NCBI GenBank assembly: GCA_902799015.1
Contig: CADBZI010000008.1
Location: 1 to 50,097, forward strand
Direction of reading: 5' to 3'
Length of the DNA: 50,097 nt
DNA from: an uncultured Lachnospiraceae bacterium
GTDB taxonomy: Bacteria > Bacillota > Clostridia > Lachnospirales > Lachnospiraceae
Shown here: positions 1-50,097 of the stretch, piece after piece
Position numbering within the stretch: the first letter of the stretch is position 1
Layout of the letters: each line of letters begins with the position of its first letter
Notes under the pieces: generated by a model
The model's database searches: none
What the model was told of the DNA's origin: nothing
Seen by the model: only the letters and a program-made list of their open reading frames with translations
Program-made: the position numbers and the translations under genes

Positions 1-99
1 CGGTTCCAGGAATCAGGGCTTTGCCGTCAGTGCGGGCTCCAGATACCATGGTGCCCTTCTGGGTACACCAGTTGTCCCAGATGCTGTTGCTGCCATGGG
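1..99. repeat. Terminal direct repeat, left copy
   Basis: These 99 bases are identical to 49999-50097. The repeat lies inside the endolysin reading frame, and that frame stays open and in phase when the two copies are merged. This is what an assembler leaves when it closes a circular or circularly permuted genome, so it marks the arbitrary contig join rather than a biological terminal repeat. The unique genome length is 49,998 bp. Confidence 0.97.
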
Positions 100-337
100 C
101 AATCATGCCGCCCAGCTGGCTGAACCAATAACGAAAAAGCCCGGAGCAGTCCGTCACCCAGTGGCCAACCCATTTCCCGCCATATTTGCAGCTGTTCTGG
201 CGATCTGGATCGTCGGAGTACTTACGCTCATACTCCCTTTGCTTTGCCTCGCTCCACATCTCATGGGTGCACCCGTAGATATAACCCCAGCCAAGGGAAT
301 CGTAGAACTTTGCGATTAACGCAGCCGCTTTGATCAT
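1..337 (-). CDS. Endolysin, N-terminal part (NlpC/P60-type peptidase); continues at the right end
   Basis: First 112 codons of a 285-residue lysin that continues at 49998 and ends at 49478. The start is the ATG at 337, preceded by AGAAGGAGGG. The encoded domain looks like an NlpC/P60 (CHAP-like) cell-wall hydrolase: the catalytic Cys64 sits in TDCSGLF and the partner His124 in NHIGLY, in the part read from the right end. The enzyme would cut host peptidoglycan at the end of infection, released through the neighbouring holin. It is the first gene after the tail genes and tRNA in the direction of transcription, so it probably belongs to the late operon. Confidence 0.9.
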   Translation of the reverse strand, partial: MIKAAALIAKFYDSLGWGYIYGCTHEMWSEAKQREYERKYSDDPDRQNSCKYGGKWVGHWVTDCSGLFRYWFSQLGGMIAHGSNSIWDNWCTQKGTMVSGARTDGKALIPGT

Positions 338-703
338 GCCTCCTGCCCTCCTTCTGACATTATCATTATTGCAGGCAGGAGGCAAAATTTCATCCCTGCT
401 TTTGACAATTTTGCAAGTACTTGAGCGGGTGAGGATTTGCACCTCACATGGTTGGCTACCCGCTCATTGAATGGCAAAATGTCACCAACCTCGCGCAGCG
501 TCTACTATTGCCTCGTCAGGCTTTACCATCCGTGACCTGCGCCCCTGTTATCAGGTGTACTCAATTGAGAGCCACGTCCTTGTTTACTCTCCGCAGGATT
601 GATAGCTGTCTATTCCGCCACCGCTCAAAATGGGGAACCGGGAATGATGCGGGCATCTCCCCCGGCGAGCTTTCGCTCTGATACAGCAATTCACCGACCA
701 ACG
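338..703. other. 366-bp stretch without a gene, rich in RNA-like structure
   Basis: I see no convincing coding frame here. It holds the endolysin leader, a TTGACA-like element on the + strand near 403, nested inverted repeats at 422-466 (separate entry) and further hairpin-capable segments, including a GAAA-capped hairpin on the - strand at 668-679 followed by a CCGGG/CCCGG stem near 637-666. Short frames on both strands lack ribosome binding sites. Together with the tRNA next to it, the stretch looks like a transcribed, structured spacer between the tail and lysis genes. Confidence 0.5.
422..466 (-). ncRNA. tRNA-like acceptor plus T-arm minihelix (candidate)
   Basis: Read on the - strand, TGAGCGGG (466-459) pairs with CCCGCTCA (429-422), and directly abutting it is a 5-bp stem TGAGG/CCTCA with the 7-nt loop TGCAAAT. 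The T-stem 3' strand runs straight into the acceptor 3' strand and a final A, as in a tRNA, but only about 12 nt separate the 5' acceptor strand from the T-stem, so there is no room for D and anticodon arms. GGTTGG (about 489) can also pair with CCAACC (about 450). It could be a tRNA remnant, a processing or packaging signal, or chance. Position 55 is G instead of the near-universal U. Confidence 0.35.
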
Positions 704-788
704 AGCCGCCGCAGGGACTCGAACCCTGATCAACCGATTACAAGACGGATGCTCTGCCGTTGAGCTACAGCGGCACGATTGGTCGGTG
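692..788. repeat. 10-bp inverted repeat bracketing the tRNA gene
   Basis: CACCGACCAA at 692-701 and its exact complement TTGGTCGGTG at 779-788 flank the tRNA-Thr almost symmetrically (2 bases on one side, 4 on the other). In a transcript the two arms would form a stem that extends the acceptor stem. That is the kind of structure processed by RNase P and 3' nucleases, and it suggests the tRNA is cut out of a long late transcript. Confidence 0.8.
704..774 (-). tRNA. tRNA-Thr (anticodon TGT)
   Basis: The cloverleaf reads on the - strand: acceptor GCCGCTG/CGGCGGC (7 bp with one U-G), D-arm GCTC/GAGC with a 7-nt loop, anticodon loop CTTGTAA, T-arm CAGGG-TTCGAGT-CCCTG and discriminator T. No CCA is encoded. 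The anticodon stem is weak: only the three central pairs form, with U-U at both ends, and the variable loop is 4 nt. That is poorer than a host tRNA and typical of a phage-borne copy. It reads ACA (and by wobble ACG) threonine codons and lies between tail fibre and lysis genes. Confidence 0.82.
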
Positions 789-835
789 TCTCTCGTTTCA
801 TTGCTACCGTTACCCACTACTACGTAATACAGCAC

Positions 836-1426
836 TTACATCTGGTGTTCTATTTTCATGTATGTCACAGCATCGCCGGAGTTTGTAACTGTAAACACTC
901 CGCTTGTGTTCATTGTAATGCTTATTTTTGACGGAGCTTCTCCAAGCCACTTGATAATCGCGTTTCCCCCATCTCCCCTGACAGCAAAGCACCTGCCAGT
1001 TGTTGTGGAAGAATAGCCGATGAGCGTTACAATCGCTCTGCCATACAGCACAAGCGAAAATGTTATTGGTGCATTTGGCTGAACAGCTTTAATCGTATCA
1101 GCAATCGAAATCTCCCGCCACGGCTCGAAGCTACTGCCCAAGTAGGTACGGATGAAAGACCTGCCACGATTATTGACTGAATTTGCATACTCAATGGTAA
1201 AATGCTGTGTATAGTATGTTGCTACACCCTCAGAATATCCACGATAAGTGATATTATCACCCAAAACAGGAGCATTTATAGCGCTCCCTCCAGTGCTATA
1301 GCCATACCGTCTGACTACACTGGTTCCGGACGGGGCGAAATCGTTAAAATCAGATACAGCTTCATATGTAAATTTGCTGTTTAACGCGGCTATCTGATTC
1401 TCTATGGGCTGTTTTTTCCAGATCAT
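836..1426 (-). CDS. Tail fibre-like protein with pyocin-knob-type domain
   Basis: 196 residues with GGGAGGG before the ATG. Residues about 55-110 fit the pyocin knob pattern of phage tail fibres: aromatic strands, then an R-S-F-I-R-T block and a closing E-P-W-R-E-I. The C-terminal 80 residues are short beta strands of the kind seen in fibre tips. It is the last gene of the tail module before the tRNA, the usual place for receptor-binding or fibre proteins. Role inferred: host surface recognition or fibre attachment. Confidence 0.65.
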   Translation of the reverse strand: MIWKKQPIENQIAALNSKFTYEAVSDFNDFAPSGTSVVRRYGYSTGGSAINAPVLGDNITYRGYSEGVATYYTQHFTIEYANSVNNRGRSFIRTYLGSSFEPWREISIADTIKAVQPNAPITFSLVLYGRAIVTLIGYSSTTTGRCFAVRGDGGNAIIKWLGEAPSKISITMNTSGVFTVTNSGDAVTYMKIEHQM

Positions 1427-1441
1427 ATGATCATCCCTCCC

Positions 1442-1915
1442 TTATCCTTCAGCGTTCTCTGGCTTACTCAAAACTTCCTTGAACGGGTACAGAACAGACC
1501 CGCTCATGTCCGTAATCTCGCACGCAATATACGCGACATTCGGGAACTTAGCGTTATTGTAAGCATATTCCATGTACTTTGCATAAGCAAGTCTGGCCGC
1601 ATCGAAATCATCACAGACATCAATGCCTTTGTCAATTGTTGCGCCATCAACTTTGATGTGATGACAGAAGAAGACATTCCCATCTTCTCCAACCTTCCGC
1701 CAAGTCAGGTTGTAGTCACCAATAACAGCTCCGGAAGCATCAGTAACTTTGCAGGAAACAAATTTCATTCCCGGATTTTCAGGATTGCTGTACCCTGTCT
1801 TTACCCTGCCCCAGAAACTACGGATAGCAGAGTCAAGCGTATCATGTACTTCAATCCCTTTCGTATAGGTTTCTCCGTCCTGCTGGATACGATGCATAAA
1901 ATACTTTTCTTCCAT
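1442..1915 (-). CDS. Unknown protein with internal duplication, tail-fibre region
   Basis: 157 residues, SD AAAGGAAG. The protein is a tandem duplication of about 75 residues: residues 7-64 and 84-141 align, each starting H-x-I-x-x-D-G-x-T, continuing K-G-I-x-V, a helical D-x-A segment, then a strand ending C-x-[IV]-T-D-x-S-G-x-V. No signal peptide or membrane segment is visible. The family is not one I can name. Position suggests a small virion or tail-fibre accessory protein. Confidence 0.6.
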   Translation of the reverse strand: MEEKYFMHRIQQDGETYTKGIEVHDTLDSAIRSFWGRVKTGYSNPENPGMKFVSCKVTDASGAVIGDYNLTWRKVGEDGNVFFCHHIKVDGATIDKGIDVCDDFDAARLAYAKYMEYAYNNAKFPNVAYIACEITDMSGSVLYPFKEVLSKPENAEG

Positions 1916-1942
1916 TTTTTCTTCTTCCTTTCTGCCTTTGGC

Positions 1943-2191
1943 TTATATCTGGATTTCATTAAGAATTTCAGGTGTGCTTTTGTCTATCAGGATACTGAGT
2001 ATTCGCATGTATTCTCCTGCGTCAGCCATCTTGATTCTATCTTCTTCTGGCAAGGTTTCAGCATATTCATTAGCCCAGTTCGACAATTCCCTGATGTCTC
2101 CTATTAACTCTTTTAATCTCATCTGTATACACGCATCCTCCCCGTTCTTCGCAATACAGCACTTTACTGTTTCATAATCAAAACATTGCAT
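1943..2191 (-). CDS. Hypothetical protein, 82 residues
   Basis: An acidic, mostly helical protein with two Cys near the N-terminus. The start at 2191 overlaps the end of the upstream fibre gene by 28 bases and has no clear SD; an internal ATG at 2122 (60 residues) has GGAGG, but 15 bases upstream, so the true start is uncertain. I see no recognisable domain. It lies inside the tail-fibre cluster. Confidence 0.5.
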   Translation of the reverse strand: MQCFDYETVKCCIAKNGEDACIQMRLKELIGDIRELSNWANEYAETLPEEDRIKMADAGEYMRILSILIDKSTPEILNEIQI

Positions 2192-4389
2192 TGTACAGTT
2201 GTAACACCGGATGCAATATTATTTTGTGTATCATTTCGCAACAGCAATTTTACCTTTTTATCGCCATTATCTACATCTATTTTGCATAAAGCTAAAAGTC
2301 CGTTTCCTGCTCCGCCGGATGAAAAAGATAAAAATTGATATCCATCCGGCCACTGATTACTTGGGAATGTAAATTCTTCCCATCCGTTAGCTCCAGAATT
2401 GTATGCATTTGTATTGTTGTGCGCACCTGTAATCAACTTTGGAAGTTTGCTGTTTAATCCGTTTATGGCAGTCCCGGACTGTTGCTCTGCGCTACTGCTC
2501 CAAGCAGATGTTTGTGCTATCGTTGCTGTGGCCTTATACAGGTTGCCGTTCGCTTCGAAATACTCTCCGCTGTTAATCGTATATCCGCTGTTGTTCGTTG
2601 TTCCGGTAATCACAGGCAGGATTTTCCCGATTGCCCGTGTATTGCTGTCCATCTCAGCAAGCACATCTGCGCCATTCAGAGCAAAAGCAACGTGCAATCC
2701 CCATGCCGCAGTGGGTTTGACTGTCGTGGAAATCAGCAGGGAGCCGTCCCGGCTTGTAAACGTTGTTTCTCCGAGCATAGCCGTTTCATCATCAAGCCAT
2801 GTTTCACTCCCGTCCATTGTTGCCCTGATATACTCATTCGTTACCGTTGCAGTGTAAGGACTGGTTGCAGACCATGCTGAAACAGGGATTGTAGCATCCA
2901 GACGATACGCGCCGTAGGAGCCAGAGCCGCCACCTTCAATGACCGTGATATCGCCCGTGACGGGATTGGGGGCACGACCGTTGATGGTTTTCACCACGCC
3001 GCGTCGGAGCAGGTCTTTCAAATTCTGGCCATAAAGGATCTCTGCATACACATCGATCTCCGACCCCCGGAAAAACTCTGTCCCGTGCTCGTTGGCGGTC
3101 AGTTTATCATCCAGAGAGATGCTGGCCGAAATCTCCGCAGTCCTCACCGCGTAGATATAGTTGGTATCAGCATCGTAAGCCCTGCCAGCAACTGAAGCAA
3201 TGTTCTCCGGCGTGTATGCCAACCTTTCAATGCGGGAGATTGCCATGCCCGTGTTCAAATTGATCTCGTCCATGACATCCCCAACGCGCATCAGACCGTT
3301 GGGGAAGTTGGCAGTCATAATCTGGGAAAGGCTGATTGACGTTTCGCTGTAGCTCTCAAAGCTGTCCGGATACCCGGCCTGCCAGTCACTCCAAGTGGTG
3401 TAGATGTAAGTCGTTGCATCCCCGCCAGTTACAATGATGTAGCCGTCGGCAGGGATATTGAAAAGCCCATCGGAAACCGTGATCGGAGTCCTGGAACCAG
3501 TCGGGGTTGCAGAAAACTCAACGGCTGAATAAGTGCCGCCGATTCGGAATCCATAGGTGTCAGAGTATTTCGGAGCATAAGCATACCCGGTCAGGTTGTT
3601 GTAAATGTTCCAGCCGGTGGAAACAATGGCTGAAGGATTGGCGACAATGATCGTACCTCTGTCCTCTTTGACATAGGTGATAACGATCTGGTCTCCGCCG
3701 ACAGGATCGCCAATAACCGTCACGCCGTACAAGGCCGGATCCTCGCTCCAAGCGACGGTGAAGGTTAGAGTAATGGTTGTGCTGGCGGGCACATAGGCCA
3801 CGAAAACATCCCGGTCAACGGTTGCCGTGATCGGGTCAGGGACTTCCCTCCACGCCGCGTTGACCGTCATTACCGCGTCACTTTCTCCGTCCCAGACGAT
3901 GCTAATGCTATCCCCGTCAATGGGGGTATTAGCAACAGTCACGCCATACAGAGACGGATTTTCACTCCAAGCCCCTTCGCTGTAAGAAAGGGTGTAGGTT
4001 CCGGCAACCCCGACATGCTCCTCAAAAGTGGATTCATTCAGGGTTGCAGTAATTGCAGCAGGAGCCGTCCGGGGAATCGGGATAACATTCATGTTCAGCG
4101 ACTCCGGGATAAACCCATTGTGAACGCTGTTGCCCATGATCCGCTGGACAAACGCATCCCCGTCAGACAGGCTGATGTTGCCACCCGTGCTGCGGATCAG
4201 GAAAGACCCGGTGGACAGTTGCGTGTCATCCGTTGTGAGGTTATCCGCGAACGGGACGGTTTCAATCGTGACATTCCCGTTGACGGGTTTTGTCTTATTG
4301 ACGGAGAAAACAGCCTCTGCCTTGAGAGCAAACCAGTTTTTGAGATCGTTCAGCAGGGTTTTGATGCTTCTCTCTTTCAGCAGTGCCAT
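2164..4389 (-). CDS. Large tail fibre/baseplate protein with tandem beta domains
   Basis: 741 residues, SD GGAGGTGA. The N-terminal 80 residues carry a K-P-V-N-G-N-V-T-I motif, and near residue 485 there is I-N-G-R-A-P-N-P-V-T-G-D-I-T-V; this xNGxxxxxxGxVTI signature is typical of phage baseplate and fibre proteins. Residues about 112-168 and 186-242 are a duplicated Ig-like unit, each with A-W-S-E-[ND]-P-[SA]-L-Y-G-V-T-V. The remainder is beta-rich and ends in a probable trimeric tip. Likely role: receptor-binding fibre or upper baseplate protein. Confidence 0.75.
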   Translation of the reverse strand: MALLKERSIKTLLNDLKNWFALKAEAVFSVNKTKPVNGNVTIETVPFADNLTTDDTQLSTGSFLIRSTGGNISLSDGDAFVQRIMGNSVHNGFIPESLNMNVIPIPRTAPAAITATLNESTFEEHVGVAGTYTLSYSEGAWSENPSLYGVTVANTPIDGDSISIVWDGESDAVMTVNAAWREVPDPITATVDRDVFVAYVPASTTITLTFTVAWSEDPALYGVTVIGDPVGGDQIVITYVKEDRGTIIVANPSAIVSTGWNIYNNLTGYAYAPKYSDTYGFRIGGTYSAVEFSATPTGSRTPITVSDGLFNIPADGYIIVTGGDATTYIYTTWSDWQAGYPDSFESYSETSISLSQIMTANFPNGLMRVGDVMDEINLNTGMAISRIERLAYTPENIASVAGRAYDADTNYIYAVRTAEISASISLDDKLTANEHGTEFFRGSEIDVYAEILYGQNLKDLLRRGVVKTINGRAPNPVTGDITVIEGGGSGSYGAYRLDATIPVSAWSATSPYTATVTNEYIRATMDGSETWLDDETAMLGETTFTSRDGSLLISTTVKPTAAWGLHVAFALNGADVLAEMDSNTRAIGKILPVITGTTNNSGYTINSGEYFEANGNLYKATATIAQTSAWSSSAEQQSGTAINGLNSKLPKLITGAHNNTNAYNSGANGWEEFTFPSNQWPDGYQFLSFSSGGAGNGLLALCKIDVDNGDKKVKLLLRNDTQNNIASGVTTVQCNVLIMKQ

Positions 4390-4392
4390 TAC

Positions 4393-4986
4393 TCATTCAC
4401 CTCCTTCCTGAAAGACTTCCGTGACCAGCGTGTGGATTTCTGCATCCGTAAACTCATCATCCAAATCCCCCCGGATCCCAGCAATCGTCTGGTTTGTTTG
4501 AGCAAGAGCCTGCTGTTGCTGGGTTATGCTCTGCTCAACACTGCTAAACCTGCCCGCGACCGTTTCGATGCTGCCCTGGCTCATAGGGATCTGATCAGCC
4601 GTCTTGGAGCCTACGCTGTCGATGGCCTCCGCGATGCTCTGCGGGTTTTCTCCGTCCGTCATCGGGATATTCTCAGCAGTCTTTCCAGCCAGCTCATCGA
4701 GCTTGCTCTTTACCGTCTCGTTCCCGGTCGTGCCATAGGGGATATGCTGGGCACGGACGGTGATGTTTCCGTTGGCATCCTTGCTCTGGCCATCAACCGT
4801 GATATTTGACTGCACCTCGCTACGGTCGGCCTTGCCAGCCAGCGCGTCTCCTACCGCCTTGGCATCAGCCGCCTCCCCGCTGTGGGTGAGCGTAGTATCA
4901 ATCGGAGCCGTGATGATTTCCGCATCGTCCACGGTTTCTTCGACCTGCTCGTTCAGTTCTTCGCCCTGAATGTTTTCTTCCGGCAT
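4393..4986 (-). CDS. Baseplate/tail fibre attachment protein, coiled-coil C-terminus
   Basis: 197 acidic residues. Residues about 30-60 contain T-L-T-H-S-G-E-A-A-D-A-K-A-V-G-D-A-L, a helical motif recurrent at the start of phage tail fibre and baseplate proteins, followed by D-G-Q-x-K-D-A-N-G-N-I-T-V. Two repeats of K-T-A-[ED]-[NQ]-I-P-M occur near residues 103-110 and 133-140. The Gln-rich C-terminal 60 residues look like a trimeric coiled coil. It sits directly before the large fibre gene and probably links the fibre to the tail tip. Confidence 0.65.
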   Translation of the reverse strand: MPEENIQGEELNEQVEETVDDAEIITAPIDTTLTHSGEAADAKAVGDALAGKADRSEVQSNITVDGQSKDANGNITVRAQHIPYGTTGNETVKSKLDELAGKTAENIPMTDGENPQSIAEAIDSVGSKTADQIPMSQGSIETVAGRFSSVEQSITQQQQALAQTNQTIAGIRGDLDDEFTDAEIHTLVTEVFQEGGE

Positions 4987-4989
4987 CCG

Positions 4990-5424
4990 TTACACCTCCC
5001 CGTAAATGTCCGTCAAGGTCAGAGAGCTTTGCCCGTACTTTGGAATCCTGACAATTGGCCCGTCTATGATCCGCGCCCCGGATGTCAGCGCGTTCGCGCA
5101 GTCCTCTGTCGGAATGCTCGCGCCCTCGTCCAGTTCCCACGTGGGATTGATTACATACCGCCTTTCCATCGGGTAATTGCCCGTTGGCACATGATCCGTG
5201 TCCGCGTTCTTGAACTCGATCAGGATTCTTCCGTTTCCGGTGTCCGCCCGGTCGAGCCTGTAGTACCGCTGGATGACCGGATCGTCTCTTGGCCCGATGG
5301 TGAGGATCATCCGGTCGTTCTCCGTCCATGGTGTGCCGCTTTTGCGCTGGCAGTGGACATAATACGACCCGGTGTCCCCCTGATGCATGGTCACTGCCCC
5401 TGTGTTCTTGTCATACTCAAACAT
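4990..5424 (-). CDS. Baseplate upper protein-like, 144 residues
   Basis: The start ATG at 5424 was chosen because GAGGAGG lies 7 bases upstream; a longer frame to 5463 overlaps the previous gene and lacks an SD. The protein starts with M-F-E-Y-D, has an early Q-G-D-T-G motif, then alternating strands. The Q-G-D-T pattern near the N-terminus is common in BppU-like baseplate upper proteins of Gram-positive siphophages. Likely a structural baseplate component. Confidence 0.6.
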   Translation of the reverse strand: MFEYDKNTGAVTMHQGDTGSYYVHCQRKSGTPWTENDRMILTIGPRDDPVIQRYYRLDRADTGNGRILIEFKNADTDHVPTGNYPMERRYVINPTWELDEGASIPTEDCANALTSGARIIDGPIVRIPKYGQSSLTLTDIYGEV

Positions 5425-5650
5425 GACCTGCCTCCTCTTCCGGCTTGCCGTCATCGATAGCATCCGCTTGCGCTTTCTCAGGCTCTTTCTCCTCGGGATT
5501 CAGCGTGCCCAGAAAGTCGTACGCATCCTTCAGTGCAGCCATGGTACCAAGCACGATTTCCATGTTGGTTTTTGTTGGCTGCATGGCCAGATTTTGGATG
5601 CTCTCGTAGGCCCTGCTCAGTTTCCCCTGAATTACCTTGATTTCGTCCAT
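5417..5650 (-). CDS. Small helical protein in tail module
   Basis: 77 residues from the ATG at 5650, which has AAAGGAGG 8 bases upstream; a longer frame from 5686 overlaps the Tal gene. The protein is charged and helical with an acidic Pro/Glu tail. It overlaps the next gene by 8 bases. No family recognised; the place between Tal and BppU-like genes suggests a chaperone or small baseplate factor. Confidence 0.6.
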   Translation of the reverse strand: MDEIKVIQGKLSRAYESIQNLAMQPTKTNMEIVLGTMAALKDAYDFLGTLNPEEKEPEKAQADAIDDGKPEEEAGHV

Positions 5651-5673
5651 TTCCTTTTCCTCCTTTAGCTTGT

Positions 5674-8235
5674 CTATATCATGCATCTGCTCGTCCAGCT
5701 CCCGCTTGAGTTGTCCTGTAGATAAACCGTGCTTCCGCTCTTGTACAGTCTGAAACCAACAGTTTTTGTTGCTTTTTTACTGTTGTTGCTCACATTCCAG
5801 GCCATTATGTTCAGGTCTCTTGAGGTTGGCAGCGACCCGGAATGAGATTCCCACTCGACCGAATGGATGCTGACGTTTGCGTCCTCTTTGCCGTTCTGGA
5901 AGACCTCACTTCCATCAACGCTGAGTGATCCAGAATACCTCGTAACAAAGGTTGGCGGGCTGGTGGAGTTGTCCTGCGTCTGAACATTAAATGACTTCGT
6001 AATCGTGGTGTCGGAGACTGATTCTGACCCGCCCTGCACAACCAGATACTCATTGGCACCAGAGGAGAAGCCGATTGTTTTCGTGCCGCCTGTGCTAATC
6101 CGAGCCGTGTATACAGATCCGTTCCACCCGCCTGTCAGTGACACAGAGTTTACGCCATCCTGATATACGCTGGATGCATCAACCAACAATGTTCCAGAAT
6201 ACCTTGTAACAAACGTCGGCGGCGATGTGCTGTTGTCCTGCGTTTGCACATCAAAGGCTTTAGTGATATTTGTCCCGGATTTCGTTATACCGCCACCCTG
6301 CACCACAAGATACTGATTCGCAGAACTGTCAAAACCTATTTTGATCTGGGCTGTTCCGGGTGTGGCTTTCGCCGTATAAACCGAGCCGCTCCAGCTCCCC
6401 GTCAGCGAAGCGGCCTTGCTAAAATTTGCCGTAGTCCCGTCCACATAGGTGATCGTCAAATTGTTTCCTGACGGCTGAACATCCACAACATTCAGCGTCC
6501 GTCTGGTGCTCAGGTGATAGGGCACCTCAACGCTGTTTGCAGCCACCCTGTTCACAAACAGGGTACCATTGACGTACATTAGCTCATGTCCAGAATCCCC
6601 GGAACTTACGATCAACGGCGCATTGATGTGCATGTAGTTGTTCTGAACCGTGATGATATCGTTGATCGTTGTCGTGCCGGACAGCCTGACCTTGTCCGCA
6701 TCAAGCAGGACACTGCTCCCGGAATCGTTGATGCTGGCCACGATCTGCGCTGGCCGGATCTTGGCATTGGCCCCTGTGCCCTCGACCACCAATCCGATTC
6801 GATTGCTTTCAATGTCGATGGAGGCTTGCAATCCCTGTGCAGTATCGCTGACCTCTGCCCTGATCTCCCCGGCGGTCTGTGTGATAGAGCTTTCCAGCCC
6901 TTCCTTCACGTTGACAACCTCGGATCTGATCTGAGTGGCGGTCTGCTCGATGTTGCTGTACAACGCCCGCTCGCCGTTTTCCCGCTGGGTCACCTCCGCC
7001 GTGATCCGGTCTGCAGCAACCTTAAACTGTGAGCCAACCTGCTTCTCATTGTCCTGCGCGTACTGGAGCACGCCGTTTGCATCGATATACATCCCGGCCT
7101 GCTTGAGCACGTTTCCGTTCTCATCGGTGTAGGCCGCGACCTGGTCGATGTAGTGGTCGGTTCGGTCGAACTTCGTCCAGTAGCGGCCCTGCTTCTTGAT
7201 GGTTCCTTTACCGCCCTTTGATACCGTTTCTGTTGTCTGCTGCATGTAGGAGATAACCCGGTCTTCTTCTACGCCAAGAGCGATTTCCACGGCAGAGGGA
7301 TCAGAGTAAAGATGCGACCAGCTCAGGCCGGTAATATGTTGCTCGATAACGACATTGTGCTTCGGCACGGCCAGCCGGTACAGCTTACCGATGGCCAGCG
7401 CATCCAAAGATTCCCCCGTGACGGACGCGAAGTCTACCCCGGTGATTGTTGCTCCAATCTGCGGTCTTTTGTGCTTTTCAAGGTACTCTCTGGCAACGGC
7501 CTGTGCCTGACTGTAGGTGTAGCCGCTGCCGGGAACATGCTTTTCGATGACCCCGTACTGGCTGATGGTGTCGGCATCCATGGAAACCGCGCCGCCCGCG
7601 CTGTCGTCGTCATCATAATCCACGTACACTCGCGTGCAGAGTTCCGTCAGATCGTAGGTGACATGGGCCTCCTCCACATTGCGGGATAGCCGCCCCTCGG
7701 CAGACACTGCCGTATCCTTGCGGACGATATTGATCGTCCACGGATTTGTGCTGAAGTCGAAAGCCATCATGTAGCCGGAGGTCTGTTCCAGCAGATCCAG
7801 CAGGGCTTGCAGCAGATTGTCGTATAAAACATCCACCAAAACCCGGTCTGTAAAACTGTTGCTGCCGATCCTCCAGCGGTTTCCCTTATAGAATCCCCAG
7901 AGCCGGGTTATGGCCGCATTGAGGGGCATTTCCTCGCTGATTTCTCCGTTTACAACATAGTTTCCGACTTCTGCGATGCCGTGTTCAAGCTCCAGTGATG
8001 ACAGCTCCGTGCCATGCCCGTTGTCCACGGTGGAAACTCTGTAAATGCCAGCGGAGCCGGTCGGAGAGTACATCTCCACCCAGCTGCCAACAGGCGCGGC
8101 TTCTGCTGTCAGCACGGTCAGGGATGCGGTGGAAAGGGGTACCATGGACAGATTCAGCGAGCCATCCACAGGCTGAAGTCTTCTGGCCTCGCTGAGATCG
8201 CTGTTGAGGAGCCGGGGGAACCGCGCCGCGTTCAT
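5674..8235 (-). CDS. Tail-associated lysin/minor structural protein (Tal), hub of the tail tip
   Basis: 853 residues from the ATG at 8235, which overlaps the Dit stop in ATGA; a longer frame to 8313 is unlikely. Residues about 1-360 match the N-terminal part of phage minor structural proteins (gp44/Tal hub fold). A helical, Gln/Thr-rich segment (about 400-520) with repeated E-V-x-Q/T and I-E-Q-T-A-T-Q-I resembles tape-like coiled coil. Residues about 610-698 and 699-785 are a close tandem duplication sharing Q-T-Q-D-N-S-T-S-P-P-T-F-V-T-R-Y-S-G. The hub would close the tail tube and bind Dit. I see no lytic active site. Confidence 0.85.
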   Translation of the reverse strand: MNAARFPRLLNSDLSEARRLQPVDGSLNLSMVPLSTASLTVLTAEAAPVGSWVEMYSPTGSAGIYRVSTVDNGHGTELSSLELEHGIAEVGNYVVNGEISEEMPLNAAITRLWGFYKGNRWRIGSNSFTDRVLVDVLYDNLLQALLDLLEQTSGYMMAFDFSTNPWTINIVRKDTAVSAEGRLSRNVEEAHVTYDLTELCTRVYVDYDDDDSAGGAVSMDADTISQYGVIEKHVPGSGYTYSQAQAVAREYLEKHKRPQIGATITGVDFASVTGESLDALAIGKLYRLAVPKHNVVIEQHITGLSWSHLYSDPSAVEIALGVEEDRVISYMQQTTETVSKGGKGTIKKQGRYWTKFDRTDHYIDQVAAYTDENGNVLKQAGMYIDANGVLQYAQDNEKQVGSQFKVAADRITAEVTQRENGERALYSNIEQTATQIRSEVVNVKEGLESSITQTAGEIRAEVSDTAQGLQASIDIESNRIGLVVEGTGANAKIRPAQIVASINDSGSSVLLDADKVRLSGTTTINDIITVQNNYMHINAPLIVSSGDSGHELMYVNGTLFVNRVAANSVEVPYHLSTRRTLNVVDVQPSGNNLTITYVDGTTANFSKAASLTGSWSGSVYTAKATPGTAQIKIGFDSSANQYLVVQGGGITKSGTNITKAFDVQTQDNSTSPPTFVTRYSGTLLVDASSVYQDGVNSVSLTGGWNGSVYTARISTGGTKTIGFSSGANEYLVVQGGSESVSDTTITKSFNVQTQDNSTSPPTFVTRYSGSLSVDGSEVFQNGKEDANVSIHSVEWESHSGSLPTSRDLNIMAWNVSNNSKKATKTVGFRLYKSGSTVYLQDNSSGSWTSRCMI

Positions 8236-8999
8236 GTCCAACACCCCCTTGCGCTGAAGGTCGCCGCAACCAGAACATTGGCCACAATGGATACCTGGCA
8301 GTTTGCCCCGCATGCGACTCTGAGATCATCCGAGGATGCCCCCGTGCGCTTGCTGAGAAGGGAAGTATTGCCATTCCGGATGCGCAGCACGCCGTCCAGA
8401 TAATCAATCGTCAAGGTGCCGTTGTTGGGAATATTGATCCCGGAAAGCTCAATGTAGCTGCTCCCGGCATTGATCCGAATGGCCGTCAGCGTCCCCTTTG
8501 CAACAACGGAGCAGGAGATATAGCTTTCCTTGCCGTTGCCCGGGATGTAGAGATTGCCGGATGCCGTTCTGCCGGAGATGGTGAGCGCGGAAGGGGTCTC
8601 GTCCTCCCAGTAAGGCGGCTTGTACCCTGCAAAGGTAATGCTGAGCGGATCCGTCCAGTTTCTCGCGCTGGCGACCGTTGCCTTTTGGATGCAGACGCAG
8701 TTGAGCCTCTGCTCCGGCCTGTCGTTGATGCGCAGGATGCCGCCGTCCTTGGCCCATGCGTTGACCAGCTGGCAGACCCTCTGCCGCTCCGCGATACTGT
8801 AGATGTGCAGTTCGAACGTGATGGTTACGTTCGCGCTTTCCTTCGTCTCGTTAAGGATCACCGCGCCGTCCCTGCCGCCTACCTGCGCGCTGTCGATTGC
8901 ATAGCTGGGGTCTGCATAGCTGACATCCAGCACGAGAAGGTTTGGGTCTATCTCGCTCATCGGCAGATCGTTGAGCGATACATCATATCTGCTGATCAT
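8232..8999 (-). CDS. Distal tail protein (Dit)
   Basis: 255 residues, SD AGGAGG 11 bases upstream. Size, place between tape measure and Tal, and composition fit the Dit family: an N-terminal half with G-R-D-G followed by a long strand, a W-A-K-D-G-G-I-L-R-I segment near residue 85-95, and a C-terminal half of beta strands with many Gly/Ser/Asn. Dit hexamers form the ring between tail tube and tip. It overlaps Tal by 4 bases (ATGA), so the two are translationally coupled. Confidence 0.85.
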   Translation of the reverse strand: MISRYDVSLNDLPMSEIDPNLLVLDVSYADPSYAIDSAQVGGRDGAVILNETKESANVTITFELHIYSIAERQRVCQLVNAWAKDGGILRINDRPEQRLNCVCIQKATVASARNWTDPLSITFAGYKPPYWEDETPSALTISGRTASGNLYIPGNGKESYISCSVVAKGTLTAIRINAGSSYIELSGINIPNNGTLTIDYLDGVLRIRNGNTSLLSKRTGASSDDLRVACGANCQVSIVANVLVAATFSARGCWT

Positions 9000-11023
9000 G
9001 CCGGTGCAAACCTCCTCGATATCAGTTTACGTCCAGTGACGTTGTTAGTTTTGCTGGTGACTTTGGTACTATCCATGTAGCTGTTGAGCTTGGCACCGCT
9101 GATGCCCTCGCGCACAGCTCCGGTAAGCCCGTTGAGCAGAGCAGCAACATCCGTGCCTCCATTTCCGCGCCGTCTGGCCTGAGACGCGGTAAGCACCTGC
9201 TCCCCGCGATGCAGGATGGCGTGATAATTGTTATACGGCACGTAATTAAGCCCCTTTGCGTGACTGCCTTCGCCTACATACCATGTGTCACTTCCGGGTG
9301 GGCCTCCGGCTCCCTGCTCGCTCTCCCAGCCTTCGTACTCAGAGTTGCCGCCGCTGATACCCAGAATCCTCGGAACAATGTCAACAAAAAGGCTTCCGAC
9401 CGCTGTCTTTACGCTTTCCCACCAGTCGATGACCTTCTGTTTCATCGCGTCTACATCCGGCAGGTCAAACAGCCCGAGCACGAAGTTCAGCAGGCCCTTC
9501 AGTGCGGGTTTGACTTTATCGTCCCACCACGTCTGGATGGCTCCCTGCATGCCGGTGCCGTCCGTGTCTTCCATTTCAGGATTGGGCAGGAACCAGCTGA
9601 AAACGCTCTTGACTGCACCCTTGATGGTTTCCCACCAACCCTCGAGCTTTTCTTTGAGGAGCTGTCCGGTTGTATGGGCATCCGGCAGTTCCGGCACGCC
9701 AAGCACATATTTGAGTTCTGCTTCAATCAGGCTTTTCAGCCCACTCCACCAAGATTCAAACGTTCCCTTTATCTTTTCCCAGACCTGAGCAGAGGATGGG
9801 AAAGCAATGCCGCCGTCCTCGGATTCTCCGAACACAAGCGTCAAAACGCCATTCGCAAGACCTTTGATGCCAGCCCAGAGGGCACCCAGCCCTCCCTTGA
9901 TCTTTTCCCAGATCACCTCAGATGATGGGAAATCGATGCCGCCATTCTCATCCTCGCCGAACACAAGTTTAAGGATGCTGGTTGCCAGTTTTTGTACGCC
10001 TTTCCACATGGAGGTGAGGCCATCCTTGACCTTGGTTTCGATCTCTTTGGGAGACGGCCATTTAATGTCGCCGTTCGCGCTTTCTCCGAAGACGAGCTTC
10101 AGCACGTTCTTGGCGGCTGTCTTGACCCCTTCCCACATCTCCTTGATTTTGCCGATGATCTCTTCCTGTGTCGGCCACTTTATGCTTTTGAAGGAGGTGA
10201 CCAGCGTATCCCATACACCTGCAAGGCCCTTCTCGTCGTAGGCTTTGCGAAGCTTGCCAGCGTAGGTGGTTATCTTCTGGATGCCGCTTGTAAGCACCGG
10301 CAGGATCTTAGCCCCGATAGAGTACTTGAATGCGTTGAATGTGCGCTGCAGATCATCCAGCGAATCCCCGTAAACAACCGCAGCATCCACCGCATCATCG
10401 CTCATAATTAGGCCGAGCTCCTCGGCCCGGGCGCGAAGTTCATCGATGCTGGTTTCGCTCTGGTTGAGCAGGGGGAGAAGCTCCATGCCCTGCCGCCCGA
10501 AGATCTTGACGGCCAGCGCACTTTTCTCCGCGCCAGCAGGCATGCGCTGGAAAGCCCGGACAACAGCCTCAAACTGCTCCTCCGGCTTGAGCTTTTCAAT
10601 CTCATGGATGCCCACACCAAGCTGTGCGAATGCGCTCTTGGATTCCTTGCCGCCTTTCGCCGCGTCCAGAATCAGGTTGTTGAGGGTCTTCATGGACACG
10701 CTCATGCTGTCGATGGACGCGCCATTCTGCCCCAGAATATAATCCCACTCTTGGAATGCTTTCCGGCTGAGTCCGAGCACCTGGCTCTGCTTGTCGATGC
10801 GGTCACCGGCCTGCGACACCTCGTTTGCAAAAGCTACTACAGTGTCAATCCCCTTTTTAATGGCAGCAACGGACAGCGCACCCGCTGCCACCTTTTTGAT
10901 TTTGCCGAAGGTCTTCTCAAGGGAACCTTTCAGGTTCTTGCCGGATTTCTCCGCCTTCGACATCGCGCCGTCAAAACCGCTGGTATCAGCAGTCAGCTTC
11001 GCGATTAACTCAAATGCTGTCAT
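8996..11023 (-). CDS. Tail tape measure protein
   Basis: 675 residues. The N-terminus (A-x-L-x-A-D-T-S-G-F-D-x-A-M) and the alanine-rich hydrophobic stretch at about 43-70 are typical of tape measures. Residues about 281-550 are six or seven tandem repeats of 35-45 residues, the best four marked by [IK]-x-[WF]-P-[ST], a W-x-G-[VIL]-K core and V-F-G-E. The C-terminus has the usual G-L-x-Y-V-P-Y-x-N-Y-x-A-x-L-H-x-G-E-x-V-L-T block. It is short for a tape measure, so a tail of roughly 100 nm is expected (about 1.5 A per residue). It overlaps the chaperone frame by 14 bases. Confidence 0.93.
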   Translation of the reverse strand: MTAFELIAKLTADTSGFDGAMSKAEKSGKNLKGSLEKTFGKIKKVAAGALSVAAIKKGIDTVVAFANEVSQAGDRIDKQSQVLGLSRKAFQEWDYILGQNGASIDSMSVSMKTLNNLILDAAKGGKESKSAFAQLGVGIHEIEKLKPEEQFEAVVRAFQRMPAGAEKSALAVKIFGRQGMELLPLLNQSETSIDELRARAEELGLIMSDDAVDAAVVYGDSLDDLQRTFNAFKYSIGAKILPVLTSGIQKITTYAGKLRKAYDEKGLAGVWDTLVTSFKSIKWPTQEEIIGKIKEMWEGVKTAAKNVLKLVFGESANGDIKWPSPKEIETKVKDGLTSMWKGVQKLATSILKLVFGEDENGGIDFPSSEVIWEKIKGGLGALWAGIKGLANGVLTLVFGESEDGGIAFPSSAQVWEKIKGTFESWWSGLKSLIEAELKYVLGVPELPDAHTTGQLLKEKLEGWWETIKGAVKSVFSWFLPNPEMEDTDGTGMQGAIQTWWDDKVKPALKGLLNFVLGLFDLPDVDAMKQKVIDWWESVKTAVGSLFVDIVPRILGISGGNSEYEGWESEQGAGGPPGSDTWYVGEGSHAKGLNYVPYNNYHAILHRGEQVLTASQARRRGNGGTDVAALLNGLTGAVREGISGAKLNSYMDSTKVTSKTNNVTGRKLISRRFAPA

Positions 11024-11308
11024 CTGTAAACCTCTTTATTATGTCCTCTTTGATCTCTTCCGCACTGCGCGTGTCCGTCTGGATCTGGTCAGGGTAAGCC
11101 ATCTCGACATAGCTCTTCAACGTCCAGCTCTCGCCGCCGAGCAGCTTTCCAATCATACCGAGTGCCGTTGCGGTGTAGGATTGCCAGAAAGCGCGCTTGC
11201 GGTACTGCTTAACCGCCAGCCAGAGCATTCTTGTGCCGTGCCAGCCATGCTCAAGGATGTTCAGCAGGGCATAATCACGTTCGTCTGGGTCGAGGGTTCT
11301 GAGGAGGG
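11010..11308 (-). CDS. Tail assembly chaperone, -1 frame extension (read only after frameshift)
   Basis: The -1 frame is open without a stop from the slippery site at 11309-11315 down to 11010 and encodes 99 residues, starting S-L-L-R-T-L-D-P-D-E-R-D-Y and ending D-D-S-I. There is no SD before its first ATG (11228), and much of the conserved-looking sequence lies upstream of that ATG, so it is best read as the C-terminal part of a 206-residue fusion with the upstream chaperone. This is the gpG-gpT arrangement common to long-tailed phages. The domain would bind the tape measure during tail assembly. Confidence 0.88.
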
Positions 11309-11629
11309 AAAAAAACTGCTGAGCACCTCCCAGTTCTCCCGGATCAGGCCAACCGCTTCAATGAAGTTCATCTTGCCGACCTGCTTGCGGTCTTGCTGGC
11401 TCAGAGCCCCGATGATCTCATACAGATCCTCCTTGTGCCGTCTCAGAGCGACATTGGCGATCCTCGGCAGGTACTTTGGGATCCACTCCATGTATGATGT
11501 GCTTTCGCTAGCCCCGATATCGTCCAGCAGTTTCGTGACTTCCTCGTCCTCCAGTATAAAACCCAGCACATTGGAAATGCGGAGCATCGCCTCCGATGCC
11601 TGATCAAGATCCATCTGGTTGATGTTCAT
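11261..11629 (-). CDS. Tail assembly chaperone (short form)
   Basis: 122 residues, acidic and helical, SD AGGAGGA. It sits between major tail protein and tape measure, the invariable site of the tail chaperone pair. Fourteen codons before the stop, the run of seven T's allows a -1 shift into the overlapping frame. The unshifted product is made in excess and coats the tape measure together with the shifted fusion. The last residues after the slippery site are low-complexity, as expected for a tail that is only a by-product of non-shifting. Confidence 0.88.
   Translation of the reverse strand: MNINQMDLDQASEAMLRISNVLGFILEDEEVTKLLDDIGASESTSYMEWIPKYLPRIANVALRRHKEDLYEIIGALSQQDRKQVGKMNFIEAVGLIRENWEVLSSFFPSSEPSTQTNVIMPC
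11309..11315 (-). promoter_or_regulatory. Programmed -1 ribosomal frameshift site (T TTT TTT)
   Basis: On the - strand the chaperone frame reads AGT TTT TTT CCC. The last T of AGT plus two TTT codons form the slippery heptamer T TTT TTT. A one-base slip back gives TCC CTC CTC and enters the open frame that runs to 11010; the phase was checked from both gene starts. The following CCC TCC may help pausing. No strong pseudoknot was seen by eye. Confidence 0.85.
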
Positions 11630-11717
11630 GCCTCATTCCTCCTGCTATTTCGGCCAAATTTGCCCGCCGGGGCGCATCTGGCGGTTTGTATGATAATTTC
11701 ACCGTGCTTAAAACAAA

Positions 11718-11737
11718 GCCGTTCAAACGGCCTTTTT
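11718..11737 (-). terminator. Hairpin between tail genes, possible terminator
   Basis: GCCGTT/AACGGC hairpin followed on the - strand by TTTGTTTT and on the + strand by CTTTTT, so it may work both ways. It follows a second hairpin 25 bases upstream. Both lie after the major tail protein gene and could reduce transcription into the chaperone and tape measure genes. Confidence 0.55.
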
Positions 11738-11762
11738 GAGCTTTTAAGGGCTATTCCAGAAA

Positions 11763-11790
11763 ACGGGCAGAAGAACCCTCCTCTGCCCGT
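11763..11790 (-). terminator. Rho-independent terminator after the major tail protein
   Basis: A strong hairpin, ACGGGCAGA/TCTGCCCGT with a loop of about 10 bases, starts 5 bases after the stop codon of the major tail protein and is followed on the - strand by TTTT. It would allow high expression of capsid and tail tube genes with lower expression of the downstream tape measure and tip genes. Confidence 0.7.
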
Positions 11791-11795
11791 CTGGA

Positions 11796-12410
11796 TTACT
11801 TATTGAAGAAGATGACCCGGAACGGGGCGTTGTCGTAATCCGAGACATTCTCCTGCCTTGCATGAAACTCGAAGGGCAGGGTGCCCTCTCCCTTGTCCGT
11901 AAAGGTCAGGGAGAAGTCCGCCGTGTTGAAAGCATTGTCCAGCTCGATCAGCACCAGCGTGCCGTCTGCCAGATCACCAACCCAGCACAGATGTGGCAGG
12001 TAGTCCGTCTCCGTGTTGATCGCCGTATGCACGGTGATGGTGGTCTTCTTGCCGTTGGTGGCCGTTTCGGCCTGACTGAACAGCCGTTTGAAGTTCTCCG
12101 GGGTCGCCTCAAGAAGGGTGCCGCTCAGATAGGCATCGATGCTGTCCACGAAATCGGCTCCCTTAAAGGGGTAGCGCATGCCGTCCACATCAGGGGTGCG
12201 AATCTCCCGGGTCGCGGTGAAGGTGCCGCCGCCACGGGTTACGCCGAGGATGCTGGTTCCGGCGGTTACAGCCGCCGCAATCGCAGTTTTCAGCGCGGTC
12301 GCGTCCGAAATGGAGCTGTGGTCAAAGTTGGCCAGAAAAATTCCCGCGTTCAGCTGGAGCTTTTGAAAAGCCTCCGTGCGAATGGGGGAAGTCATTCCCG
12401 GTGCAGCCAT
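11796..12410 (-). CDS. Major tail (tube) protein
   Basis: 204 residues, SD AAGGAG. Length, position before the chaperone pair and composition fit a siphophage tail tube protein: N-terminal T-S-P-I-R-T-E-A-F-Q-K-L-Q-L-N-A-G, then G-V-T-R-G-G-G-T-F, a Y-P-F-K-G-A block and a C-terminus with D-K-G-E-G-T-L-P-F-E-F-H-A. It is followed directly by a strong terminator, consistent with a highly expressed gene. Confidence 0.85.
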   Translation of the reverse strand: MAAPGMTSPIRTEAFQKLQLNAGIFLANFDHSSISDATALKTAIAAAVTAGTSILGVTRGGGTFTATREIRTPDVDGMRYPFKGADFVDSIDAYLSGTLLEATPENFKRLFSQAETATNGKKTTITVHTAINTETDYLPHLCWVGDLADGTLVLIELDNAFNTADFSLTFTDKGEGTLPFEFHARQENVSDYDNAPFRVIFFNK

Positions 12411-12413
12411 TTG

Positions 12414-12800
12414 TTAATCTCCTTCCTCCGGGGGAGTGTACCCCGGTGTGTGATAAGCGTTGATGCTGAGATTGATATACGCCGATCTGTAATCCCCGTC
12501 CGTCATCAGCTGGACAAGAGGGGATTCCGGCCAGATGACCAGGTATCCGTCTTCGAGGGGAATGATCTTTCCCTCTCCGATGTCCGCAGTGATCTGGTCA
12601 GCCGTCTGCAGGATCAGGACATTGGATCTTGAGCGATCCCATACCTGCGCATACATGGTGGCCTTCTGGTTCCACTCCGGTTCCGACAGAGAGTATGTAA
12701 TATACGGGAGATTCACATCCTCCGGCACGCTGTCCTGTGAATAAGCAGGCAGGCCAAAGCCCGAGAAGTACTGCTTCAGAGCCTTTGCCGTCTGGTACAT
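12414..12800 (-). CDS. Tail terminator/tail completion protein
   Basis: 128 residues, SD GAGGAG. It begins M-Y-Q-T-A-K-A-L-K-Q-Y-F and contains a central L-P-Y-I-T-Y-S-L pattern typical of minor tail proteins that cap the tail tube. Its position immediately upstream of the major tail protein gene supports this. The two genes are separated by 3 bases. Confidence 0.7.
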   Translation of the reverse strand: MYQTAKALKQYFSGFGLPAYSQDSVPEDVNLPYITYSLSEPEWNQKATMYAQVWDRSRSNVLILQTADQITADIGEGKIIPLEDGYLVIWPESPLVQLMTDGDYRSAYINLSINAYHTPGYTPPEEGD

Positions 12801-12804
12801 GATC

Positions 12805-13170
12805 TCACTCCTCTGTTGGCAGGTCGTATTTTTCCACTTCGATCAGCCTGCGGTTCAGCCTGCTGGTCGCTGGTGTATGCCGATCTGTTCCCGGGTTGGT
12901 GACCCGATAAGTCTGGCCGTTATCGGCCCTGCGGAAAACTTCATGGTAGTCCAGCTCAAGAGCTTTCGGAACATAGATCCGATAAACTCTTGTCACGCCT
13001 TGCTGTTCTGCTACCGTGATTTCGGGAGCACTCTGAAATTCCCATGCCGCGTTGAAATGCGCACCCTCTGTCCAGTCGATGATATACCCGCCAACGGGGT
13101 CATCGCGCCGGGACTTGGTCAGTGTCACACATTCAACGGTATACTGATCCATCAGTGTTTTCACAGGCAT
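12805..13170 (-). CDS. Head closure/head-tail connector protein
   Basis: 121 residues from the ATG at 13170, with GGAGG five bases upstream; the alternative at 13182 would overlap the upstream gene by 22 bases. A compact beta-rich protein with Y-T-V-E-x-V-T-L-T near the N-terminus and R-R-A-D-N-G-Q-T-Y-R-V-T in the middle, like HK97 gp10/SPP1 gp16-type connectors. Expected to close the portal exit and join head and tail. Confidence 0.65.
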   Translation of the reverse strand: MPVKTLMDQYTVECVTLTKSRRDDPVGGYIIDWTEGAHFNAAWEFQSAPEITVAEQQGVTRVYRIYVPKALELDYHEVFRRADNGQTYRVTNPGTDRHTPATSRLNRRLIEVEKYDLPTEE

Positions 13171-13631
13171 AGTTTCCTCCATCGTTCCAGCCGTTTTCCG
13201 AAAATGTTCTGCCAGCCAATCTGACCAGCAGAATCTCCTCCTCCTGCGGCGTTTCCGGTTTTGAGCGAGTACGAGTACCCATTGAAGCTCTCGCTTGCAA
13301 ACGGGCTGCTGATCGCATCGCTGTTATCATCCACCCATTGACTGATCTCTTCGGACAGCGCAATGACCGCAGGAGGTACCGCCAATGCGCATATCGTCCC
13401 GGCGAACGTTTCGTCCTGAAGCCCCGCCGCGTTATTATCGTCATCGTCCCGGAGGCCGTCCGCATGGAAAGTGTAAACGCCATCATTGAGGACGCTACCA
13501 ACGATCCAGATGCGCTGGCCCTCCAGAAACGCAGGCAGGGGAGAGATCACGCCGCCCTCGATCTTGTAGGTGCCCGGATTCGGGCGATAGATGAAGTAGT
13601 TGTGGATATACTCCATTACTTCCTGCAGCAT
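13161..13631 (-). CDS. Head-tail adaptor/connector protein
   Basis: 156 residues. N-terminal helix M-L-Q-E-V-M-E-Y-I-H-N-Y-F, then G-x-Y-x-I-x-G-G near residues 20-27 and a strand-rich middle (G-Q-R-I-W-I-V-G-S-V-L-N-D-G-V-Y), a pattern of gp6/gp15-type adaptors. It follows the capsid gene and its small partner. The C-terminus has G-x-x-S-W/Y patches shared by connector rings. Function by position and pattern. Confidence 0.65.
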   Translation of the reverse strand: MLQEVMEYIHNYFIYRPNPGTYKIEGGVISPLPAFLEGQRIWIVGSVLNDGVYTFHADGLRDDDDNNAAGLQDETFAGTICALAVPPAVIALSEEISQWVDDNSDAISSPFASESFNGYSYSLKTGNAAGGGDSAGQIGWQNIFGKRLERWRKLCL

Positions 13632-13647
13632 GATTTCTCCCCTCCGG

Positions 13648-13905
13648 TTATTTCATCTTGGTGGATCTGCTGGGGCGTTTCGCAGGAGCCTTTCTGACCT
13701 GTTTTTTCGGTTCCTGAGCAGGTTCCGGTGCGTCCTCTGTGGCAACCCGCTGGATGAGCATCAACCCCGCCCGGTTTTTGCCCTGCTCCAGCTCCTGCAG
13801 TCTCTTGGCAGGAACCGCCCTGCCGTCAAAGGGGTATTCATCCCCTTTGGCGTACAGGTGGTTATCACTCAGGTCGCGCCATGCCCGCGTGCAGACATAG
13901 CCCAT
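13648..13905 (-). CDS. Small protein downstream of capsid gene, basic C-terminal tail
   Basis: 85 residues starting at the ATG at 13905, which shares a base with the capsid stop (TGATG), so it is translationally coupled. It begins M-G-Y-V-C-T-R-A-W-R-D-L, has G-D-E-Y-P-F-D-G-R and ends in a Lys/Arg/Pro-rich tail. Similar small proteins follow the capsid gene in other Gram-positive phages, but I cannot give a function. The basic tail could contact DNA or the capsid interior. Confidence 0.7.
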   Translation of the reverse strand: MGYVCTRAWRDLSDNHLYAKGDEYPFDGRAVPAKRLQELEQGKNRAGLMLIQRVATEDAPEPAQEPKKQVRKAPAKRPSRSTKMK

Positions 13906-14972
13906 CAGGCCCCGGGCGTGTTCTGGGCGGTCGCAACATACAGCCCGTTGGGGTTGTACAGGACAGGCATGAAAAGGCCCTCGGCTTTCGTCCAGACGAT
14001 GTCCGGGTCGTTCTCGCAATACTGGTTGACGAAAACGTAGGGAGAAACCTCGCTGGTCTCCGCGCCGGTGAACCGCTGGGCGGTCACACTGGGGGTATCA
14101 CCCCACAGGCCAGTACCGATGAAGTTGTCCCCGGCGAAGAAGCTGATCTTATCCTGCGGATAATACCGCTTGTCGGTGACCACCGGACGGCCATTGGATC
14201 CCATGGTGAGGGGCAGGCTGTAGTGCAGATCATTGATCAGGATACGCTTGATCCCGAACTCGTCGTTCAGGTAGTTCTCCAGATCAGCCCTGCGGATCAG
14301 CTGGCCGACCATCAGCGCACCATTGATCGCCTTCTGAATGGAGGGATCCTTGCGCATCTTGCTGATGATGGCGGAGCTGGTGTAGATGCCGGTGAGGGGG
14401 GAACCCTTGCTGGAGGCTTCTTCGGTGAGGGCCAGAATCTGCTCATCCAGAGGAGCACTCGCTCCCTCGCCGAAATCCAGCGTCTTCTGCAGGTTGGCCT
14501 GCGGCACGCCATAATCTACGGTCAGGTTCAGGCCGTTCTCCTTGATGGTGACCTGTCCGGCGTAGAGCACCTCGTTCTTCGCGACCTTTGTGCGCGTAAA
14601 CACTTCCTCCGCGAGGTTGAAAGCGTCGTTGAGCACCTTCTCACGCAGGCGGTTTTCGGTGGTTACGCCGCGATTGATCAGGGCACGAAGCCGCTCGCTC
14701 TGATCGATCTTGACCTTGATCAGGCCCTTCTCGACATTGTGGCTGTCAATGGGCATGCGCAGGGTCTTCTGGGCTTCCACATCAAAGGCGTGGAACTGCG
14801 CCATGACCGGGATCTGGTACTCAGCCGCCATGGTCTCCCAGTGGGCCACCAGATTGTCGGTCTTGGTGTCATCGAACACCTGATCAGCCGGATCGTTTGG
14901 CCGGGTGACATCGTAGCCGATGTCCAGCAGTTCATCGGGAGCTACCATGCCGAAAATGTTGTTCTCAAACAT
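13905..14972 (-). CDS. Major capsid protein (gpE-like, HK97 fold)
   Basis: 355 residues, SD AAAGGAG. It lies directly after scaffold and decoration genes. The sequence fits the lambda gpE family: a conserved N-terminal region with F-H-A-F-D-V-E-A-Q, an E-x-R-x-x-E-x-V helix at about 105-120, and a C-terminal Q-R-F-T-G-A and Y-V-F-V-N-Q-Y-C-E-N-D-P block. Hundreds of copies would form the icosahedral shell. Presence of a lambda gpD-like partner upstream supports this class over the classic HK97 class. Confidence 0.88.
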   Translation of the reverse strand: MFENNIFGMVAPDELLDIGYDVTRPNDPADQVFDDTKTDNLVAHWETMAAEYQIPVMAQFHAFDVEAQKTLRMPIDSHNVEKGLIKVKIDQSERLRALINRGVTTENRLREKVLNDAFNLAEEVFTRTKVAKNEVLYAGQVTIKENGLNLTVDYGVPQANLQKTLDFGEGASAPLDEQILALTEEASSKGSPLTGIYTSSAIISKMRKDPSIQKAINGALMVGQLIRRADLENYLNDEFGIKRILINDLHYSLPLTMGSNGRPVVTDKRYYPQDKISFFAGDNFIGTGLWGDTPSVTAQRFTGAETSEVSPYVFVNQYCENDPDIVWTKAEGLFMPVLYNPNGLYVATAQNTPGA

Positions 14973-15006
14973 CTCTCTGTTTCTCCTTTCTCAGGTCTCG
15001 CCACGC

Positions 15007-15366
15007 TTAATCGTCATCGGGACGGGTGACGGCGGGGACGGTCTTGACGGTGATGCCGGTCAGCGCGGTCGCCGCAGTGTTCGCCAGTGCAGCGGGCAGA
15101 CGGCTTCCGTAAATCACGCCACGGGTGACCAGACTTCCGGGCATGTTGCCGTTGGTGACTTCCACATCCTCGTAGAGGATGCCCTTGGCGTTGGCATCAT
15201 TGGAGGGAATAACCGCACCCATAGGCACGATCTTGCTGCCATCAGCCAGAGTGATAGCCTGCGCGTGGTTCGCCGCGACCTGCACAGTCTCGCGGGAGCA
15301 CTCTTCCTCAGCCAGGAACCAGCCGGGAGCGTAGCCACGGTTGGTCTTGTTTCCGATAAAGCTCAT
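15007..15366 (-). CDS. Head decoration protein (gpD-like)
   Basis: 119 residues, SD AAAGGAG. The pattern is that of a small, Gly/Ala/Thr-rich, Lys-poor head stabilisation protein: N-terminal Y-A-P-G-W-F-L-A, central L-A-D-G-S-K-I-V-P-M-G-A-V-I, C-terminal A-L-A-N-T-A-A-T-A-L-T-G-I. Such proteins trimerise on the capsid surface and stabilise it once DNA is packaged. The gene order scaffold, decoration, capsid is classic. Confidence 0.78.
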   Translation of the reverse strand: MSFIGNKTNRGYAPGWFLAEEECSRETVQVAANHAQAITLADGSKIVPMGAVIPSNDANAKGILYEDVEVTNGNMPGSLVTRGVIYGSRLPAALANTAATALTGITVKTVPAVTRPDDD

Positions 15367-15386
15367 TTTTCAGCTTCTCCTTTCGT

Positions 15387-15995
15387 TTACTTCTGCGGTT
15401 CAGTCCCGGGCATCTTGCCGTACCTCTGCTCATGCCATTTCGCGGTCAGGGATCTGACCCCGCCGTCATTGCCGCCGTTCTGGTTGCCTGCCGGGGGATT
15501 CTCCACCTTCTGCCCGCGCTGGCGAGTGGTCACCTTGAAGCTGCCCCACTTGTCCGCGATGTCCTTCTTCAGATCCTCGATGCCGTCCAGCGTGCCGTCC
15601 TCCTTCAGCTTCATCTTGCCGTAGTCGGTGGCATTGAGCACCGCGTCAAGGGTCTTTTCGCTGATCTGTTCTTCGATCAGCAGTTTCTTGTAGGCTGCTT
15701 TGATCTTCGCAGCCTCGGCATCCTTCGCGACCTGCCCCTTGTACGTTTCGAAGTCACCGTGCTCCTTTTCGTACTTGGCCTTGTAGTCCTCCTTTTTGAG
15801 GTCGTCCAGCTCCTTCTGGATTCCGGGCAGCTTATCAGCTTCGGCCTTCCACTTCGTGGATGCCTGCCTCTCGTTGTCCAGATCGTCCTTCAGGGGATCA
15901 ACCACCCCGCGATGAAGGGTGATCAGCTTCTTGGCGATATCGTCGGTGTACGCCTCGCCAAGGATTTCTCTCAGGTCTGTGCGTCCAAATGCCAT
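15387..15995 (-). CDS. Scaffolding protein (GP20-type)
   Basis: 202 residues, SD GGGAGG within a hairpin array (see 16008-16071). It has a long, highly charged, Lys/Glu/Asp-rich helical centre (about 35-125), a short conserved start and a basic C-terminus ending E-P-Q-K, the profile of phage minor structural GP20 scaffolds. The protein would guide capsid assembly and then leave or be degraded. Confidence 0.82.
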   Translation of the reverse strand: MAFGRTDLREILGEAYTDDIAKKLITLHRGVVDPLKDDLDNERQASTKWKAEADKLPGIQKELDDLKKEDYKAKYEKEHGDFETYKGQVAKDAEAAKIKAAYKKLLIEEQISEKTLDAVLNATDYGKMKLKEDGTLDGIEDLKKDIADKWGSFKVTTRQRGQKVENPPAGNQNGGNDGGVRSLTAKWHEQRYGKMPGTEPQK

Positions 15996-16007
15996 TTTTT
16001 CTACCTC

Positions 16008-16071
16008 CCAGTTCTTCGGTGGGCAGTTCTTCGCCCCCGGTAGAATTTTGATTTCGGCCAGTTCTTCGGCC
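16008..16071 (-). promoter_or_regulatory. Three RNA hairpins with identical GAAGAACT loop upstream of scaffold gene
   Basis: On the - strand, GGCC-GAAGAACT-GGCC (16071-16056), GGGC-GAAGAACT-GCCC (16036-16021) and CC-GAAGAACT-GG (16019-16008) follow each other; the third runs into the scaffold SD (GGGAGG at 16008-16003). The 8-nt loop is invariant while the stems differ but still pair. That pattern points to selection on RNA structure, for example a binding site for a phage protein controlling translation or a packaging/assembly signal. Confidence 0.65.
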
Positions 16072-16176
16072 TTCGCCTATCATTTTGAGCAAAAAGCAAG
16101 CCCCCAGAAAGGAAAAAAGTGTCAAATCTGCCTTGCGGTATCCCCGTTTTTGACAATTTTTCATTCAGAAAGGCAT

Positions 16177-16213
16177 GAAAATGCCGCAGGGTGAGGTGAA
16201 AAGCCCCTGCGGC
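16177..16213 (-). terminator. Rho-independent terminator upstream of the capsid operon
   Basis: GCCGCAGGG (16213-16205) pairs with CCCTGCGGC (16191-16183) on the - strand, followed by ATTTTC. A 9-bp GC-rich stem with a loop of 13 bases. It would end transcripts from the terminase/portal/MuF side, about 118 bases after the gp10-like gene. Confidence 0.65.
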
Positions 16214-16331
16214 GTGCCGGATGGTAACGAGGTTCCCGTCAGAGTGAGGGAAATCTGGCCCTGTAGCCCGTAGGCCGTCCTTCCTGCGCTGGTATGGAGA
16301 TCCCGCCCGGTCTTGCGTATACTCCAAACGA

Positions 16332-16703
16332 TTATTTCATGTTGCCGACCTTCGCCAGCTCTCGTTCTATGACCTGCGAATACTCCTGTCTGTGATTCTC
16401 CGCCGCAGGCCGCATAAACGGTCTGGCCTTCATCTTGTAGGTGCCAAACTCCACATACGGAGCGTATTTTACCGCGCTGGCGATGATCTCCGTTTTTTCA
16501 TCCAGCTGCTCATGTGTGATTGAGTTCCGCAGCGTGCCGCCTTTGTATCCTGGGATTCCTGTGCTTTCAGGCGTGCCGACCGGGGCCAGCTCCTTGGCGT
16601 AGGTCTCAGCCTTGCCCCCGCAGATCTCCAAGGCCCGGGCCATGGCCTCCGACACGGCTTTCATGGCCTCTTCCTTATGGCTAATGAATGTTACGTCTGG
16701 CAT
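16332..16703 (-). CDS. HK97 gp10-like protein (head-tail joining)
   Basis: 123 residues, SD AAGGAGG. The pattern is that of the HK97-gp10 family: an N-terminal amphipathic helix with a run of A/V/M, then L-A-P-V-G-T-P, a G-G-T-L-R-N-S-I motif, V-K-Y-A-P-Y-V-E-F-G-T and the closing A-R-P-F-M-R-P-A motif. It is placed before the scaffold gene, unusual because this family more often follows the connector genes. Confidence 0.8.
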   Translation of the reverse strand: MPDVTFISHKEEAMKAVSEAMARALEICGGKAETYAKELAPVGTPESTGIPGYKGGTLRNSITHEQLDEKTEIIASAVKYAPYVEFGTYKMKARPFMRPAAENHRQEYSQVIERELAKVGNMK

Positions 16704-16860
16704 CTGGCTCCTCCTTTGCGGATAAGATTTGCTTCTCCGTCTGGTAAAATTCCTGCAACGATTTCTTCGCTTCCTCTGGTGCTTTATCCGTCAGCGCAAA
16801 CCTTTTGCCGTCAAAGTAATACCAGGAGCTGTCCTCCATAAAAAATGGCATATCCTGCAT
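16681..16860 (-). CDS. Small hypothetical protein in head module
   Basis: 59 residues from the ATG at 16860, which has AGGAGGTG upstream; the longer frame to 16902 overlaps the MuF gene. It starts M-Q-D-M-P-F-F and has a Y-Y-F-D-G-K-R-F-A-L-T strand pair and a charged helical end. No family recognised. Confidence 0.6.
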   Translation of the reverse strand: MQDMPFFMEDSSWYYFDGKRFALTDKAPEEAKKSLQEFYQTEKQILSAKEEPDARRNIH

Positions 16861-16865
16861 CTCGT

Positions 16866-18779
16866 TCACCTCCTGAAATATTTGTCGAGCACGCTCATGC
16901 ACCGTTTTGCAAATGGGCTGCTTGTTGCTCCAAACCGGCTCCCCGCGAAGCTCTCTGCCAAAAATTCATCTATGTTGGTCATAGAGTACAGGCTGATGCG
17001 CACCCCGTCCATTTCACTGATGAGTTTTTTTGTTTTGTTCTGCGCTTCCTCGGTAGGATTCATGATGAAATCAAGCTCGGATGCTTTGAGTTCTCTTTCG
17101 ATCCGTCCAACCTCTGAGACGTATTCTCCGTATATAGCCTCGATCTCTCTGCGGGCTGCCCGGAGCGCGTCGTAGTCTGCTCCTACAAAATTCCTCGAGT
17201 TCTGCAGTTTTGCCTGCATGTTGAGCAGCGTGTGGCCGAATTCATGGGTTGCGATATACTCCGGCAGTTGCTCATCCGTGATGCCTTTGGGGATATATCC
17301 CTTGTCCCGCAACTGTTTAAGCCTGTCAACCATCTTCTCCGTATCCCTGCATTTAACCGGGTTGATGACCATTTCGCAGTGATCCGTCTCGTAGTTGTGG
17401 ATGACATACGCGAACGCTTGATTGCCAAGAGCCTCTTGTGGTGACATGGTTCGGATATTCCCAAGCGGTGTGTCATAGTCCCTACAAAGGCCCTGCATGG
17501 CCTTTGCTACATTTTTCTGCCCGTTTTCATCCAGTTTGGATATTTCGGGCTGGAATCCAGTGCCAAATCCCGCCTGTGCATTTTTGATAACATCTTCCGC
17601 GCTGACCTTGCGCAGCCCGTGCTTCTCCATATGATAAGCATATGCGTCTGCCAGACTATCCTGGATAGACTCTGCAGCCGGCCTGTCTTCTATGGCGGCT
17701 CTTGTCTTCCTCTGCAGCTCGCTTTCTTCAACTGTGGTCTTCTGGGCCTTCTGCTTCTGCGGGATCTGCATGGCCTTTTTCCATTCTGCATAGCTCATGT
17801 TCTTGACATAAGCCGGCCTGGATCGCAGATTGTCGTCCTCATCCCGATAATACTCCGCTGAGATGCGCTCCGCGTCCTCTTCGTCCGGGTACTCCTCGTA
17901 AACGTAGCCCAGCGTACACCGGCAATTCCAGACCTGCTCCCCGTCCGCCTGCGGATCTCCCGGAAACATGATCTCAGCCAGCGAGCCGTCCCGGTTGTGT
18001 GTGATAAAGGGCTCGTCAATATCGACAACCTGACCATCCAGCTCGGCATGGGAATCACGGGTGCGGGCATCCAGCGTGGCGATCCATTTCTTCCTGACCT
18101 TGATGCCCATGCCCTTGGCCCGCTCCATGGTTTCCATGCGGCCCGCGTTCTGTGCACTGGTCATTGCGGTCGCCGCGTACCGCGCCATTGCCGCGTCGTT
18201 TTCGTGCGCTGTTTCTCTGGCGATGCGCTCCGTCATCTCCGGCAGGCTGTCGCCCTGGATGATGCTCTGGGTGACCGCGTTGGAGATCTTAGTGCGGTTC
18301 CATGCCCGATCTTTTTTGCCGTTGACCACCTTGCGCGGCATCAGCTCCGGCTGCTCCCGGATCAGCTTGCTCACGGTGTCCTTATCGTAGACAGAGAAGC
18401 CGTATCCGATGCCGGTCTCCTTGCTGAGCCGGTATGCTTCATAGTTGGCGTTCTCCGCAAATACATCCATCTTCTCGCCGTTGATGACCCGGAGGGCCTG
18501 CCGGTTGGCATCCTCCAGGGTCTTTGTGGCCTGCTCTACCTTCTGCCGCCAGATGTCGCTCTGAAGCACCTGCATGCGCTTCCATTTGTCGTAGTCTTCC
18601 TGCGTCATCTGGCCAGCCTTGACCTTTGCGCGTTTCTCCTGATCCTTTTTGGCAAATCTGGCATTAAACTCCTTCATCTGCTCCATCATGTCCTTGCGGG
18701 CCTTGGAGTAGATCTTGACCAGCCTGTCCTGCACGCGCTTCTCCGCGCTGGCCGTAGCCTTGTCCCCGATGCTCGGCAT
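16866..18779 (-). CDS. MuF/SPP1 gp7-type minor head protein fused to a zincin-like metalloprotease domain
   Basis: 637 residues. Residues about 1-310 are the MuF (SPP1 gp7) minor head domain: the hallmark C-terminal part of this domain is visible as W-I-A-T-L-D-A-R-T-R-D-S-H-A-E-L-D-G near residue 235 and W-N-C-R-C-T-L near 285. Residues about 380-637 form a separate domain with H-E-F-G-H at 512-516 and a downstream N-I-D-E-F-L-A-E-S-F at 602-611, the layout of a zinc metalloprotease with a glutamate third ligand. MuF proteins enter the procapsid next to the portal and are known carriers of C-terminal toxin or effector domains. The protease part may be injected with DNA or act during head maturation. 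It overlaps the portal stop (TGATG). Confidence 0.85.
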   Translation of the reverse strand: MPSIGDKATASAEKRVQDRLVKIYSKARKDMMEQMKEFNARFAKKDQEKRAKVKAGQMTQEDYDKWKRMQVLQSDIWRQKVEQATKTLEDANRQALRVINGEKMDVFAENANYEAYRLSKETGIGYGFSVYDKDTVSKLIREQPELMPRKVVNGKKDRAWNRTKISNAVTQSIIQGDSLPEMTERIARETAHENDAAMARYAATAMTSAQNAGRMETMERAKGMGIKVRKKWIATLDARTRDSHAELDGQVVDIDEPFITHNRDGSLAEIMFPGDPQADGEQVWNCRCTLGYVYEEYPDEEDAERISAEYYRDEDDNLRSRPAYVKNMSYAEWKKAMQIPQKQKAQKTTVEESELQRKTRAAIEDRPAAESIQDSLADAYAYHMEKHGLRKVSAEDVIKNAQAGFGTGFQPEISKLDENGQKNVAKAMQGLCRDYDTPLGNIRTMSPQEALGNQAFAYVIHNYETDHCEMVINPVKCRDTEKMVDRLKQLRDKGYIPKGITDEQLPEYIATHEFGHTLLNMQAKLQNSRNFVGADYDALRAARREIEAIYGEYVSEVGRIERELKASELDFIMNPTEEAQNKTKKLISEMDGVRISLYSMTNIDEFLAESFAGSRFGATSSPFAKRCMSVLDKYFRR

Positions 18780-20203
18780 CAGACCTCACCGTCCTCATCC
18801 GGCTCATCCGGGTTTGCGTCATCAAATCTGCCCATGCTTTCGCCGTCCTTGCGCAGCAGGATGCCGTCCACCTCATCCACGGTGATAAACGGCAGTTTCT
18901 CCAGGATTGTCTGGGCGTCCAGATACTGAGCCGCCTCCACCACCATGTCTGTCTGCTCCTTCTGGTTGCTGACCCTGTTCCTCTGGAAGAGGGGAGTGTC
19001 CTCAATGCCCAGCATGGCCAGGATCATGCGGACGGCCTTGATGATTTGATATTCAAATGCATCTGCTTCCTCATCCATGGGCCAGTAGGCGGCCTCGATG
19101 TGGTCATTGGTGGCCCCGGCTTCAACGGTGTGCACATCAAACCCGCCGAAGTTCTCGTACATCTGGTTGCGGATCTGCTTCAGGGCTTCATTGCGGGCCT
19201 GATAGGGGATCTCCTGCGTGTACGGGGTGATGGAGCTGTTCTCGCCGTCCACCACAGCGACATGCTGCAGGATCAGCCGGTCGAGCAGCTGGCGGCAGTT
19301 TTCCGGGGTCATGCCAAAGGCCCCGGAGATAAGCCAGTAAACCTGAGCGCAGTCCTGGATGTCATTGGCGAAGCCGGAAAGCACCATGTCGTAGGCATCA
19401 ATGAGGGGCTTGAGGTTGTCCAGCGCACTCTCCCGGTTTTCCCCGGAGTACAGCGGGAAGATGGGCAGCATGGTCAAATCGTTGGCTCCGGCGATCTCCT
19501 CGCCGTAAGCCTCGGAGACCTGAACCGTCTCCACGTAGGGCTGCAGCTCCGTGACCGGTTCGAGCGCGGAAATGCCGTTCTTGCCCGTTGGCGTTTCATA
19601 GCGGATATAGCCCTGTTCCGTGTACAGGATCGCGTTGACCGGCCTCTTGCCCCAATCGAGGCACCAGAACCGGATGCCGCCCCGAAGAGCCCCTGTGCGC
19701 TCATCATAGAGGGCCAGAAACTCGGTCTTTTTGAAAAGATTGTATTCCATGCCCTCGCTGTCAAATCCCGGATGAACATAGAGATAAGACGCGCCGTTGC
19801 CCTGCGCCCAGTAGGCCCACTGGTAGACCATCTGGTCGAAATCATCCCCGAGGGTCTCCTTGGTTTTATCCACGGTCTCCGTGGATCCATCCTCGCGGGT
19901 CTGCTTCTTTTTCCCGGCAAAGCTGATCCCGTTGCCGAGGGAATAACTGCACCGATCCGTAACCAGCCGGTGGATCAGGCGATTTCTGATCTTCGTGTTT
20001 GTCTTGGTGAAGTCATTCTCCGGGATGCCTGCCATGTTGTAGATCACCCGCATGGTCTCCAAGATGGCCACATTCCGGCCCGCCATATACTCCTCTTCCT
20101 CCACGGCCTTGCGGTACTCCTTGGAGTTCCTGTAGCTTACAATGGCATTCCGCACCCATTTGGTCTTGTCCTCTGCTTTTTCGTAGTCCTGCCAAGTAAT
20201 CAT
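18779..20203 (-). CDS. Portal protein (SPP1 gp6-like)
   Basis: 474 residues, SD AAAGGAG. The conserved start Y-E-x-A-E-D-K-T-K-W-V-R-N, the G-N-G-A-S-Y-L-Y-V block near 135 and the P-L-I-D-A-Y-D segment near 267 fit SPP1-type portals. The C-terminus is Asp/Glu/Pro-rich. Twelve copies would form the DNA channel at the capsid vertex. It lies between terminase and MuF genes as expected. SPP1-type portals go with headful packaging, in agreement with the circular assembly. Confidence 0.9.
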   Translation of the reverse strand: MITWQDYEKAEDKTKWVRNAIVSYRNSKEYRKAVEEEEYMAGRNVAILETMRVIYNMAGIPENDFTKTNTKIRNRLIHRLVTDRCSYSLGNGISFAGKKKQTREDGSTETVDKTKETLGDDFDQMVYQWAYWAQGNGASYLYVHPGFDSEGMEYNLFKKTEFLALYDERTGALRGGIRFWCLDWGKRPVNAILYTEQGYIRYETPTGKNGISALEPVTELQPYVETVQVSEAYGEEIAGANDLTMLPIFPLYSGENRESALDNLKPLIDAYDMVLSGFANDIQDCAQVYWLISGAFGMTPENCRQLLDRLILQHVAVVDGENSSITPYTQEIPYQARNEALKQIRNQMYENFGGFDVHTVEAGATNDHIEAAYWPMDEEADAFEYQIIKAVRMILAMLGIEDTPLFQRNRVSNQKEQTDMVVEAAQYLDAQTILEKLPFITVDEVDGILLRKDGESMGRFDDANPDEPDEDGEV

Positions 20204-20358
20204 TTTTTGCTCCTTTCTTCTGCCTCGTCCGCTTCGTCAGTCTCCGGCGACGGTTCCATGCACTTCTTCCACTGCAGCAGGCGCGCTTTTCTGCGCTTCG
20301 TGTCCTGCTGATCGAGAAAGTCACCTGTGCGCATTTCCAGCTCCTCTTTGTCCGGCAT
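20200..20358 (-). CDS. Small charged protein between terminase and portal
   Basis: 52 residues from the ATG at 20358, chosen because AAAGGAG lies 7 bases upstream; a longer frame to 20430 overlaps the terminase. It is highly charged (D-K-E-E-L-E at the start, E-A-E-E-R-S-K-K at the end) with no domain I can name. It overlaps the portal start by 4 bases, so translation is coupled. Confidence 0.6.
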   Translation of the reverse strand: MPDKEELEMRTGDFLDQQDTKRRKARLLQWKKCMEPSPETDEADEAEERSKK

Positions 20359-20372
20359 ATGCCGCTCCTTTC

Positions 20373-21683
20373 TCACCGTGAAAACGGTGATACATAGTCT
20401 CCTCCTCCTCGCCGGTCTAACAATCTGCAAACGCAGGCCGCAGAATCAGGAGCGTCATCGTGCTCTGCGTCCTCCGTATAGCTCATGATCTGCTGGAGAT
20501 ATTCCCTGTCCGTCCCCTCCAGCCATTGGATATTGCCCCACCATTTGCGCAGGAAGGAGGAAATCTTGATGTACTTGTTCTCCTTCTCCGTGTAGGGCTG
20601 TGCGCTGTACCCCTTTTCGAGGATCTCCCGCGCAAGGTATCCCTTGTCTCCGTTTTTCTCGCAGTAGATCGGCCCGCACATGAGCCGCCCCGCTTCCGCG
20701 ATGCAGTATTCCAGCACCGTGTCCACATGCCCGTGCCACATCTTGCCGTACATGTACAGCGTGTCCCCGCGCCGCTGGCCGCATGTAAAGGCCGTGTAAT
20801 CCTCGCCGCCGTAGGCCGCGTCGATGTGAGCAATGCCGTCCCGGAGAAGATCCTCCGGCCTTGCATCCTCCCGCTTGAGCTTCTGCTGGGCTTCCTGCGC
20901 TGTGATGAACACGGGAGCCGTCTTGAACAGCGCGTCCTCTGCCGCAATGTGCACCAATTCGTAGTTCGCGGCGAAGAGGGAAGGAGCCATGCTGCGCCGC
21001 TTTTCCTCGATCTCCTCCGGGCTGAGAATCCCGGTCGAGTAGCAGTCCCATTTTTCCGGCTCCGGCATCAGGCTGAAAGCGTCCTCCGGGTGCCAGGGCG
21101 TGCCGGTGCTAATGATCCTGCCGCCCTTGTTGACGATGTTGAGCAGCTCCTGATAGATCAGCTTGGTGCGCTCGCGCTCGGCTTTGCTCTTCCGGTCTTT
21201 GACGTTGATGATATCGTCGGTAAAGATTCGCTCGAAGTGTTTACCGGTGATACTCCCGCCGATACCCATGCCGACCAGCTGGCTGGTTCCCCGCGTATCG
21301 GTGACGAGGTTGGTGCTGATCTCGGTCGCGTTGTCCGTCAGCAGTTTGAGGTTAACCCCGTAGATCACCTGCACCAGATACTGCGTCTGCGGCATCTGCA
21401 GAATCTTGCGCACCTGGTCGATGATTTCCTTCACATCCTCGTCCGTCTTCCGGCAGAAAAGAATGCGGTAATTCGGGTGCAGGATCATCAGGATCACCAG
21501 CACGATGGACAGGCATGTGGTCTTGTAGCTGGCCCGGTGTCCCTGCAGGGTGTAGTCCCCTGTTCCGCTGATCATCTTGCGCATCCAGCCGTTGTGGATC
21601 TGGGTGAGCTTGGTAAAGCCCACCATGTGCCCGAATTTGTATGGGTTGCGGATCAGGAACCGCACCGCCTCAGTTCTGGTCAT
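20373..21683 (-). CDS. terL: Terminase large subunit
   Basis: 436 residues. The ATPase half has a Walker A-like G-H-R-A-S-Y-K-T-T (48-56) and Walker B R-I-F-T-D-D (152-157), then the S-T-G-T-P-W motif near 192-197. The nuclease half has H-I-D-A-A-Y-G-G-E-D-Y, a RuvC-type acidic motif, and a late acidic cluster (D-D-A-P-D-S). It cuts and pumps the phage DNA into the procapsid through the portal. It begins in ATGA overlap with the zinc-ribbon frame upstream and precedes the portal. Confidence 0.93.
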   Translation of the reverse strand: MTRTEAVRFLIRNPYKFGHMVGFTKLTQIHNGWMRKMISGTGDYTLQGHRASYKTTCLSIVLVILMILHPNYRILFCRKTDEDVKEIIDQVRKILQMPQTQYLVQVIYGVNLKLLTDNATEISTNLVTDTRGTSQLVGMGIGGSITGKHFERIFTDDIINVKDRKSKAERERTKLIYQELLNIVNKGGRIISTGTPWHPEDAFSLMPEPEKWDCYSTGILSPEEIEEKRRSMAPSLFAANYELVHIAAEDALFKTAPVFITAQEAQQKLKREDARPEDLLRDGIAHIDAAYGGEDYTAFTCGQRRGDTLYMYGKMWHGHVDTVLEYCIAEAGRLMCGPIYCEKNGDKGYLAREILEKGYSAQPYTEKENKYIKISSFLRKWWGNIQWLEGTDREYLQQIMSYTEDAEHDDAPDSAACVCRLLDRRGGGDYVSPFSR

Positions 21684-21846
21684 TCCGTTTCTCCCTCATG
21701 TCCTGCATCCGCAGATTTGTCACCTCGCTGATCCAGCGCTTCCTGTCCGCCTTTGATGCAAACGCCGCTGGAATCTTGTCCGCGATACGCGTCAAGGCTG
21801 CTTTGTATCGCTTTTTGTAGATCCTCTTCGTTAATCCTGCGGGCAT
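21670..21846 (-). CDS. Possible small basic protein overlapping the zinc-ribbon frame
   Basis: 58 residues in a different frame from 21680-21949, starting at the ATG at 21846 with AAAGGAG 10 bases upstream. The composition is protein-like (basic, helical, with A-D-K-I-P-A-A-F and K-R-W-I-S-E-V) and it ends 14 bases inside terL. Either this frame, the zinc-ribbon frame, or both are real. If only one, I slightly favour both being translated because each has its own SD and coupling. Confidence 0.45.
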   Translation of the reverse strand: MPAGLTKRIYKKRYKAALTRIADKIPAAFASKADRKRWISEVTNLRMQDMREKRNDQN

Positions 21847-21949
21847 GACCACCAAACTCCTTTGCGCATTCGCTGCAGATCCAGTCCTCTGTCGGATCAT
21901 ATGGTTTCGCCACTGGTATGATCCTGAAGCAAAACCTACACGGCTGCAT
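21680..21949 (-). CDS. Zinc-ribbon-like small protein before terL
   Basis: 89 residues from the ATG at 21949 (SD AGGAGG). Two knuckles, C-R-F-C and C-S-E-C 22 residues apart, form a probable zinc ribbon. The stop overlaps the terL start in ATGA. The C-terminal half is less protein-like and shares DNA with another plausible frame (21670-21846), so a sequencing frameshift joining the two cannot be excluded. Confidence 0.55.
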   Translation of the reverse strand: MQPCRFCFRIIPVAKPYDPTEDWICSECAKEFGGHARRINEEDLQKAIQSSLDAYRGQDSSGVCIKGGQEALDQRGDKSADAGHEGETE

Positions 21950-21962
21950 TCTGTCCTCCTGC

Positions 21963-22160
21963 TTACTCAAGATAATCGTCGTAGATCACGATCGTCGGGT
22001 CTCCGTTTCCGCTCCAGCCGTTGAACATCAGCACAAAGTCTTCCGGTTTGCCTTGTTTGGTAGGATGCTCTTCCGCCAGCTTTTTGAGATCATCCACGGT
22101 GTTGATCTCGCGGCTCTCTTCGTACTTGCCGCTTGACGCTTTCATGATTCTGAATTCCAT
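21963..22160 (-). CDS. Small acidic protein, unknown
   Basis: 65 residues with the shared leader GGAGGGCAAA directly before the ATG. The middle (D-D-L-K-K-L-A-E-E-H) is helical and the end (D-P-T-I-V-I-Y-D-D-Y-L-E) is a strand. No function recognised. Confidence 0.65.
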   Translation of the reverse strand: MEFRIMKASSGKYEESREINTVDDLKKLAEEHPTKQGKPEDFVLMFNGWSGNGDPTIVIYDDYLE

Positions 22161-22200
22161 TTTGCCCTCCTGTTTGCATGAAATCTATTTATCATTCGGA

Positions 22201-22404
22201 TCATCTTACCCGCTCTCCCGTTTCCTTCGCGTACCCGATCTTCCCACAGAGCGGGCATTCCAGCTCATAGATCCGGACGCTCTCCGGCCGGACAGCCGTC
22301 CAGCGTTTCTGACAGTTGGTGCATCTGAGGATGCTGACCAGATGCGGTTCCGGTCTGTCCTTTGTTTTCACCTCTTCGGATCCTTTCATCGTTTTCTGCT
22401 GCAT
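22201..22404 (-). CDS. Zinc-ribbon protein, 67 residues
   Basis: C-T-N-C and C-P-L-C knuckles 19 residues apart form a clear zinc ribbon. SD GGAGG eight bases before the ATG. Basic, probably nucleic-acid or protein binding. It overlaps the upstream Cys-rich gene by 19 bases. Confidence 0.65.
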   Translation of the reverse strand: MQQKTMKGSEEVKTKDRPEPHLVSILRCTNCQKRWTAVRPESVRIYELECPLCGKIGYAKETGERVR

Positions 22405-22574
22405 CTGTCCATCCTCCGCCAGAACGGCTGTGCGGATCGCATCGTTTGCTGGTGCGTCTCGCAGTATGCACGTATCTCTTGATCCCTTTGGCTTTTCCAG
22501 CCTTGATAGTCACTGCATTCCGCATGGCAGGCCACGGTTCTCTTTTCGCATCCCTTGCATGGACAAACCGCCAT
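22386..22574 (-). CDS. Cys-rich small protein, 62 residues
   Basis: Starts M-A-V-C-P-C-K-G-C at the ATG at 22574 (GAGG eight bases upstream; a GTG further up is possible). Cysteines and histidine follow the order C-x-C-x-x-C-x7-C-H-x3-C, then Y-Q-G-W-K. This signature is very common in phages of Clostridia; it likely binds a metal. Function unknown. Confidence 0.7.
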   Translation of the reverse strand: MAVCPCKGCEKRTVACHAECSDYQGWKSQRDQEIRAYCETHQQTMRSAQPFWRRMDRCSRKR

Positions 22575-22584
22575 AGTCATCACC

Positions 22585-22818
22585 TCAGAAATCCGGCTCA
22601 GTCATCTGGGCCGCCTCGATCATGTCCTTCCTGAACATAAACCCGGCAAAAACGAAGCTCTTCTGTCCCATGTCATCACCGGTGGTCATGTACTCCAGCA
22701 GGGCGTTTTCATCCCGTTCGATCTGGGCGGCGATCTCCTCCGGGGAACCCTGGTACTGGAGCTCCTTTTCCAGCACCCCCCCCCGGTTATATATAGCTAA
22801 CTGCATGGTTTTGGTCAT
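22585..22818 (-). CDS. Hypothetical protein, 77 residues
   Basis: SD AGGAGG. It starts M-T-K-T-M-Q-L-A-I-Y and contains Q-Y-Q-G-S-P-E-E-I-A-A-Q-I. A C8 run at 22776-22783 lies inside the gene; the frame is intact here, but the run is a place where sequencing or replication slippage could shift it. It overlaps the upstream gene in ATGA. Confidence 0.65.
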   Translation of the reverse strand: MTKTMQLAIYNRGGVLEKELQYQGSPEEIAAQIERDENALLEYMTTGDDMGQKSFVFAGFMFRKDMIEAAQMTEPDF

Positions 22819-22979
22819 TGGTCAGCTTCCTCCTGTGCACAGAGGTCATCCAGTTCATCCGCGATCTCTTCCATGATCTGCAAATGATAGCTCTGCCGAG
22901 TCCCAAAGAAGCGGCTGAACCAGCGATGCCACCTGAATCTCCGCAAGAGCTTTTCTATCCTGCGATCAGTCTTATTCAT
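22815..22979 (-). CDS. Small basic/acidic protein, 54 residues
   Basis: Start ATG at 22979 (SD AGGAGG). The first half is Arg/Trp-rich (R-R-F-R-W-H-R-W-F-S-R-F-F) and the second half acidic helical. It overlaps the small terminase gene by 8 bases. No family recognised; Arg/Trp-rich N-termini often bind nucleic acid or membranes. Confidence 0.6.
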   Translation of the reverse strand: MNKTDRRIEKLLRRFRWHRWFSRFFGTRQSYHLQIMEEIADELDDLCAQEEADQ

Positions 22980-23397
22980 TCTCCGCCTCCTGCACCATCT
23001 GCTCCACCTCTGCAATGACGGACGGCTCCACATCCGCGACCATGACCTTGTCCACGGGCTTGTATCCCGCCGTGTCCCGGATCATCTCCAAAGCCTTCAT
23101 GTTGCCCTTGGCGGCTTCCTTCAGTACCCAGCGCACCCAAGCCTGCCCGCCGCTGATCTTCTCGCCGTCCTTGCCGTTGGCGACATCCTCCTCCAGCCAA
23201 GTCAGCATCAGCCGTCGCAGGTCGCCTTTCTCCCGCTTCGCCGCCGCGCCACGTAATTGCATCTCTTTCGCTCGAGAATCCCCCGAGACGAACTTTTTCC
23301 CTTCCGGCACGGGCTGGCCGTTGATAGGGGAGACAAAACGTCCTTTGTTATCCCGCTCGCGCTTCTTTCCCGGAGGAGTCTTCTGCCCTTTTGCCAT
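22972..23397 (-). CDS. Terminase small subunit-like protein
   Basis: 141 residues. It starts with a basic Lys/Arg/Gly-rich segment with N-K-G-R-F, followed by F-V-S-G-D-S-R-A-K-E-M-Q-L-R-G-A-A-A-K-R-E, then an alpha-helical body and G-Y-K-P-V-D-K-V-M-V near residue 110. That K-P-V/x-K pattern and size occur in small terminase subunits of Gram-positive phages, although the gene is 1.3 kb and seven small genes upstream of terL rather than adjacent. Role inferred: recognition of the packaging site. Confidence 0.6.
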   Translation of the reverse strand: MAKGQKTPPGKKRERDNKGRFVSPINGQPVPEGKKFVSGDSRAKEMQLRGAAAKREKGDLRRLMLTWLEEDVANGKDGEKISGGQAWVRWVLKEAAKGNMKALEMIRDTAGYKPVDKVMVADVEPSVIAEVEQMVQEAENE

Positions 23398-23559
23398 TTA
23401 AACCGCCTCCCTCGCGGCCTGCTGAAACCTGTCGTAATCTCGCAGCTCCCGTTCCATTCGCCTGATATGTTTCATCAGATCCCTCCTGTGTATGGGGCCG
23501 CATGCCCGGGCCTGCTTTCGTTCTTCCTCGATTCTCCTGCGCATCTCAGCCGCCTTCAT
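23398..23559 (-). CDS. Short basic helical protein upstream of small terminase
   Basis: 53 codons from the ATG at 23559 to the TAA that abuts the next start (TAAATG). An internal ATG at 23475 (25 residues, M-K-H-I-R-R-M) has a perfect AGGAGG six bases upstream, while the outer start has only GGCGGTG, so the short form may be the main product. Arg/Glu-rich coiled-coil-like sequence with a single Cys. It overlaps the methylase end by 14 bases. No function recognised. Confidence 0.5.
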   Translation of the reverse strand: MKAAEMRRRIEEERKQARACGPIHRRDLMKHIRRMERELRDYDRFQQAAREAV

Positions 23560-24751
23560 GGATCAGCACCGCCTTTTCTCCTGTGAAGGTTTCCCATCTG
23601 TCGATGATCGCGTCCACATAGCGCGGATCCAGTTCCATCGTGCAGCACCGCCGCCCGTCCTGCTCGCAGGCCATAATGCAGGTGCCGCTCCCGCCGAATG
23701 TATCCAGAACCATTTCTCCGGCCTTGGAGCTGTTTTGGATCAGATAGTCAAACAGTCCGATGGGTTTCATCGTCGGATGGATGTCATTCCGCTTTGGCCT
23801 GTCAAAATCAATCACGGTTGTTTGCTTCCGATCGCTGTTCCAGGTGTGCCCCGCGCCATCTTTCCACCCGTACAAACACGGCTCATGCTTCCACTGGTAA
23901 TCCTGCCGTCCCATGACCAGACTGTTCTTGTTCCAGATCAGGCATTGCCGCACCGTCCATCCGACATCCTTGCAGGCCGTGCGGAAATTGTATCCCTCGC
24001 TGTCCGCGTGCCAGATGTAGAACGCCGCGCCGGGTTTCATCACGCTGTTTGCGCAGAAGAAAGCATCCCGCAGGAAATCCAGAAAAGCACCGTCGCTCAT
24101 GCTGTCGTTCTGTATCTTCAGCTGGTCACTCGTCCCGCCCTGGTAGTCCACGTTATACGGAGGATCCGTCACCAACAGGTCGGCCTGTTCTCCGTCCATC
24201 AGCTTTTCGACCTCCAGCACGCTTGTGCTGTCCCCGCACATCAGCCGATGCCGCCCAAGCTGGTAAATATCGCCCAGTTTGCTTTTCGGCTCCTCCGGCA
24301 GTGGTTTATCGTAATCATCCTCCGTGATCACGACAGGATCCTCGTCCTCCGGCAGATCGAAGTCGAAATCAAACCCGTCGAAATCCAGCCCTTCCAGATC
24401 CTCTGCCAGCAGATCAACATCCCATGGGCTTTCGTTGGTCTTGTTGTCCGCGATGCGAAGCTCCCGGATGTCCTCATCCGTCAGCTCCTCGGCCTTTTGG
24501 TCGATGATCTTCACCGGCATCTCGCATTTCAGCATCAGCGCGGCCAGTCGCCTCCCGTGGCCGATCACAAGCACGTTGTCCTGTGTCACCACAGCCTCCT
24601 GCTGCCAGCCAAACCGCCTGATGCTGTTGGCGATGTTTTTCACCTGCGCTTTATCGTGCTGCTTCGCGTTCTTGGGGTAGGGGATCAGTTCATTCGGATC
24701 CACCCATGTCTGATAATGGCTGTGGTCAAACTCCCGGCCCTTTTTACTCAT
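23546..24751 (-). CDS. ParB-like domain fused to N6-adenine or N4-cytosine DNA methyltransferase
   Basis: 401 residues, SD AGGAGG. Residues about 12-110 are a ParB/sulfiredoxin-like domain with the V-I-G-H-G-R-R-L-A-A box (62-71). An acidic linker (about 118-150) leads to the methyltransferase: catalytic D-P-P-Y (196-199) comes before the SAM-binding F-G-G-S-G-T (352-357), i.e. the beta-class order. It would methylate phage (and host) DNA, protecting it from restriction or marking replication or packaging sites. The ParB part may direct it to specific DNA. It sits just before the small terminase gene. Confidence 0.9.
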   Translation of the reverse strand: MSKKGREFDHSHYQTWVDPNELIPYPKNAKQHDKAQVKNIANSIRRFGWQQEAVVTQDNVLVIGHGRRLAALMLKCEMPVKIIDQKAEELTDEDIRELRIADNKTNESPWDVDLLAEDLEGLDFDGFDFDFDLPEDEDPVVITEDDYDKPLPEEPKSKLGDIYQLGRHRLMCGDSTSVLEVEKLMDGEQADLLVTDPPYNVDYQGGTSDQLKIQNDSMSDGAFLDFLRDAFFCANSVMKPGAAFYIWHADSEGYNFRTACKDVGWTVRQCLIWNKNSLVMGRQDYQWKHEPCLYGWKDGAGHTWNSDRKQTTVIDFDRPKRNDIHPTMKPIGLFDYLIQNSSKAGEMVLDTFGGSGTCIMACEQDGRRCCTMELDPRYVDAIIDRWETFTGEKAVLIHEGG

Positions 24752-24962
24752 TGGTTTCCTCCTGTTTCACGATCTTAAGCTCATATCCCAGCGGCTTGAG
24801 GAGCTGAGCCAGAACGCTGACCTTGCAGTTGCCCCTCCGGTAGGTGTTGCTGATCAGCTTCCCAAACTCGTCAAACCCAGCTCGCCTGCACCACTCTGCC
24901 TGCGTAAGCCCCTGATCCCTGGCAATTCTGTCAGCCGTCGTAATAAGTCCCCGTGCGTCCAT
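24744..24962 (-). CDS. Small HTH (XRE-like) DNA-binding protein
   Basis: 72 residues. An N-terminal helix-turn-helix is visible as L-T-Q-A-E-W-C-R-R-A-G-F-D-E-F-G-K-L-I-S, and the end K-P-L-G-Y-E-L-K-I-V is the usual second helix/strand of XRE proteins. SD GAGGTGAT. It overlaps the methylase start by 8 bases and is preceded by a TTGACA element shared with the capsid leader. It may control the downstream methylase-terminase block. Confidence 0.7.
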   Translation of the reverse strand: MDARGLITTADRIARDQGLTQAEWCRRAGFDEFGKLISNTYRRGNCKVSVLAQLLKPLGYELKIVKQEETNE

Positions 24963-25011
24963 CTTATCACCTCGCTCATGCCGTTTGGAAGGAAAAAAGT
25001 GTCAAAAGTTG

Positions 25012-25329
25012 TTATGTTGCCCGTTCTGCATCAGCGCAGAACCATTCTCCACGATTGTCGAGCATAAAAAGCGGATAGCTCTTTTCTGCCGCAATTGCAG
25101 CAAGCACACACTTTTCAATCTTCCCTCTGTGAACGCAAACCTTGCACCGAACCAGCTCCTGCGGATGCTGTTCTGCCCCAAGGTCTTCCTGCTCTTTCAG
25201 CAGTTCCAAAGCATCTTTGTCCTTATCATCCATACAAGTAGAGTTTCCTTTGTAGTACGGGCATTCAATACAGTTTTGTTTATAAGCGCAACATTCCAAC
25301 GCTTTGATAACTTTCTCCCGGTCAACCAT
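25012..25329 (-). CDS. LLKEQE-type Cys-rich protein, copy 1
   Basis: 105 residues. Layout: V-I-K-A-L-E-C-C, a C-x2-C...C cluster, D-A-L-E-L-L-K-E-Q-E at about 39-48, then C-K-V-C and C-x-D-A near the end. The same plan occurs at 25622-26026 and 38011-38352. Such proteins are frequent in phages of Clostridia, function unknown. SD AAGGAGGGAG. Confidence 0.7.
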   Translation of the reverse strand: MVDREKVIKALECCAYKQNCIECPYYKGNSTCMDDKDKDALELLKEQEDLGAEQHPQELVRCKVCVHRGKIEKCVLAAIAAEKSYPLFMLDNRGEWFCADAERAT

Positions 25330-25331
25330 TT

Positions 25332-25625
25332 TTACTCCCTCCTTTCCCCGTCAGCGCAGAACCATTCTGCATCATGGTAAACATCTCGCTGATTTCCGGA
25401 ATCGTCTGTGCACATTTCACAGTATTTACACATCTTGCTATCACTCGTCATGGTTGCGTGCTTGCAATCATTACAGCTGACAATTTCTTTTAATGGACAC
25501 CAAAAAGGTCTGTAATCCGAATATCTGTGGCTTGCATCAGCTTGGCAATACCCGCTCTCGCCATCATGACACGGGCATTCAAAACAATGTTCAGGTAATA
25601 AACCCATGGTAGTTATCACAATCAT
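25332..25625 (-). CDS. Cys-rich small protein, unknown
   Basis: 97 residues from the ATG at 25625, which overlaps the upstream stop in ATGA. It has about eleven cysteines in C-x2-C groups (C-F-E-C, C-N-D-C, C-K-Y-C-E-M-C) and ends E-W-F-C-A-D-G-E-R-R, the same ending as copy 1 of the LLKEQE family. Metal-binding is likely. Confidence 0.65.
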   Translation of the reverse strand: MIVITTMGLLPEHCFECPCHDGESGYCQADASHRYSDYRPFWCPLKEIVSCNDCKHATMTSDSKMCKYCEMCTDDSGNQRDVYHDAEWFCADGERRE

Positions 25626-26026
25626 TCCCACTTCACCGCTTTACGTTGATCTTCTGTTGGCCGTTTCGTCCAACACCGCCATCGTTTTCCATAGTTTTCG
25701 CAATCTCGCCGTTGCTGTAAACACATATTGCCAACTGTACTCAGCCATACCCAGCTGTTCCTTTGATCAATGCCGTCAACTAATGCATAGCTATTGAATT
25801 GATCGTCTTCAAGCCAAACAATGTGCTCCTTTGATTGCTCTATTTCTAAACGTGTCATTACTCTGGGTTCCTGCTCTTTCAGCAGTTCCAACGCCCCATC
25901 ATACACTGACAGCAGCCAGTCTCGATCTTGCGCAAGATCGCACTTACCACAATCCCTGTCGCAGTCGCGGGATACACATTCCCTTTCAATCTCCAGCCCT
26001 TTGATGATCGTTTCTTGATCCATCAT
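25622..26026 (-). CDS. LLKEQE-type Cys-rich protein, copy 2
   Basis: 134 residues, SD GAGGTGA. N-terminal half I-I-K-G-L-E...C-x3-D-C-x3-C-G-K-C...A-L-E-L-L-K-E-Q-E-P as in the other copies, then a different C-terminal domain with T-R-L-E-I-E-Q-S and several Trp (D-Q-R-N-S-W-V-W-L). The shared N-terminal module seems to be joined to varied C-termini. Function unknown. Confidence 0.7.
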   Translation of the reverse strand: MMDQETIIKGLEIERECVSRDCDRDCGKCDLAQDRDWLLSVYDGALELLKEQEPRVMTRLEIEQSKEHIVWLEDDQFNSYALVDGIDQRNSWVWLSTVGNMCLQQRRDCENYGKRWRCWTKRPTEDQRKAVKWE

Positions 26027-26209
26027 TTTGCTTCACCTCATTTTTTGTAAAATCATGCGCCGGCCTCCTTCAGCCTGATTCCCCGGTGTCTTATGACAAA
26101 CGTTGTGCGGGCCACCGGTTATGCAGGAGGTCAGGCGAGAGCGGACAACCCCGCGAAAAGAACTCCGACCCGCTGGCTTATAGCCAGCCCTGGCGCATGA
26201 ATGAAATAG
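26027..26209 (-). other. 183-bp gap with possible 7-codon leader peptide
   Basis: No gene of normal size is supported. At 26033-26056 an ATG with a very strong AAGGAGG opens a 7-codon frame (M-I-L-Q-K-M-R) whose stop lies inside the SD of the next gene, as in translation-coupled leader peptides. A hairpin GCTGGCTATAAGCCAGC lies at about 26170-26190. A + strand frame over 26086-26271 has no supporting signal. Confidence 0.4.
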
Positions 26210-26422
26210 TCACGATTCCGGCAGTCTGTAACGCATATACCGCACGGTGTCGCCATAGCGGTTATGGCTGATCTCCATCTGCCGAGTAACAGCCTGCCCG
26301 CTCCGCGTCATCTCGCTGATCCGGGTGGCCAGCTTGGTGATGCCCAGATCCCGGAAAGCCTCCATCGGGCTGATGGAACCGAAATCCCGCATGTACTGCA
26401 AAATCCTCTGTTGCTGTGTCAT
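26210..26422 (-). CDS. Small winged-helix/HTH protein
   Basis: 70 residues, SD AAGGAG. It matches the phage helix-turn-helix pattern Q-x-R-I-L-x-Y-x-x-x-x-G-S-I-S-P-M-E-A-x-x-D-L-G-I-T-x-L-x-x-R-I, followed by N-R-Y-G-D and a final strand R-Y-R-L. Likely DNA-binding regulator or replication accessory. Confidence 0.75.
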   Translation of the reverse strand: MTQQQRILQYMRDFGSISPMEAFRDLGITKLATRISEMTRSGQAVTRQMEISHNRYGDTVRYMRYRLPES

Positions 26423-26447
26423 GCCGCGCTCCTTCCTGCCGTCTGGC

Positions 26448-27014
26448 TCAGCCCAGCGTCTTCACCCAGAAAAGCTCGTCCTCCAGCACATCATCCGGCT
26501 CTTTCTCCTTTGGCCAGCCGTACATGGCGTGCATGTTGCGGAGCATCCCTTCCTGCCATGGAAAGTTCGCGCAGCAGTGATTGAGCTTCATGTTGGGGAA
26601 CTCCGCGTTGATATCCCGCTCCTTCGTCTCGCATTCCTCATCATCCTGCATCAGCAGGGCTTCCTTCGGATCCTCCGTGAAAACGGGGGTCTGTTTACCC
26701 TCCCGGCCCGGAACGTGAGTGCAGAAGCCTTTGAAATACAGAAAGCTCTCTTTGCCCAGCGCGACGATGACCTTGCTTTCAATCCTGCGGTGCATTTCAT
26801 CGTAGAATTTCTTGTTGATCAGCACGGCCAGATGGTTCAGGCTGAACACCGCCGCTAAAGCCTGCTCCCTGTCGCCGTGCATGTAGCCCTTTTCTTTGCA
26901 CTCCCGGTACCGCTTCTTCTCATCCTTGATCAGCTTCAGCAGCTCCACCTTGTCCACATACACCCGGCCATCCACCGTGATTTCCTTCAGGCCATTAAAC
27001 TCTCTTGCTGTCAT
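26448..27014 (-). CDS. Hypothetical protein downstream of the 21-bp repeats
   Basis: 188 residues, SD GAGGAGG. N-terminal strand pair (I-T-V-D-G-R-V-Y-V-D) then a long helical region with Lys/Arg; later Cys residues (C-x-E-C-K-x-K, F-C-T-H, H-C-C-A-N-F). No known domain. It is the first gene after three regularly spaced repeats, so its product or its neighbours may be controlled through them. Confidence 0.65.
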   Translation of the reverse strand: MTAREFNGLKEITVDGRVYVDKVELLKLIKDEKKRYRECKEKGYMHGDREQALAAVFSLNHLAVLINKKFYDEMHRRIESKVIVALGKESFLYFKGFCTHVPGREGKQTPVFTEDPKEALLMQDDEECETKERDINAEFPNMKLNHCCANFPWQEGMLRNMHAMYGWPKEKEPDDVLEDELFWVKTLG

Positions 27015-27036
27015 GTTTCCTCCTCAAAAAGTATGC

Positions 27037-27089
27037 TTTCGCAAACAAAATATTGCATTTCACAAACAAAAATACTGTTTTCGCTAACA
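27037..27089. repeat. Three iteron-like repeats with exact 21-bp spacing
   Basis: TTTCGCAAACA (27037-27047), TTTCACAAACA (27058-27068) and TTTCGCTAACA (27079-27089) start exactly 21 bp apart, that is, on the same face of the helix. They fill the AT-rich gap between 26448-27014 and 27096-27419. They could be operator sites for a regulator or iterons of a replication origin; the region lies between SSB and small-protein genes. Confidence 0.8.
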
Positions 27090-27095
27090 GACGAA

Positions 27096-27419
27096 TCACA
27101 GATGCATGGCCATCTGGCCTTCGATCTGCTCCGCTGGCTTCTTTTCCCTGAGACCTTTGCATTTGCGGTAAACCTCCCCGTACATCCTGCGCTTTTTTGC
27201 GTCTTCCGGGTCAATGCGGATGGCTCCGCAGGCTTCATTGCCGCACCGCCAGTCTGTGCCGCCTCCACTGCTGACACCGAACATCGCGCATTTGTACCAG
27301 ACCCGGTTGCAATCACCGTTTACGTGAGCGATCAGGTGGTCGCAGTTTCGGCACCTGCAACCAGGCACCCGCCCGTACTCCTCATACATGAGCTGGATCT
27401 TTTCGTCTCCCGTTCTCAT
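27096..27419 (-). CDS. Cys-rich protein, 107 residues
   Basis: Leader GGAGGGCAGACACC belongs to the shared type. Cysteines lie in C-R-C-R-N-C, D-C, K-C, R-C and A-C positions, with H-x-I and W-Y-K-C. It ends in a basic helical segment. Metal-binding; role unknown. It is common next to SSB in phages of Clostridia. Confidence 0.65.
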   Translation of the reverse strand: MRTGDEKIQLMYEEYGRVPGCRCRNCDHLIAHVNGDCNRVWYKCAMFGVSSGGGTDWRCGNEACGAIRIDPEDAKKRRMYGEVYRKCKGLREKKPAEQIEGQMAMHL

Positions 27420-27437
27420 GGTGTCTGCCCTCCATGC

Positions 27438-27869
27438 TTAAAACGGGAGGTCGTCGCTCTCGACCTGCTGGAACCCGCTCTGCGGATCCACGTTGCCGCC
27501 CATAGCCTCGGTGGCCTGCGCGACCATCTGATCGCTCTTTTCTGCCGCCTCACTCCGGCTGGAGAGGAATTCGACATCGTTGGCCATGACATCCATCTGG
27601 GCGTAGGTTTTTCCGTCGTTTCCCTGATAGGTGTGCACGCTAACCTGCCCGACCACGGCTACCTTCCGGCCCTTGGCAAGGTACTGCTGGCATGTCTGAG
27701 CCAGCTGGTTCCACGCGGACACCTGGAAGAAATCCGCAACGCTCTGCCCGTTCTGATCCTTCTGCCTGCGGTTGACCGCAACGGTGAAGCCGCACACATT
27801 GCGCCCGCTCGGGGTTGTACGGGTGACTGGATCCTTGGTCAGGTTGCCAATAATGGTCAGTTTGTTCAT
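27438..27869 (-). CDS. ssb: Single-stranded DNA-binding protein
   Basis: 143 residues. The OB fold is evident: M-N-K-L-T-I-I-G-N-L-T-K-D-P, F-T-V-A-V-N-R-R, F-F-Q-V-S-A-W, L-A-K-G-R-K-V-A-V-V-G-Q-V, then a disordered linker and the D-D-L-P-F tail that recruits partners. It protects ssDNA in phage replication and annealing and would work with the ERF protein. SD GGAGG. Confidence 0.95.
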   Translation of the reverse strand: MNKLTIIGNLTKDPVTRTTPSGRNVCGFTVAVNRRQKDQNGQSVADFFQVSAWNQLAQTCQQYLAKGRKVAVVGQVSVHTYQGNDGKTYAQMDVMANDVEFLSSRSEAAEKSDQMVAQATEAMGGNVDPQSGFQQVESDDLPF

Positions 27870-28177
27870 GATAAATTTGCCTCCTTCATTTCCTTCTGTA
27901 TTTTTTTCACCGCATAAACCGAAACATTCATTTCATCAACAATGTCCATACACTTTTCGCCGCGCTGAAGCCGGTTATAAACCTCGCATTTCTGTGCCGG
28001 CGTGATCTTCTTTTTCCAGCCTGCGGCATTCCCCGGAGGATGCTTTTTCTCGTCCTTGCGCTTGCATCCCCAGCTGCAGAAGTATGTCTCTCTGCGCTTG
28101 TAAATCCACTGTGTGGTGGGGATGAAAACCTTGCCGCAGATCGGGCACTTGTGCTCCGGGAATGTAATATGCTCCAT
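27866..28177 (-). CDS. Zinc-finger plus HTH protein
   Basis: 103 residues, SD GGGAGG. C-P-I-C-G-K-V-F at the start and C-x3-C in the F-C-S-W-G-C-K-R segment form a zinc finger; the C-terminal half has a helix-turn-helix of the kind K-C-E-V-Y-N-R-L-Q-x-G-E-K...V-S-V-Y-A-V-K-K-I-Q-K. It overlaps ssb by 4 bases (ATGA). Probably DNA-binding regulator. Confidence 0.72.
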   Translation of the reverse strand: MEHITFPEHKCPICGKVFIPTTQWIYKRRETYFCSWGCKRKDEKKHPPGNAAGWKKKITPAQKCEVYNRLQRGEKCMDIVDEMNVSVYAVKKIQKEMKEANLS

Positions 28178-28180
28178 GCC

Positions 28181-28702
28181 CTAATCCTCCCACTCCGCCA
28201 GCACATACGGGCAAATCAGCCCGTCACCGTAGTTTTCCAGCGGCACAATAGCCTCCAGCGTCTTGTAAAGCGGGCAGGCCCGGATCTCAGTTCCGCTTGC
28301 CGTGCACAGATCGCATTTTGCCTTCGCGCTGTCTATCAGCGTTTTGGCATGATCTGCCGTCATGATCACGTTCTTGCAGCTTGGGCTCATCTTCGGCACC
28401 ATGCGCATGTCCATGTCCTTCATGACGTTCTGCATCTGCTTGCACTGGGCAACGGTCATCGTGCCGATCAAATCGTTGGCAATCGCCGCAACCGCGCCTT
28501 TTGCCATGGCCATTCTTTGCTTGCCTGCGGGAATGCATTCAAGCCGTTTCTGCAGATCATCGCTGGCGTTGGCGATGTAGCTCACCGCGCCGAGCAGGCT
28601 CTGCACCGCCTGGAATTCGTGCCGGGTCATCCGCTCGCAGTCCTTTTCATCCCACCAGACGCGCCGGGGATCGCTGGGGCATCCCGTTTTGTTTGCTTCC
28701 AT
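28181..28702 (-). CDS. Conserved phage protein, unknown
   Basis: 173 residues, SD GGAGG. Helical, with V-M-K-D-M-D-M-R-M-V-P in the middle and a Cys cluster C-D-L-C...C-P-L-Y...C-P-Y near the end, resembling the DUF5651-like proteins of phages of Clostridia. It may bind a metal or Fe-S cluster (four conserved-looking Cys). Lies in the replication block. Confidence 0.65.
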   Translation of the reverse strand: MEANKTGCPSDPRRVWWDEKDCERMTRHEFQAVQSLLGAVSYIANASDDLQKRLECIPAGKQRMAMAKGAVAAIANDLIGTMTVAQCKQMQNVMKDMDMRMVPKMSPSCKNVIMTADHAKTLIDSAKAKCDLCTASGTEIRACPLYKTLEAIVPLENYGDGLICPYVLAEWED

Positions 28703-28704
28703 CC

Positions 28705-29043
28705 CTAAACCTCCGCAATCTCAATGCCATGCCGCCAGAGCATCAGCTTTTTCTTGATCTTGTATGCTTCCGTCCGGTATCCCTTGGTGTCCTCCACGAT
28801 CCACTTTCCATCCGGCACGGTCTGGTAAACAAAATCCGCGATGTAGCTCACCCCGCGCTGGATGACCTTTCCCGTCTCCTCGCTTCGTATGGACGGGATC
28901 AGCTCATACGCGACCTGCCTGTCAAGGTTTCGGATCTCTCCGGCCTTCTCGAGCCATTTCAGCTCCCGCCACCGTCTGGCCTCGCGCCGGCTGTCGAACT
29001 CAATGCCGTCTACCACGGTTTTTTGATTGCCGTACTTGCTCAT
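28705..29043 (-). CDS. DUF1064-like endonuclease (PDDEXK fold)
   Basis: 112 residues from the ATG at 29043, for which GGAG is 8 bases upstream (ATG 29049 overlaps the previous stop but is too near the SD). Begins S-K-Y-G-N-Q-K-T, then D-G-I-x-F-D-S-x-x-E-A-x-R-W-x-E-L, R-Q-V-x-Y-E-L, Y-I-A-D-F-V-Y and W-I-V-E-D-T-K-G. E, D and E-x-K match the nuclease active site (D-F...E-D-T-K). Probably a structure-specific or resolving nuclease. Confidence 0.8.
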   Translation of the reverse strand: MSKYGNQKTVVDGIEFDSRREARRWRELKWLEKAGEIRNLDRQVAYELIPSIRSEETGKVIQRGVSYIADFVYQTVPDGKWIVEDTKGYRTEAYKIKKKLMLWRHGIEIAEV

Positions 29044-29045
29044 GC

Positions 29046-29516
29046 TCATCTCTCCGCCAAAATGTACTGCGTCCGCACAAAACCCTCGCTGGTGATGCTC
29101 CATTCCGCGCTGCTGGCATATAGCGTCAGATGATCCCCCGCGTGGAGCCACTTGCGTCTGTTGCCGCCGATGGCCCGCCTGCAGGCCACCCGCCCGTCCG
29201 CATCCACCTTCGCCGCCACCGTTTCGATCTGCGGTGCGTCCGTGACGATGTACCCGCCGGCCACCCATCCCTCGCCGCTCTCGTTGCTGATGCCCGTCAC
29301 GTGAGTGTATCCGTTGCGGTTCCTGCCCGTCTGGACGGCATCCCCAAGCTCAAGATAGCCAACAACCCGGCCACCTTTGCCGGGGGATTCGCGGACGTTG
29401 ACGAAACTGTCCGGCTGGCACATAATCCAGCCTTCCTCACCCCAGGCCCGGTTGAAAAGCAGAACCAGCACCAGAAACATCCCGAAGTACAGCAGGATTT
29501 CCAAAACCCGTCTCAT
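29046..29516 (-). CDS. Membrane-anchored SH3-domain protein
   Basis: 156 residues. A signal anchor at about 5-25 (L-L-Y-F-G-M-F-L-V-L-V-L-L) is followed by a bacterial SH3 domain (V-N-V-R-E-S-P-G-K-G-G-R-V-V-G-Y-L and G-E-G-W-V-A-G-G-Y-I) and a second beta domain. The protein would sit on the outer face of the membrane, facing the wall. That is odd in the middle of the replication genes; superinfection exclusion or wall binding are possible. Leader GGAGGGCAACACA is of the shared type. Confidence 0.72.
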   Translation of the reverse strand: MRRVLEILLYFGMFLVLVLLFNRAWGEEGWIMCQPDSFVNVRESPGKGGRVVGYLELGDAVQTGRNRNGYTHVTGISNESGEGWVAGGYIVTDAPQIETVAAKVDADGRVACRRAIGGNRRKWLHAGDHLTLYASSAEWSITSEGFVRTQYILAER

Positions 29517-29529
29517 TGTGTTGCCCTCC

Positions 29530-30633
29530 TCAATGGCTCATCTTCTCTTCAATCTTGCGTCTCTTCGCTCTGATCTCCCAGATCTGCCCCTGCAGATCCG
29601 CGACCTGCTCCAGCAGTTTCGCCTCCTGATCCATCAGTCGCGCCAGCTCCCGATTCTGGTTTTCTTCCGGCTCGTCTTTCGGCCCCACAACCGGCCCCGG
29701 CATATCGGAGAGGATCGGCACTCCGTACTGCCGTAGGAAGTCGGACAGGCTGATTTCATCTTCTTCTGTCTGGGCGATGATGCTGTCCGGCTCCGGCGCG
29801 GTTTCTTCCGGCCCCTTCTCATCTAAGAACAGATCCGGGAACTTCTCCTGCCATCTGCGCAGGTTCTGCCTTGCGGCTTTCCTCGTTATCCCTTGGCTGA
29901 TCATGTAGCCCTCTGGATCGCCGGACGCGAGGACTTCCATGCATCTCTCGCGCACCGCAGCGTCCCTTTTCCTGCGATTGTTCTCCACCGCCTCTGCCGA
30001 CCACAAATGCTTGCGTTCGTTTTCCTGCGGTTTTTCTGGCCTTTCAGGGGCTTCCGCGCTTTGGTCTGTCAATTCCTCCACCTTTGTCTCAGCCGCGCCC
30101 GCATGGGGCAAATCTGCGGCCTGTGGGGCATTCGGTTCTTCCGTCCTGATCTCCATGCTGGTCACGATCACCTTTCGCAGCTTCTGCAGGATCCGTTTTT
30201 TCCCGTACTGCCGTGTGATGTCCGGGTAATGCTTCACCCAGTAGACCAACTTCTCCTGAGCGGTTGCCTCGCTGTAGCCGCGCTCATAAAGCCATCTGCG
30301 AGCGTTTCCGCTCTCGCATGCCGCCCGGAAATTATCTTTGTCGGTTTGTGTGCGCTTGCTGGCCTGGTCTGTGGTTTCAGGCGGCTTCGGTGCCGGTTGC
30401 TCCGGCCCGCTCTGCTCGTCCCACACCTTGCGGTACTGCCCCATAAGCACCAATGCACGCTGGCCAACCTGACATCCCTTAAACCCGTTGCAGCTGATGC
30501 ATGTCTTGGGGTTGCCGAGCGTTTTCGCGCAAAGGTAACCGCGAAGCTCGTCCATATCCATCTCTCCGATGGTTTTGGGGGTTCCCACTTGCGGTTCCAA
30601 AGGCCCGCGCAGGAAGGTGTATCCGTAGTCCAT
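29530..30633 (-). CDS. Large hypothetical protein with duplicated HTH-like units
   Basis: 367 residues. Two units of about 35 residues align: one near 98-140 (A-R-R-W-L-Y-E-R-G-Y-S-E-A-T-A) and one near 230-270 (G-Y-M-I-S-Q-G-I-T-R-K-A-A-R). They share L/M-x-E/S-x-G-x-[ST]-x-x-x-A and a following W-x-x-[KH]-[YF]-P-D pattern, suggestive of helix-turn-helix motifs. The linker is Pro/Glu-rich and the end is a coiled coil. C-I-S-C...C near 45 may bind zinc. Possibly a primosome or regulator protein; leader of the shared type. Confidence 0.6.
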   Translation of the reverse strand: MDYGYTFLRGPLEPQVGTPKTIGEMDMDELRGYLCAKTLGNPKTCISCNGFKGCQVGQRALVLMGQYRKVWDEQSGPEQPAPKPPETTDQASKRTQTDKDNFRAACESGNARRWLYERGYSEATAQEKLVYWVKHYPDITRQYGKKRILQKLRKVIVTSMEIRTEEPNAPQAADLPHAGAAETKVEELTDQSAEAPERPEKPQENERKHLWSAEAVENNRRKRDAAVRERCMEVLASGDPEGYMISQGITRKAARQNLRRWQEKFPDLFLDEKGPEETAPEPDSIIAQTEEDEISLSDFLRQYGVPILSDMPGPVVGPKDEPEENQNRELARLMDQEAKLLEQVADLQGQIWEIRAKRRKIEEKMSH

Positions 30634-30651
30634 GTTTGCCCTCTCCTTCGT

Positions 30652-31380
30652 TTATCCGGCGTTCTGCCCGTTGATGCTCATGAGCCTTTCCATCATCTCG
30701 TCTACGCTTTCCTCCTGCCCGCTGTAGTCTCTCTGGCTGTATTGCTGGGCAATCACCGTCCGTGTGGCCTTTCCCGTGGCCTTCGGCGGCTCGTCCTCCC
30801 AGCGTCTGCCGTTGAGCCATGTCGTTGGGTGAGGGATGTACCTGCCTCCGTCCTCCTGCCACTGATCGGTGGCCTTCTGCTTTTCGATGGCCCCGATCAT
30901 TGCTCCCAGCATGGCCTCGTCAGGATGCAGTTTTGCGAAAGCCGCCTGAGCTTTCTGCCGGTTTTCGTGTCGGGGGTATTCCGCCCAAAACCTTTCAAAC
31001 CGCTCAGTCTCCTCGCGTGCGCGTAGATCGTTCTCTTTTTTGTTTTCTTTTTCTTTCTCTTTCTCTTTTTCTTTTGGGGATTTTGCTTCCGCTTGCTTCG
31101 GTTTGCTTCCGTTTGCTTCGGTTTGCTTTTCCTTGTTTTCGTTTGCTGTCCCGCCGATAGCACCGGCAGCAGCGCGAGCCTTTGAAATGTTTTCATTCCG
31201 GTTGATCTGTTCACGGAATGCTGGGAACAGATACCGCTCATTTCCCTTGATTCGTTCCTGCCAATCTCCGCCCGTTGCATACAGCACGATAGCATCGATC
31301 AGCCGCCCCTTTTCTTGGTCATTGAGTTCCTCTGTCACCTTCACCCAGTCATAGAAAATCGGAACGTACTCCTTTGCCAT
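30652..31380 (-). CDS. Replisome organiser/DnaD-like replication initiator
   Basis: 242 residues. N-terminal winged-helix segment (P-I-F-Y-D-W-V-K-V-T-E-E-L-N-D-Q-E-K-G), a lysine/glutamate low-complexity linker (about 85-115, mostly K-E repeats) and a C-terminal domain with F-W-A-E-Y-P-R and Y-I-P-H-P-T-T-W-L-N-G-R-R-W, the standard end of phage replication proteins. Would bind the origin and recruit host helicase. The repeat-rich linker could harbour length changes. Confidence 0.75.
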   Translation of the reverse strand: MAKEYVPIFYDWVKVTEELNDQEKGRLIDAIVLYATGGDWQERIKGNERYLFPAFREQINRNENISKARAAAGAIGGTANENKEKQTEANGSKPKQAEAKSPKEKEKEKEKENKKENDLRAREETERFERFWAEYPRHENRQKAQAAFAKLHPDEAMLGAMIGAIEKQKATDQWQEDGGRYIPHPTTWLNGRRWEDEPPKATGKATRTVIAQQYSQRDYSGQEESVDEMMERLMSINGQNAG

Positions 31381-31389
31381 ACAACCACC

Positions 31390-31659
31390 TCATAACCAGC
31401 TTTTTCCGAAAACCCGCATGAAGGTTTCATGGCCGTGGATCTCTTCGAACCGCTCCTGACAGGTACGTTTGAGCATCTTGTCCAGCGCGGAGTTTCTGTC
31501 ATGCAGATCCATGTGGATGTCGTGCCGGAGCCATACCCAGCACCCCCACTTTTCACTGTCCTTCCTGCGGCTTCCAGCGTAGACGTGGTGGCGGTCAAGC
31601 TCCGCCACCGCGCCGCTGATAAAGCACTGCTTTTCGTCCTGCAGAATGCTCTTGCTCAT
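31390..31659 (-). CDS. HNH-like small protein of the replication block
   Basis: 89 residues. C-F-I-S-G...L-D-R-H-H-V-Y-A-G-S-R-R near the start, W-V-W-L...H-I-H-M-D-L-H and a closing R-V-F-G-K-S-W-L are the pattern of the small phage HNH/zinc proteins found near recombination genes. Two His pairs and one Cys could bind a metal. It overlaps the ParB-like gene by 4 bases. Confidence 0.65.
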   Translation of the reverse strand: MSKSILQDEKQCFISGAVAELDRHHVYAGSRRKDSEKWGCWVWLRHDIHMDLHDRNSALDKMLKRTCQERFEEIHGHETFMRVFGKSWL

Positions 31660-32486
31660 GCCAGCCCGTCTTCCTTCCGAATCGCGTCCATGATCTCAAG
31701 GCATTTCATGGGTTCCCGCAGCTGGTAATTCATCTGCCGGGTCTTGCCTTCGTGGAAGTCCATCATGGCCAGCACCAGAATCTCCGTCTGTTCCCGGATG
31801 CTCTTCTTGTCGCTGGCCGTACCCTTGTACCGTTCCTCAATCATCCTGCGGGCCACCAGGGCAGGGGATGCCTGGTATCCGTCCGATCCAACGGTGTTCC
31901 CGCTTCCGAATACTTTGAAGAAAACCTCCGCTTCGTAGCTCTTGATCAGGCCCCGCCGAAGCATCAGGTAGCAGGCCAGCACGCAGGAGGTGCGGCTTGT
32001 AAGCCGGGTGCGGTTGTTCGCACCGCAGACCCTGTAGGCCCGCTTCAGCTCCTCATAGTGGCCCTTGAGCCACTCAATGACCACGCCCTTGGTAACCGTG
32101 CTAAACCGGCCCACAATCGCGGTTCCTGCCGCCGTTTCGATCTTGGTGATGTCCCCGCATCCGCTGGCCAGCGCGATCTGGTTCGTGGTGCGCATGCTGC
32201 CGACATCGTAGATCGTCACATCATTGCCAACCCCGGTCACAATGGTCATCTTGACCGGAATGCCCGCAGCGATGACCGCCGCCAGCCTGTGCTGTCCGTT
32301 CTTGAGCTTGCCCTCTTCGTCGAACATGATGCCCTCGCCGTTGAGCTGCCACTTTCCGGCCTTCATCTCTGCCGCGTACTGGGCGACCTTGGTCTTGCTG
32401 ATCTTGCGATAGTTGTCCACGTTGCGCTTGAGGTAGTGAGCCGCCAGATCAGGGGTCACCGTCTCAACCTTCATCTGCATTGCCAT
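31656..32486 (-). CDS. ParB N-terminal-domain-like protein
   Basis: 276 residues. N-terminal half shows the ParB-type series R-N-V-D-N-Y-R-K, A-E-M-K-A-G-K-W-Q-L-N-G-E-G-I, then G-K-L-K-N-G-Q-H-R-L-A-A at about 58-70 (box II-like). C-terminal half is helical. Leader GGAGGGCAAAC of the shared type. Such solo ParB-like proteins in phages act as nucleases or regulators; the role here is unknown. Confidence 0.72.
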   Translation of the reverse strand: MAMQMKVETVTPDLAAHYLKRNVDNYRKISKTKVAQYAAEMKAGKWQLNGEGIMFDEEGKLKNGQHRLAAVIAAGIPVKMTIVTGVGNDVTIYDVGSMRTTNQIALASGCGDITKIETAAGTAIVGRFSTVTKGVVIEWLKGHYEELKRAYRVCGANNRTRLTSRTSCVLACYLMLRRGLIKSYEAEVFFKVFGSGNTVGSDGYQASPALVARRMIEERYKGTASDKKSIREQTEILVLAMMDFHEGKTRQMNYQLREPMKCLEIMDAIRKEDGLA

Positions 32487-33027
32487 GTTTGCCCTCCACT
32501 TTCTTGCCCCATTTGCGGAGCATTTCTAACTCTTCCTTCGGTGTGATGGTCGGGATGCCCAGTGCCTCCGCGTCCTGGATCAGGCTGTCGATCAGGCCGC
32601 TCATCTGCTCCGTATCGTACTCGCTGGAGCCAACGTAGCAGGTGAGGTACGTCCATCCTTCCGTGTCGCTGGCCAGCTCCACGGCCTGCCATCCGATGCC
32701 CTTGGCCTCCCACCAGTCCCTCATGCGCTTGGCCTTTTCCGTTGGCACCAGAACCGTCTCGCTGACCCCGCCGATGTCCAGAATCGCTTTGCGGTACACC
32801 TCGGTCTTCTTGAGGTGCTGCTTCGCCGCGATCTGGTCGATCAGCACCCATGCGTAAGCGTTCGCCTCCAGACTGCGGTGCTTGCGTGCCTTCTTGATCT
32901 GGATCTCGACCGCCGTGTCCTTCAGCTCGTCATAGCTTTGCCGGAAATCGGCGGTCACCGTGACGGTGATGTTCTGCGCATCACCGTCCGGTGTCAGGGA
33001 AAACCCTGTAAGCCGCCCTTCCATCAT
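32464..33027 (-). CDS. NinB/Orf-like recombination protein
   Basis: 187 residues. R-S-L-E-A-N-A-Y-A-W-V-L-I-D-Q-I-A-A-K (51-69), then V-Y-R-K-A-I, W-W-E-A-K-G-I-G-W-Q, Y-V-G-S-S-E-Y-D-T-E-Q-M and G-I-P-T-I-T-P-x-E-E-L near the end match the NinB-like proteins of Gram-positive phages. It would help strand exchange with the ERF protein. Overlaps neighbours at both ends, so the three genes are coupled. Confidence 0.7.
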   Translation of the reverse strand: MMEGRLTGFSLTPDGDAQNITVTVTADFRQSYDELKDTAVEIQIKKARKHRSLEANAYAWVLIDQIAAKQHLKKTEVYRKAILDIGGVSETVLVPTEKAKRMRDWWEAKGIGWQAVELASDTEGWTYLTCYVGSSEYDTEQMSGLIDSLIQDAEALGIPTITPKEELEMLRKWGKKVEGKHGNADEG

Positions 33028-33761
33028 CCTGCCTTCTTTCCGTACTTGTCCTGCATCTTGCTGATGAGGAGCGCGGCCTGATCCAGCGTGATGGTCGCGC
33101 TGGGCGTGTTTTCGACCTCGCCGCTGGCGACCAGCTCGGCCCGGGCCTTGCCGAAGTCAAACCCGGGGATTTCCTTCTCCAGCTTGGCCTTGGCGGCTAC
33201 CAGAAACTTGGCTCCCTCGCTCATTTCCTTCTTCGGAGCGGGAGGAGGAGTCTGGGCCGCTGGCTGCGTGGGCGGTACCGTGCTTCCGGTGCTGACCTGG
33301 GCCGCTGGCTGCCGCGTGCTGCGGGGCATGACGTCCGTGTACACATCCGCGTCCGGGTCTTTCATCTCCTCGGTGGGGATGCAGAACAGCTGGAACATAG
33401 CGTATTTCATGGCCACGCTCATGGCCTTGTTGCTTCCCTTGTCCCCGCTGTCCATGCCCTCGCCAACGACCGTCATGCTGACAGAGCTGCCATCCGGCGC
33501 GTATGCCGTGTACTTCATTGTCAGCAGGGTGTAGGTCAGCACCGTGCCGTTTTTGGTGGTGCGTTCCTCCCGCTTCTGATCCAGCACTTCCGGGCAGAAG
33601 AAGATTCCCAGCTCCGCCATCACCGGGTTCAGCGCGTTGTAAACCTGATCAATGCCCCGGTACATGAACCCCTGCTGCGCGTTTTTCTTCTCCTTGCCAA
33701 TGGCCCCGATCTTGCCGATGGCCTTGCCGATCAGCTCGTAAATCATTCCCTTGTTTTCCAT
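33024..33761 (-). CDS. erf: ERF family single-strand annealing recombinase
   Basis: 245 residues. N-terminal Q-Q-G-F-M-Y-R-G-I-D-Q-V-Y-N-A-L, then E-R-T-T-K-N-G-T, L-L-T-M-K-Y and G-E-G-M-D-S-G-D-K-G-S-N-K-A-M-S-V-A-M-K-Y-A are the ERF hallmarks. The C-terminal part is a Pro/Gln linker plus a small helical domain. It anneals single-stranded DNA in recombination-dependent replication, with SSB and the Gam-like protein. Confidence 0.93.
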   Translation of the reverse strand: MENKGMIYELIGKAIGKIGAIGKEKKNAQQGFMYRGIDQVYNALNPVMAELGIFFCPEVLDQKREERTTKNGTVLTYTLLTMKYTAYAPDGSSVSMTVVGEGMDSGDKGSNKAMSVAMKYAMFQLFCIPTEEMKDPDADVYTDVMPRSTRQPAAQVSTGSTVPPTQPAAQTPPPAPKKEMSEGAKFLVAAKAKLEKEIPGFDFGKARAELVASGEVENTPSATITLDQAALLISKMQDKYGKKAG

Positions 33762-33777
33762 AGTGTTCGCCCTCCTC

Positions 33778-34302
33778 TTACTTTAATGTGACCGTGAATT
33801 TATCTTCCCGTGGCGTGACCGTGATTCCCGGCACAATCTCGCCGTCTTCGGTGACCATTCTCAGCCCGTCCGGGCTGGCCTTGAGCTCCTTTTTCAGGTT
33901 GGCCCAGTCGCTGCTTTCCTTGATCTTGATCAGCTCCGGCCGATTGGCTTTCAGCCATGGAACCAGCTCTTCATCCTTGGTGTCGTACTTCGGCTCCTGA
34001 TGCTTGAGCACCAGCTTGCCGCTCGGAAGGTCGTAGGTCTTCTGCGTCTTGGTGACTTTCGCGGGCACAATGTCGAAGTAGGCCCGCAGGTTGGCCTCGG
34101 CCCATGCCACCTTGCGGTCGCGCTTCTCCTTGGCCTTTTCGACCATATGCGCGTACCACGATTCCATCTTCTGGTATTCAGCATCGGCCTGACGGATCAT
34201 GGTGAGCATGTACTCGGCATCCATATCGTCCAGCATGGGGATTTCCTGCCCCTCCAGCTGATCCAACTCCTCATCCGGCTCGTAAGCCCTGAGTTCACTC
34301 AT
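33778..34302 (-). CDS. gam: Gam-like host-nuclease inhibitor
   Basis: 174 residues from the ATG at 34302 (AGGAGG upstream); an upstream GTG at 34353 is less likely. Coiled-coil-rich N-terminus, W-Y-A-H-M-V-E-K-A-K, then the Mu Gam family tail pattern K-Y-D-T-K-D-E-E-L-V-P-W-L-K and I-T-V-T-P-R-E-D-K-F-T-V. It binds DNA ends and blocks RecBCD/AddAB-type nucleases. The start of the recombination genes. Confidence 0.85.
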   Translation of the reverse strand: MSELRAYEPDEELDQLEGQEIPMLDDMDAEYMLTMIRQADAEYQKMESWYAHMVEKAKEKRDRKVAWAEANLRAYFDIVPAKVTKTQKTYDLPSGKLVLKHQEPKYDTKDEELVPWLKANRPELIKIKESSDWANLKKELKASPDGLRMVTEDGEIVPGITVTPREDKFTVTLK

Positions 34303-34318
34303 TTTTTGTCTCCTCCTA

Positions 34319-34347
34319 TTGTGCTTCGCGCCTTTTTGTGATAGAAT
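34319..34347 (+). promoter_or_regulatory. Candidate + strand promoter with extended -10
   Basis: TTGTGC (34319-34324), a 17-bp spacer and TAGAAT (34342-34347) preceded by TG, an extended -10. The -35 matches only in its first three bases. Transcription would begin near 34354 and run against the direction of the neighbouring early genes. Confidence 0.45.
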
Positions 34348-34353
34348 AGTCAC

Positions 34354-34424
34354 GAAGCAGATCGCTGTGTTTGCCCTCAGCGTGTTTCATGCATCCGGGG
34401 TTTTCCCACCCGGGTGCTTTTTTT
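34354..34424 (+). ncRNA. Candidate antisense-type small RNA with anti-SD loop
   Basis: About 70 nt between a candidate promoter and a terminator, with no ribosome binding site. A hairpin CGCT (34363-34366)/AGCG (34379-34382) presents the loop GTGTTTGCCCTC, which is exactly complementary to GAGGGCAAACAC. That sequence, or most of it, overlaps the SDs of at least five leftward genes (starting 30633, 32486, 34894, 42488 and 42697) and nearly so at three more (27419, 29516, 33761). It would therefore be able to bind several early messages at their ribosome binding sites. Alternative: the complement is merely a decayed SD on the - strand. Confidence 0.45.
34392..34424 (+). terminator. Rho-independent terminator on the + strand
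   Basis: CATCCGGG (34392-34399) pairs with CCCGGGTG (34409-34416), with two G-U-type pairs, and is followed by CTTTTTTT. The T run is on the + strand only. No + strand gene ends here, which argues for a short non-coding transcript. Confidence 0.75.
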
Positions 34425-34440
34425 ATGCTTCGGGCTGGTT

Positions 34441-34587
34441 TCATCTGTATCCGGTAAAACCGAACACGTCCGGCGTTTCCCTGCGCCGCATGGTTCTCCA
34501 CGCCCTGATCCGGTCAGCCAGCGTGAGCCGCATCGTCAACCGCCTGCTGGTCATGGGACAGAAAGTGTAGCGTCCTGTGCGTGCCAT
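34441..34587 (-). CDS. Small basic protein, 48 residues
   Basis: From the second of two close ATGs (34587), with AAAGGAGGG at the right distance, to TGA at 34441. Arg-rich (M-T-S-R-R-L-T-M-R-L-T, T-M-R-R-R-E-T), so possibly nucleic-acid binding. No family recognised. It lies between the small RNA locus and the 96-residue gene in the early operon. Confidence 0.55.
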   Translation of the reverse strand: MARTGRYTFCPMTSRRLTMRLTLADRIRAWRTMRRRETPDVFGFTGYR

Positions 34588-34603
34588 GTTCATCCCTCCT
34601 TTC

Positions 34604-34894
34604 TTAGTAGTCCCGTTCCATGGCCACGATCTGACGGTTTACCTCGCCCGTGATCCTGTCGATCTCTTCGGCGAGGGACGCGATGCGGTTCTCTGCCCAT
34701 GTGTCTTCCGTCCACTCCGTCGCCTTTTCCAGCTTGCTGCTGGCCTGATACAGCAGGCTTACAGCCTCCCGCATCTTGCTGATGGCCGGCTGCCAGTTGT
34801 GGTACCTGGAGTCGTCGGCGTTCAGCTCTTCCCAAAGCCGCGCCTGCCAGTTATCGACCATCTTGTCTACATCCTGCCCGTAAGCGTTCACCAT
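34604..34894 (-). CDS. Early helical protein, 96 residues
   Basis: Start ATG at 34894 with the shared leader GGAGGGCAAACAC. Mostly helical, with W-Q-A-R-L-W-E-E-L and regularly placed Trp, Leu and Ala (S-L-L-Y-Q-A-S-S-K-L-E-K-A-T), as in a short coiled coil. Its leader contains the longest match (13 bases) to the candidate small RNA. Function unknown; early operon. Confidence 0.65.
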   Translation of the reverse strand: MVNAYGQDVDKMVDNWQARLWEELNADDSRYHNWQPAISKMREAVSLLYQASSKLEKATEWTEDTWAENRIASLAEEIDRITGEVNRQIVAMERDY

Positions 34895-34914
34895 GTGTTT
34901 GCCCTCCTTCGTGG

Positions 34915-35136
34915 TTACCTTTGCCTTAATCTCCGCATCGCCGCCCGGATCTGCGCCGTTGGCGTTGCATCCCGTTCCCGTTCCCATGCTTCCACCGCGC
35001 TGAGCGGTACCAGCATCGGGCGAGTGTCCAACCGCCCGCGCATCTCCTTCATCCGCTTCGCCGCTGTCTGGCGGCTTTTCAGATGGTGCCGAGCCATCAG
35101 CTGGGGGATATCAAGGAACTGCTCGTCCAGTTTCAC
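34915..35136 (-). CDS. Excisionase-like DNA-binding protein
   Basis: 73 residues from a GTG at 35136 with GGAGGTG 7 bases upstream; the frame overlaps the cro-like gene by 26 bases. F-L-D-I-P-Q-L-M-A-R-H-H-L-K-S-R-Q-T-A-A-K-R-M-K is a winged-helix/HTH_17-type motif as in Xis and Tec proteins. The C-terminus is Arg-rich. It is immediately after cro, where an excisionase or second regulator is expected. Confidence 0.65.
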   Translation of the reverse strand: MKLDEQFLDIPQLMARHHLKSRQTAAKRMKEMRGRLDTRPMLVPLSAVEAWERERDATPTAQIRAAMRRLRQR

Positions 35137-35326
35137 GGCTTCCACCTCCCTGCAGCAGATCGTCCACCGTACACTGCAGCGCGGCAGCGATGGCCTGCAT
35201 GGTGTCCACCCGTGGGTGCTTCGTGCGGCCACACTCGATGTAAGAAATCACGCCCTGCGGGATTCCCGTCCGTCTGGAAAGCTCCGCCTGTGATATGCCG
35301 CGCTTCTTGCGGATCTCCTTCAGCAT
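35111..35326 (-). CDS. Cro-like HTH regulator
   Basis: 71 residues from the ATG at 35326 (AGGAGG 8 bases upstream). XRE helix-turn-helix: G-I-S-Q-A-E-L-S-R-R-T-G-I-P-Q-G-V-I-S-Y, followed by a T-K-H-P-R-V-D-T-M-Q-A-I-A-A-A-L segment. It is transcribed divergently from the repressor from a consensus promoter and should shift the switch towards lytic growth. Confidence 0.88.
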   Translation of the reverse strand: MLKEIRKKRGISQAELSRRTGIPQGVISYIECGRTKHPRVDTMQAIAAALQCTVDDLLQGGGSRETGRAVP

Positions 35327-35339
35327 CCTGTTCACCTCC

Positions 35340-35440
35340 TGTTCGATACTTCGATTAAAGTATAACGAAACTTCGAACGTTTGTCAATAGAAATTTCGAA
35401 CGGGTTATGCTAATATCTAATTAGAAATTTCGATATACAG
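35340..35440. promoter_or_regulatory. Lysis-lysogeny control region with operator half-sites
   Basis: The - strand cro promoter is TTGACA (35382-35387), a 17-bp spacer, TATACT (35359-35364). The region has at least five TTCGA/TTCGT-type half-sites (about 35342, 35351, 35366, 35372, 35394 and 35430), several in inverted pairs, typical of CI-like operators. A + strand promoter for the repressor is less certain (TTGTCA at 35382, TATGCT near 35406). The inverted pair TTCGA-CAAA-TCGAA near 42781 may be a further operator. Confidence 0.75.
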
Positions 35441-35457
35441 AACGGGGAGGTGAGGTC

Positions 35458-36060
35458 ATGACCGTTGGTGAAAGAATCAAAGGACTTATGAAGGAAAAGG
35501 GGATCAGCCAGAACCAGCTGGCCCGGTCTGCACAAATCTCGCAGTCCGGGTTAAGCAGTATTATCAACGGAGCATCCAGCCCCAAGGAAAGCACGATGAA
35601 GGCCATCGCAGGAGCCCTGGACTGCACCGTGGCTGACCTGATGGGCGAGGTCGCGATGCCCGCCAACATCCTGCAGATGATCAGCGGAGCCGTTCCTCTG
35701 GTTGGAGAGATCGCCTGCGGAACTCCGATCCTCGCGCAGGAGAACATCGAGGGCCGTGTGGATCTGCCGGAAGGAGTCCGGGCCGACTTCGCGCTTCGGT
35801 GCAAGGGAACATCCATGGAGCCGCTTTTCATGGACGGAGATCTTGTCCTGATCCGACAGCAGGAAGACGCGGATGATGGAAAGGTCGCCGCTGTGCTGAT
35901 CGGCAACGAGGCCACCTTGAAGCGAATCCACCGAATCCCTGACGGCCTGATGCTGCTGCCGGAAAACGCTGCGGAGTTTGCCCCGCAGATCTATCAGGGG
36001 GAAGAGGCATCCTCCATTCGTATTCTTGGTGTCGCGGTTGGCTATGTGCGTATGATCTGA
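35458..36060 (+). CDS. LexA/CI-like phage repressor (HTH plus S24 peptidase)
   Basis: 200 residues, SD GGGAGGTGA. HTH at about 16-39 (G-I-S-Q-N-Q-L-A-R-S-A-Q-I-S-Q). The S24 self-cleavage domain has the scissile pair Cys87-Gly88 (I-A-C-G-T-P-I), catalytic Ser119 (K-G-T-S-M-E-P) and Lys155 (A-T-L-K-R). It would keep the prophage silent and be inactivated by RecA after DNA damage, so the phage should be SOS-inducible. Confidence 0.93.
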   Translation: MTVGERIKGLMKEKGISQNQLARSAQISQSGLSSIINGASSPKESTMKAIAGALDCTVADLMGEVAMPANILQMISGAVPLVGEIACGTPILAQENIEGRVDLPEGVRADFALRCKGTSMEPLFMDGDLVLIRQQEDADDGKVAAVLIGNEATLKRIHRIPDGLMLLPENAAEFAPQIYQGEEASSIRILGVAVGYVRMI

Positions 36061-36073
36061 GAGGTGCCCCAAA

Positions 36074-36619
36074 ATGAAAAAACGTTCTGTTGCCGCATTT
36101 GTGTTGGCGGTTGTTATGCTTTTCTCCGCATCTCTGGCTGAATCCATGGATCTGGCTGGCCTGTCCGATCAGGAGCTGATGGATCTGAAATTCCGCATTG
36201 TTGCAGAGCTGGAGTCCAGGCATCCAGTTGAAGAAACTGTGTTTCATTTTAAGGATGGCGGGCCTTGGGTGCTGGCGAACTCCGATGGCGTGAAGGTTTA
36301 TCTGACAGGCCGCAGGCGTCATGATATGCCCTTTTACCATCTGGAGACTGTTTTTGAAAACGAGTCCGGCCAGTCATTAAGCGTCTGGGCCAAGGATATC
36401 AAACTGGACGGCTGGAACCTGAGCGGCGGTCTGATCTGCGGAACCATAAAGTCCGGCGAGAAGAAGGCTTCCGAATTGACCTTCAACATTGAAGAGGCTT
36501 TGCTCTCCTCATTCAGCGATATGAAAGACCTGACTTTTTCCGTGCAGACCAGCGACGAGTCTTATAATACAGTCCACAATTTCGGTTCCTTCTGCCTGAA
36601 GTTCAACGAGGTGGAATAA
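36074..36619 (+). CDS. Secreted protein of unknown function between repressor and integrase (lysogenic conversion candidate)
   Basis: 181 residues, SD GAGGTG. The signal peptide (K-K-R-S, then A-A-F-V-L-A-V-V-M-L-F-S-A-S-L-A) should be cut after ASLA near 22. Next comes D-L-A-G-L-S-D-Q-E-L-M-D-L-K, a motif often seen at the N-terminus of exported proteins of Clostridia, then a beta-rich domain. It is cotranscribed with the repressor and ends in ATG overlap with the integrase, so it would be expressed in the lysogen. This is the classic place of a moron gene affecting the host surface. Confidence 0.75.
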   Translation: MKKRSVAAFVLAVVMLFSASLAESMDLAGLSDQELMDLKFRIVAELESRHPVEETVFHFKDGGPWVLANSDGVKVYLTGRRRHDMPFYHLETVFENESGQSLSVWAKDIKLDGWNLSGGLICGTIKSGEKKASELTFNIEEALLSSFSDMKDLTFSVQTSDESYNTVHNFGSFCLKFNEVE

Positions 36620-37815
36620 TGCCAAGAGCAAAAAAACCGCACCTGAAAAAAAGAAAAGACGGATACTATGTCTGCAGGTACAAGGATCAGTGGTTTTATT
36701 CGCTGGATGAAGCTGACTGTCTGGCCCAGCGGCAGGAGTACAAGGATCTGGAAAAGGCCGGAGATCTGTCTCTGCTGACCGGGCCGAAGCTGTCCGATTA
36801 TGCAGAGAAATACATGCGCAGCGCGAAAACCGGGACGGCTGAACACACCCGGAATGAAGCGAAGATCCAGATGCGAAAGCTGACGGATGCCCTGGGGGAT
36901 AAATATCTGGCCGACATCCTGCCATCAGATATCCGTGAGGTGTATTCCTCTGCTTTCGCCGGGCTGTCTGACAGCTACATCCGAAGATCCGCTCAGTTAT
37001 ACCGCGCCTTGTTTGACGCTGCAGTAGATGACGGATATCTGAAGCGCAATCCCGCACGCCAGGAATCAGCTAAACCTCACAAGGGCACCCAGGGCGGCCA
37101 CCGGGCAATCACCCCGCAGGAGCGGGAATGGATCGAAACTCTCTGCACGGATCACCGCGCCCATGCTGCCGTGATGGCCATGCTGTATGCCGGCATCCGT
37201 CCACAGGAGATGAAGGCCCTTGACATAGACAGATCCGTGGATTTTGAAAAGGGCGAAATCAAGCTGATTGACTTCGCCCATCTGGAAAACTATAATCAGT
37301 ATAAGGTGACCAGCAAAGGAAAAACCGACCGGGCCGGGCGCGTGATCCCGCTCTTCACTCCGCTTCGGAAGGCCCTGGAAGGAAAGCACGGCCTGATAAT
37401 CACCGGGGCCAGCGGGGAAATGGTAACCGTAACCGCATGGAAGTCCGTCTATACATCCTACGTCAACGCCATGGAAACGGCCATAAACGGCGTTTCCCGC
37501 CGCTGGTGGGGAAAGACGAAGGAACACAAACGGATCATCTCGGAAGGCGGCAAACTGCCCGAATGGGTGCCGTTTACGGTGGTTCCCTACGATCTGCGCT
37601 ATTCCTTCTGCACTTGGTGCCGTGATAACCACGTTGAGCTGAAAACCTGCGTGCGCTGGATGGGCCACAAGGACGCAAAAATGATCCTGCGAATCTACGA
37701 TGATGCCCCGGATTCAAGGTCGAAATCCGAGGCCGAAAGGCTGGAAAAAACCCTGTTTCGTAGTGGAAATGGTAGTGGAGATCAGGCTGGACAATGTGAA
37801 ACCGTTGACAAGTAA
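36619..37815 (+). CDS. int: Tyrosine integrase
   Basis: 398 residues. Start overlaps the stop of the previous gene (TAATG). Catalytic residues visible: Arg194 (A-G-I-R-P-Q-E), Lys in the S-K-G-K beta hairpin near 232-235, Arg327 in Y-D-L-R-Y-S-F with Tyr324 in place of the usual His, His350 (M-G-H-K-D) and Tyr360 (R-I-Y-D-D). An N-terminal arm-binding and SAM-like core domain precede them. It recombines attP (22 bases downstream) with the host tRNA-Asn gene. Confidence 0.95.
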   Translation: MPRAKKPHLKKRKDGYYVCRYKDQWFYSLDEADCLAQRQEYKDLEKAGDLSLLTGPKLSDYAEKYMRSAKTGTAEHTRNEAKIQMRKLTDALGDKYLADILPSDIREVYSSAFAGLSDSYIRRSAQLYRALFDAAVDDGYLKRNPARQESAKPHKGTQGGHRAITPQEREWIETLCTDHRAHAAVMAMLYAGIRPQEMKALDIDRSVDFEKGEIKLIDFAHLENYNQYKVTSKGKTDRAGRVIPLFTPLRKALEGKHGLIITGASGEMVTVTAWKSVYTSYVNAMETAINGVSRRWWGKTKEHKRIISEGGKLPEWVPFTVVPYDLRYSFCTWCRDNHVELKTCVRWMGHKDAKMILRIYDDAPDSRSKSEAERLEKTLFRSGNGSGDQAGQCETVDK

Positions 37816-37837
37816 TGGCTTATACATTGTGCAACTT

Positions 37838-37885
<48 letters not shown>

Positions 37886-37891
37886 ATGAGA

Positions 37892-37927
37892 AACCCCTTG
37901 GAGAATTAAAGCTCCGAGGGGTTTTCC
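37892..37927 (+). terminator. Terminator after int/attP
   Basis: AACCCCTTGGAG and CTCCGAGGGGTT form a 12-bp stem with one G-U pair and a loop of about 8 bases, followed by TTCC on the + strand. It ends the repressor-int transcript and, once integrated, would separate host tRNA from phage transcription. Confidence 0.75.
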
Positions 37928-38010
37928 TTACTTAGCTGTATGTTAATTTTTTGTTATTAAAGACGGTTTAAGTTAAGAGTTTGGTAGTATAAACGGTAGT
38001 AAACCATTTG
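37928..38010. other. AT-rich attP arm, no gene
   Basis: An 83-bp AT-rich stretch with repeated GGTAGT/ACGGT-like elements (GGTAGTATAAACGGTAGTA at about 37983-38000 and GACGGTTTAAG at about 37962). These could be arm-type binding sites of integrase. No coding frame with a ribosome binding site. Confidence 0.4.
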
Positions 38011-38352
38011 TCATTCCCATTTCACTTCCTTGCTCATCTTTGCTCCGCAGTTCGGGCAGAATTTGCTCTCTGCAAATTGATAGATATTCGCTTCGTTTAA
38101 CCCGCTCATTATCGGCAATCCGTTGTGCCTGCCACCGCATTCAGAACACGTCCACGCCGGAATGTTCCAGTCCATGCCATCAGGGTCGAGTATCCAATGC
38201 CCTATTTTCGGCTCCTGCTCTTTCAGCAGATCAATTGCGCCATTGATGGCCTGTCCGATTCTGACGCACATTTCTGATGTAAGCATTTTGGGATTGCACA
38301 ACATAAGTTTTGACACGTTCAAATCATTAACAACTTTCTCTGTTGCACTCAT
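38011..38352 (-). CDS. LLKEQE-type Cys-rich protein, copy 3, with zinc ribbon
   Basis: 113 residues, SD AGGAGGTGA. N-terminal helical part with A-I-D-L-L-K-E-Q-E-P at about 40-49, then a C-S-E-C-G-G and C-P-N-C-G-A zinc ribbon. It has the same plan as the copies at 25012 and 25622 with another C-terminus. The last gene of the right early block, ending next to attP. Confidence 0.68.
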   Translation of the reverse strand: MSATEKVVNDLNVSKLMLCNPKMLTSEMCVRIGQAINGAIDLLKEQEPKIGHWILDPDGMDWNIPAWTCSECGGRHNGLPIMSGLNEANIYQFAESKFCPNCGAKMSKEVKWE

Positions 38353-38359
38353 TCCAACT

Positions 38360-38683
38360 TCACCTCCTGTTTATCATTCTCGCTCCGCAATTTGGACAAT
38401 AGTCATATACGTCAGCATCGTCATCAGCAAACTTGTATGGTTCATCAGCGTAACATCGACTGCAAATTCTTGCTTTTTTGTAAGGAGCACGTATCCAACT
38501 GGCTTCCTGCGCTTCCAGCATTGCGTGAGCTTTTCGCATAATGTAAGCATAAAACCGGATGTCCATATTCGTCATGTTTTTGCGGTCACGCATATTGTTA
38601 CCGCAATATCCAAGCTCAGTGATAATATCTCGTTCGTGCCAACGCTTTTCGTCCTCGTTTATCATTTCTTCGGTAAACTTCAT
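38360..38683 (-). CDS. Zinc-ribbon protein, 107 residues
   Basis: Start ATG at 38683 (AGGAGGTGA upstream). Helical N-terminus (E-K-R-W-H-E-R-D-I) followed by a zinc ribbon with C-S-R-C and C-P-N-C-G-A-R-M near the end. Similar to copy 3 in its last part. Possibly a regulator or small adaptor. Confidence 0.65.
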   Translation of the reverse strand: MKFTEEMINEDEKRWHERDIITELGYCGNNMRDRKNMTNMDIRFYAYIMRKAHAMLEAQEASWIRAPYKKARICSRCYADEPYKFADDDADVYDYCPNCGARMINRR

Positions 38684-38690
38684 TCCCAAT

Positions 38691-38846
38691 TCACCTCCTT
38701 TTCCCTGTCCTGCTGAATCTCTGTCTGCAATTGCGCTTGCAATCCTCCTGTTCTTTCTTGTCCATGTAACGAGTCCCGCAATATGGACAAGTCCATCCAA
38801 GCATGAGATGCCGCTCCTGCTTTTTGTTCAAACCTTCACAGCTCAT
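38691..38846 (-). CDS. Small zinc-ribbon-type protein, 51 residues
   Basis: ATG at 38846 with GGAGG upstream; the TGA at 38691 lies in the SD of the next gene, so the two are coupled. C-P-Y-C-G-T-R-Y and C-K-R-N-C make a zinc-knuckle. Basic C-terminus. Too short for routine gene calling, but both the SD and the coupling support it. Confidence 0.6.
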   Translation of the reverse strand: MSCEGLNKKQERHLMLGWTCPYCGTRYMDKKEQEDCKRNCRQRFSRTGKRR

Positions 38847-38851
38847 TTTAT

Positions 38852-40480
38852 TTAGCCTCCGATCTTCAGCAGGTTGCCGTCTGACAGCGGAGCCAAGAAA
38901 TAATTCGCATGCTGCACAACTTTGTCATATCTGTCAGCGGTTCCCATAAACGATTTCGCCACCTTCTGCTCCTCTGCCGTCATATCCTTGTATTTCTTTT
39001 TGCCGAAACTCGGCGGCAGCCAGTTCTTTCCTTTGGCTGCGAAGATATTGAACCGGGCCAGCAGGTTCATGTCCTTAAACTCAATGTGCGCCGTACCTTT
39101 TTTGTAGAAGGTAAGATAGAAGTATTTACTGTCCAGCTTTTTGGTATCTCCAGTCTTTTCTGCCTCCAGCAGCACCTCCATCAGGTTTTTCTCAGGTGTC
39201 CGTCCACCGTCCAGGTAGTTGAATACCTTCTCAATGTCCTGCAGTTTTTCCCGGACATTGTAGGCATGGAATTCCGGCTCAATCCTGCTGCCCCAGTCCG
39301 TGTACCCTCTAAGCGGCAGGATCACCTTTTTGTTGACAGCGAATGCGTCATTGGTTCGCCAGCCATCAAAGTAGTGCCGGTTCTGTGCATTTTCATCCCA
39401 GTGATATTTCCGCGTCCAGTCATCAAACAGGGCCATGATGGTGGCCTCTACGCCCTGCGTAACCTGGGAGTTCATCTGGATCATAATCTCCTTGATGTTG
39501 TAAAAGGAGAATTCATAATCCTCCAGTTCTTTGACCCGATTATATAGCTGCGTCCGCAGGTTGGTGGTCAGCTGCTCAACAAACTGCGGGGATGCAAACA
39601 GGGTTGACCAGTATTTGTGCCGACATTCCCGGATCCACCTATCCTCATGCGCAGCCTCTGTGCCAATCGCCAGCGACATGGACGAGCTGAGCACGGAGGA
39701 AACGGCCCTGTATTCCTGGATCAGTCGCAGACCGCTTTCCACCTCATAATTATACCGGTCAATGATCGCTTCAACAAAGTCCGCCTTGCTCAGGGCTGCA
39801 TACTCACTTTCCTGCATGCTGACGTATTTGTGCGCCGGCCGGAGCTTTTCAAGGATCAGGCTATCCTCCAGATCGACCGCAGGGGCTTTGTATCGGATCA
39901 TGGCTATTTCTACATCCGTCTTCCGCTCAGCTTTCAGGAATTCGCCCTTGTGGTAAGTGATCTCCGCATTGTTGTCCGTCAGAATTCGGAACAGCTGATA
40001 CCGCTCGTTATATGCCGAATGGTTGCGGATGGTTTCCGCATTGCACAGGGCAACCAGCGTCCCATTCGCATCCAGCAGGGAAATAGCTTTCAGGATATGC
40101 CGCGCCGCGTCCTCAAATGGCGGGTTCATGATAATCAGGCTATACCGTTTCATGGTATGGTAGGTCAGAAAATCATCATGCACAACCCTGAATTTTTTCT
40201 CCTTCAGGATGGCCCGCAGATTCGGATCCACCTCAATGCAGTCAATGTCGGCCCGCTGCTCCTCCGCGTAATACCTGCTGGAACAACGGTAGATCCTCCA
40301 CTTCTCATTGATGGCCTCAGCGAGGTTTCCCTTGCCTGCGCTTGGCTCCAGGATCGTGCTGACGTAATCCCATTTGATGCCCTCCAGCATTTTGGATGCC
40401 ATGCTGGCCGGGGTAGGGTAAAACCCGGAAGCAGCTCTGCGCTGCTCCGGGATCGTTGCGATATTTGTCATCTCCCTCAT
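38852..40480 (-). CDS. Adenine-type DNA methyltransferase with DUF4942-like C-terminal domain
   Basis: 542 residues, SD AAGGAGG. Motif I E-P-S-A-G-K-G-N (45-52), an acidic I-E-V-D (82-85) and N-P-P-F (119-122) mark a gamma/alpha-class N6-adenine methyltransferase-like domain. The last about 300 residues (from about 235) fit the DUF4942 domain found fused to such enzymes in phages and plasmids. It could methylate phage DNA as defence against restriction. Second methyltransferase in this genome. Confidence 0.85.
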   Translation of the reverse strand: MREMTNIATIPEQRRAASGFYPTPASMASKMLEGIKWDYVSTILEPSAGKGNLAEAINEKWRIYRCSSRYYAEEQRADIDCIEVDPNLRAILKEKKFRVVHDDFLTYHTMKRYSLIIMNPPFEDAARHILKAISLLDANGTLVALCNAETIRNHSAYNERYQLFRILTDNNAEITYHKGEFLKAERKTDVEIAMIRYKAPAVDLEDSLILEKLRPAHKYVSMQESEYAALSKADFVEAIIDRYNYEVESGLRLIQEYRAVSSVLSSSMSLAIGTEAAHEDRWIRECRHKYWSTLFASPQFVEQLTTNLRTQLYNRVKELEDYEFSFYNIKEIMIQMNSQVTQGVEATIMALFDDWTRKYHWDENAQNRHYFDGWRTNDAFAVNKKVILPLRGYTDWGSRIEPEFHAYNVREKLQDIEKVFNYLDGGRTPEKNLMEVLLEAEKTGDTKKLDSKYFYLTFYKKGTAHIEFKDMNLLARFNIFAAKGKNWLPPSFGKKKYKDMTAEEQKVAKSFMGTADRYDKVVQHANYFLAPLSDGNLLKIGG

Positions 40481-40489
40481 TCCTCCTCC

Positions 40490-40768
40490 TTATGAATTTC
40501 TGCTAAAATTTTCATCTTCGTCAAGTATTCCATAAAGCACACTATAATCCCGGTAATGATAAAGTCCGTTATTCGGCACATCGTCTCCCATGAGGATCAG
40601 CATCACAGTCAGCACTTTATCCTTTGTCCTTTCAGTGAAATAACAATGCTCCGTCATATTTTTTCCTGCAGTAAGATGATTCTCTTTCAAAACGTTCTGA
40701 CAGATGATTTCACGTTTAATTTCTGTCAAAATATTCAGCAGATATTTTTCTTTCGCGCTTATGCTCAT
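40490..40768 (-). CDS. Hypothetical protein, 92 residues
   Basis: ATG at 40768 with AAGGAGG; the longer frame to 40855 overlaps the next gene. N-terminal helical part S-A-K-E-K-Y-L-L-N-I-L-T-E-I-K, then a conserved-looking L-H/Y-H-Y-R-D-Y segment. No family recognised. Confidence 0.6.
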   Translation of the reverse strand: MSISAKEKYLLNILTEIKREIICQNVLKENHLTAGKNMTEHCYFTERTKDKVLTVMLILMGDDVPNNGLYHYRDYSVLYGILDEDENFSRNS

Positions 40769-40995
40769 GGTTCTTCCTCCTTCATTCGTCTCCCTTCTTC
40801 GCCTCCGAGCTGAGTCCGCTCGATGCAGTACGCATTCATCAGCTTGTGCATGCAATCAAAAGGCGTTTTTGCCGCTGTTTCTCCTTCATGGTACCAGACG
40901 AAGGCTCCTGCTTCGGTAATGCGTTTGATCTTTCCGATCTCGTACCGATCTCCGTTGACATAGATGATGTATTCGCCAATCTTGAATTCGTTCAT
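40765..40995 (-). CDS. Hypothetical protein, 76 residues
   Basis: ATG at 40995, coupled to the upstream stop (ATGA), SD AAGGAGG. Contains G-E-Y-I-I-Y-V-N-G-D-R-Y-E-I-G-K-I, a small beta barrel pattern, and C-M-H-K-L-M-N-A-Y. Possibly a small single-strand or RNA-binding fold; unknown. Confidence 0.6.
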   Translation of the reverse strand: MNEFKIGEYIIYVNGDRYEIGKIKRITEAGAFVWYHEGETAAKTPFDCMHKLMNAYCIERTQLGGEEGRRMKEEEP

Positions 40996-41426
40996 TCCTG
41001 ATCCTCCTTCCATGCAAACACCTCCAGGAGATCGATCATGTCGTACACTTCCTTGATACATGCTTTGTAGTCCCATTTGGCTTCGACCCGGACTTGCTGG
41101 ATCATGAAGCACCCTGTGTGCTTATATTCTGTATCGCCGTCCTTCTTCTCATTGTCGGAATAGTTGAATATCAGCATCTCCTCTCCGAATTTTCCGATTC
41201 TGCGAACATCGACCTCAGGAGAACCCCAGAAGGATCTCAACTCGATGGAGTATCCTTCGCCTTTCGCTTCCACGTTCGGAATGCCGCTGTAATCTTTCAT
41301 TATTTCTTTCCAGAACGTATGATCAAAAGCGTGCCCGGTGCCATTGTTCACAACGGTCAAGCCTTTATCCTTTGCAATCTTCTCGATCAGAAGGATAGCG
41401 CCCTTGATTACCTGCTTCTTTGTCAT
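40992..41426 (-). CDS. Hypothetical protein, 144 residues
   Basis: SD GAGGAGGG. Beta-rich: G-H-A-F-D-H-T, G-E-G-Y-S-I-E-L-R-S-F-W-G, then V-D-V-R-R-I and a helical end with L-L-E-V-F-A. No known domain. Confidence 0.6.
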   Translation of the reverse strand: MTKKQVIKGAILLIEKIAKDKGLTVVNNGTGHAFDHTFWKEIMKDYSGIPNVEAKGEGYSIELRSFWGSPEVDVRRIGKFGEEMLIFNYSDNEKKDGDTEYKHTGCFMIQQVRVEAKWDYKACIKEVYDMIDLLEVFAWKEDQE

Positions 41427-41441
41427 TCCTGTCCCTCCTCC

Positions 41442-41846
41442 TCACCATTCATATTTTGCCCCTGTCCAGTCACCAATGATCTCATAGTATCCAACCTCCT
41501 GCGGATCGCCAGCGTGATAATTCTCCGTTGCCCATCGGAGGCAATCAGCCCAGGAAGGGCGATCTCTGAATATCCGTTTCATACATCCGCACCATCCTGC
41601 GTATGGGCCTTTTGTGGTGTGCGCCCATTGGCACCAGCGGCCTTGCTGATCCTTGTAGGTGTCCTTTTCAAAAATAATCGGTCTGGTGCAGACACCGCGC
41701 CAATCATGATCGAATCCATTCTCCCGGAGAAAAATGCCGGAGCCCTCGATGATCCATCCTTTGACGCCCTTCTTCTGCGCCTCTGGCGAGATCTCCGGCG
41801 TTTCGTATTGGTTGAGCAGGTCAAACATGCTGATCTGGATATCCAC
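41442..41846 (-). CDS. Hypothetical protein, 134 residues
   Basis: Start taken as the GTG at 41846 with GAGGTG at 6 bases; the longer frame to 42140 overlaps two genes. It contains I-S-M-F-D-L-L-N-Q-Y, D-W-R-G-V-C-T-R-P-I, W-C-Q-W-A-H-T and G-W-C-G-C-M-K-R. Cys/Trp-rich, likely metal-binding. Often seen in phages of Clostridia; function unknown. Confidence 0.65.
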   Translation of the reverse strand: MDIQISMFDLLNQYETPEISPEAQKKGVKGWIIEGSGIFLRENGFDHDWRGVCTRPIIFEKDTYKDQQGRWCQWAHTTKGPYAGWCGCMKRIFRDRPSWADCLRWATENYHAGDPQEVGYYEIIGDWTGAKYEW

Positions 41847-41856
41847 TGCAACCACC

Positions 41857-42081
41857 TCACCTGATGCCATACTTCTTGCGAACCTGCATATACTCCTTAT
41901 AAGGCAGGCCCATGGATGCCGCAGCCCATTCCATGGCCTGCCGCTTTGATTCGCTGAAAGACCCAAAGACCGGAATGTAAGAATACCCGCACATATGTGC
42001 GTACCACATCCCGTCTTTCTGGCTGACGGTGTATCCGATGCCCAGCGCGCCGCAGAGGATCCGATCATCAGGCTTCTCCAT
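41857..42081 (-). CDS. Hypothetical protein, 74 residues
   Basis: ATG at 42081 with GGAGGGAAAGC. Includes M-C-G-Y-S-Y-I-P-V-F-G and A-M-E-W-A-A-A-S-M-G-L-P. Compact mixed alpha/beta. No family recognised. Confidence 0.6.
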   Translation of the reverse strand: MEKPDDRILCGALGIGYTVSQKDGMWYAHMCGYSYIPVFGSFSESKRQAMEWAAASMGLPYKEYMQVRKKYGIR

Positions 42082-42247
42082 GCTTTCCCTCCACAAACTC
42101 CATTTTTATCTGCCGGTGGCAGTATTCTGTCGCATAGCACGTTTGCTCAAGTTCCGGCATGATCTCACACAGTTTGCACCGGTCGATCTCGTCCAGCTCG
42201 TCCTGTGGAGCTTTGCCTGCGTGCCATACCTTAATCCGATTCTCCAT
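42068..42247 (-). CDS. Hypothetical protein, 59 residues
   Basis: ATG at 42247 with GGAGG 4 bases upstream; overlaps the next gene by 14 bases. Cys-x2-Cys (C-K-L-C) and two later Cys with a His (T-C-Y-A-T-E-Y-C-H) suggest a zinc knuckle. Confidence 0.55.
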   Translation of the reverse strand: MENRIKVWHAGKAPQDELDEIDRCKLCEIMPELEQTCYATEYCHRQIKMEFVEGKHGEA

Positions 42248-42293
42248 GCAACCTCCAATGCCGGGGATATACCGCCCCGGCTCGGTGTGTCTA

Positions 42294-42488
42294 TTATTCG
42301 TCAAGATTCCTCAAGTCCTCAAACTCCGCTGTCCATTCTGCGGTGCTGAATCGCTTAGGAAGCTGTTCAGCGTATTTCTGCGGATCGGTTGCTGTGAACT
42401 TGAAATTCTCAATCCGAGTTACGCTCCCGTCAGGCATGATCTGTTTCAGCGTAGCTATAAAGTGGCTCTTGCCGCTCTTCGTTTTCAT
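42294..42488 (-). CDS. Hypothetical protein, 64 residues
   Basis: ATG at 42488 with the shared leader GAGGGCAAACGCA. Beta-rich (F-I-A-T-L-K, F-K-F-T-A-T) then helical D-P-Q-K-Y-A-E-Q-L. Second gene behind the promoter at 42744-42772. Unknown function. Confidence 0.6.
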   Translation of the reverse strand: MKTKSGKSHFIATLKQIMPDGSVTRIENFKFTATDPQKYAEQLPKRFSTAEWTAEFEDLRNLDE

Positions 42489-42499
42489 TGCGTTTGCCC

Positions 42500-42697
42500 T
42501 CACTTTCTGAAAGTCGAAAGTCCGAAGCTGGCCGCGATGGCCTTGCGGATTGTCAGGTCGTTGGTCAGGTAGCTTCCTCCGGCGATCCGCTTCTCGTTTC
42601 CGTCTTCGTCCGCTGCATAGGTTCCGCGCTTGATGAAGTCGCTCCAGACCGTGTAGGTCTTGCCAGCCACCGTTGTCGTCTTAATCGTACCCTTCAT
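42500..42697 (-). CDS. First gene of the right early operon, 65 residues
   Basis: ATG at 42697 with the full shared leader GGAGGGCAAACACG. Mostly beta strands (T-I-K-T-T-T-V-A-G-K-T-Y-T-V-W) and a helical tail. It is 47 bases from a perfect promoter, so should be expressed early and strongly. No family recognised; its leader has a 12-base match to the candidate small RNA. Confidence 0.65.
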   Translation of the reverse strand: MKGTIKTTTVAGKTYTVWSDFIKRGTYAADEDGNEKRIAGGSYLTNDLTIRKAIAASFGLSTFRK

Positions 42698-42737
42698 CGT
42701 GTTTGCCCTCCTTCTTTCTGCCGGTTCCCTTCCGGCT

Positions 42738-42772
42738 GATTGTATTATACAATCTTATAATTGTATTGTCAA
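42738..42772 (-). promoter_or_regulatory. Consensus promoter with palindromic -10 region
   Basis: On the - strand: TTGACA (42772-42767), 17 bp, TATAAT (42749-42744), both perfect. GATTGTAT-T-ATACAATC, a perfect 17-base palindrome, spans the -10 element (42738-42754) and could be an operator. The sequence closely resembles the promoter at 48050-48078. A TTCGA-CAAA-TCGAA inverted pair lies just upstream (about 42781), similar to the repressor operators. Confidence 0.9.
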
Positions 42773-42824
42773 CAGGAAAATTCGACAAATCGAACGTTTT
42801 TTTGCGCATTTATCGAAAAACTTA

Positions 42825-42867
42825 CAACAAGGTTGCAACAAGGTTGCAACGAGGTTGCACGCGTGCA
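42825..42867. repeat. 11-bp tandem repeats and adjoining palindrome
   Basis: CAACAAGGTTG at 42825-42835 and 42836-42846 and CAACGAGGTTG at 42847-42857 follow one another without gap. GTTGCAAC palindromes form at the joints, and the array continues into the perfect palindrome TGCACGCGTGCA (42856-42867). A period of 11 bp places each unit on the same side of DNA. It lies between a terminator and an early promoter, so an operator or an origin-type iteron array is plausible. Confidence 0.8.
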
Positions 42868-42893
42868 AAAAAAGCTCCGGTTTTCACCGGAGC
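42867..42893 (-). terminator. Rho-independent terminator
   Basis: GCTCCGG-TGAAAA-CCGGAGC hairpin followed by TTTTTTT on the - strand. It ends the block 43672-42884; the stop codon of the last gene (42884) lies inside the hairpin. Confidence 0.92.
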
Positions 42894-43225
42894 CGATCCA
42901 GAACCGCATGATACAGATTCGGATGGATCATGCTGATGGTATCCATCATCTCGTCCATCAGCGGCCAGACTTCCTTCTGCGGCCTTCCATCGATAATCCT
43001 GGCAAACTCCGAATCGCTCGGATTATCGACAAGGCTTACCTCAGGGGCAGGCGCGTAGGAATATCCGGCAGTAGGAGAGGGGAGCTGTACAGCTTCCTTG
43101 TCTTCCCCGTACAGCTCCCGTTTAATCGTGTAAAATGCGGCCAGTTTGATCGCGGTGTTTGCGTTTGGGTTGCGCTGGCCTATGCACTCAGCTATGGCCT
43201 CCTGCAGATCCTTCTCTGTGATCAC
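42884..43225 (-). CDS. Hypothetical protein, 113 residues
   Basis: Start taken as GTG at 43225 with GGAGG eight bases upstream. Helical: D-L-Q-E-A-I-A-E-C-I, N-A-N-T-A-I-K-L-A-A-F-Y, and a C-terminal D-E-M-M-D-T-I-S-M-I-H-P. No domain recognised. It is the last gene before a strong terminator. Confidence 0.6.
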   Translation of the reverse strand: MITEKDLQEAIAECIGQRNPNANTAIKLAAFYTIKRELYGEDKEAVQLPSPTAGYSYAPAPEVSLVDNPSDSEFARIIDGRPQKEVWPLMDEMMDTISMIHPNLYHAVLDRLR

Positions 43226-43240
43226 AGGCCGCACCTCCCG

Positions 43241-43672
43241 TCAATCGTCCATATCGTCAATCAAGCGCTGGATCTTTTTCCGGGAGTGTTCGTCCGGGGC
43301 ATCCTCCATCAGCTCGCGCAGCTTATCGGACAGGTCGTTCCGGGAGTACCCGCGCTCGCCAGAGTAGCGGCCCATGCTGTCCCGCCTGGCATTGGTGCGT
43401 CCACGGGCATAGCTGCCGCCCTCGCCGCGCTCATAAGAGCCGCCGCGATTGTAGCCATAGCCGCCCATGTATGGATACATTCCGCTGTATCCTTCCTCGT
43501 CGGCCTTCTCCATCTGCATGGTGCCTTTGATGGATTTCAGGGCATGAGCGACTTTGTCCAGCTTGTCCAGGTCGCCGGTACTCATGCCATTGGCCTTGAT
43601 CTTTCGGACCAGGTCGCTGAACTGCTCATGCAGCAGCTCGCAACCCATTTCCATATCTTTGGTGTAATCCAT
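43241..43672 (-). CDS. Conserved gut-phage protein with Gly/Tyr/Arg-rich centre
   Basis: 143 residues, SD AAGGAGG. Helical N-terminus (L-D-K-L-D-K-V-A-H-A-L-K-S-I-K), a low-complexity centre rich in Gly, Tyr, Ser, Arg (about 60-110) and a C-terminal helix with E-L-M-E-D-A-P-D-E. Typical of proteins found next to the glycine-rich membrane protein in phages of gut Firmicutes. Possibly a virion component. Confidence 0.6.
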   Translation of the reverse strand: MDYTKDMEMGCELLHEQFSDLVRKIKANGMSTGDLDKLDKVAHALKSIKGTMQMEKADEEGYSGMYPYMGGYGYNRGGSYERGEGGSYARGRTNARRDSMGRYSGERGYSRNDLSDKLRELMEDAPDEHSRKKIQRLIDDMDD

Positions 43673-43676
43673 GGTT

Positions 43677-44324
43677 TTATCCTCCTTCCTTCCTGGAGTA
43701 ATTGTTATTTTTCGGTGCTGTCAGTGCTTCCTTGATTGGCCATCCAAGTTTGTAAACTCTTTGCCGAACCAAGTAATAATCTTGGTTATAGTCTCTGCAC
43801 CATTGGGCCAAGGATTTGGAAACTCCATCAATTTCGTAGAGTTTAACATTCCGCTTGTTATTGGACTGTATTTCCCTGTTTACGAAGCGGCAGTTATCCT
43901 CACAATAATCTCCGTCGTTATCAATCCTATCTATTTCCATGCCTTCATGGTATCCTGACCGCATAGCCCAATTATAAAACGATTCATAATTGCTGGCCCA
44001 TTCCTCATCGATCTTGATTCCTCTGCCGCCGTAGTTGCTGTAAGACTTGTTATTCCTGTTCCGGCACCTTTGCTTTATGCCATTCCAAACAGCATATAAG
44101 CGTTTGTCGTTTTGCCTTACGCTGGAATACAATCTTTTGGCGTTTTCCGTCTTATAACATCCGCAGCTGGTAGTATTACCAGACTTCAAAGACGAGCCAT
44201 GAACTATACATTCATTCCCGCAGTCGCATCTGCAAAGCCACCTTACATGTCCATGCAAAGACTCGCTTTTTGCGAGAACCAACAGTCTGCCGAATCTTTG
44301 ACCTACAAGATCCATCTTCTTCAT
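43677..44324 (-). CDS. HNH homing endonuclease
   Basis: 215 residues, SD GGAGGG. Begins with a zinc domain typical of phage HNH homing enzymes (G-R-L-L-V-L, C-R-C-D-C-G-N, S-C-G-C) and continues with W-N-G-I-K-Q-R-C-R-N, Y-G-G-R-G-I and D-R-I-D-N-D-G-D-Y-x4-C-R-F-V. AT content is higher than its neighbours, it has its own promoter and it is bordered by an inverted repeat: signs of a mobile insertion between structural genes. Confidence 0.85.
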   Translation of the reverse strand: MKKMDLVGQRFGRLLVLAKSESLHGHVRWLCRCDCGNECIVHGSSLKSGNTTSCGCYKTENAKRLYSSVRQNDKRLYAVWNGIKQRCRNRNNKSYSNYGGRGIKIDEEWASNYESFYNWAMRSGYHEGMEIDRIDNDGDYCEDNCRFVNREIQSNNKRNVKLYEIDGVSKSLAQWCRDYNQDYYLVRQRVYKLGWPIKEALTAPKNNNYSRKEGG

Positions 44325-44335
44325 GCTGAATCCCT

Positions 44336-44395
44336 CCTTGCTTACGATTATATAACAATATTGCCTTTAGTTCAACATGATAATCATAAGCAAGG
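44336..44395 (-). promoter_or_regulatory. Private promoter inside a 16-bp inverted repeat before the HNH gene
   Basis: On the - strand TTGAAC (44375-44370), 17 bp, TATAAT (44352-44347). The arms CCTTGCTTACGATTAT (44336-44351) and ATAATCATAAGCAAGG (44380-44395) pair with one mismatch and enclose it. The SD of the HNH gene is inside the left arm. This would give the HNH gene independent expression. Confidence 0.85.
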
Positions 44396-44414
44396 GGGAA
44401 TCAGCCTCGGAAGT

Positions 44415-44864
44415 TTACGCTATCCTGCTAATGTCCAGATTTCCATCCTGGAGAACGATCACCGGCGCGGGTGTTACGGTCGGATCATCGCTTGCAGGCA
44501 CGGCCCGGAGGGAAACCGAATAGCAGCAGCCCTTCGGAACCGTGATAATCGCGGTGCTTGTCACGTTGAAGAACTCTTCAACCGCAGCAGGCGTAACAAT
44601 TGCCCTGCTTGTCAGTTTGGTTTCTCCGTTTACCGCAAGAGCAACAGCGATGGGAACAACCGTGCCGCCTTCAGGCAGACTTACATTTCCGTTGAATGTA
44701 ATCTGGTATCTGGCAAAGCAGTTTGAGGTCTTGCCGCAGAGAGTAAAGATCCCGGATCCGTCTTCGTGGAAAACAAAGCCGTTTCTGCACGGGATGGACG
44801 CATCGAATACAGCAGGCTGGTTCAGAAGAACATTCTGCTGGCCTGATGTGATATACTCAGCCAT
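44415..44864 (-). CDS. Hypothetical virion-like protein, 149 residues
   Basis: SD GGAGGTG. Almost entirely beta strands: starts Y-I-T-S-G-Q-Q-N-V-L-L-N-Q-P-A-V-F, a mid C-R-N-G-F-V-F-H-E-D-G-S-G, V-P-K-G-C-C-Y-S-V. The pattern is common next to the glycine-rich protein in phages of Clostridia. Could be a capsid or tail decoration. Confidence 0.6.
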   Translation of the reverse strand: MAEYITSGQQNVLLNQPAVFDASIPCRNGFVFHEDGSGIFTLCGKTSNCFARYQITFNGNVSLPEGGTVVPIAVALAVNGETKLTSRAIVTPAAVEEFFNVTSTAIITVPKGCCYSVSLRAVPASDDPTVTPAPVIVLQDGNLDISRIA

Positions 44865-44878
44865 GGTTCACACCTCCA

Positions 44879-45799
44879 TCAGAACGCGCCGTTTCCGCAT
44901 CCGCACCCGCAGCCGGTGTTCTGGCCGGGGCAGGTGAAGATGGGAGTACGCCCGTAGACCGGGGTGGTGGGAACCGGGCAGGAGTTCAGCCGGTTGTACA
45001 GGGCATCCACCTCATCGGAGAAGCCCCGCTGGATGAAGGCGTTCTGCGCGGTCTGGCTTTCCCGGAGGGCGGCCATGTTCAGCTGGTTCTGCAGGCCCAC
45101 GTTCTCACGCTGCGCGGCAGCCAGCTGGCCCTTGACGCCATCCAGCTCCAGAGCGCAGAGCTTGTCCAGAATGGCCTGCGTGCCACGCGTCTGAGCATCG
45201 ATGATGTCGCGCGTATTCTGGGCTGCAGCGGTGCGATCCGCGCAGTTCTCCGTGGCCACGGTGTACTTCAGATCCGCCAGGCCCGCACGGTTCTCGCAGC
45301 AGCAGTTCTGGAGGGCCGTCTGCATGGCAAAGTCCTGCTGCATGTTGGCCATCTGCCGTGCATTGGCAGCGGTCTCTGCCGCGTAGAATCCATCCCGAAC
45401 CGCGCCGGTGATGCCGTTGCCGGTTTCGCAGATCTGGCGGCCGATTCCGGCCAGGCCCAGCTGCACGTCTCCGAATCCGCGATTAACGTCGCTCCGCAGG
45501 TCGCCGATCTGGGTGTTAAGCTGCTGATCCCTGAAACCGTCGCTGATGTGCTGGCTGTTATTCAGCCAGGGATACAGGTAGTCCAGGCCGAAGCCGTTTA
45601 TGGCTCCGCCCATCATCCAGGGCATCATGCCGCCGCCGAAGCCGCCAAAGCCCCATCCGCCGCCGCCGATCAGCAGGAGCAGGATGATCCACGCCCAGTC
45701 CCCGCCGAAGAAGCCGCTTCCGCCGTTGCCATATCCGCCGCCGTACATGGGCTGGACGGGCATGACCATTCCGCTGCCGTTTTCATCAGTAAGTGCCAT
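44879..45799 (-). CDS. Glycine-rich membrane protein with coiled coil and Cys tail
   Basis: 306 residues. A Gly-rich first half with one hydrophobic segment at about 35-45 (W-A-W-I-I-L-L-L-L-I), then a long helical region with Ala, Gln, Asp, Asn (about 95-250) and a C-terminus with many Cys (C-P-G-Q-N-T-G-C-G-C-G-C-G). Frequent in phages and prophages of gut Clostridia; function unknown. It would sit in the membrane or virion. Confidence 0.7.
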   Translation of the reverse strand: MALTDENGSGMVMPVQPMYGGGYGNGGSGFFGGDWAWIILLLLIGGGGWGFGGFGGGMMPWMMGGAINGFGLDYLYPWLNNSQHISDGFRDQQLNTQIGDLRSDVNRGFGDVQLGLAGIGRQICETGNGITGAVRDGFYAAETAANARQMANMQQDFAMQTALQNCCCENRAGLADLKYTVATENCADRTAAAQNTRDIIDAQTRGTQAILDKLCALELDGVKGQLAAAQRENVGLQNQLNMAALRESQTAQNAFIQRGFSDEVDALYNRLNSCPVPTTPVYGRTPIFTCPGQNTGCGCGCGNGAF

Positions 45800-45867
45800 T
45801 TTTATCAGATTCCTTTCGTTGATAGATTTATTTCATCGTCTTATGCGCACTCGACGAAAGAAATCAG

Positions 45868-45966
45868 GTTGAGCAAATGGCCGTCAAGTAAGAAAAGCGT
45901 TGATTTTCAACGTTTGCAACCGTTGAAATGTGTTGAGCGACCATTGCGATCAAGTAAAATGCGTTG
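45868..45966. repeat. Paired 35-bp direct repeat flanking an inverted repeat
   Basis: 45868-45902 and 45932-45966 share GTTGAGC, then TCAAGTAA after 9 or 11 bases, and end GCGTTG; they start 64 bp apart. Between them TTTCAACG and CGTTGAAA form an 8-bp inverted repeat. The 169-bp gap 45800-45968 holds no gene. It is probably a binding site for a regulator or replication protein. Confidence 0.6.
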
Positions 45967-45968
45967 CG

Positions 45969-46214
45969 TTACCTCCCAAGCATCCGCATGACCTGCTGAA
46001 GTCTGGGGGAGCCAACCTGCCCAGTGCGAAGCAGATGCTGGGTGATCTGTTTGGGATCCGTCATGCCAGACGGGATGTTGAAACCATGCCCTTTCAGATA
46101 CTTGCCAGGATCGGCCTTGATACTTCCAAGCTCGTTCTGCATGGCCTGCGGATTCATCTGCTGTCCCTGCTGTCCCTGCTGGGCTCTGTTGCCCAGACTG
46201 TCAAAAATGCTCAT
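45969..46214 (-). CDS. Small hypothetical protein, 81 residues
   Basis: SD GAGGAGG. Gln-rich start (Q-Q-G-Q-Q-G-Q-Q-M) followed by two helices (M-Q-N-E-L-G-S-I-K, I-T-Q-H-L-L-R-T-G-Q-V). The family occurs with the adjacent Gln-rich gene; maybe both form parts of a virion. Overlaps the next gene by 4 bases. Confidence 0.6.
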   Translation of the reverse strand: MSIFDSLGNRAQQGQQGQQMNPQAMQNELGSIKADPGKYLKGHGFNIPSGMTDPKQITQHLLRTGQVGSPRLQQVMRMLGR

Positions 46215-46633
46215 GCTTCCGGCACCTCCTCTTTCTTCAGCTCGGCCAGTCGCTTTTCCAACTCATCCCGCGTGACAAAAGCTCCCAGATCCACGGGCTT
46301 TTCCGGCGGAGCCGGTGGCCGCTTGTCGTAGATGTCGAAGGTGATCTGGCCTGTCATTGAAACCGCCTTGACCGCGATGAAGGAATCATCATTGCCGATG
46401 ATCATCTGGGTGGCTCCTGCAGGCACCGGAAACTCCTTTGCGGCCTGCTCAGAGGACGCGGGCACGACCTCCACCATGCGGGAGCTTGGCTGCTGCTGGG
46501 CCTGCTGCATAGGCTGGGCCTGCTGTGCCGTCTGCTGGTGCTGCTGCTGGCCGATGTACCTCATGTAAGCCGGATCCTGCCAGTATTGCTGGCCCGGATA
46601 ATCCGGGATAAACTGCCCAAACTGGTTGATCAT
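46211..46633 (-). CDS. Gln/Pro-rich hypothetical protein, 140 residues
   Basis: SD AAGGAGG. Gln/Met/Ala-rich first part (about 28-50), a middle beta domain (F-I-A-V-K-A-V-S-M-T-G-Q-I-T-F-D-I-Y) and a helical C-terminus with E-E-L-K-K-E-E. Neighbours and composition suggest a virion or scaffolding role; unknown. Confidence 0.6.
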   Translation of the reverse strand: MINQFGQFIPDYPGQQYWQDPAYMRYIGQQQHQQTAQQAQPMQQAQQQPSSRMVEVVPASSEQAAKEFPVPAGATQMIIGNDDSFIAVKAVSMTGQITFDIYDKRPPAPPEKPVDLGAFVTRDELEKRLAELKKEEVPEA

Positions 46634-47019
46634 CTTTTTGCCTCCTTATGCCAGTAGTACTGCGGGATCTCTTCGGAGCTATCCCAGCTATCCCAGATCA
46701 CCCCGTCTTTTACTGTGACAACGTGCGTTCCAGTCCCCACGACATATATGCCGTGGGGATGTTCTTCTGCGAAGTCGCCAATGGTAAAGCATTCCGGGCA
46801 CGAATTCGGGATGGCGTGCCGGTAGAATCCGTTTTGCCGGAGAACGGATCCCCACACGCTGTCCGCGCTGATGACGTCATTCATCAGATACCCGTTCAGA
46901 GCCGCCAGCGCATAGGCTGTTTCCCAGTCGATACCAAGCGCGACAGAAAGAGCCCTCACTGAGCAATCCCCGACATGCCTGCCTGCAGGATTGTTATTGA
47001 AGTACTTCCATCTGCTCAC
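46630..47019 (-). CDS. Papain-like cysteine peptidase-like protein
   Basis: 129 residues starting at GTG 47019 (GAGGAGG upstream). Candidate catalytic triad: Cys in G-D-C-S-V-R-A near residue 17, His in T-H-V-V-T-V near 100, Asp in W-D-S-W-D-S. This is a compact papain-like core common in phages of gut Clostridia. Could process virion proteins or act in lysis. Overlaps a 50-codon gene on the same strand by 26 bases. Confidence 0.65.
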   Translation of the reverse strand: MSRWKYFNNNPAGRHVGDCSVRALSVALGIDWETAYALAALNGYLMNDVISADSVWGSVLRQNGFYRHAIPNSCPECFTIGDFAEEHPHGIYVVGTGTHVVTVKDGVIWDSWDSSEEIPQYYWHKEAKR

Positions 47020-47146
47020 GGCTGGCCTCCTCGATTTGCTCCACATATCTTTCCGCTGACCTGAGATCCGGGAATTTCCGAAGAACACACAGTGCGACCT
47101 TTGCACTCATCCCGCAGCCGATCAGCCTGGCTACAAGCCTGTTCAT
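46994..47146 (-). CDS. Small helical protein, 50 residues
   Basis: ATG at 47146 with AGGAGGGG; ends in TAA at 46994, inside the following GTG-started gene. Sequence M-N-R-L-V-A-R-L-I-G then R-K-F-P-D-L-R-S-A-E-R-Y-V-E-Q-I. Amphipathic helices; unknown. SD and overlap support it. Confidence 0.6.
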   Translation of the reverse strand: MNRLVARLIGCGMSAKVALCVLRKFPDLRSAERYVEQIEEASREQMEVLQ

Positions 47147-47260
47147 CAAGATCCCCTCCTTTTGCCTTAATTTTGCGTCAAAAGGGCCTGCAGCTCGATA
47201 ACCCTGCCGTGCATCTTGCGTGCATCTTTCATCAACCTTTCGGGCAAAAAAGGCATAAAA

Positions 47261-47297
47261 AAAGACCGCCGAAGCGGTTGTTGCTCCTGCGGTCTTT
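47261..47297 (-). terminator. Rho-independent terminator
   Basis: AAAGACCGC (47297-47289) pairs with GCGGTCTTT (47269-47261), followed by TTTTTAT on the - strand. It ends the operon that begins at 47981; the stem overlaps the stop of the last gene. Confidence 0.88.
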
Positions 47298-47499
47298 ATC
47301 GGTTCCGTTTTACTCCAACATATTTCCCGCTGCGCACCCGGTAGTCAGGGTACTCTGCATCAGCAGGAACAAACCAGTCTCGTCCAATCTTCCGTGCCCC
47401 TGGCAAGGCTCCCCTCCGGCATTTATCCGCAACGGTGATCGGTGCTTTGCCGATCCTCGCGGCATATTCCGCAATGGGGATCATGTTTTCAATCTCCAC
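47296..47499 (-). CDS. Excisionase/MerR-like HTH protein
   Basis: 67 residues from a GTG at 47499 (AAGGAGG six bases upstream). Contains M-I-P-I-A-E-Y-A-A-R-I-G-K-A-P-I-T-V-A-D-K-C-R-R-G-A-L-P-G-A-R-K-I-G-R-D-W-F-V, the winged-helix pattern of excisionase/HTH_17 proteins. It could regulate the other early genes. Last gene before a terminator. Confidence 0.75.
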   Translation of the reverse strand: MEIENMIPIAEYAARIGKAPITVADKCRRGALPGARKIGRDWFVPADAEYPDYRVRSGKYVGVKRNR

Positions 47500-47510
47500 C
47501 TCATGCCTCC

Positions 47511-47981
47511 TTATCCAATGATCAAATCTTCGTCTGCACTTTCAAGGTACCTGCGCAGGAATTCCTCTTTTGTGCAAGGCGCGAATTTGTTGTTTATGGC
47601 CTCCCTTGTATCATCATCCATGGAAGTCACGATCACAGGCCAAGCCGCACCTGCAACCGCCTCTTCCACGCTCACAAAATGCGCCCCGTTATCAATGCTG
47701 ATCCGCGCCATGTGATTGGGTTCCTCCACTGGATCCATCTCCACGTAAACCTCGCACTCAGCGGAAGCGTCAGGATCCAGAAATTCCTCCTGTCCGTCGT
47801 AGAGGAAATCAGCTTTGACTCCTTTGGACAGGATCGCATTTTTAAGCGTCAAGTATCCATAATCCTCGCTGGCCTCTGCCGGCACCATGCACTCCGCATA
47901 TACGCTGCCATCCACGGAGATCATGTAATTTACGCCGCCGCTGAAATGCCGTCCTTCTCCTGCTTCAAACCTGAATATCAT
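47511..47981 (-). CDS. Hypothetical protein, 156 residues
   Basis: ATG at 47981 (AAGGAGG eight bases upstream). Acidic, alpha/beta: F-E-A-G-E-G-R-H-F-S-G-G-V-N-Y, Y-G-Y-L-T-L-K-N-A-I-L-S-K-G, then T-K-E-E-F-L-R-R-Y-L. No domain recognised; acidic proteins in early phage operons often act on host enzymes, but this is speculative. An alternative start at 48005 has a leader like GACGGGCAAGCACG. Confidence 0.6.
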   Translation of the reverse strand: MIFRFEAGEGRHFSGGVNYMISVDGSVYAECMVPAEASEDYGYLTLKNAILSKGVKADFLYDGQEEFLDPDASAECEVYVEMDPVEEPNHMARISIDNGAHFVSVEEAVAGAAWPVIVTSMDDDTREAINNKFAPCTKEEFLRRYLESADEDLIIG

Positions 47982-48049
47982 TTTCCCGTCCTCCTTAATC
48001 TCCATCGTGCTTGCCCGTCGTTAAGTGCCTTTTGCATTGGCACTGCTAT

Positions 48050-48078
48050 ATTATACATCTCAAAAATTGTATTATCAA
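48050..48078 (-). promoter_or_regulatory. Promoter, near copy of the 42.7-kb promoter
   Basis: On the - strand TTGATA (48078-48073), 17 bp, TATAAT (48055-48050). The spacer starts ATACAATT as in the 42744-42772 promoter, and both continue with ATA after the -10 element. It drives 47981-47296. Confidence 0.88.
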
Positions 48079-48103
48079 TTATTGAATGAAAAATCCCCGG
48101 AAG

Positions 48104-48322
48104 TCATCCGGGGATGTGTTTGAAAATCCTTTCCTGCCATTTATACACAATCTGCTTTGTGCATCTTACGCTGAGGTCGAACTCTTCTGCAAGCCTCTCG
48201 TAGGTGATTCCGTCAAAAAGCCGCCTTCGCAGGATCGCCCTGTCGCGCTCTGCATTCTTTCCTATGATCCACTCGTATAGCAGCTCTTCAATCTGGCTTC
48301 TGCTCAGCTCGGGATTGATCAT
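48104..48322 (-). CDS. Sigma-70 region 4-like HTH protein
   Basis: 72 residues from the ATG at 48322, in ATGA overlap with a short zinc peptide frame. R-R-L-F-D-G-I-T-Y-E-R-L-A-E-E-F-D-L-S-V-R-x-x-K-Q-I-V-Y fits a sigma region 4/ArpU-like helix-turn-helix. ArpU-like proteins control late transcription or lysis in Gram-positive phages. It is the last gene of the late/lysis module. Confidence 0.75.
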   Translation of the reverse strand: MINPELSRSQIEELLYEWIIGKNAERDRAILRRRLFDGITYERLAEEFDLSVRCTKQIVYKWQERIFKHIPG

Positions 48323-48399
48323 GCCCTGACCCTTCCCGTTCCATTGCACTTAGGGCAGGTTTTCTGCGCCGATGCCGTTGATCTGCTGATCACCTTCAT
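48319..48399 (-). CDS. Possible 26-residue zinc-knuckle peptide
   Basis: Out-of-frame with the end of the membrane protein gene (overlap about 50 bases). It starts at the ATG at 48399 after AAGGA and ends T-C-P-K-C-N-G-T-G-R-V-R-A with its stop in ATGA with the HTH gene. C-P-K-C-N-G-T-G is like half of a DnaJ-type zinc module. A weak call. Confidence 0.4.
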   Translation of the reverse strand: MKVISRSTASAQKTCPKCNGTGRVRA

Positions 48400-48730
48400 C
48401 GGTTTCCTTACCGTTATTCTGATTGTCTGCCTCGCCATAGTTGCTACCTCCAACCATGCGCACAGTGTTGCCGGTATAGGTGTTATTGCCACCCTCTCCG
48501 GAATCCTGCTGGATCTCATAAGAGTAAGTCTCAAACTGGTTCTCATAAATTACCCAGCCGAGATTAGTTCCGAAAAGCATAAACAGGACGATCATAAACG
48601 CGATAAACCATCTTTTGTTCAGCCGCTCTACCCTGAACATTTCGCCCTCATGGACATAATAGGGGATGGAGACTGTTTTCTGATCGTCGCTGAGGCTATC
48701 AAACAGGGGAACCGTTCTTTTTTCGCTCAT
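48350..48730 (-). CDS. Single-pass membrane protein
   Basis: 126 residues, leader AAAGGAGGGCAACATT. Short soluble N-terminus, one membrane span at about 42-60 (F-I-A-F-M-I-V-L-F-M-L-F-G) and an Asn/Gly/Glu-rich outside tail. Neighbours are lysis genes, so it may help lysis (spanin- or antiholin-like), but no homology is visible. Confidence 0.6.
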   Translation of the reverse strand: MSEKRTVPLFDSLSDDQKTVSIPYYVHEGEMFRVERLNKRWFIAFMIVLFMLFGTNLGWVIYENQFETYSYEIQQDSGEGGNNTYTGNTVRMVGGSNYGEADNQNNGKETDEGDQQINGIGAENLP

Positions 48731-48766
48731 AATGTTGCCCTCCTTTGATAGGAGGATTTTACCATT

Positions 48767-49039
48767 TTAAGCCTCATCCGTCAATTCGGGAGGCTTGTCG
48801 TCATCCATCGCCAGCTCTACGGGGATGCTTTGCACCCGTGATTTCTCCCTGGCAGCATCAATCAGACCTTCGCCCACAATGTAGGCGATCACAGCACCGC
48901 CGGCCATGATCAGTGCAGCAACCTTTTCCGCGCTTCCTTTCTCAAAGTTGAGCGCGAGCAGCAGCATGGAAACAAACTCGGCAATCGTGGCCCAAAACTT
49001 CCGGCTGGTCAGCTTCCTGACAACATCATCCCAAGTCAT
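48767..49039 (-). CDS. Holin
   Basis: 90 residues from the ATG at 49039 (GGAGG six bases upstream). Two hydrophobic segments (about 16-30, F-W-A-T-I-A-E-F-V-S-M-L-L; about 41-57, A-A-L-I-M-A-G-G-A-V-I-A-Y-I-V) and a charged tail fit a phage phi LC3-type or similar holin. It would form membrane holes for endolysin. Confidence 0.78.
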   Translation of the reverse strand: MTWDDVVRKLTSRKFWATIAEFVSMLLLALNFEKGSAEKVAALIMAGGAVIAYIVGEGLIDAAREKSRVQSIPVELAMDDDKPPELTDEA

Positions 49040-49472
49040 GGTCATCCTCCTTTTTCGTCAGATAGTTTGTGATTTCAGTCTCCGCTCTGCCCAGGTTGTC
49101 ACCGTGATTCCCGGTCAGATCGTGCTGTATATGCGCAAGCTCAGCGCGGGCCAGCGCATTGATCCCTTTTTCTATGTGAGCGACGTTGGTCTCCAGCGAG
49201 TTCAATCGCCGATTATCTCGGTCGAACTTCTTGTCGGATTCGCGGATATAATCGTCGATGGTGTCCAGGCGGCGGTTGATTTCCTTGAGCTGACCTTGGA
49301 TGGTGCCGTCTTCCTTGGCTTTTGCATCCTCGCGATTTTTCCGGTGCTTTTGGAAGACCTCGACCACCTTGCCATAAAGCACAATCAGCCCGCCGATGCC
49401 AACAACGCCGACGAACGTGTACCAGAGAATCAACGGTGTAAGCCCCTCGACCGTAGGGAGTGCGTTCTGCAT
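49026..49472 (-). CDS. Membrane protein with coiled coil (lysis accessory or XhlA-like)
   Basis: 148 residues from the ATG at 49472 (AAGGGGG at eight bases; a GTG at 49481 is too near). One membrane segment near 15-35 (Y-T-F-V-G-V-V-G-I-G-G-L-I-V-L), then a basic and coiled-coil stretch with heptad L/I (I-N-R-R-L-D-T-I-D-D-Y-I). Between endolysin and holin. Probably the holin partner or haemolysin XhlA-like protein. Confidence 0.65.
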   Translation of the reverse strand: MQNALPTVEGLTPLILWYTFVGVVGIGGLIVLYGKVVEVFQKHRKNREDAKAKEDGTIQGQLKEINRRLDTIDDYIRESDKKFDRDNRRLNSLETNVAHIEKGINALARAELAHIQHDLTGNHGDNLGRAETEITNYLTKKEDDHDLG

Positions 49473-49477
49473 TGGAT

Positions 49478-50097
49478 TCACCCCCTTCCGATGATGCTGC
49501 CGATCTGCTCAGCCCACTTATCAATAGCTTTTGCTGCCTGCTGGATACTGGTCAGGCATACGTCGATCTGATTCATCTCCTCCGGTGTCAGATCCGCGCC
49601 GCCGGTTTCGTCCTGCTGGCCATACTCGAGGTAATCGCTCATCATGTACCCGGTCTGGCCCTTATAGCCGATTCGGCACCACTGGCCCTGATCTTCGTAC
49701 AGATCCACCTCGGAGCCGACAGGAACCTGCTTCTCGATGGGGGAGCTTGTGCTTGGCTTCTCCCGCATATTGACAGTCCTGCCGCTTTTCCCTGCCGGAA
49801 GAACAACCTTTGCCGTCATGGTCTTTTCGCCTCCTTCTTCATAGCTTACGCCTTTCAGCTCTCCCCAGTGAGTCCACTTCTTGGCGGTCACCACGGATGT
49901 GACAACGCCGGCCAGCGCACTTTGAGCTTCGATGACCAGCCCACCGCCAACGTACAGCCCGATGTGGTTGTGTCGCTCGCCGCTGCTGGTGAACACGGCG
50001 GTTCCAGGAATCAGGGCTTTGCCGTCAGTGCGGGCTCCAGATACCATGGTGCCCTTCTGGGTACACCAGTTGTCCCAGATGCTGTTGCTGCCATGGG
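49478..50097 (-). CDS. Endolysin, C-terminal part (rest of NlpC/P60 domain plus SH3b); continues from the left end
   Basis: The last 173 codons of the lysin begun at 337. Codons shared with bases 1-99 are counted once. Contains the catalytic His (H-N-H-I-G-L-Y) and Glu (V-I-E-A-Q), then an SH3b wall-binding domain from about residue 172 (T-V-N-M-R-E-K-P-S, W-C-R-I-G-Y-K-G-Q-T-G-Y-M) and a short helical end. Total 285 residues, the usual length of amidase/endopeptidase-SH3 lysins. Confidence 0.9.
   Translation of the reverse strand, partial: HGSNSIWDNWCTQKGTMVSGARTDGKALIPGTAVFTSSGERHNHIGLYVGGGLVIEAQSALAGVVTSVVTAKKWTHWGELKGVSYEEGGEKTMTAKVVLPAGKSGRTVNMREKPSTSSPIEKQVPVGSEVDLYEDQGQWCRIGYKGQTGYMMSDYLEYGQQDETGGADLTPEEMNQIDVCLTSIQQAAKAIDKWAEQIGSIIGRG
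49999..50097. repeat. Terminal direct repeat, right copy
   Basis: Identical to 1-99. See left copy. Merging the two gives an intact endolysin gene. Confidence 0.97.

What the first reader, a model, noticed from the sequence alone, without database searches (positions are those of the whole stretch)
34319..34424. Candidate phage small RNA with an anti-Shine-Dalgarno loop directed at a family of early genes
A possible + strand RNA of about 70 nt runs from an extended -10 promoter (34342-34347) to a clear terminator (34392-34424) opposite the early genes. Its hairpin has the stem CGCT/AGCG and exposes a loop GTGTTTGCCCTC. This loop is the exact complement of GAGGGCAAACAC, which forms the SD and leader of several leftward genes: 13 bases match before 34894, 12 before 42697, 11 before 32486 and 30633, 10 before 42488; 33761, 27419 and 29516 differ at one position. 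It would thus be a single regulator of many early genes, perhaps to hold them silent in the lysogen. The alternative is that this is just a decayed copy of the same leader.
Basis: partly seen in the sequence, partly recalled or inferred. Interest (0 to 1): 0.75.

Follow-up and report, generated by a model that had tools for sequence, protein, structure and literature searches.

The report
Phage RNA matching its own genes
On the strand opposite its early genes this prophage appears to encode a 70-letter RNA whose exposed loop fits the ribosome-binding sites of several of its own early genes, and in related phages loop and sites change together, which points to a real, apparently undescribed RNA switch over phage genes.

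Summary
In detail: extended -10 promoter, hairpin exposing GUGUUUGCCCUC, strong terminator (34319-34424 +). In a duplex scan of both strands the seven best sites, the RNA's own complement aside, all lie directly before start codons. Four of five viral loci found by the Gam-like protein carry the unit at the same place. In 12 members the stem covaries (0.770; shuffles 0.230) around an identical loop, which was the search pattern for 7. Upstream of ERF in other phages, units with different loops match those phages' own, different leaders: over 11 unit types not chosen for a match the cognate sum is 114, permuted mean 86, 11 of 200,000 as high; 5 of the 11 types carry the signal, 6 show none. I infer a phage-encoded multi-target antisense RNA that blocks translation initiation. 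Expression, repression and its role (lysogeny, superinfection immunity or timing) are not shown. Nearest precedent: P1/P7 c4 RNA. No Rfam match; no description in the paper searches made.

The parts
34319..34347 (+). promoter of the small RNA: -35 TTGTGC (34319-34324), 17-nt spacer, extended -10 TGA-TAGAAT (34339-34347)
   Evidence: of the 27 rows listed (window included) 26 have the extended -10 and 20 have TTG at -35 with a 16-18 nt spacer, among them all 12 with the window's loop; a -10 was part of the selection for most rows, so its conservation is partly by construction
34354..34424 (+). predicted small RNA, about 71 nt, antisense within the leftward early operon; its start is inferred from the -10
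   Evidence: relatives
34354..34388 (+). hairpin 1 with the anti-leader loop GUGUUUGCCCUC (loop 34367-34378)
   Evidence: loop identical in 12 of 12 (search pattern for 7), 5-bp stem paired in 86.7% of cells, covariation 0.770 against 0.230
34391..34424 (+). intrinsic terminator: 9-bp stem, 9-nt loop, seven T
34894..34906 (-). target leader, 13-nt match, before gene 34604-34894 (unknown, 96 aa)
   Evidence: -22.5 kcal/mol
42699..42710 (-). target leader, 12-nt match, before gene 42500-42697 (unknown, 65 aa), which follows a consensus promoter at 42772-42744
42490..42501 (-). target leader, 10-nt match plus G.U, before gene 42294-42488 (unknown)
33763..33774 (-). target leader with one G.U, before ERF gene 33024-33761
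32485..32496 (-). target leader, 11-nt match running into the start codon, before gene 31656-32486 (phrog_5931; weak ParB-like match)
30632..30643 (-). target leader, 11-nt match running into the start codon, before gene 29530-30633 (unknown, 367 aa)
27421..27432 (-). target leader with one G.U, before gene 27096-27419 (unknown)
29517..29528 (-). weaker possible target leader (one base missing), before gene 29046-29516 (bacterial SH3 domain)
   Evidence: -17.8
33778..34302 (-). Mu Gam-like gene next to the unit on the other strand; its own SD is not the shared leader
35111..35335 (-). Cro-like HTH gene upstream in the leftward operon; does not carry the shared leader
35458..36060 (+). CI-like repressor (HTH plus peptidase S24)
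35342..35434 (.). cluster of TTCGA/TCGAA sites around the promoter-like site at 35387-35359 (-); operator role inferred
42781..42817 (.). second cluster of TTCGA/TCGAA sites, at the promoter 42772-42744 (-); none at the small-RNA promoter

Best explanation
The locus encodes a trans-acting antisense small RNA of the phage. Its first hairpin presents a single-stranded loop that pairs with a shared leader overlapping the SD, and in some types the start codon, of about seven phage early genes, and so blocks 30S binding. The second hairpin is the terminator. Shown by sequence and comparison: the pairing potential, the conserved structure and the joint change of loop and leaders. Inferred: expression, repression and timing. 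Likely use: the RNA's promoter lacks the operator-like sites seen at both early promoters, so it may stay on in the lysogen, silence leaky early transcripts and act on incoming phages with the same leaders. On induction the leftward early transcript, which contains a perfect complement of the RNA, would titrate it and release its targets.
For: Seven best duplex sites in the window lie before start codons. The leader is concentrated in the phage and one-stranded in 11 viral records of the window's loop type: 85 against 1, reversed control 5 in all (the 85 include the RNA's own copy in 10 records). Unit at the same place in 4 of 5 loci found by the Gam-like protein. Stem covariation around a fixed loop. 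Of 31 candidate units upstream of ERF tested, 24 match a leader of their own phage over 10-18 nt, where medians in other loci are 7-8. 11 unit types not chosen for a match: cognate sum 114, permuted mean 86, 11 of 200,000 as high. The ERF leader is GAGGGCAAACAC in L011, L013, L015 and L114, but GAGGGCTAACGA in L014, whose loop is changed accordingly. Relatives of the 31656-32486 protein keep a related leader in 5 of 5 distinct contigs, at 34-76% protein identity (L129 reads GAGGGCAAATGC).
Against: No transcript data. Of 31 candidates 7 have no leader match of 10 nt or more (L025 on a 5.3-kb contig; L030, L050, L053, L066, L072, L078), so promoter plus terminator does not define the family; 6 of the 11 types carry no signal. 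L095 (Gam relative) and L012 (one leader) lack the unit. None of 25 regions from cellular genomes of the same family and order (24 with ERF, one with Gam) gave a hit. In 11 loci only one or two gene starts match by 9 nt or more in the DNA held (L016, L018, L019, L021, L022, L024, L027, L028, L073, L086, L280). The match of L077 (10 nt) is reached in 21 of 84 other loci. Leader substitutions are not clearly biased to G.U-compatible ones (31 of 81). Folding does not consistently favour the RNA strand.
Confidence: 0.83

Rival explanations
1. The hairpin is a decayed or duplicated copy of a gene leader, with no function as an RNA.
For: On the - strand it reads as the shared leader followed by a short frame without a start codon. 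L012 and L095 do without it.
Against: Found at the same place in many phages with covarying stem, antisense promoter and terminator; loops follow each phage's own leaders.
Confidence: 0.04
2. The functional element is the hairpin in the leftward mRNA, for instance a decoy or a site for a phage protein that binds all these leaders.
For: The sense strand folds about as well in 4 of the 5 group members compared on both strands; the window is the exception (-22.0 against -30.2).
Against: Extended -10 and T-run are on the antisense strand; the matched stretch differs freely between types and reaches the start codon in L058, L260 and L280.
Confidence: 0.05
3. It is a real antisense RNA, but it acts mainly in cis on the leftward operon (interference or cleavage near gam, like lambda OOP on cII), and the leader matches are secondary.
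For: It lies fully antisense to the operon, next to gam.
Against: Cis pairing needs no resemblance to distant leaders, yet loop and distant leaders change together.
Confidence: 0.08

Closest known systems
c4 RNA of phages P1 and P7
   Same: Phage antisense RNA, complementary sequences likely in loops, aimed at a ribosome-binding region; important for the heteroimmunity between P1 and P7 (PMC12197685, passages read).
   Different: c4 targets ant mRNA; here one RNA fits about seven genes in two operons and has its own promoter and terminator antisense to the operon; no Rfam match.
lambda OOP RNA
   Same: Short (77 nt) antisense RNA of a phage (PMC12197685, passages read).
   Different: OOP is cis-antisense to cII; here the loop fits several distant leaders.
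P22 sar RNA
   Same: 68/69-nt phage antisense RNA that blocks translation of ant (PMC12197685, passages read).
   Different: One target in the passages read; no leader shared across genes.
P4 CI RNA (recalled, no call)
   Same: RNA-based prophage immunity.
   Different: Recalled to act through transcription termination, not by masking start sites of many genes.
C-rich-loop sRNAs of Firmicutes such as RsaE (recalled, no call)
   Same: Exposed loop aimed at SD sequences of several mRNAs.
   Different: Host-encoded with host targets; here the targets are the phage's own genes and the leader is concentrated in the phage.

Membership tests
any described RNA family, c4 included (Rfam 15) | match to a covariance model | tested here: not met
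   No match up to E 5 for window 34250-34500; none at gathering scores in 10 loci with relatives.
c4-like antisense immunity RNA | loop complementary to the ribosome-binding region of a phage gene | tested here: met
c4-like antisense immunity RNA | confers immunity, specificity set by loop and leader | not testable with these tools
   Only indirect: loops and leaders change together, and the same loop occurs with different repressors.
lambda OOP-like cis-antisense RNA | extended antisense pairing to the coding gene it regulates | tested here: not met
   The RNA lies between gam and the 50-codon frame, not over a gene start that carries the leader; its trans matches are 10-13 nt. A cis effect on the operon is not excluded.
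trans-acting multi-target bacterial sRNA | own promoter and terminator, seed loop, several targets at translation start | tested here: met
   By sequence only.
trans-acting multi-target bacterial sRNA | expressed and active in trans | not testable with these tools
   No expression data at hand.

The most novel reading that the evidence does not exclude
A family of phage RNAs gives each lineage a shared leader 'code' on its early genes and a matching loop RNA that reads it: an RNA immunity of the prophage that is independent of the CI repressor, and that is switched off on induction because the early transcript carries a perfect complement of the RNA. Codes would diversify between lineages as immunity groups do, apart from the protein repressor: with the window's loop, L091, L092 and L094 have a CI relative 56-76% identical, while L093, L114 and L015 show only a 61-69-residue HTH match; L020, L026 and L028, with other loops, have CI relatives 45-51% identical.
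Probability: 0.33. Interest if true: 0.92.

Novelty: new variant of a known kind. Interest (0 to 1): 0.84.

Why it matters
The phage antisense RNAs I know of act on one or a few genes, or on the host. Here one 71-nt RNA is predicted to control genes spread over two early operons through a leader repeated across the phage, and loop and leaders change together between phage lineages. That would make RNA-level immunity and early-gene control in these phages directly testable, and it gives a rule (loop equals complement of the phage's own leaders) for finding such RNAs from sequence alone.

Tried and rejected
Decayed leader copy: disfavoured by conservation and covariation. Sense-strand hairpin: less likely; G.U asymmetry of the stems was looked at as a sign of strand, but folding does not decide it. 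G.U-compatible drift in leaders: true of the three window leaders with one substitution before the start codon, but only 31 of 81 substitutions at 85 leader sites of the group, so not used. Host-wide leader: not supported. The ten-type matrix (137 against 87, 0 of 200,000) used types picked because they had a match, so it is biased; the test quoted is that, with 11 types taken from all 31 candidates. Cellular genomes: a DNA search in 19 genomes of the genus found the window itself and a 22-nt partial match; the Gam-like protein hit 2 of 299 family genomes, one being its own; all 24 ERF places outside the own genome plus that Gam place were fetched (several cut by contig ends) and gave no scanner hit. 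Pattern hits without hairpin and terminator were set aside as chance: 11 of 21, 8 of 9. The pattern was written wrongly and corrected; two of its five hits (L109, L111) were not resolved. Rows dropped: L052 (body too short) and L077:4205 (second place in L077). Weak scanner hits in L061, L067, L083, L089 and at a second place in L108 (longest 9-10 nt) are taken as background; L298 (12 nt) is uncertain. L029 looks like a member with a poor -10, but the scanner does not report it and it is not counted. L030 looked by eye like a further type; a search of its record gave one exact and three two-mismatch matches, its own copy possibly among them; not settled. Papers: of PMC12197685 the outline, passages and one section were seen; all others are search listings. 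No structure prediction was made.

Full report
The thing itself. Between the Gam-like gene (33778-34302, -) and a 50-codon frame (34441-34593, -) lies a unit on the + strand: TTGTGC, 17 nt, extended -10 TGA-TAGAAT, then from about 34354 a hairpin with the loop GUGUUUGCCCUC and a 9-bp terminator hairpin with seven T. The 71-nt RNA folds at -30.2 kcal/mol, z -4.55 against shuffles.

Setting. The window lies on contig C8 of a 2.6-Mb, 168-contig genome and holds a temperate phage: CI-like repressor with S24 peptidase and integrase on +; leftward a Cro-like gene, an unknown gene, the 50-codon frame, [the RNA, antisense], Gam-like, ERF, NinB-like, a weakly ParB-like protein, replication initiation, Holliday junction resolvase and SSB. 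TTCGA/TCGAA sites cluster beside CI (35342-35434) and at a second leftward promoter (42781-42817); none lies at the RNA's promoter. That these are CI operators is inference.

Targets. With the 12-nt loop hybridised against both strands of the window, and the RNA's own complement set aside, the seven best sites (-22.5 to -20.2) all lie directly before start codons: 34894, 42697, 42488, 27419, 33761 (ERF), 30633 and 32486. The eighth (+ strand, -19.5) does not; the ninth (48005, -19.4) does. GAGGGCAAAC occurs 6 times in the 50-kb window and 4 times in the other 2.59 Mb. Cro and Gam lack it. NinB overlaps the end of ERF by four bases and could be coupled to it (coordinates; inference).

Conservation. 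Five viral loci encode a relative of the Gam-like protein. Four carry, just upstream and antisense, an extended -10, a hairpin with the same 12-nt loop but a different stem, and a terminator. The fifth, L095 (50% identical), holds about 110 bp before its gene and shows no such unit there. A pattern of loop plus -10 gave 21 stretches in viral contigs, of which 10 show the unit (four of them on the contigs just named, two on ERF contigs L011 and L013), and 9 in genome contigs, of which 1 does (L136, uncultured Clostridia bacterium). In the 12 distinct members the loop is identical (search pattern for 7), while the 5-bp stem, free in every search, is paired in 86.7% of cells, with covariation 0.770 against 0.230 in shuffles and at most 0.224 in slid versions.

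Loop and leaders change together. One search asked for hairpin loops whose complement recurs in the same locus; one search asked only for a terminator with a -10 before it, antisense, within 1.9 kb upstream of ERF. Other phages have units with other loops: L014, UUGUUAGCCCUU with leaders GGAGGGCUAACA-AUG (6 sites); L058, UAUUUUGGUAUGUCCUC with GGAGGACAUACCAAAAUG; L021, CCAUUGCUUUGC with GCAAAGCAAUGG (2 sites); L016-L020, L022-L024 and L027, AUUGCCCUUGCA or near it with GCAAGGGCAAUG; L028, 18 nt; L073 and L086, UAGCCCUUGCAC with GUGCAAGGGCUAUG; and, found later, L260 (17 nt) and L280 (13 nt). One search examined 85 loci (80 kept of 209 ERF relatives, the window, four Gam loci); 32 had a unit. 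Of 31 bodies tested, 24 match a leader of their own phage by 10-18 nt, where medians in other loci are 7-8; leaders there are taken loosely (frames of 25 codons or more with an SD-like motif). Grouped by sequence, the 31 make 11 types; with one phage each, the cognate matches sum to 114, the permuted mean is 86, and 11 of 200,000 permutations reach it. Five types (window, L014, L028, L021, L058) match their own phage best (11-18 nt, no other phage equal); six (L030, L050, L053, L066, L072, L078) show nothing and may be unrelated units. An earlier matrix gave 137 against 87 but used types chosen for having a match. In one orthologous gene, ERF, the leader is GAGGGCAAACAC in L011, L013, L015 and L114 and GAGGGCTAACGA in L014, with the loop changed to fit.

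Extent. In 11 viral records of the window's loop type, GAGGGCAAAC lies 85 times on one strand and once on the other. Of loci L011-L094, the 8 with two or more copies of GAGGGC[AT]AAC on a strand all have the unit (L011 through L125). The scanner gave no hit in 25 regions of cellular genomes (24 ERF, one Gam) from the same family and order. L012 has one leader and no unit.

How it works. Pairing covers the SD and in several types reaches the start codon, where 30S binds, so the likely effect is a block of translation initiation; this is inferred from position. The RNA is read from inside the operon it faces, so the early transcript holds its perfect complement and could titrate it once early transcription is strong. 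In the lysogen, with early promoters shut and no operator-like site at the RNA's promoter, the RNA would dominate. Repressor and loop seem to assort separately: with the window's loop, CI relatives are 56-76% identical in L091, L092 and L094; in L093, L114 and L015 only 61-69 residues of HTH match; in L122 and L136 the only hit falls on the Cro-like gene; in the other members of the call none was found, some of those loci being short. L020, L026 and L028, with other loops, have CI relatives 45-51% identical to the window's. This fits an RNA immunity independent of CI, but plain early-gene timing as well.

Known or not. Rfam has no match. The review PMC12197685 (outline, passages and one section seen) describes OOP, sar, aQ, c4, VpdS, PreS and others; nothing in what was read describes a leader repeated across a phage's genes and read by one RNA. 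Searches of the paper library listed no description of this family; most subscription papers are not held. c4 of P1/P7 is nearest in principle.

Change on checking. The first version counted L095 as uninformative and leaned on the matrix. With L095 counted as a miss and the less biased test, confidence was lowered from 0.85 to 0.83, the bold reading from 0.35 to 0.33 and interest from 0.85 to 0.84.

Noticed in passing
window 34441-34593 (-): A 50-codon frame beside the RNA has relatives in L091 (71%), L092 (60%), L026 (50%) and L136 (41%) and no PHROG match.
   Followed up: partly
window 42720-42895: Second leftward promoter with a perfect consensus (TTGACA-17-TATAAT), operator-like TTCGA/TCGAA sites, repeated AAGGTTGCAAC units and a terminator-like hairpin.
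   Followed up: partly
window 38852-40480 (-): 542-aa protein with a DNA methyltransferase-like N-terminal part (PHROGs) and a DUF4942 C-terminal domain.
   Followed up: no
L260:226-268 and L280:6408-6433: Two more antisense units of the same plan with unrelated loops, each matching a leader of its own phage (17 and 13 nt, into the start codon).
   Followed up: partly
L114, L122, L129, L136, terminator hairpins: The terminator loops share GUAGCCCC although the stems differ; purpose unknown.
   Followed up: no
window 47511-48005 (-): Unknown gene with a leader CGGGCAAGCACGATG that binds the loop at -19.4, ninth in the duplex list after the RNA's own complement; a possible further target.
   Followed up: no
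L030, L050, L053, L066, L072, L078, upstream of ERF: Promoter-terminator units at about the same place whose bodies match no leader in the DNA held; other targets, another function or chance.
   Followed up: partly
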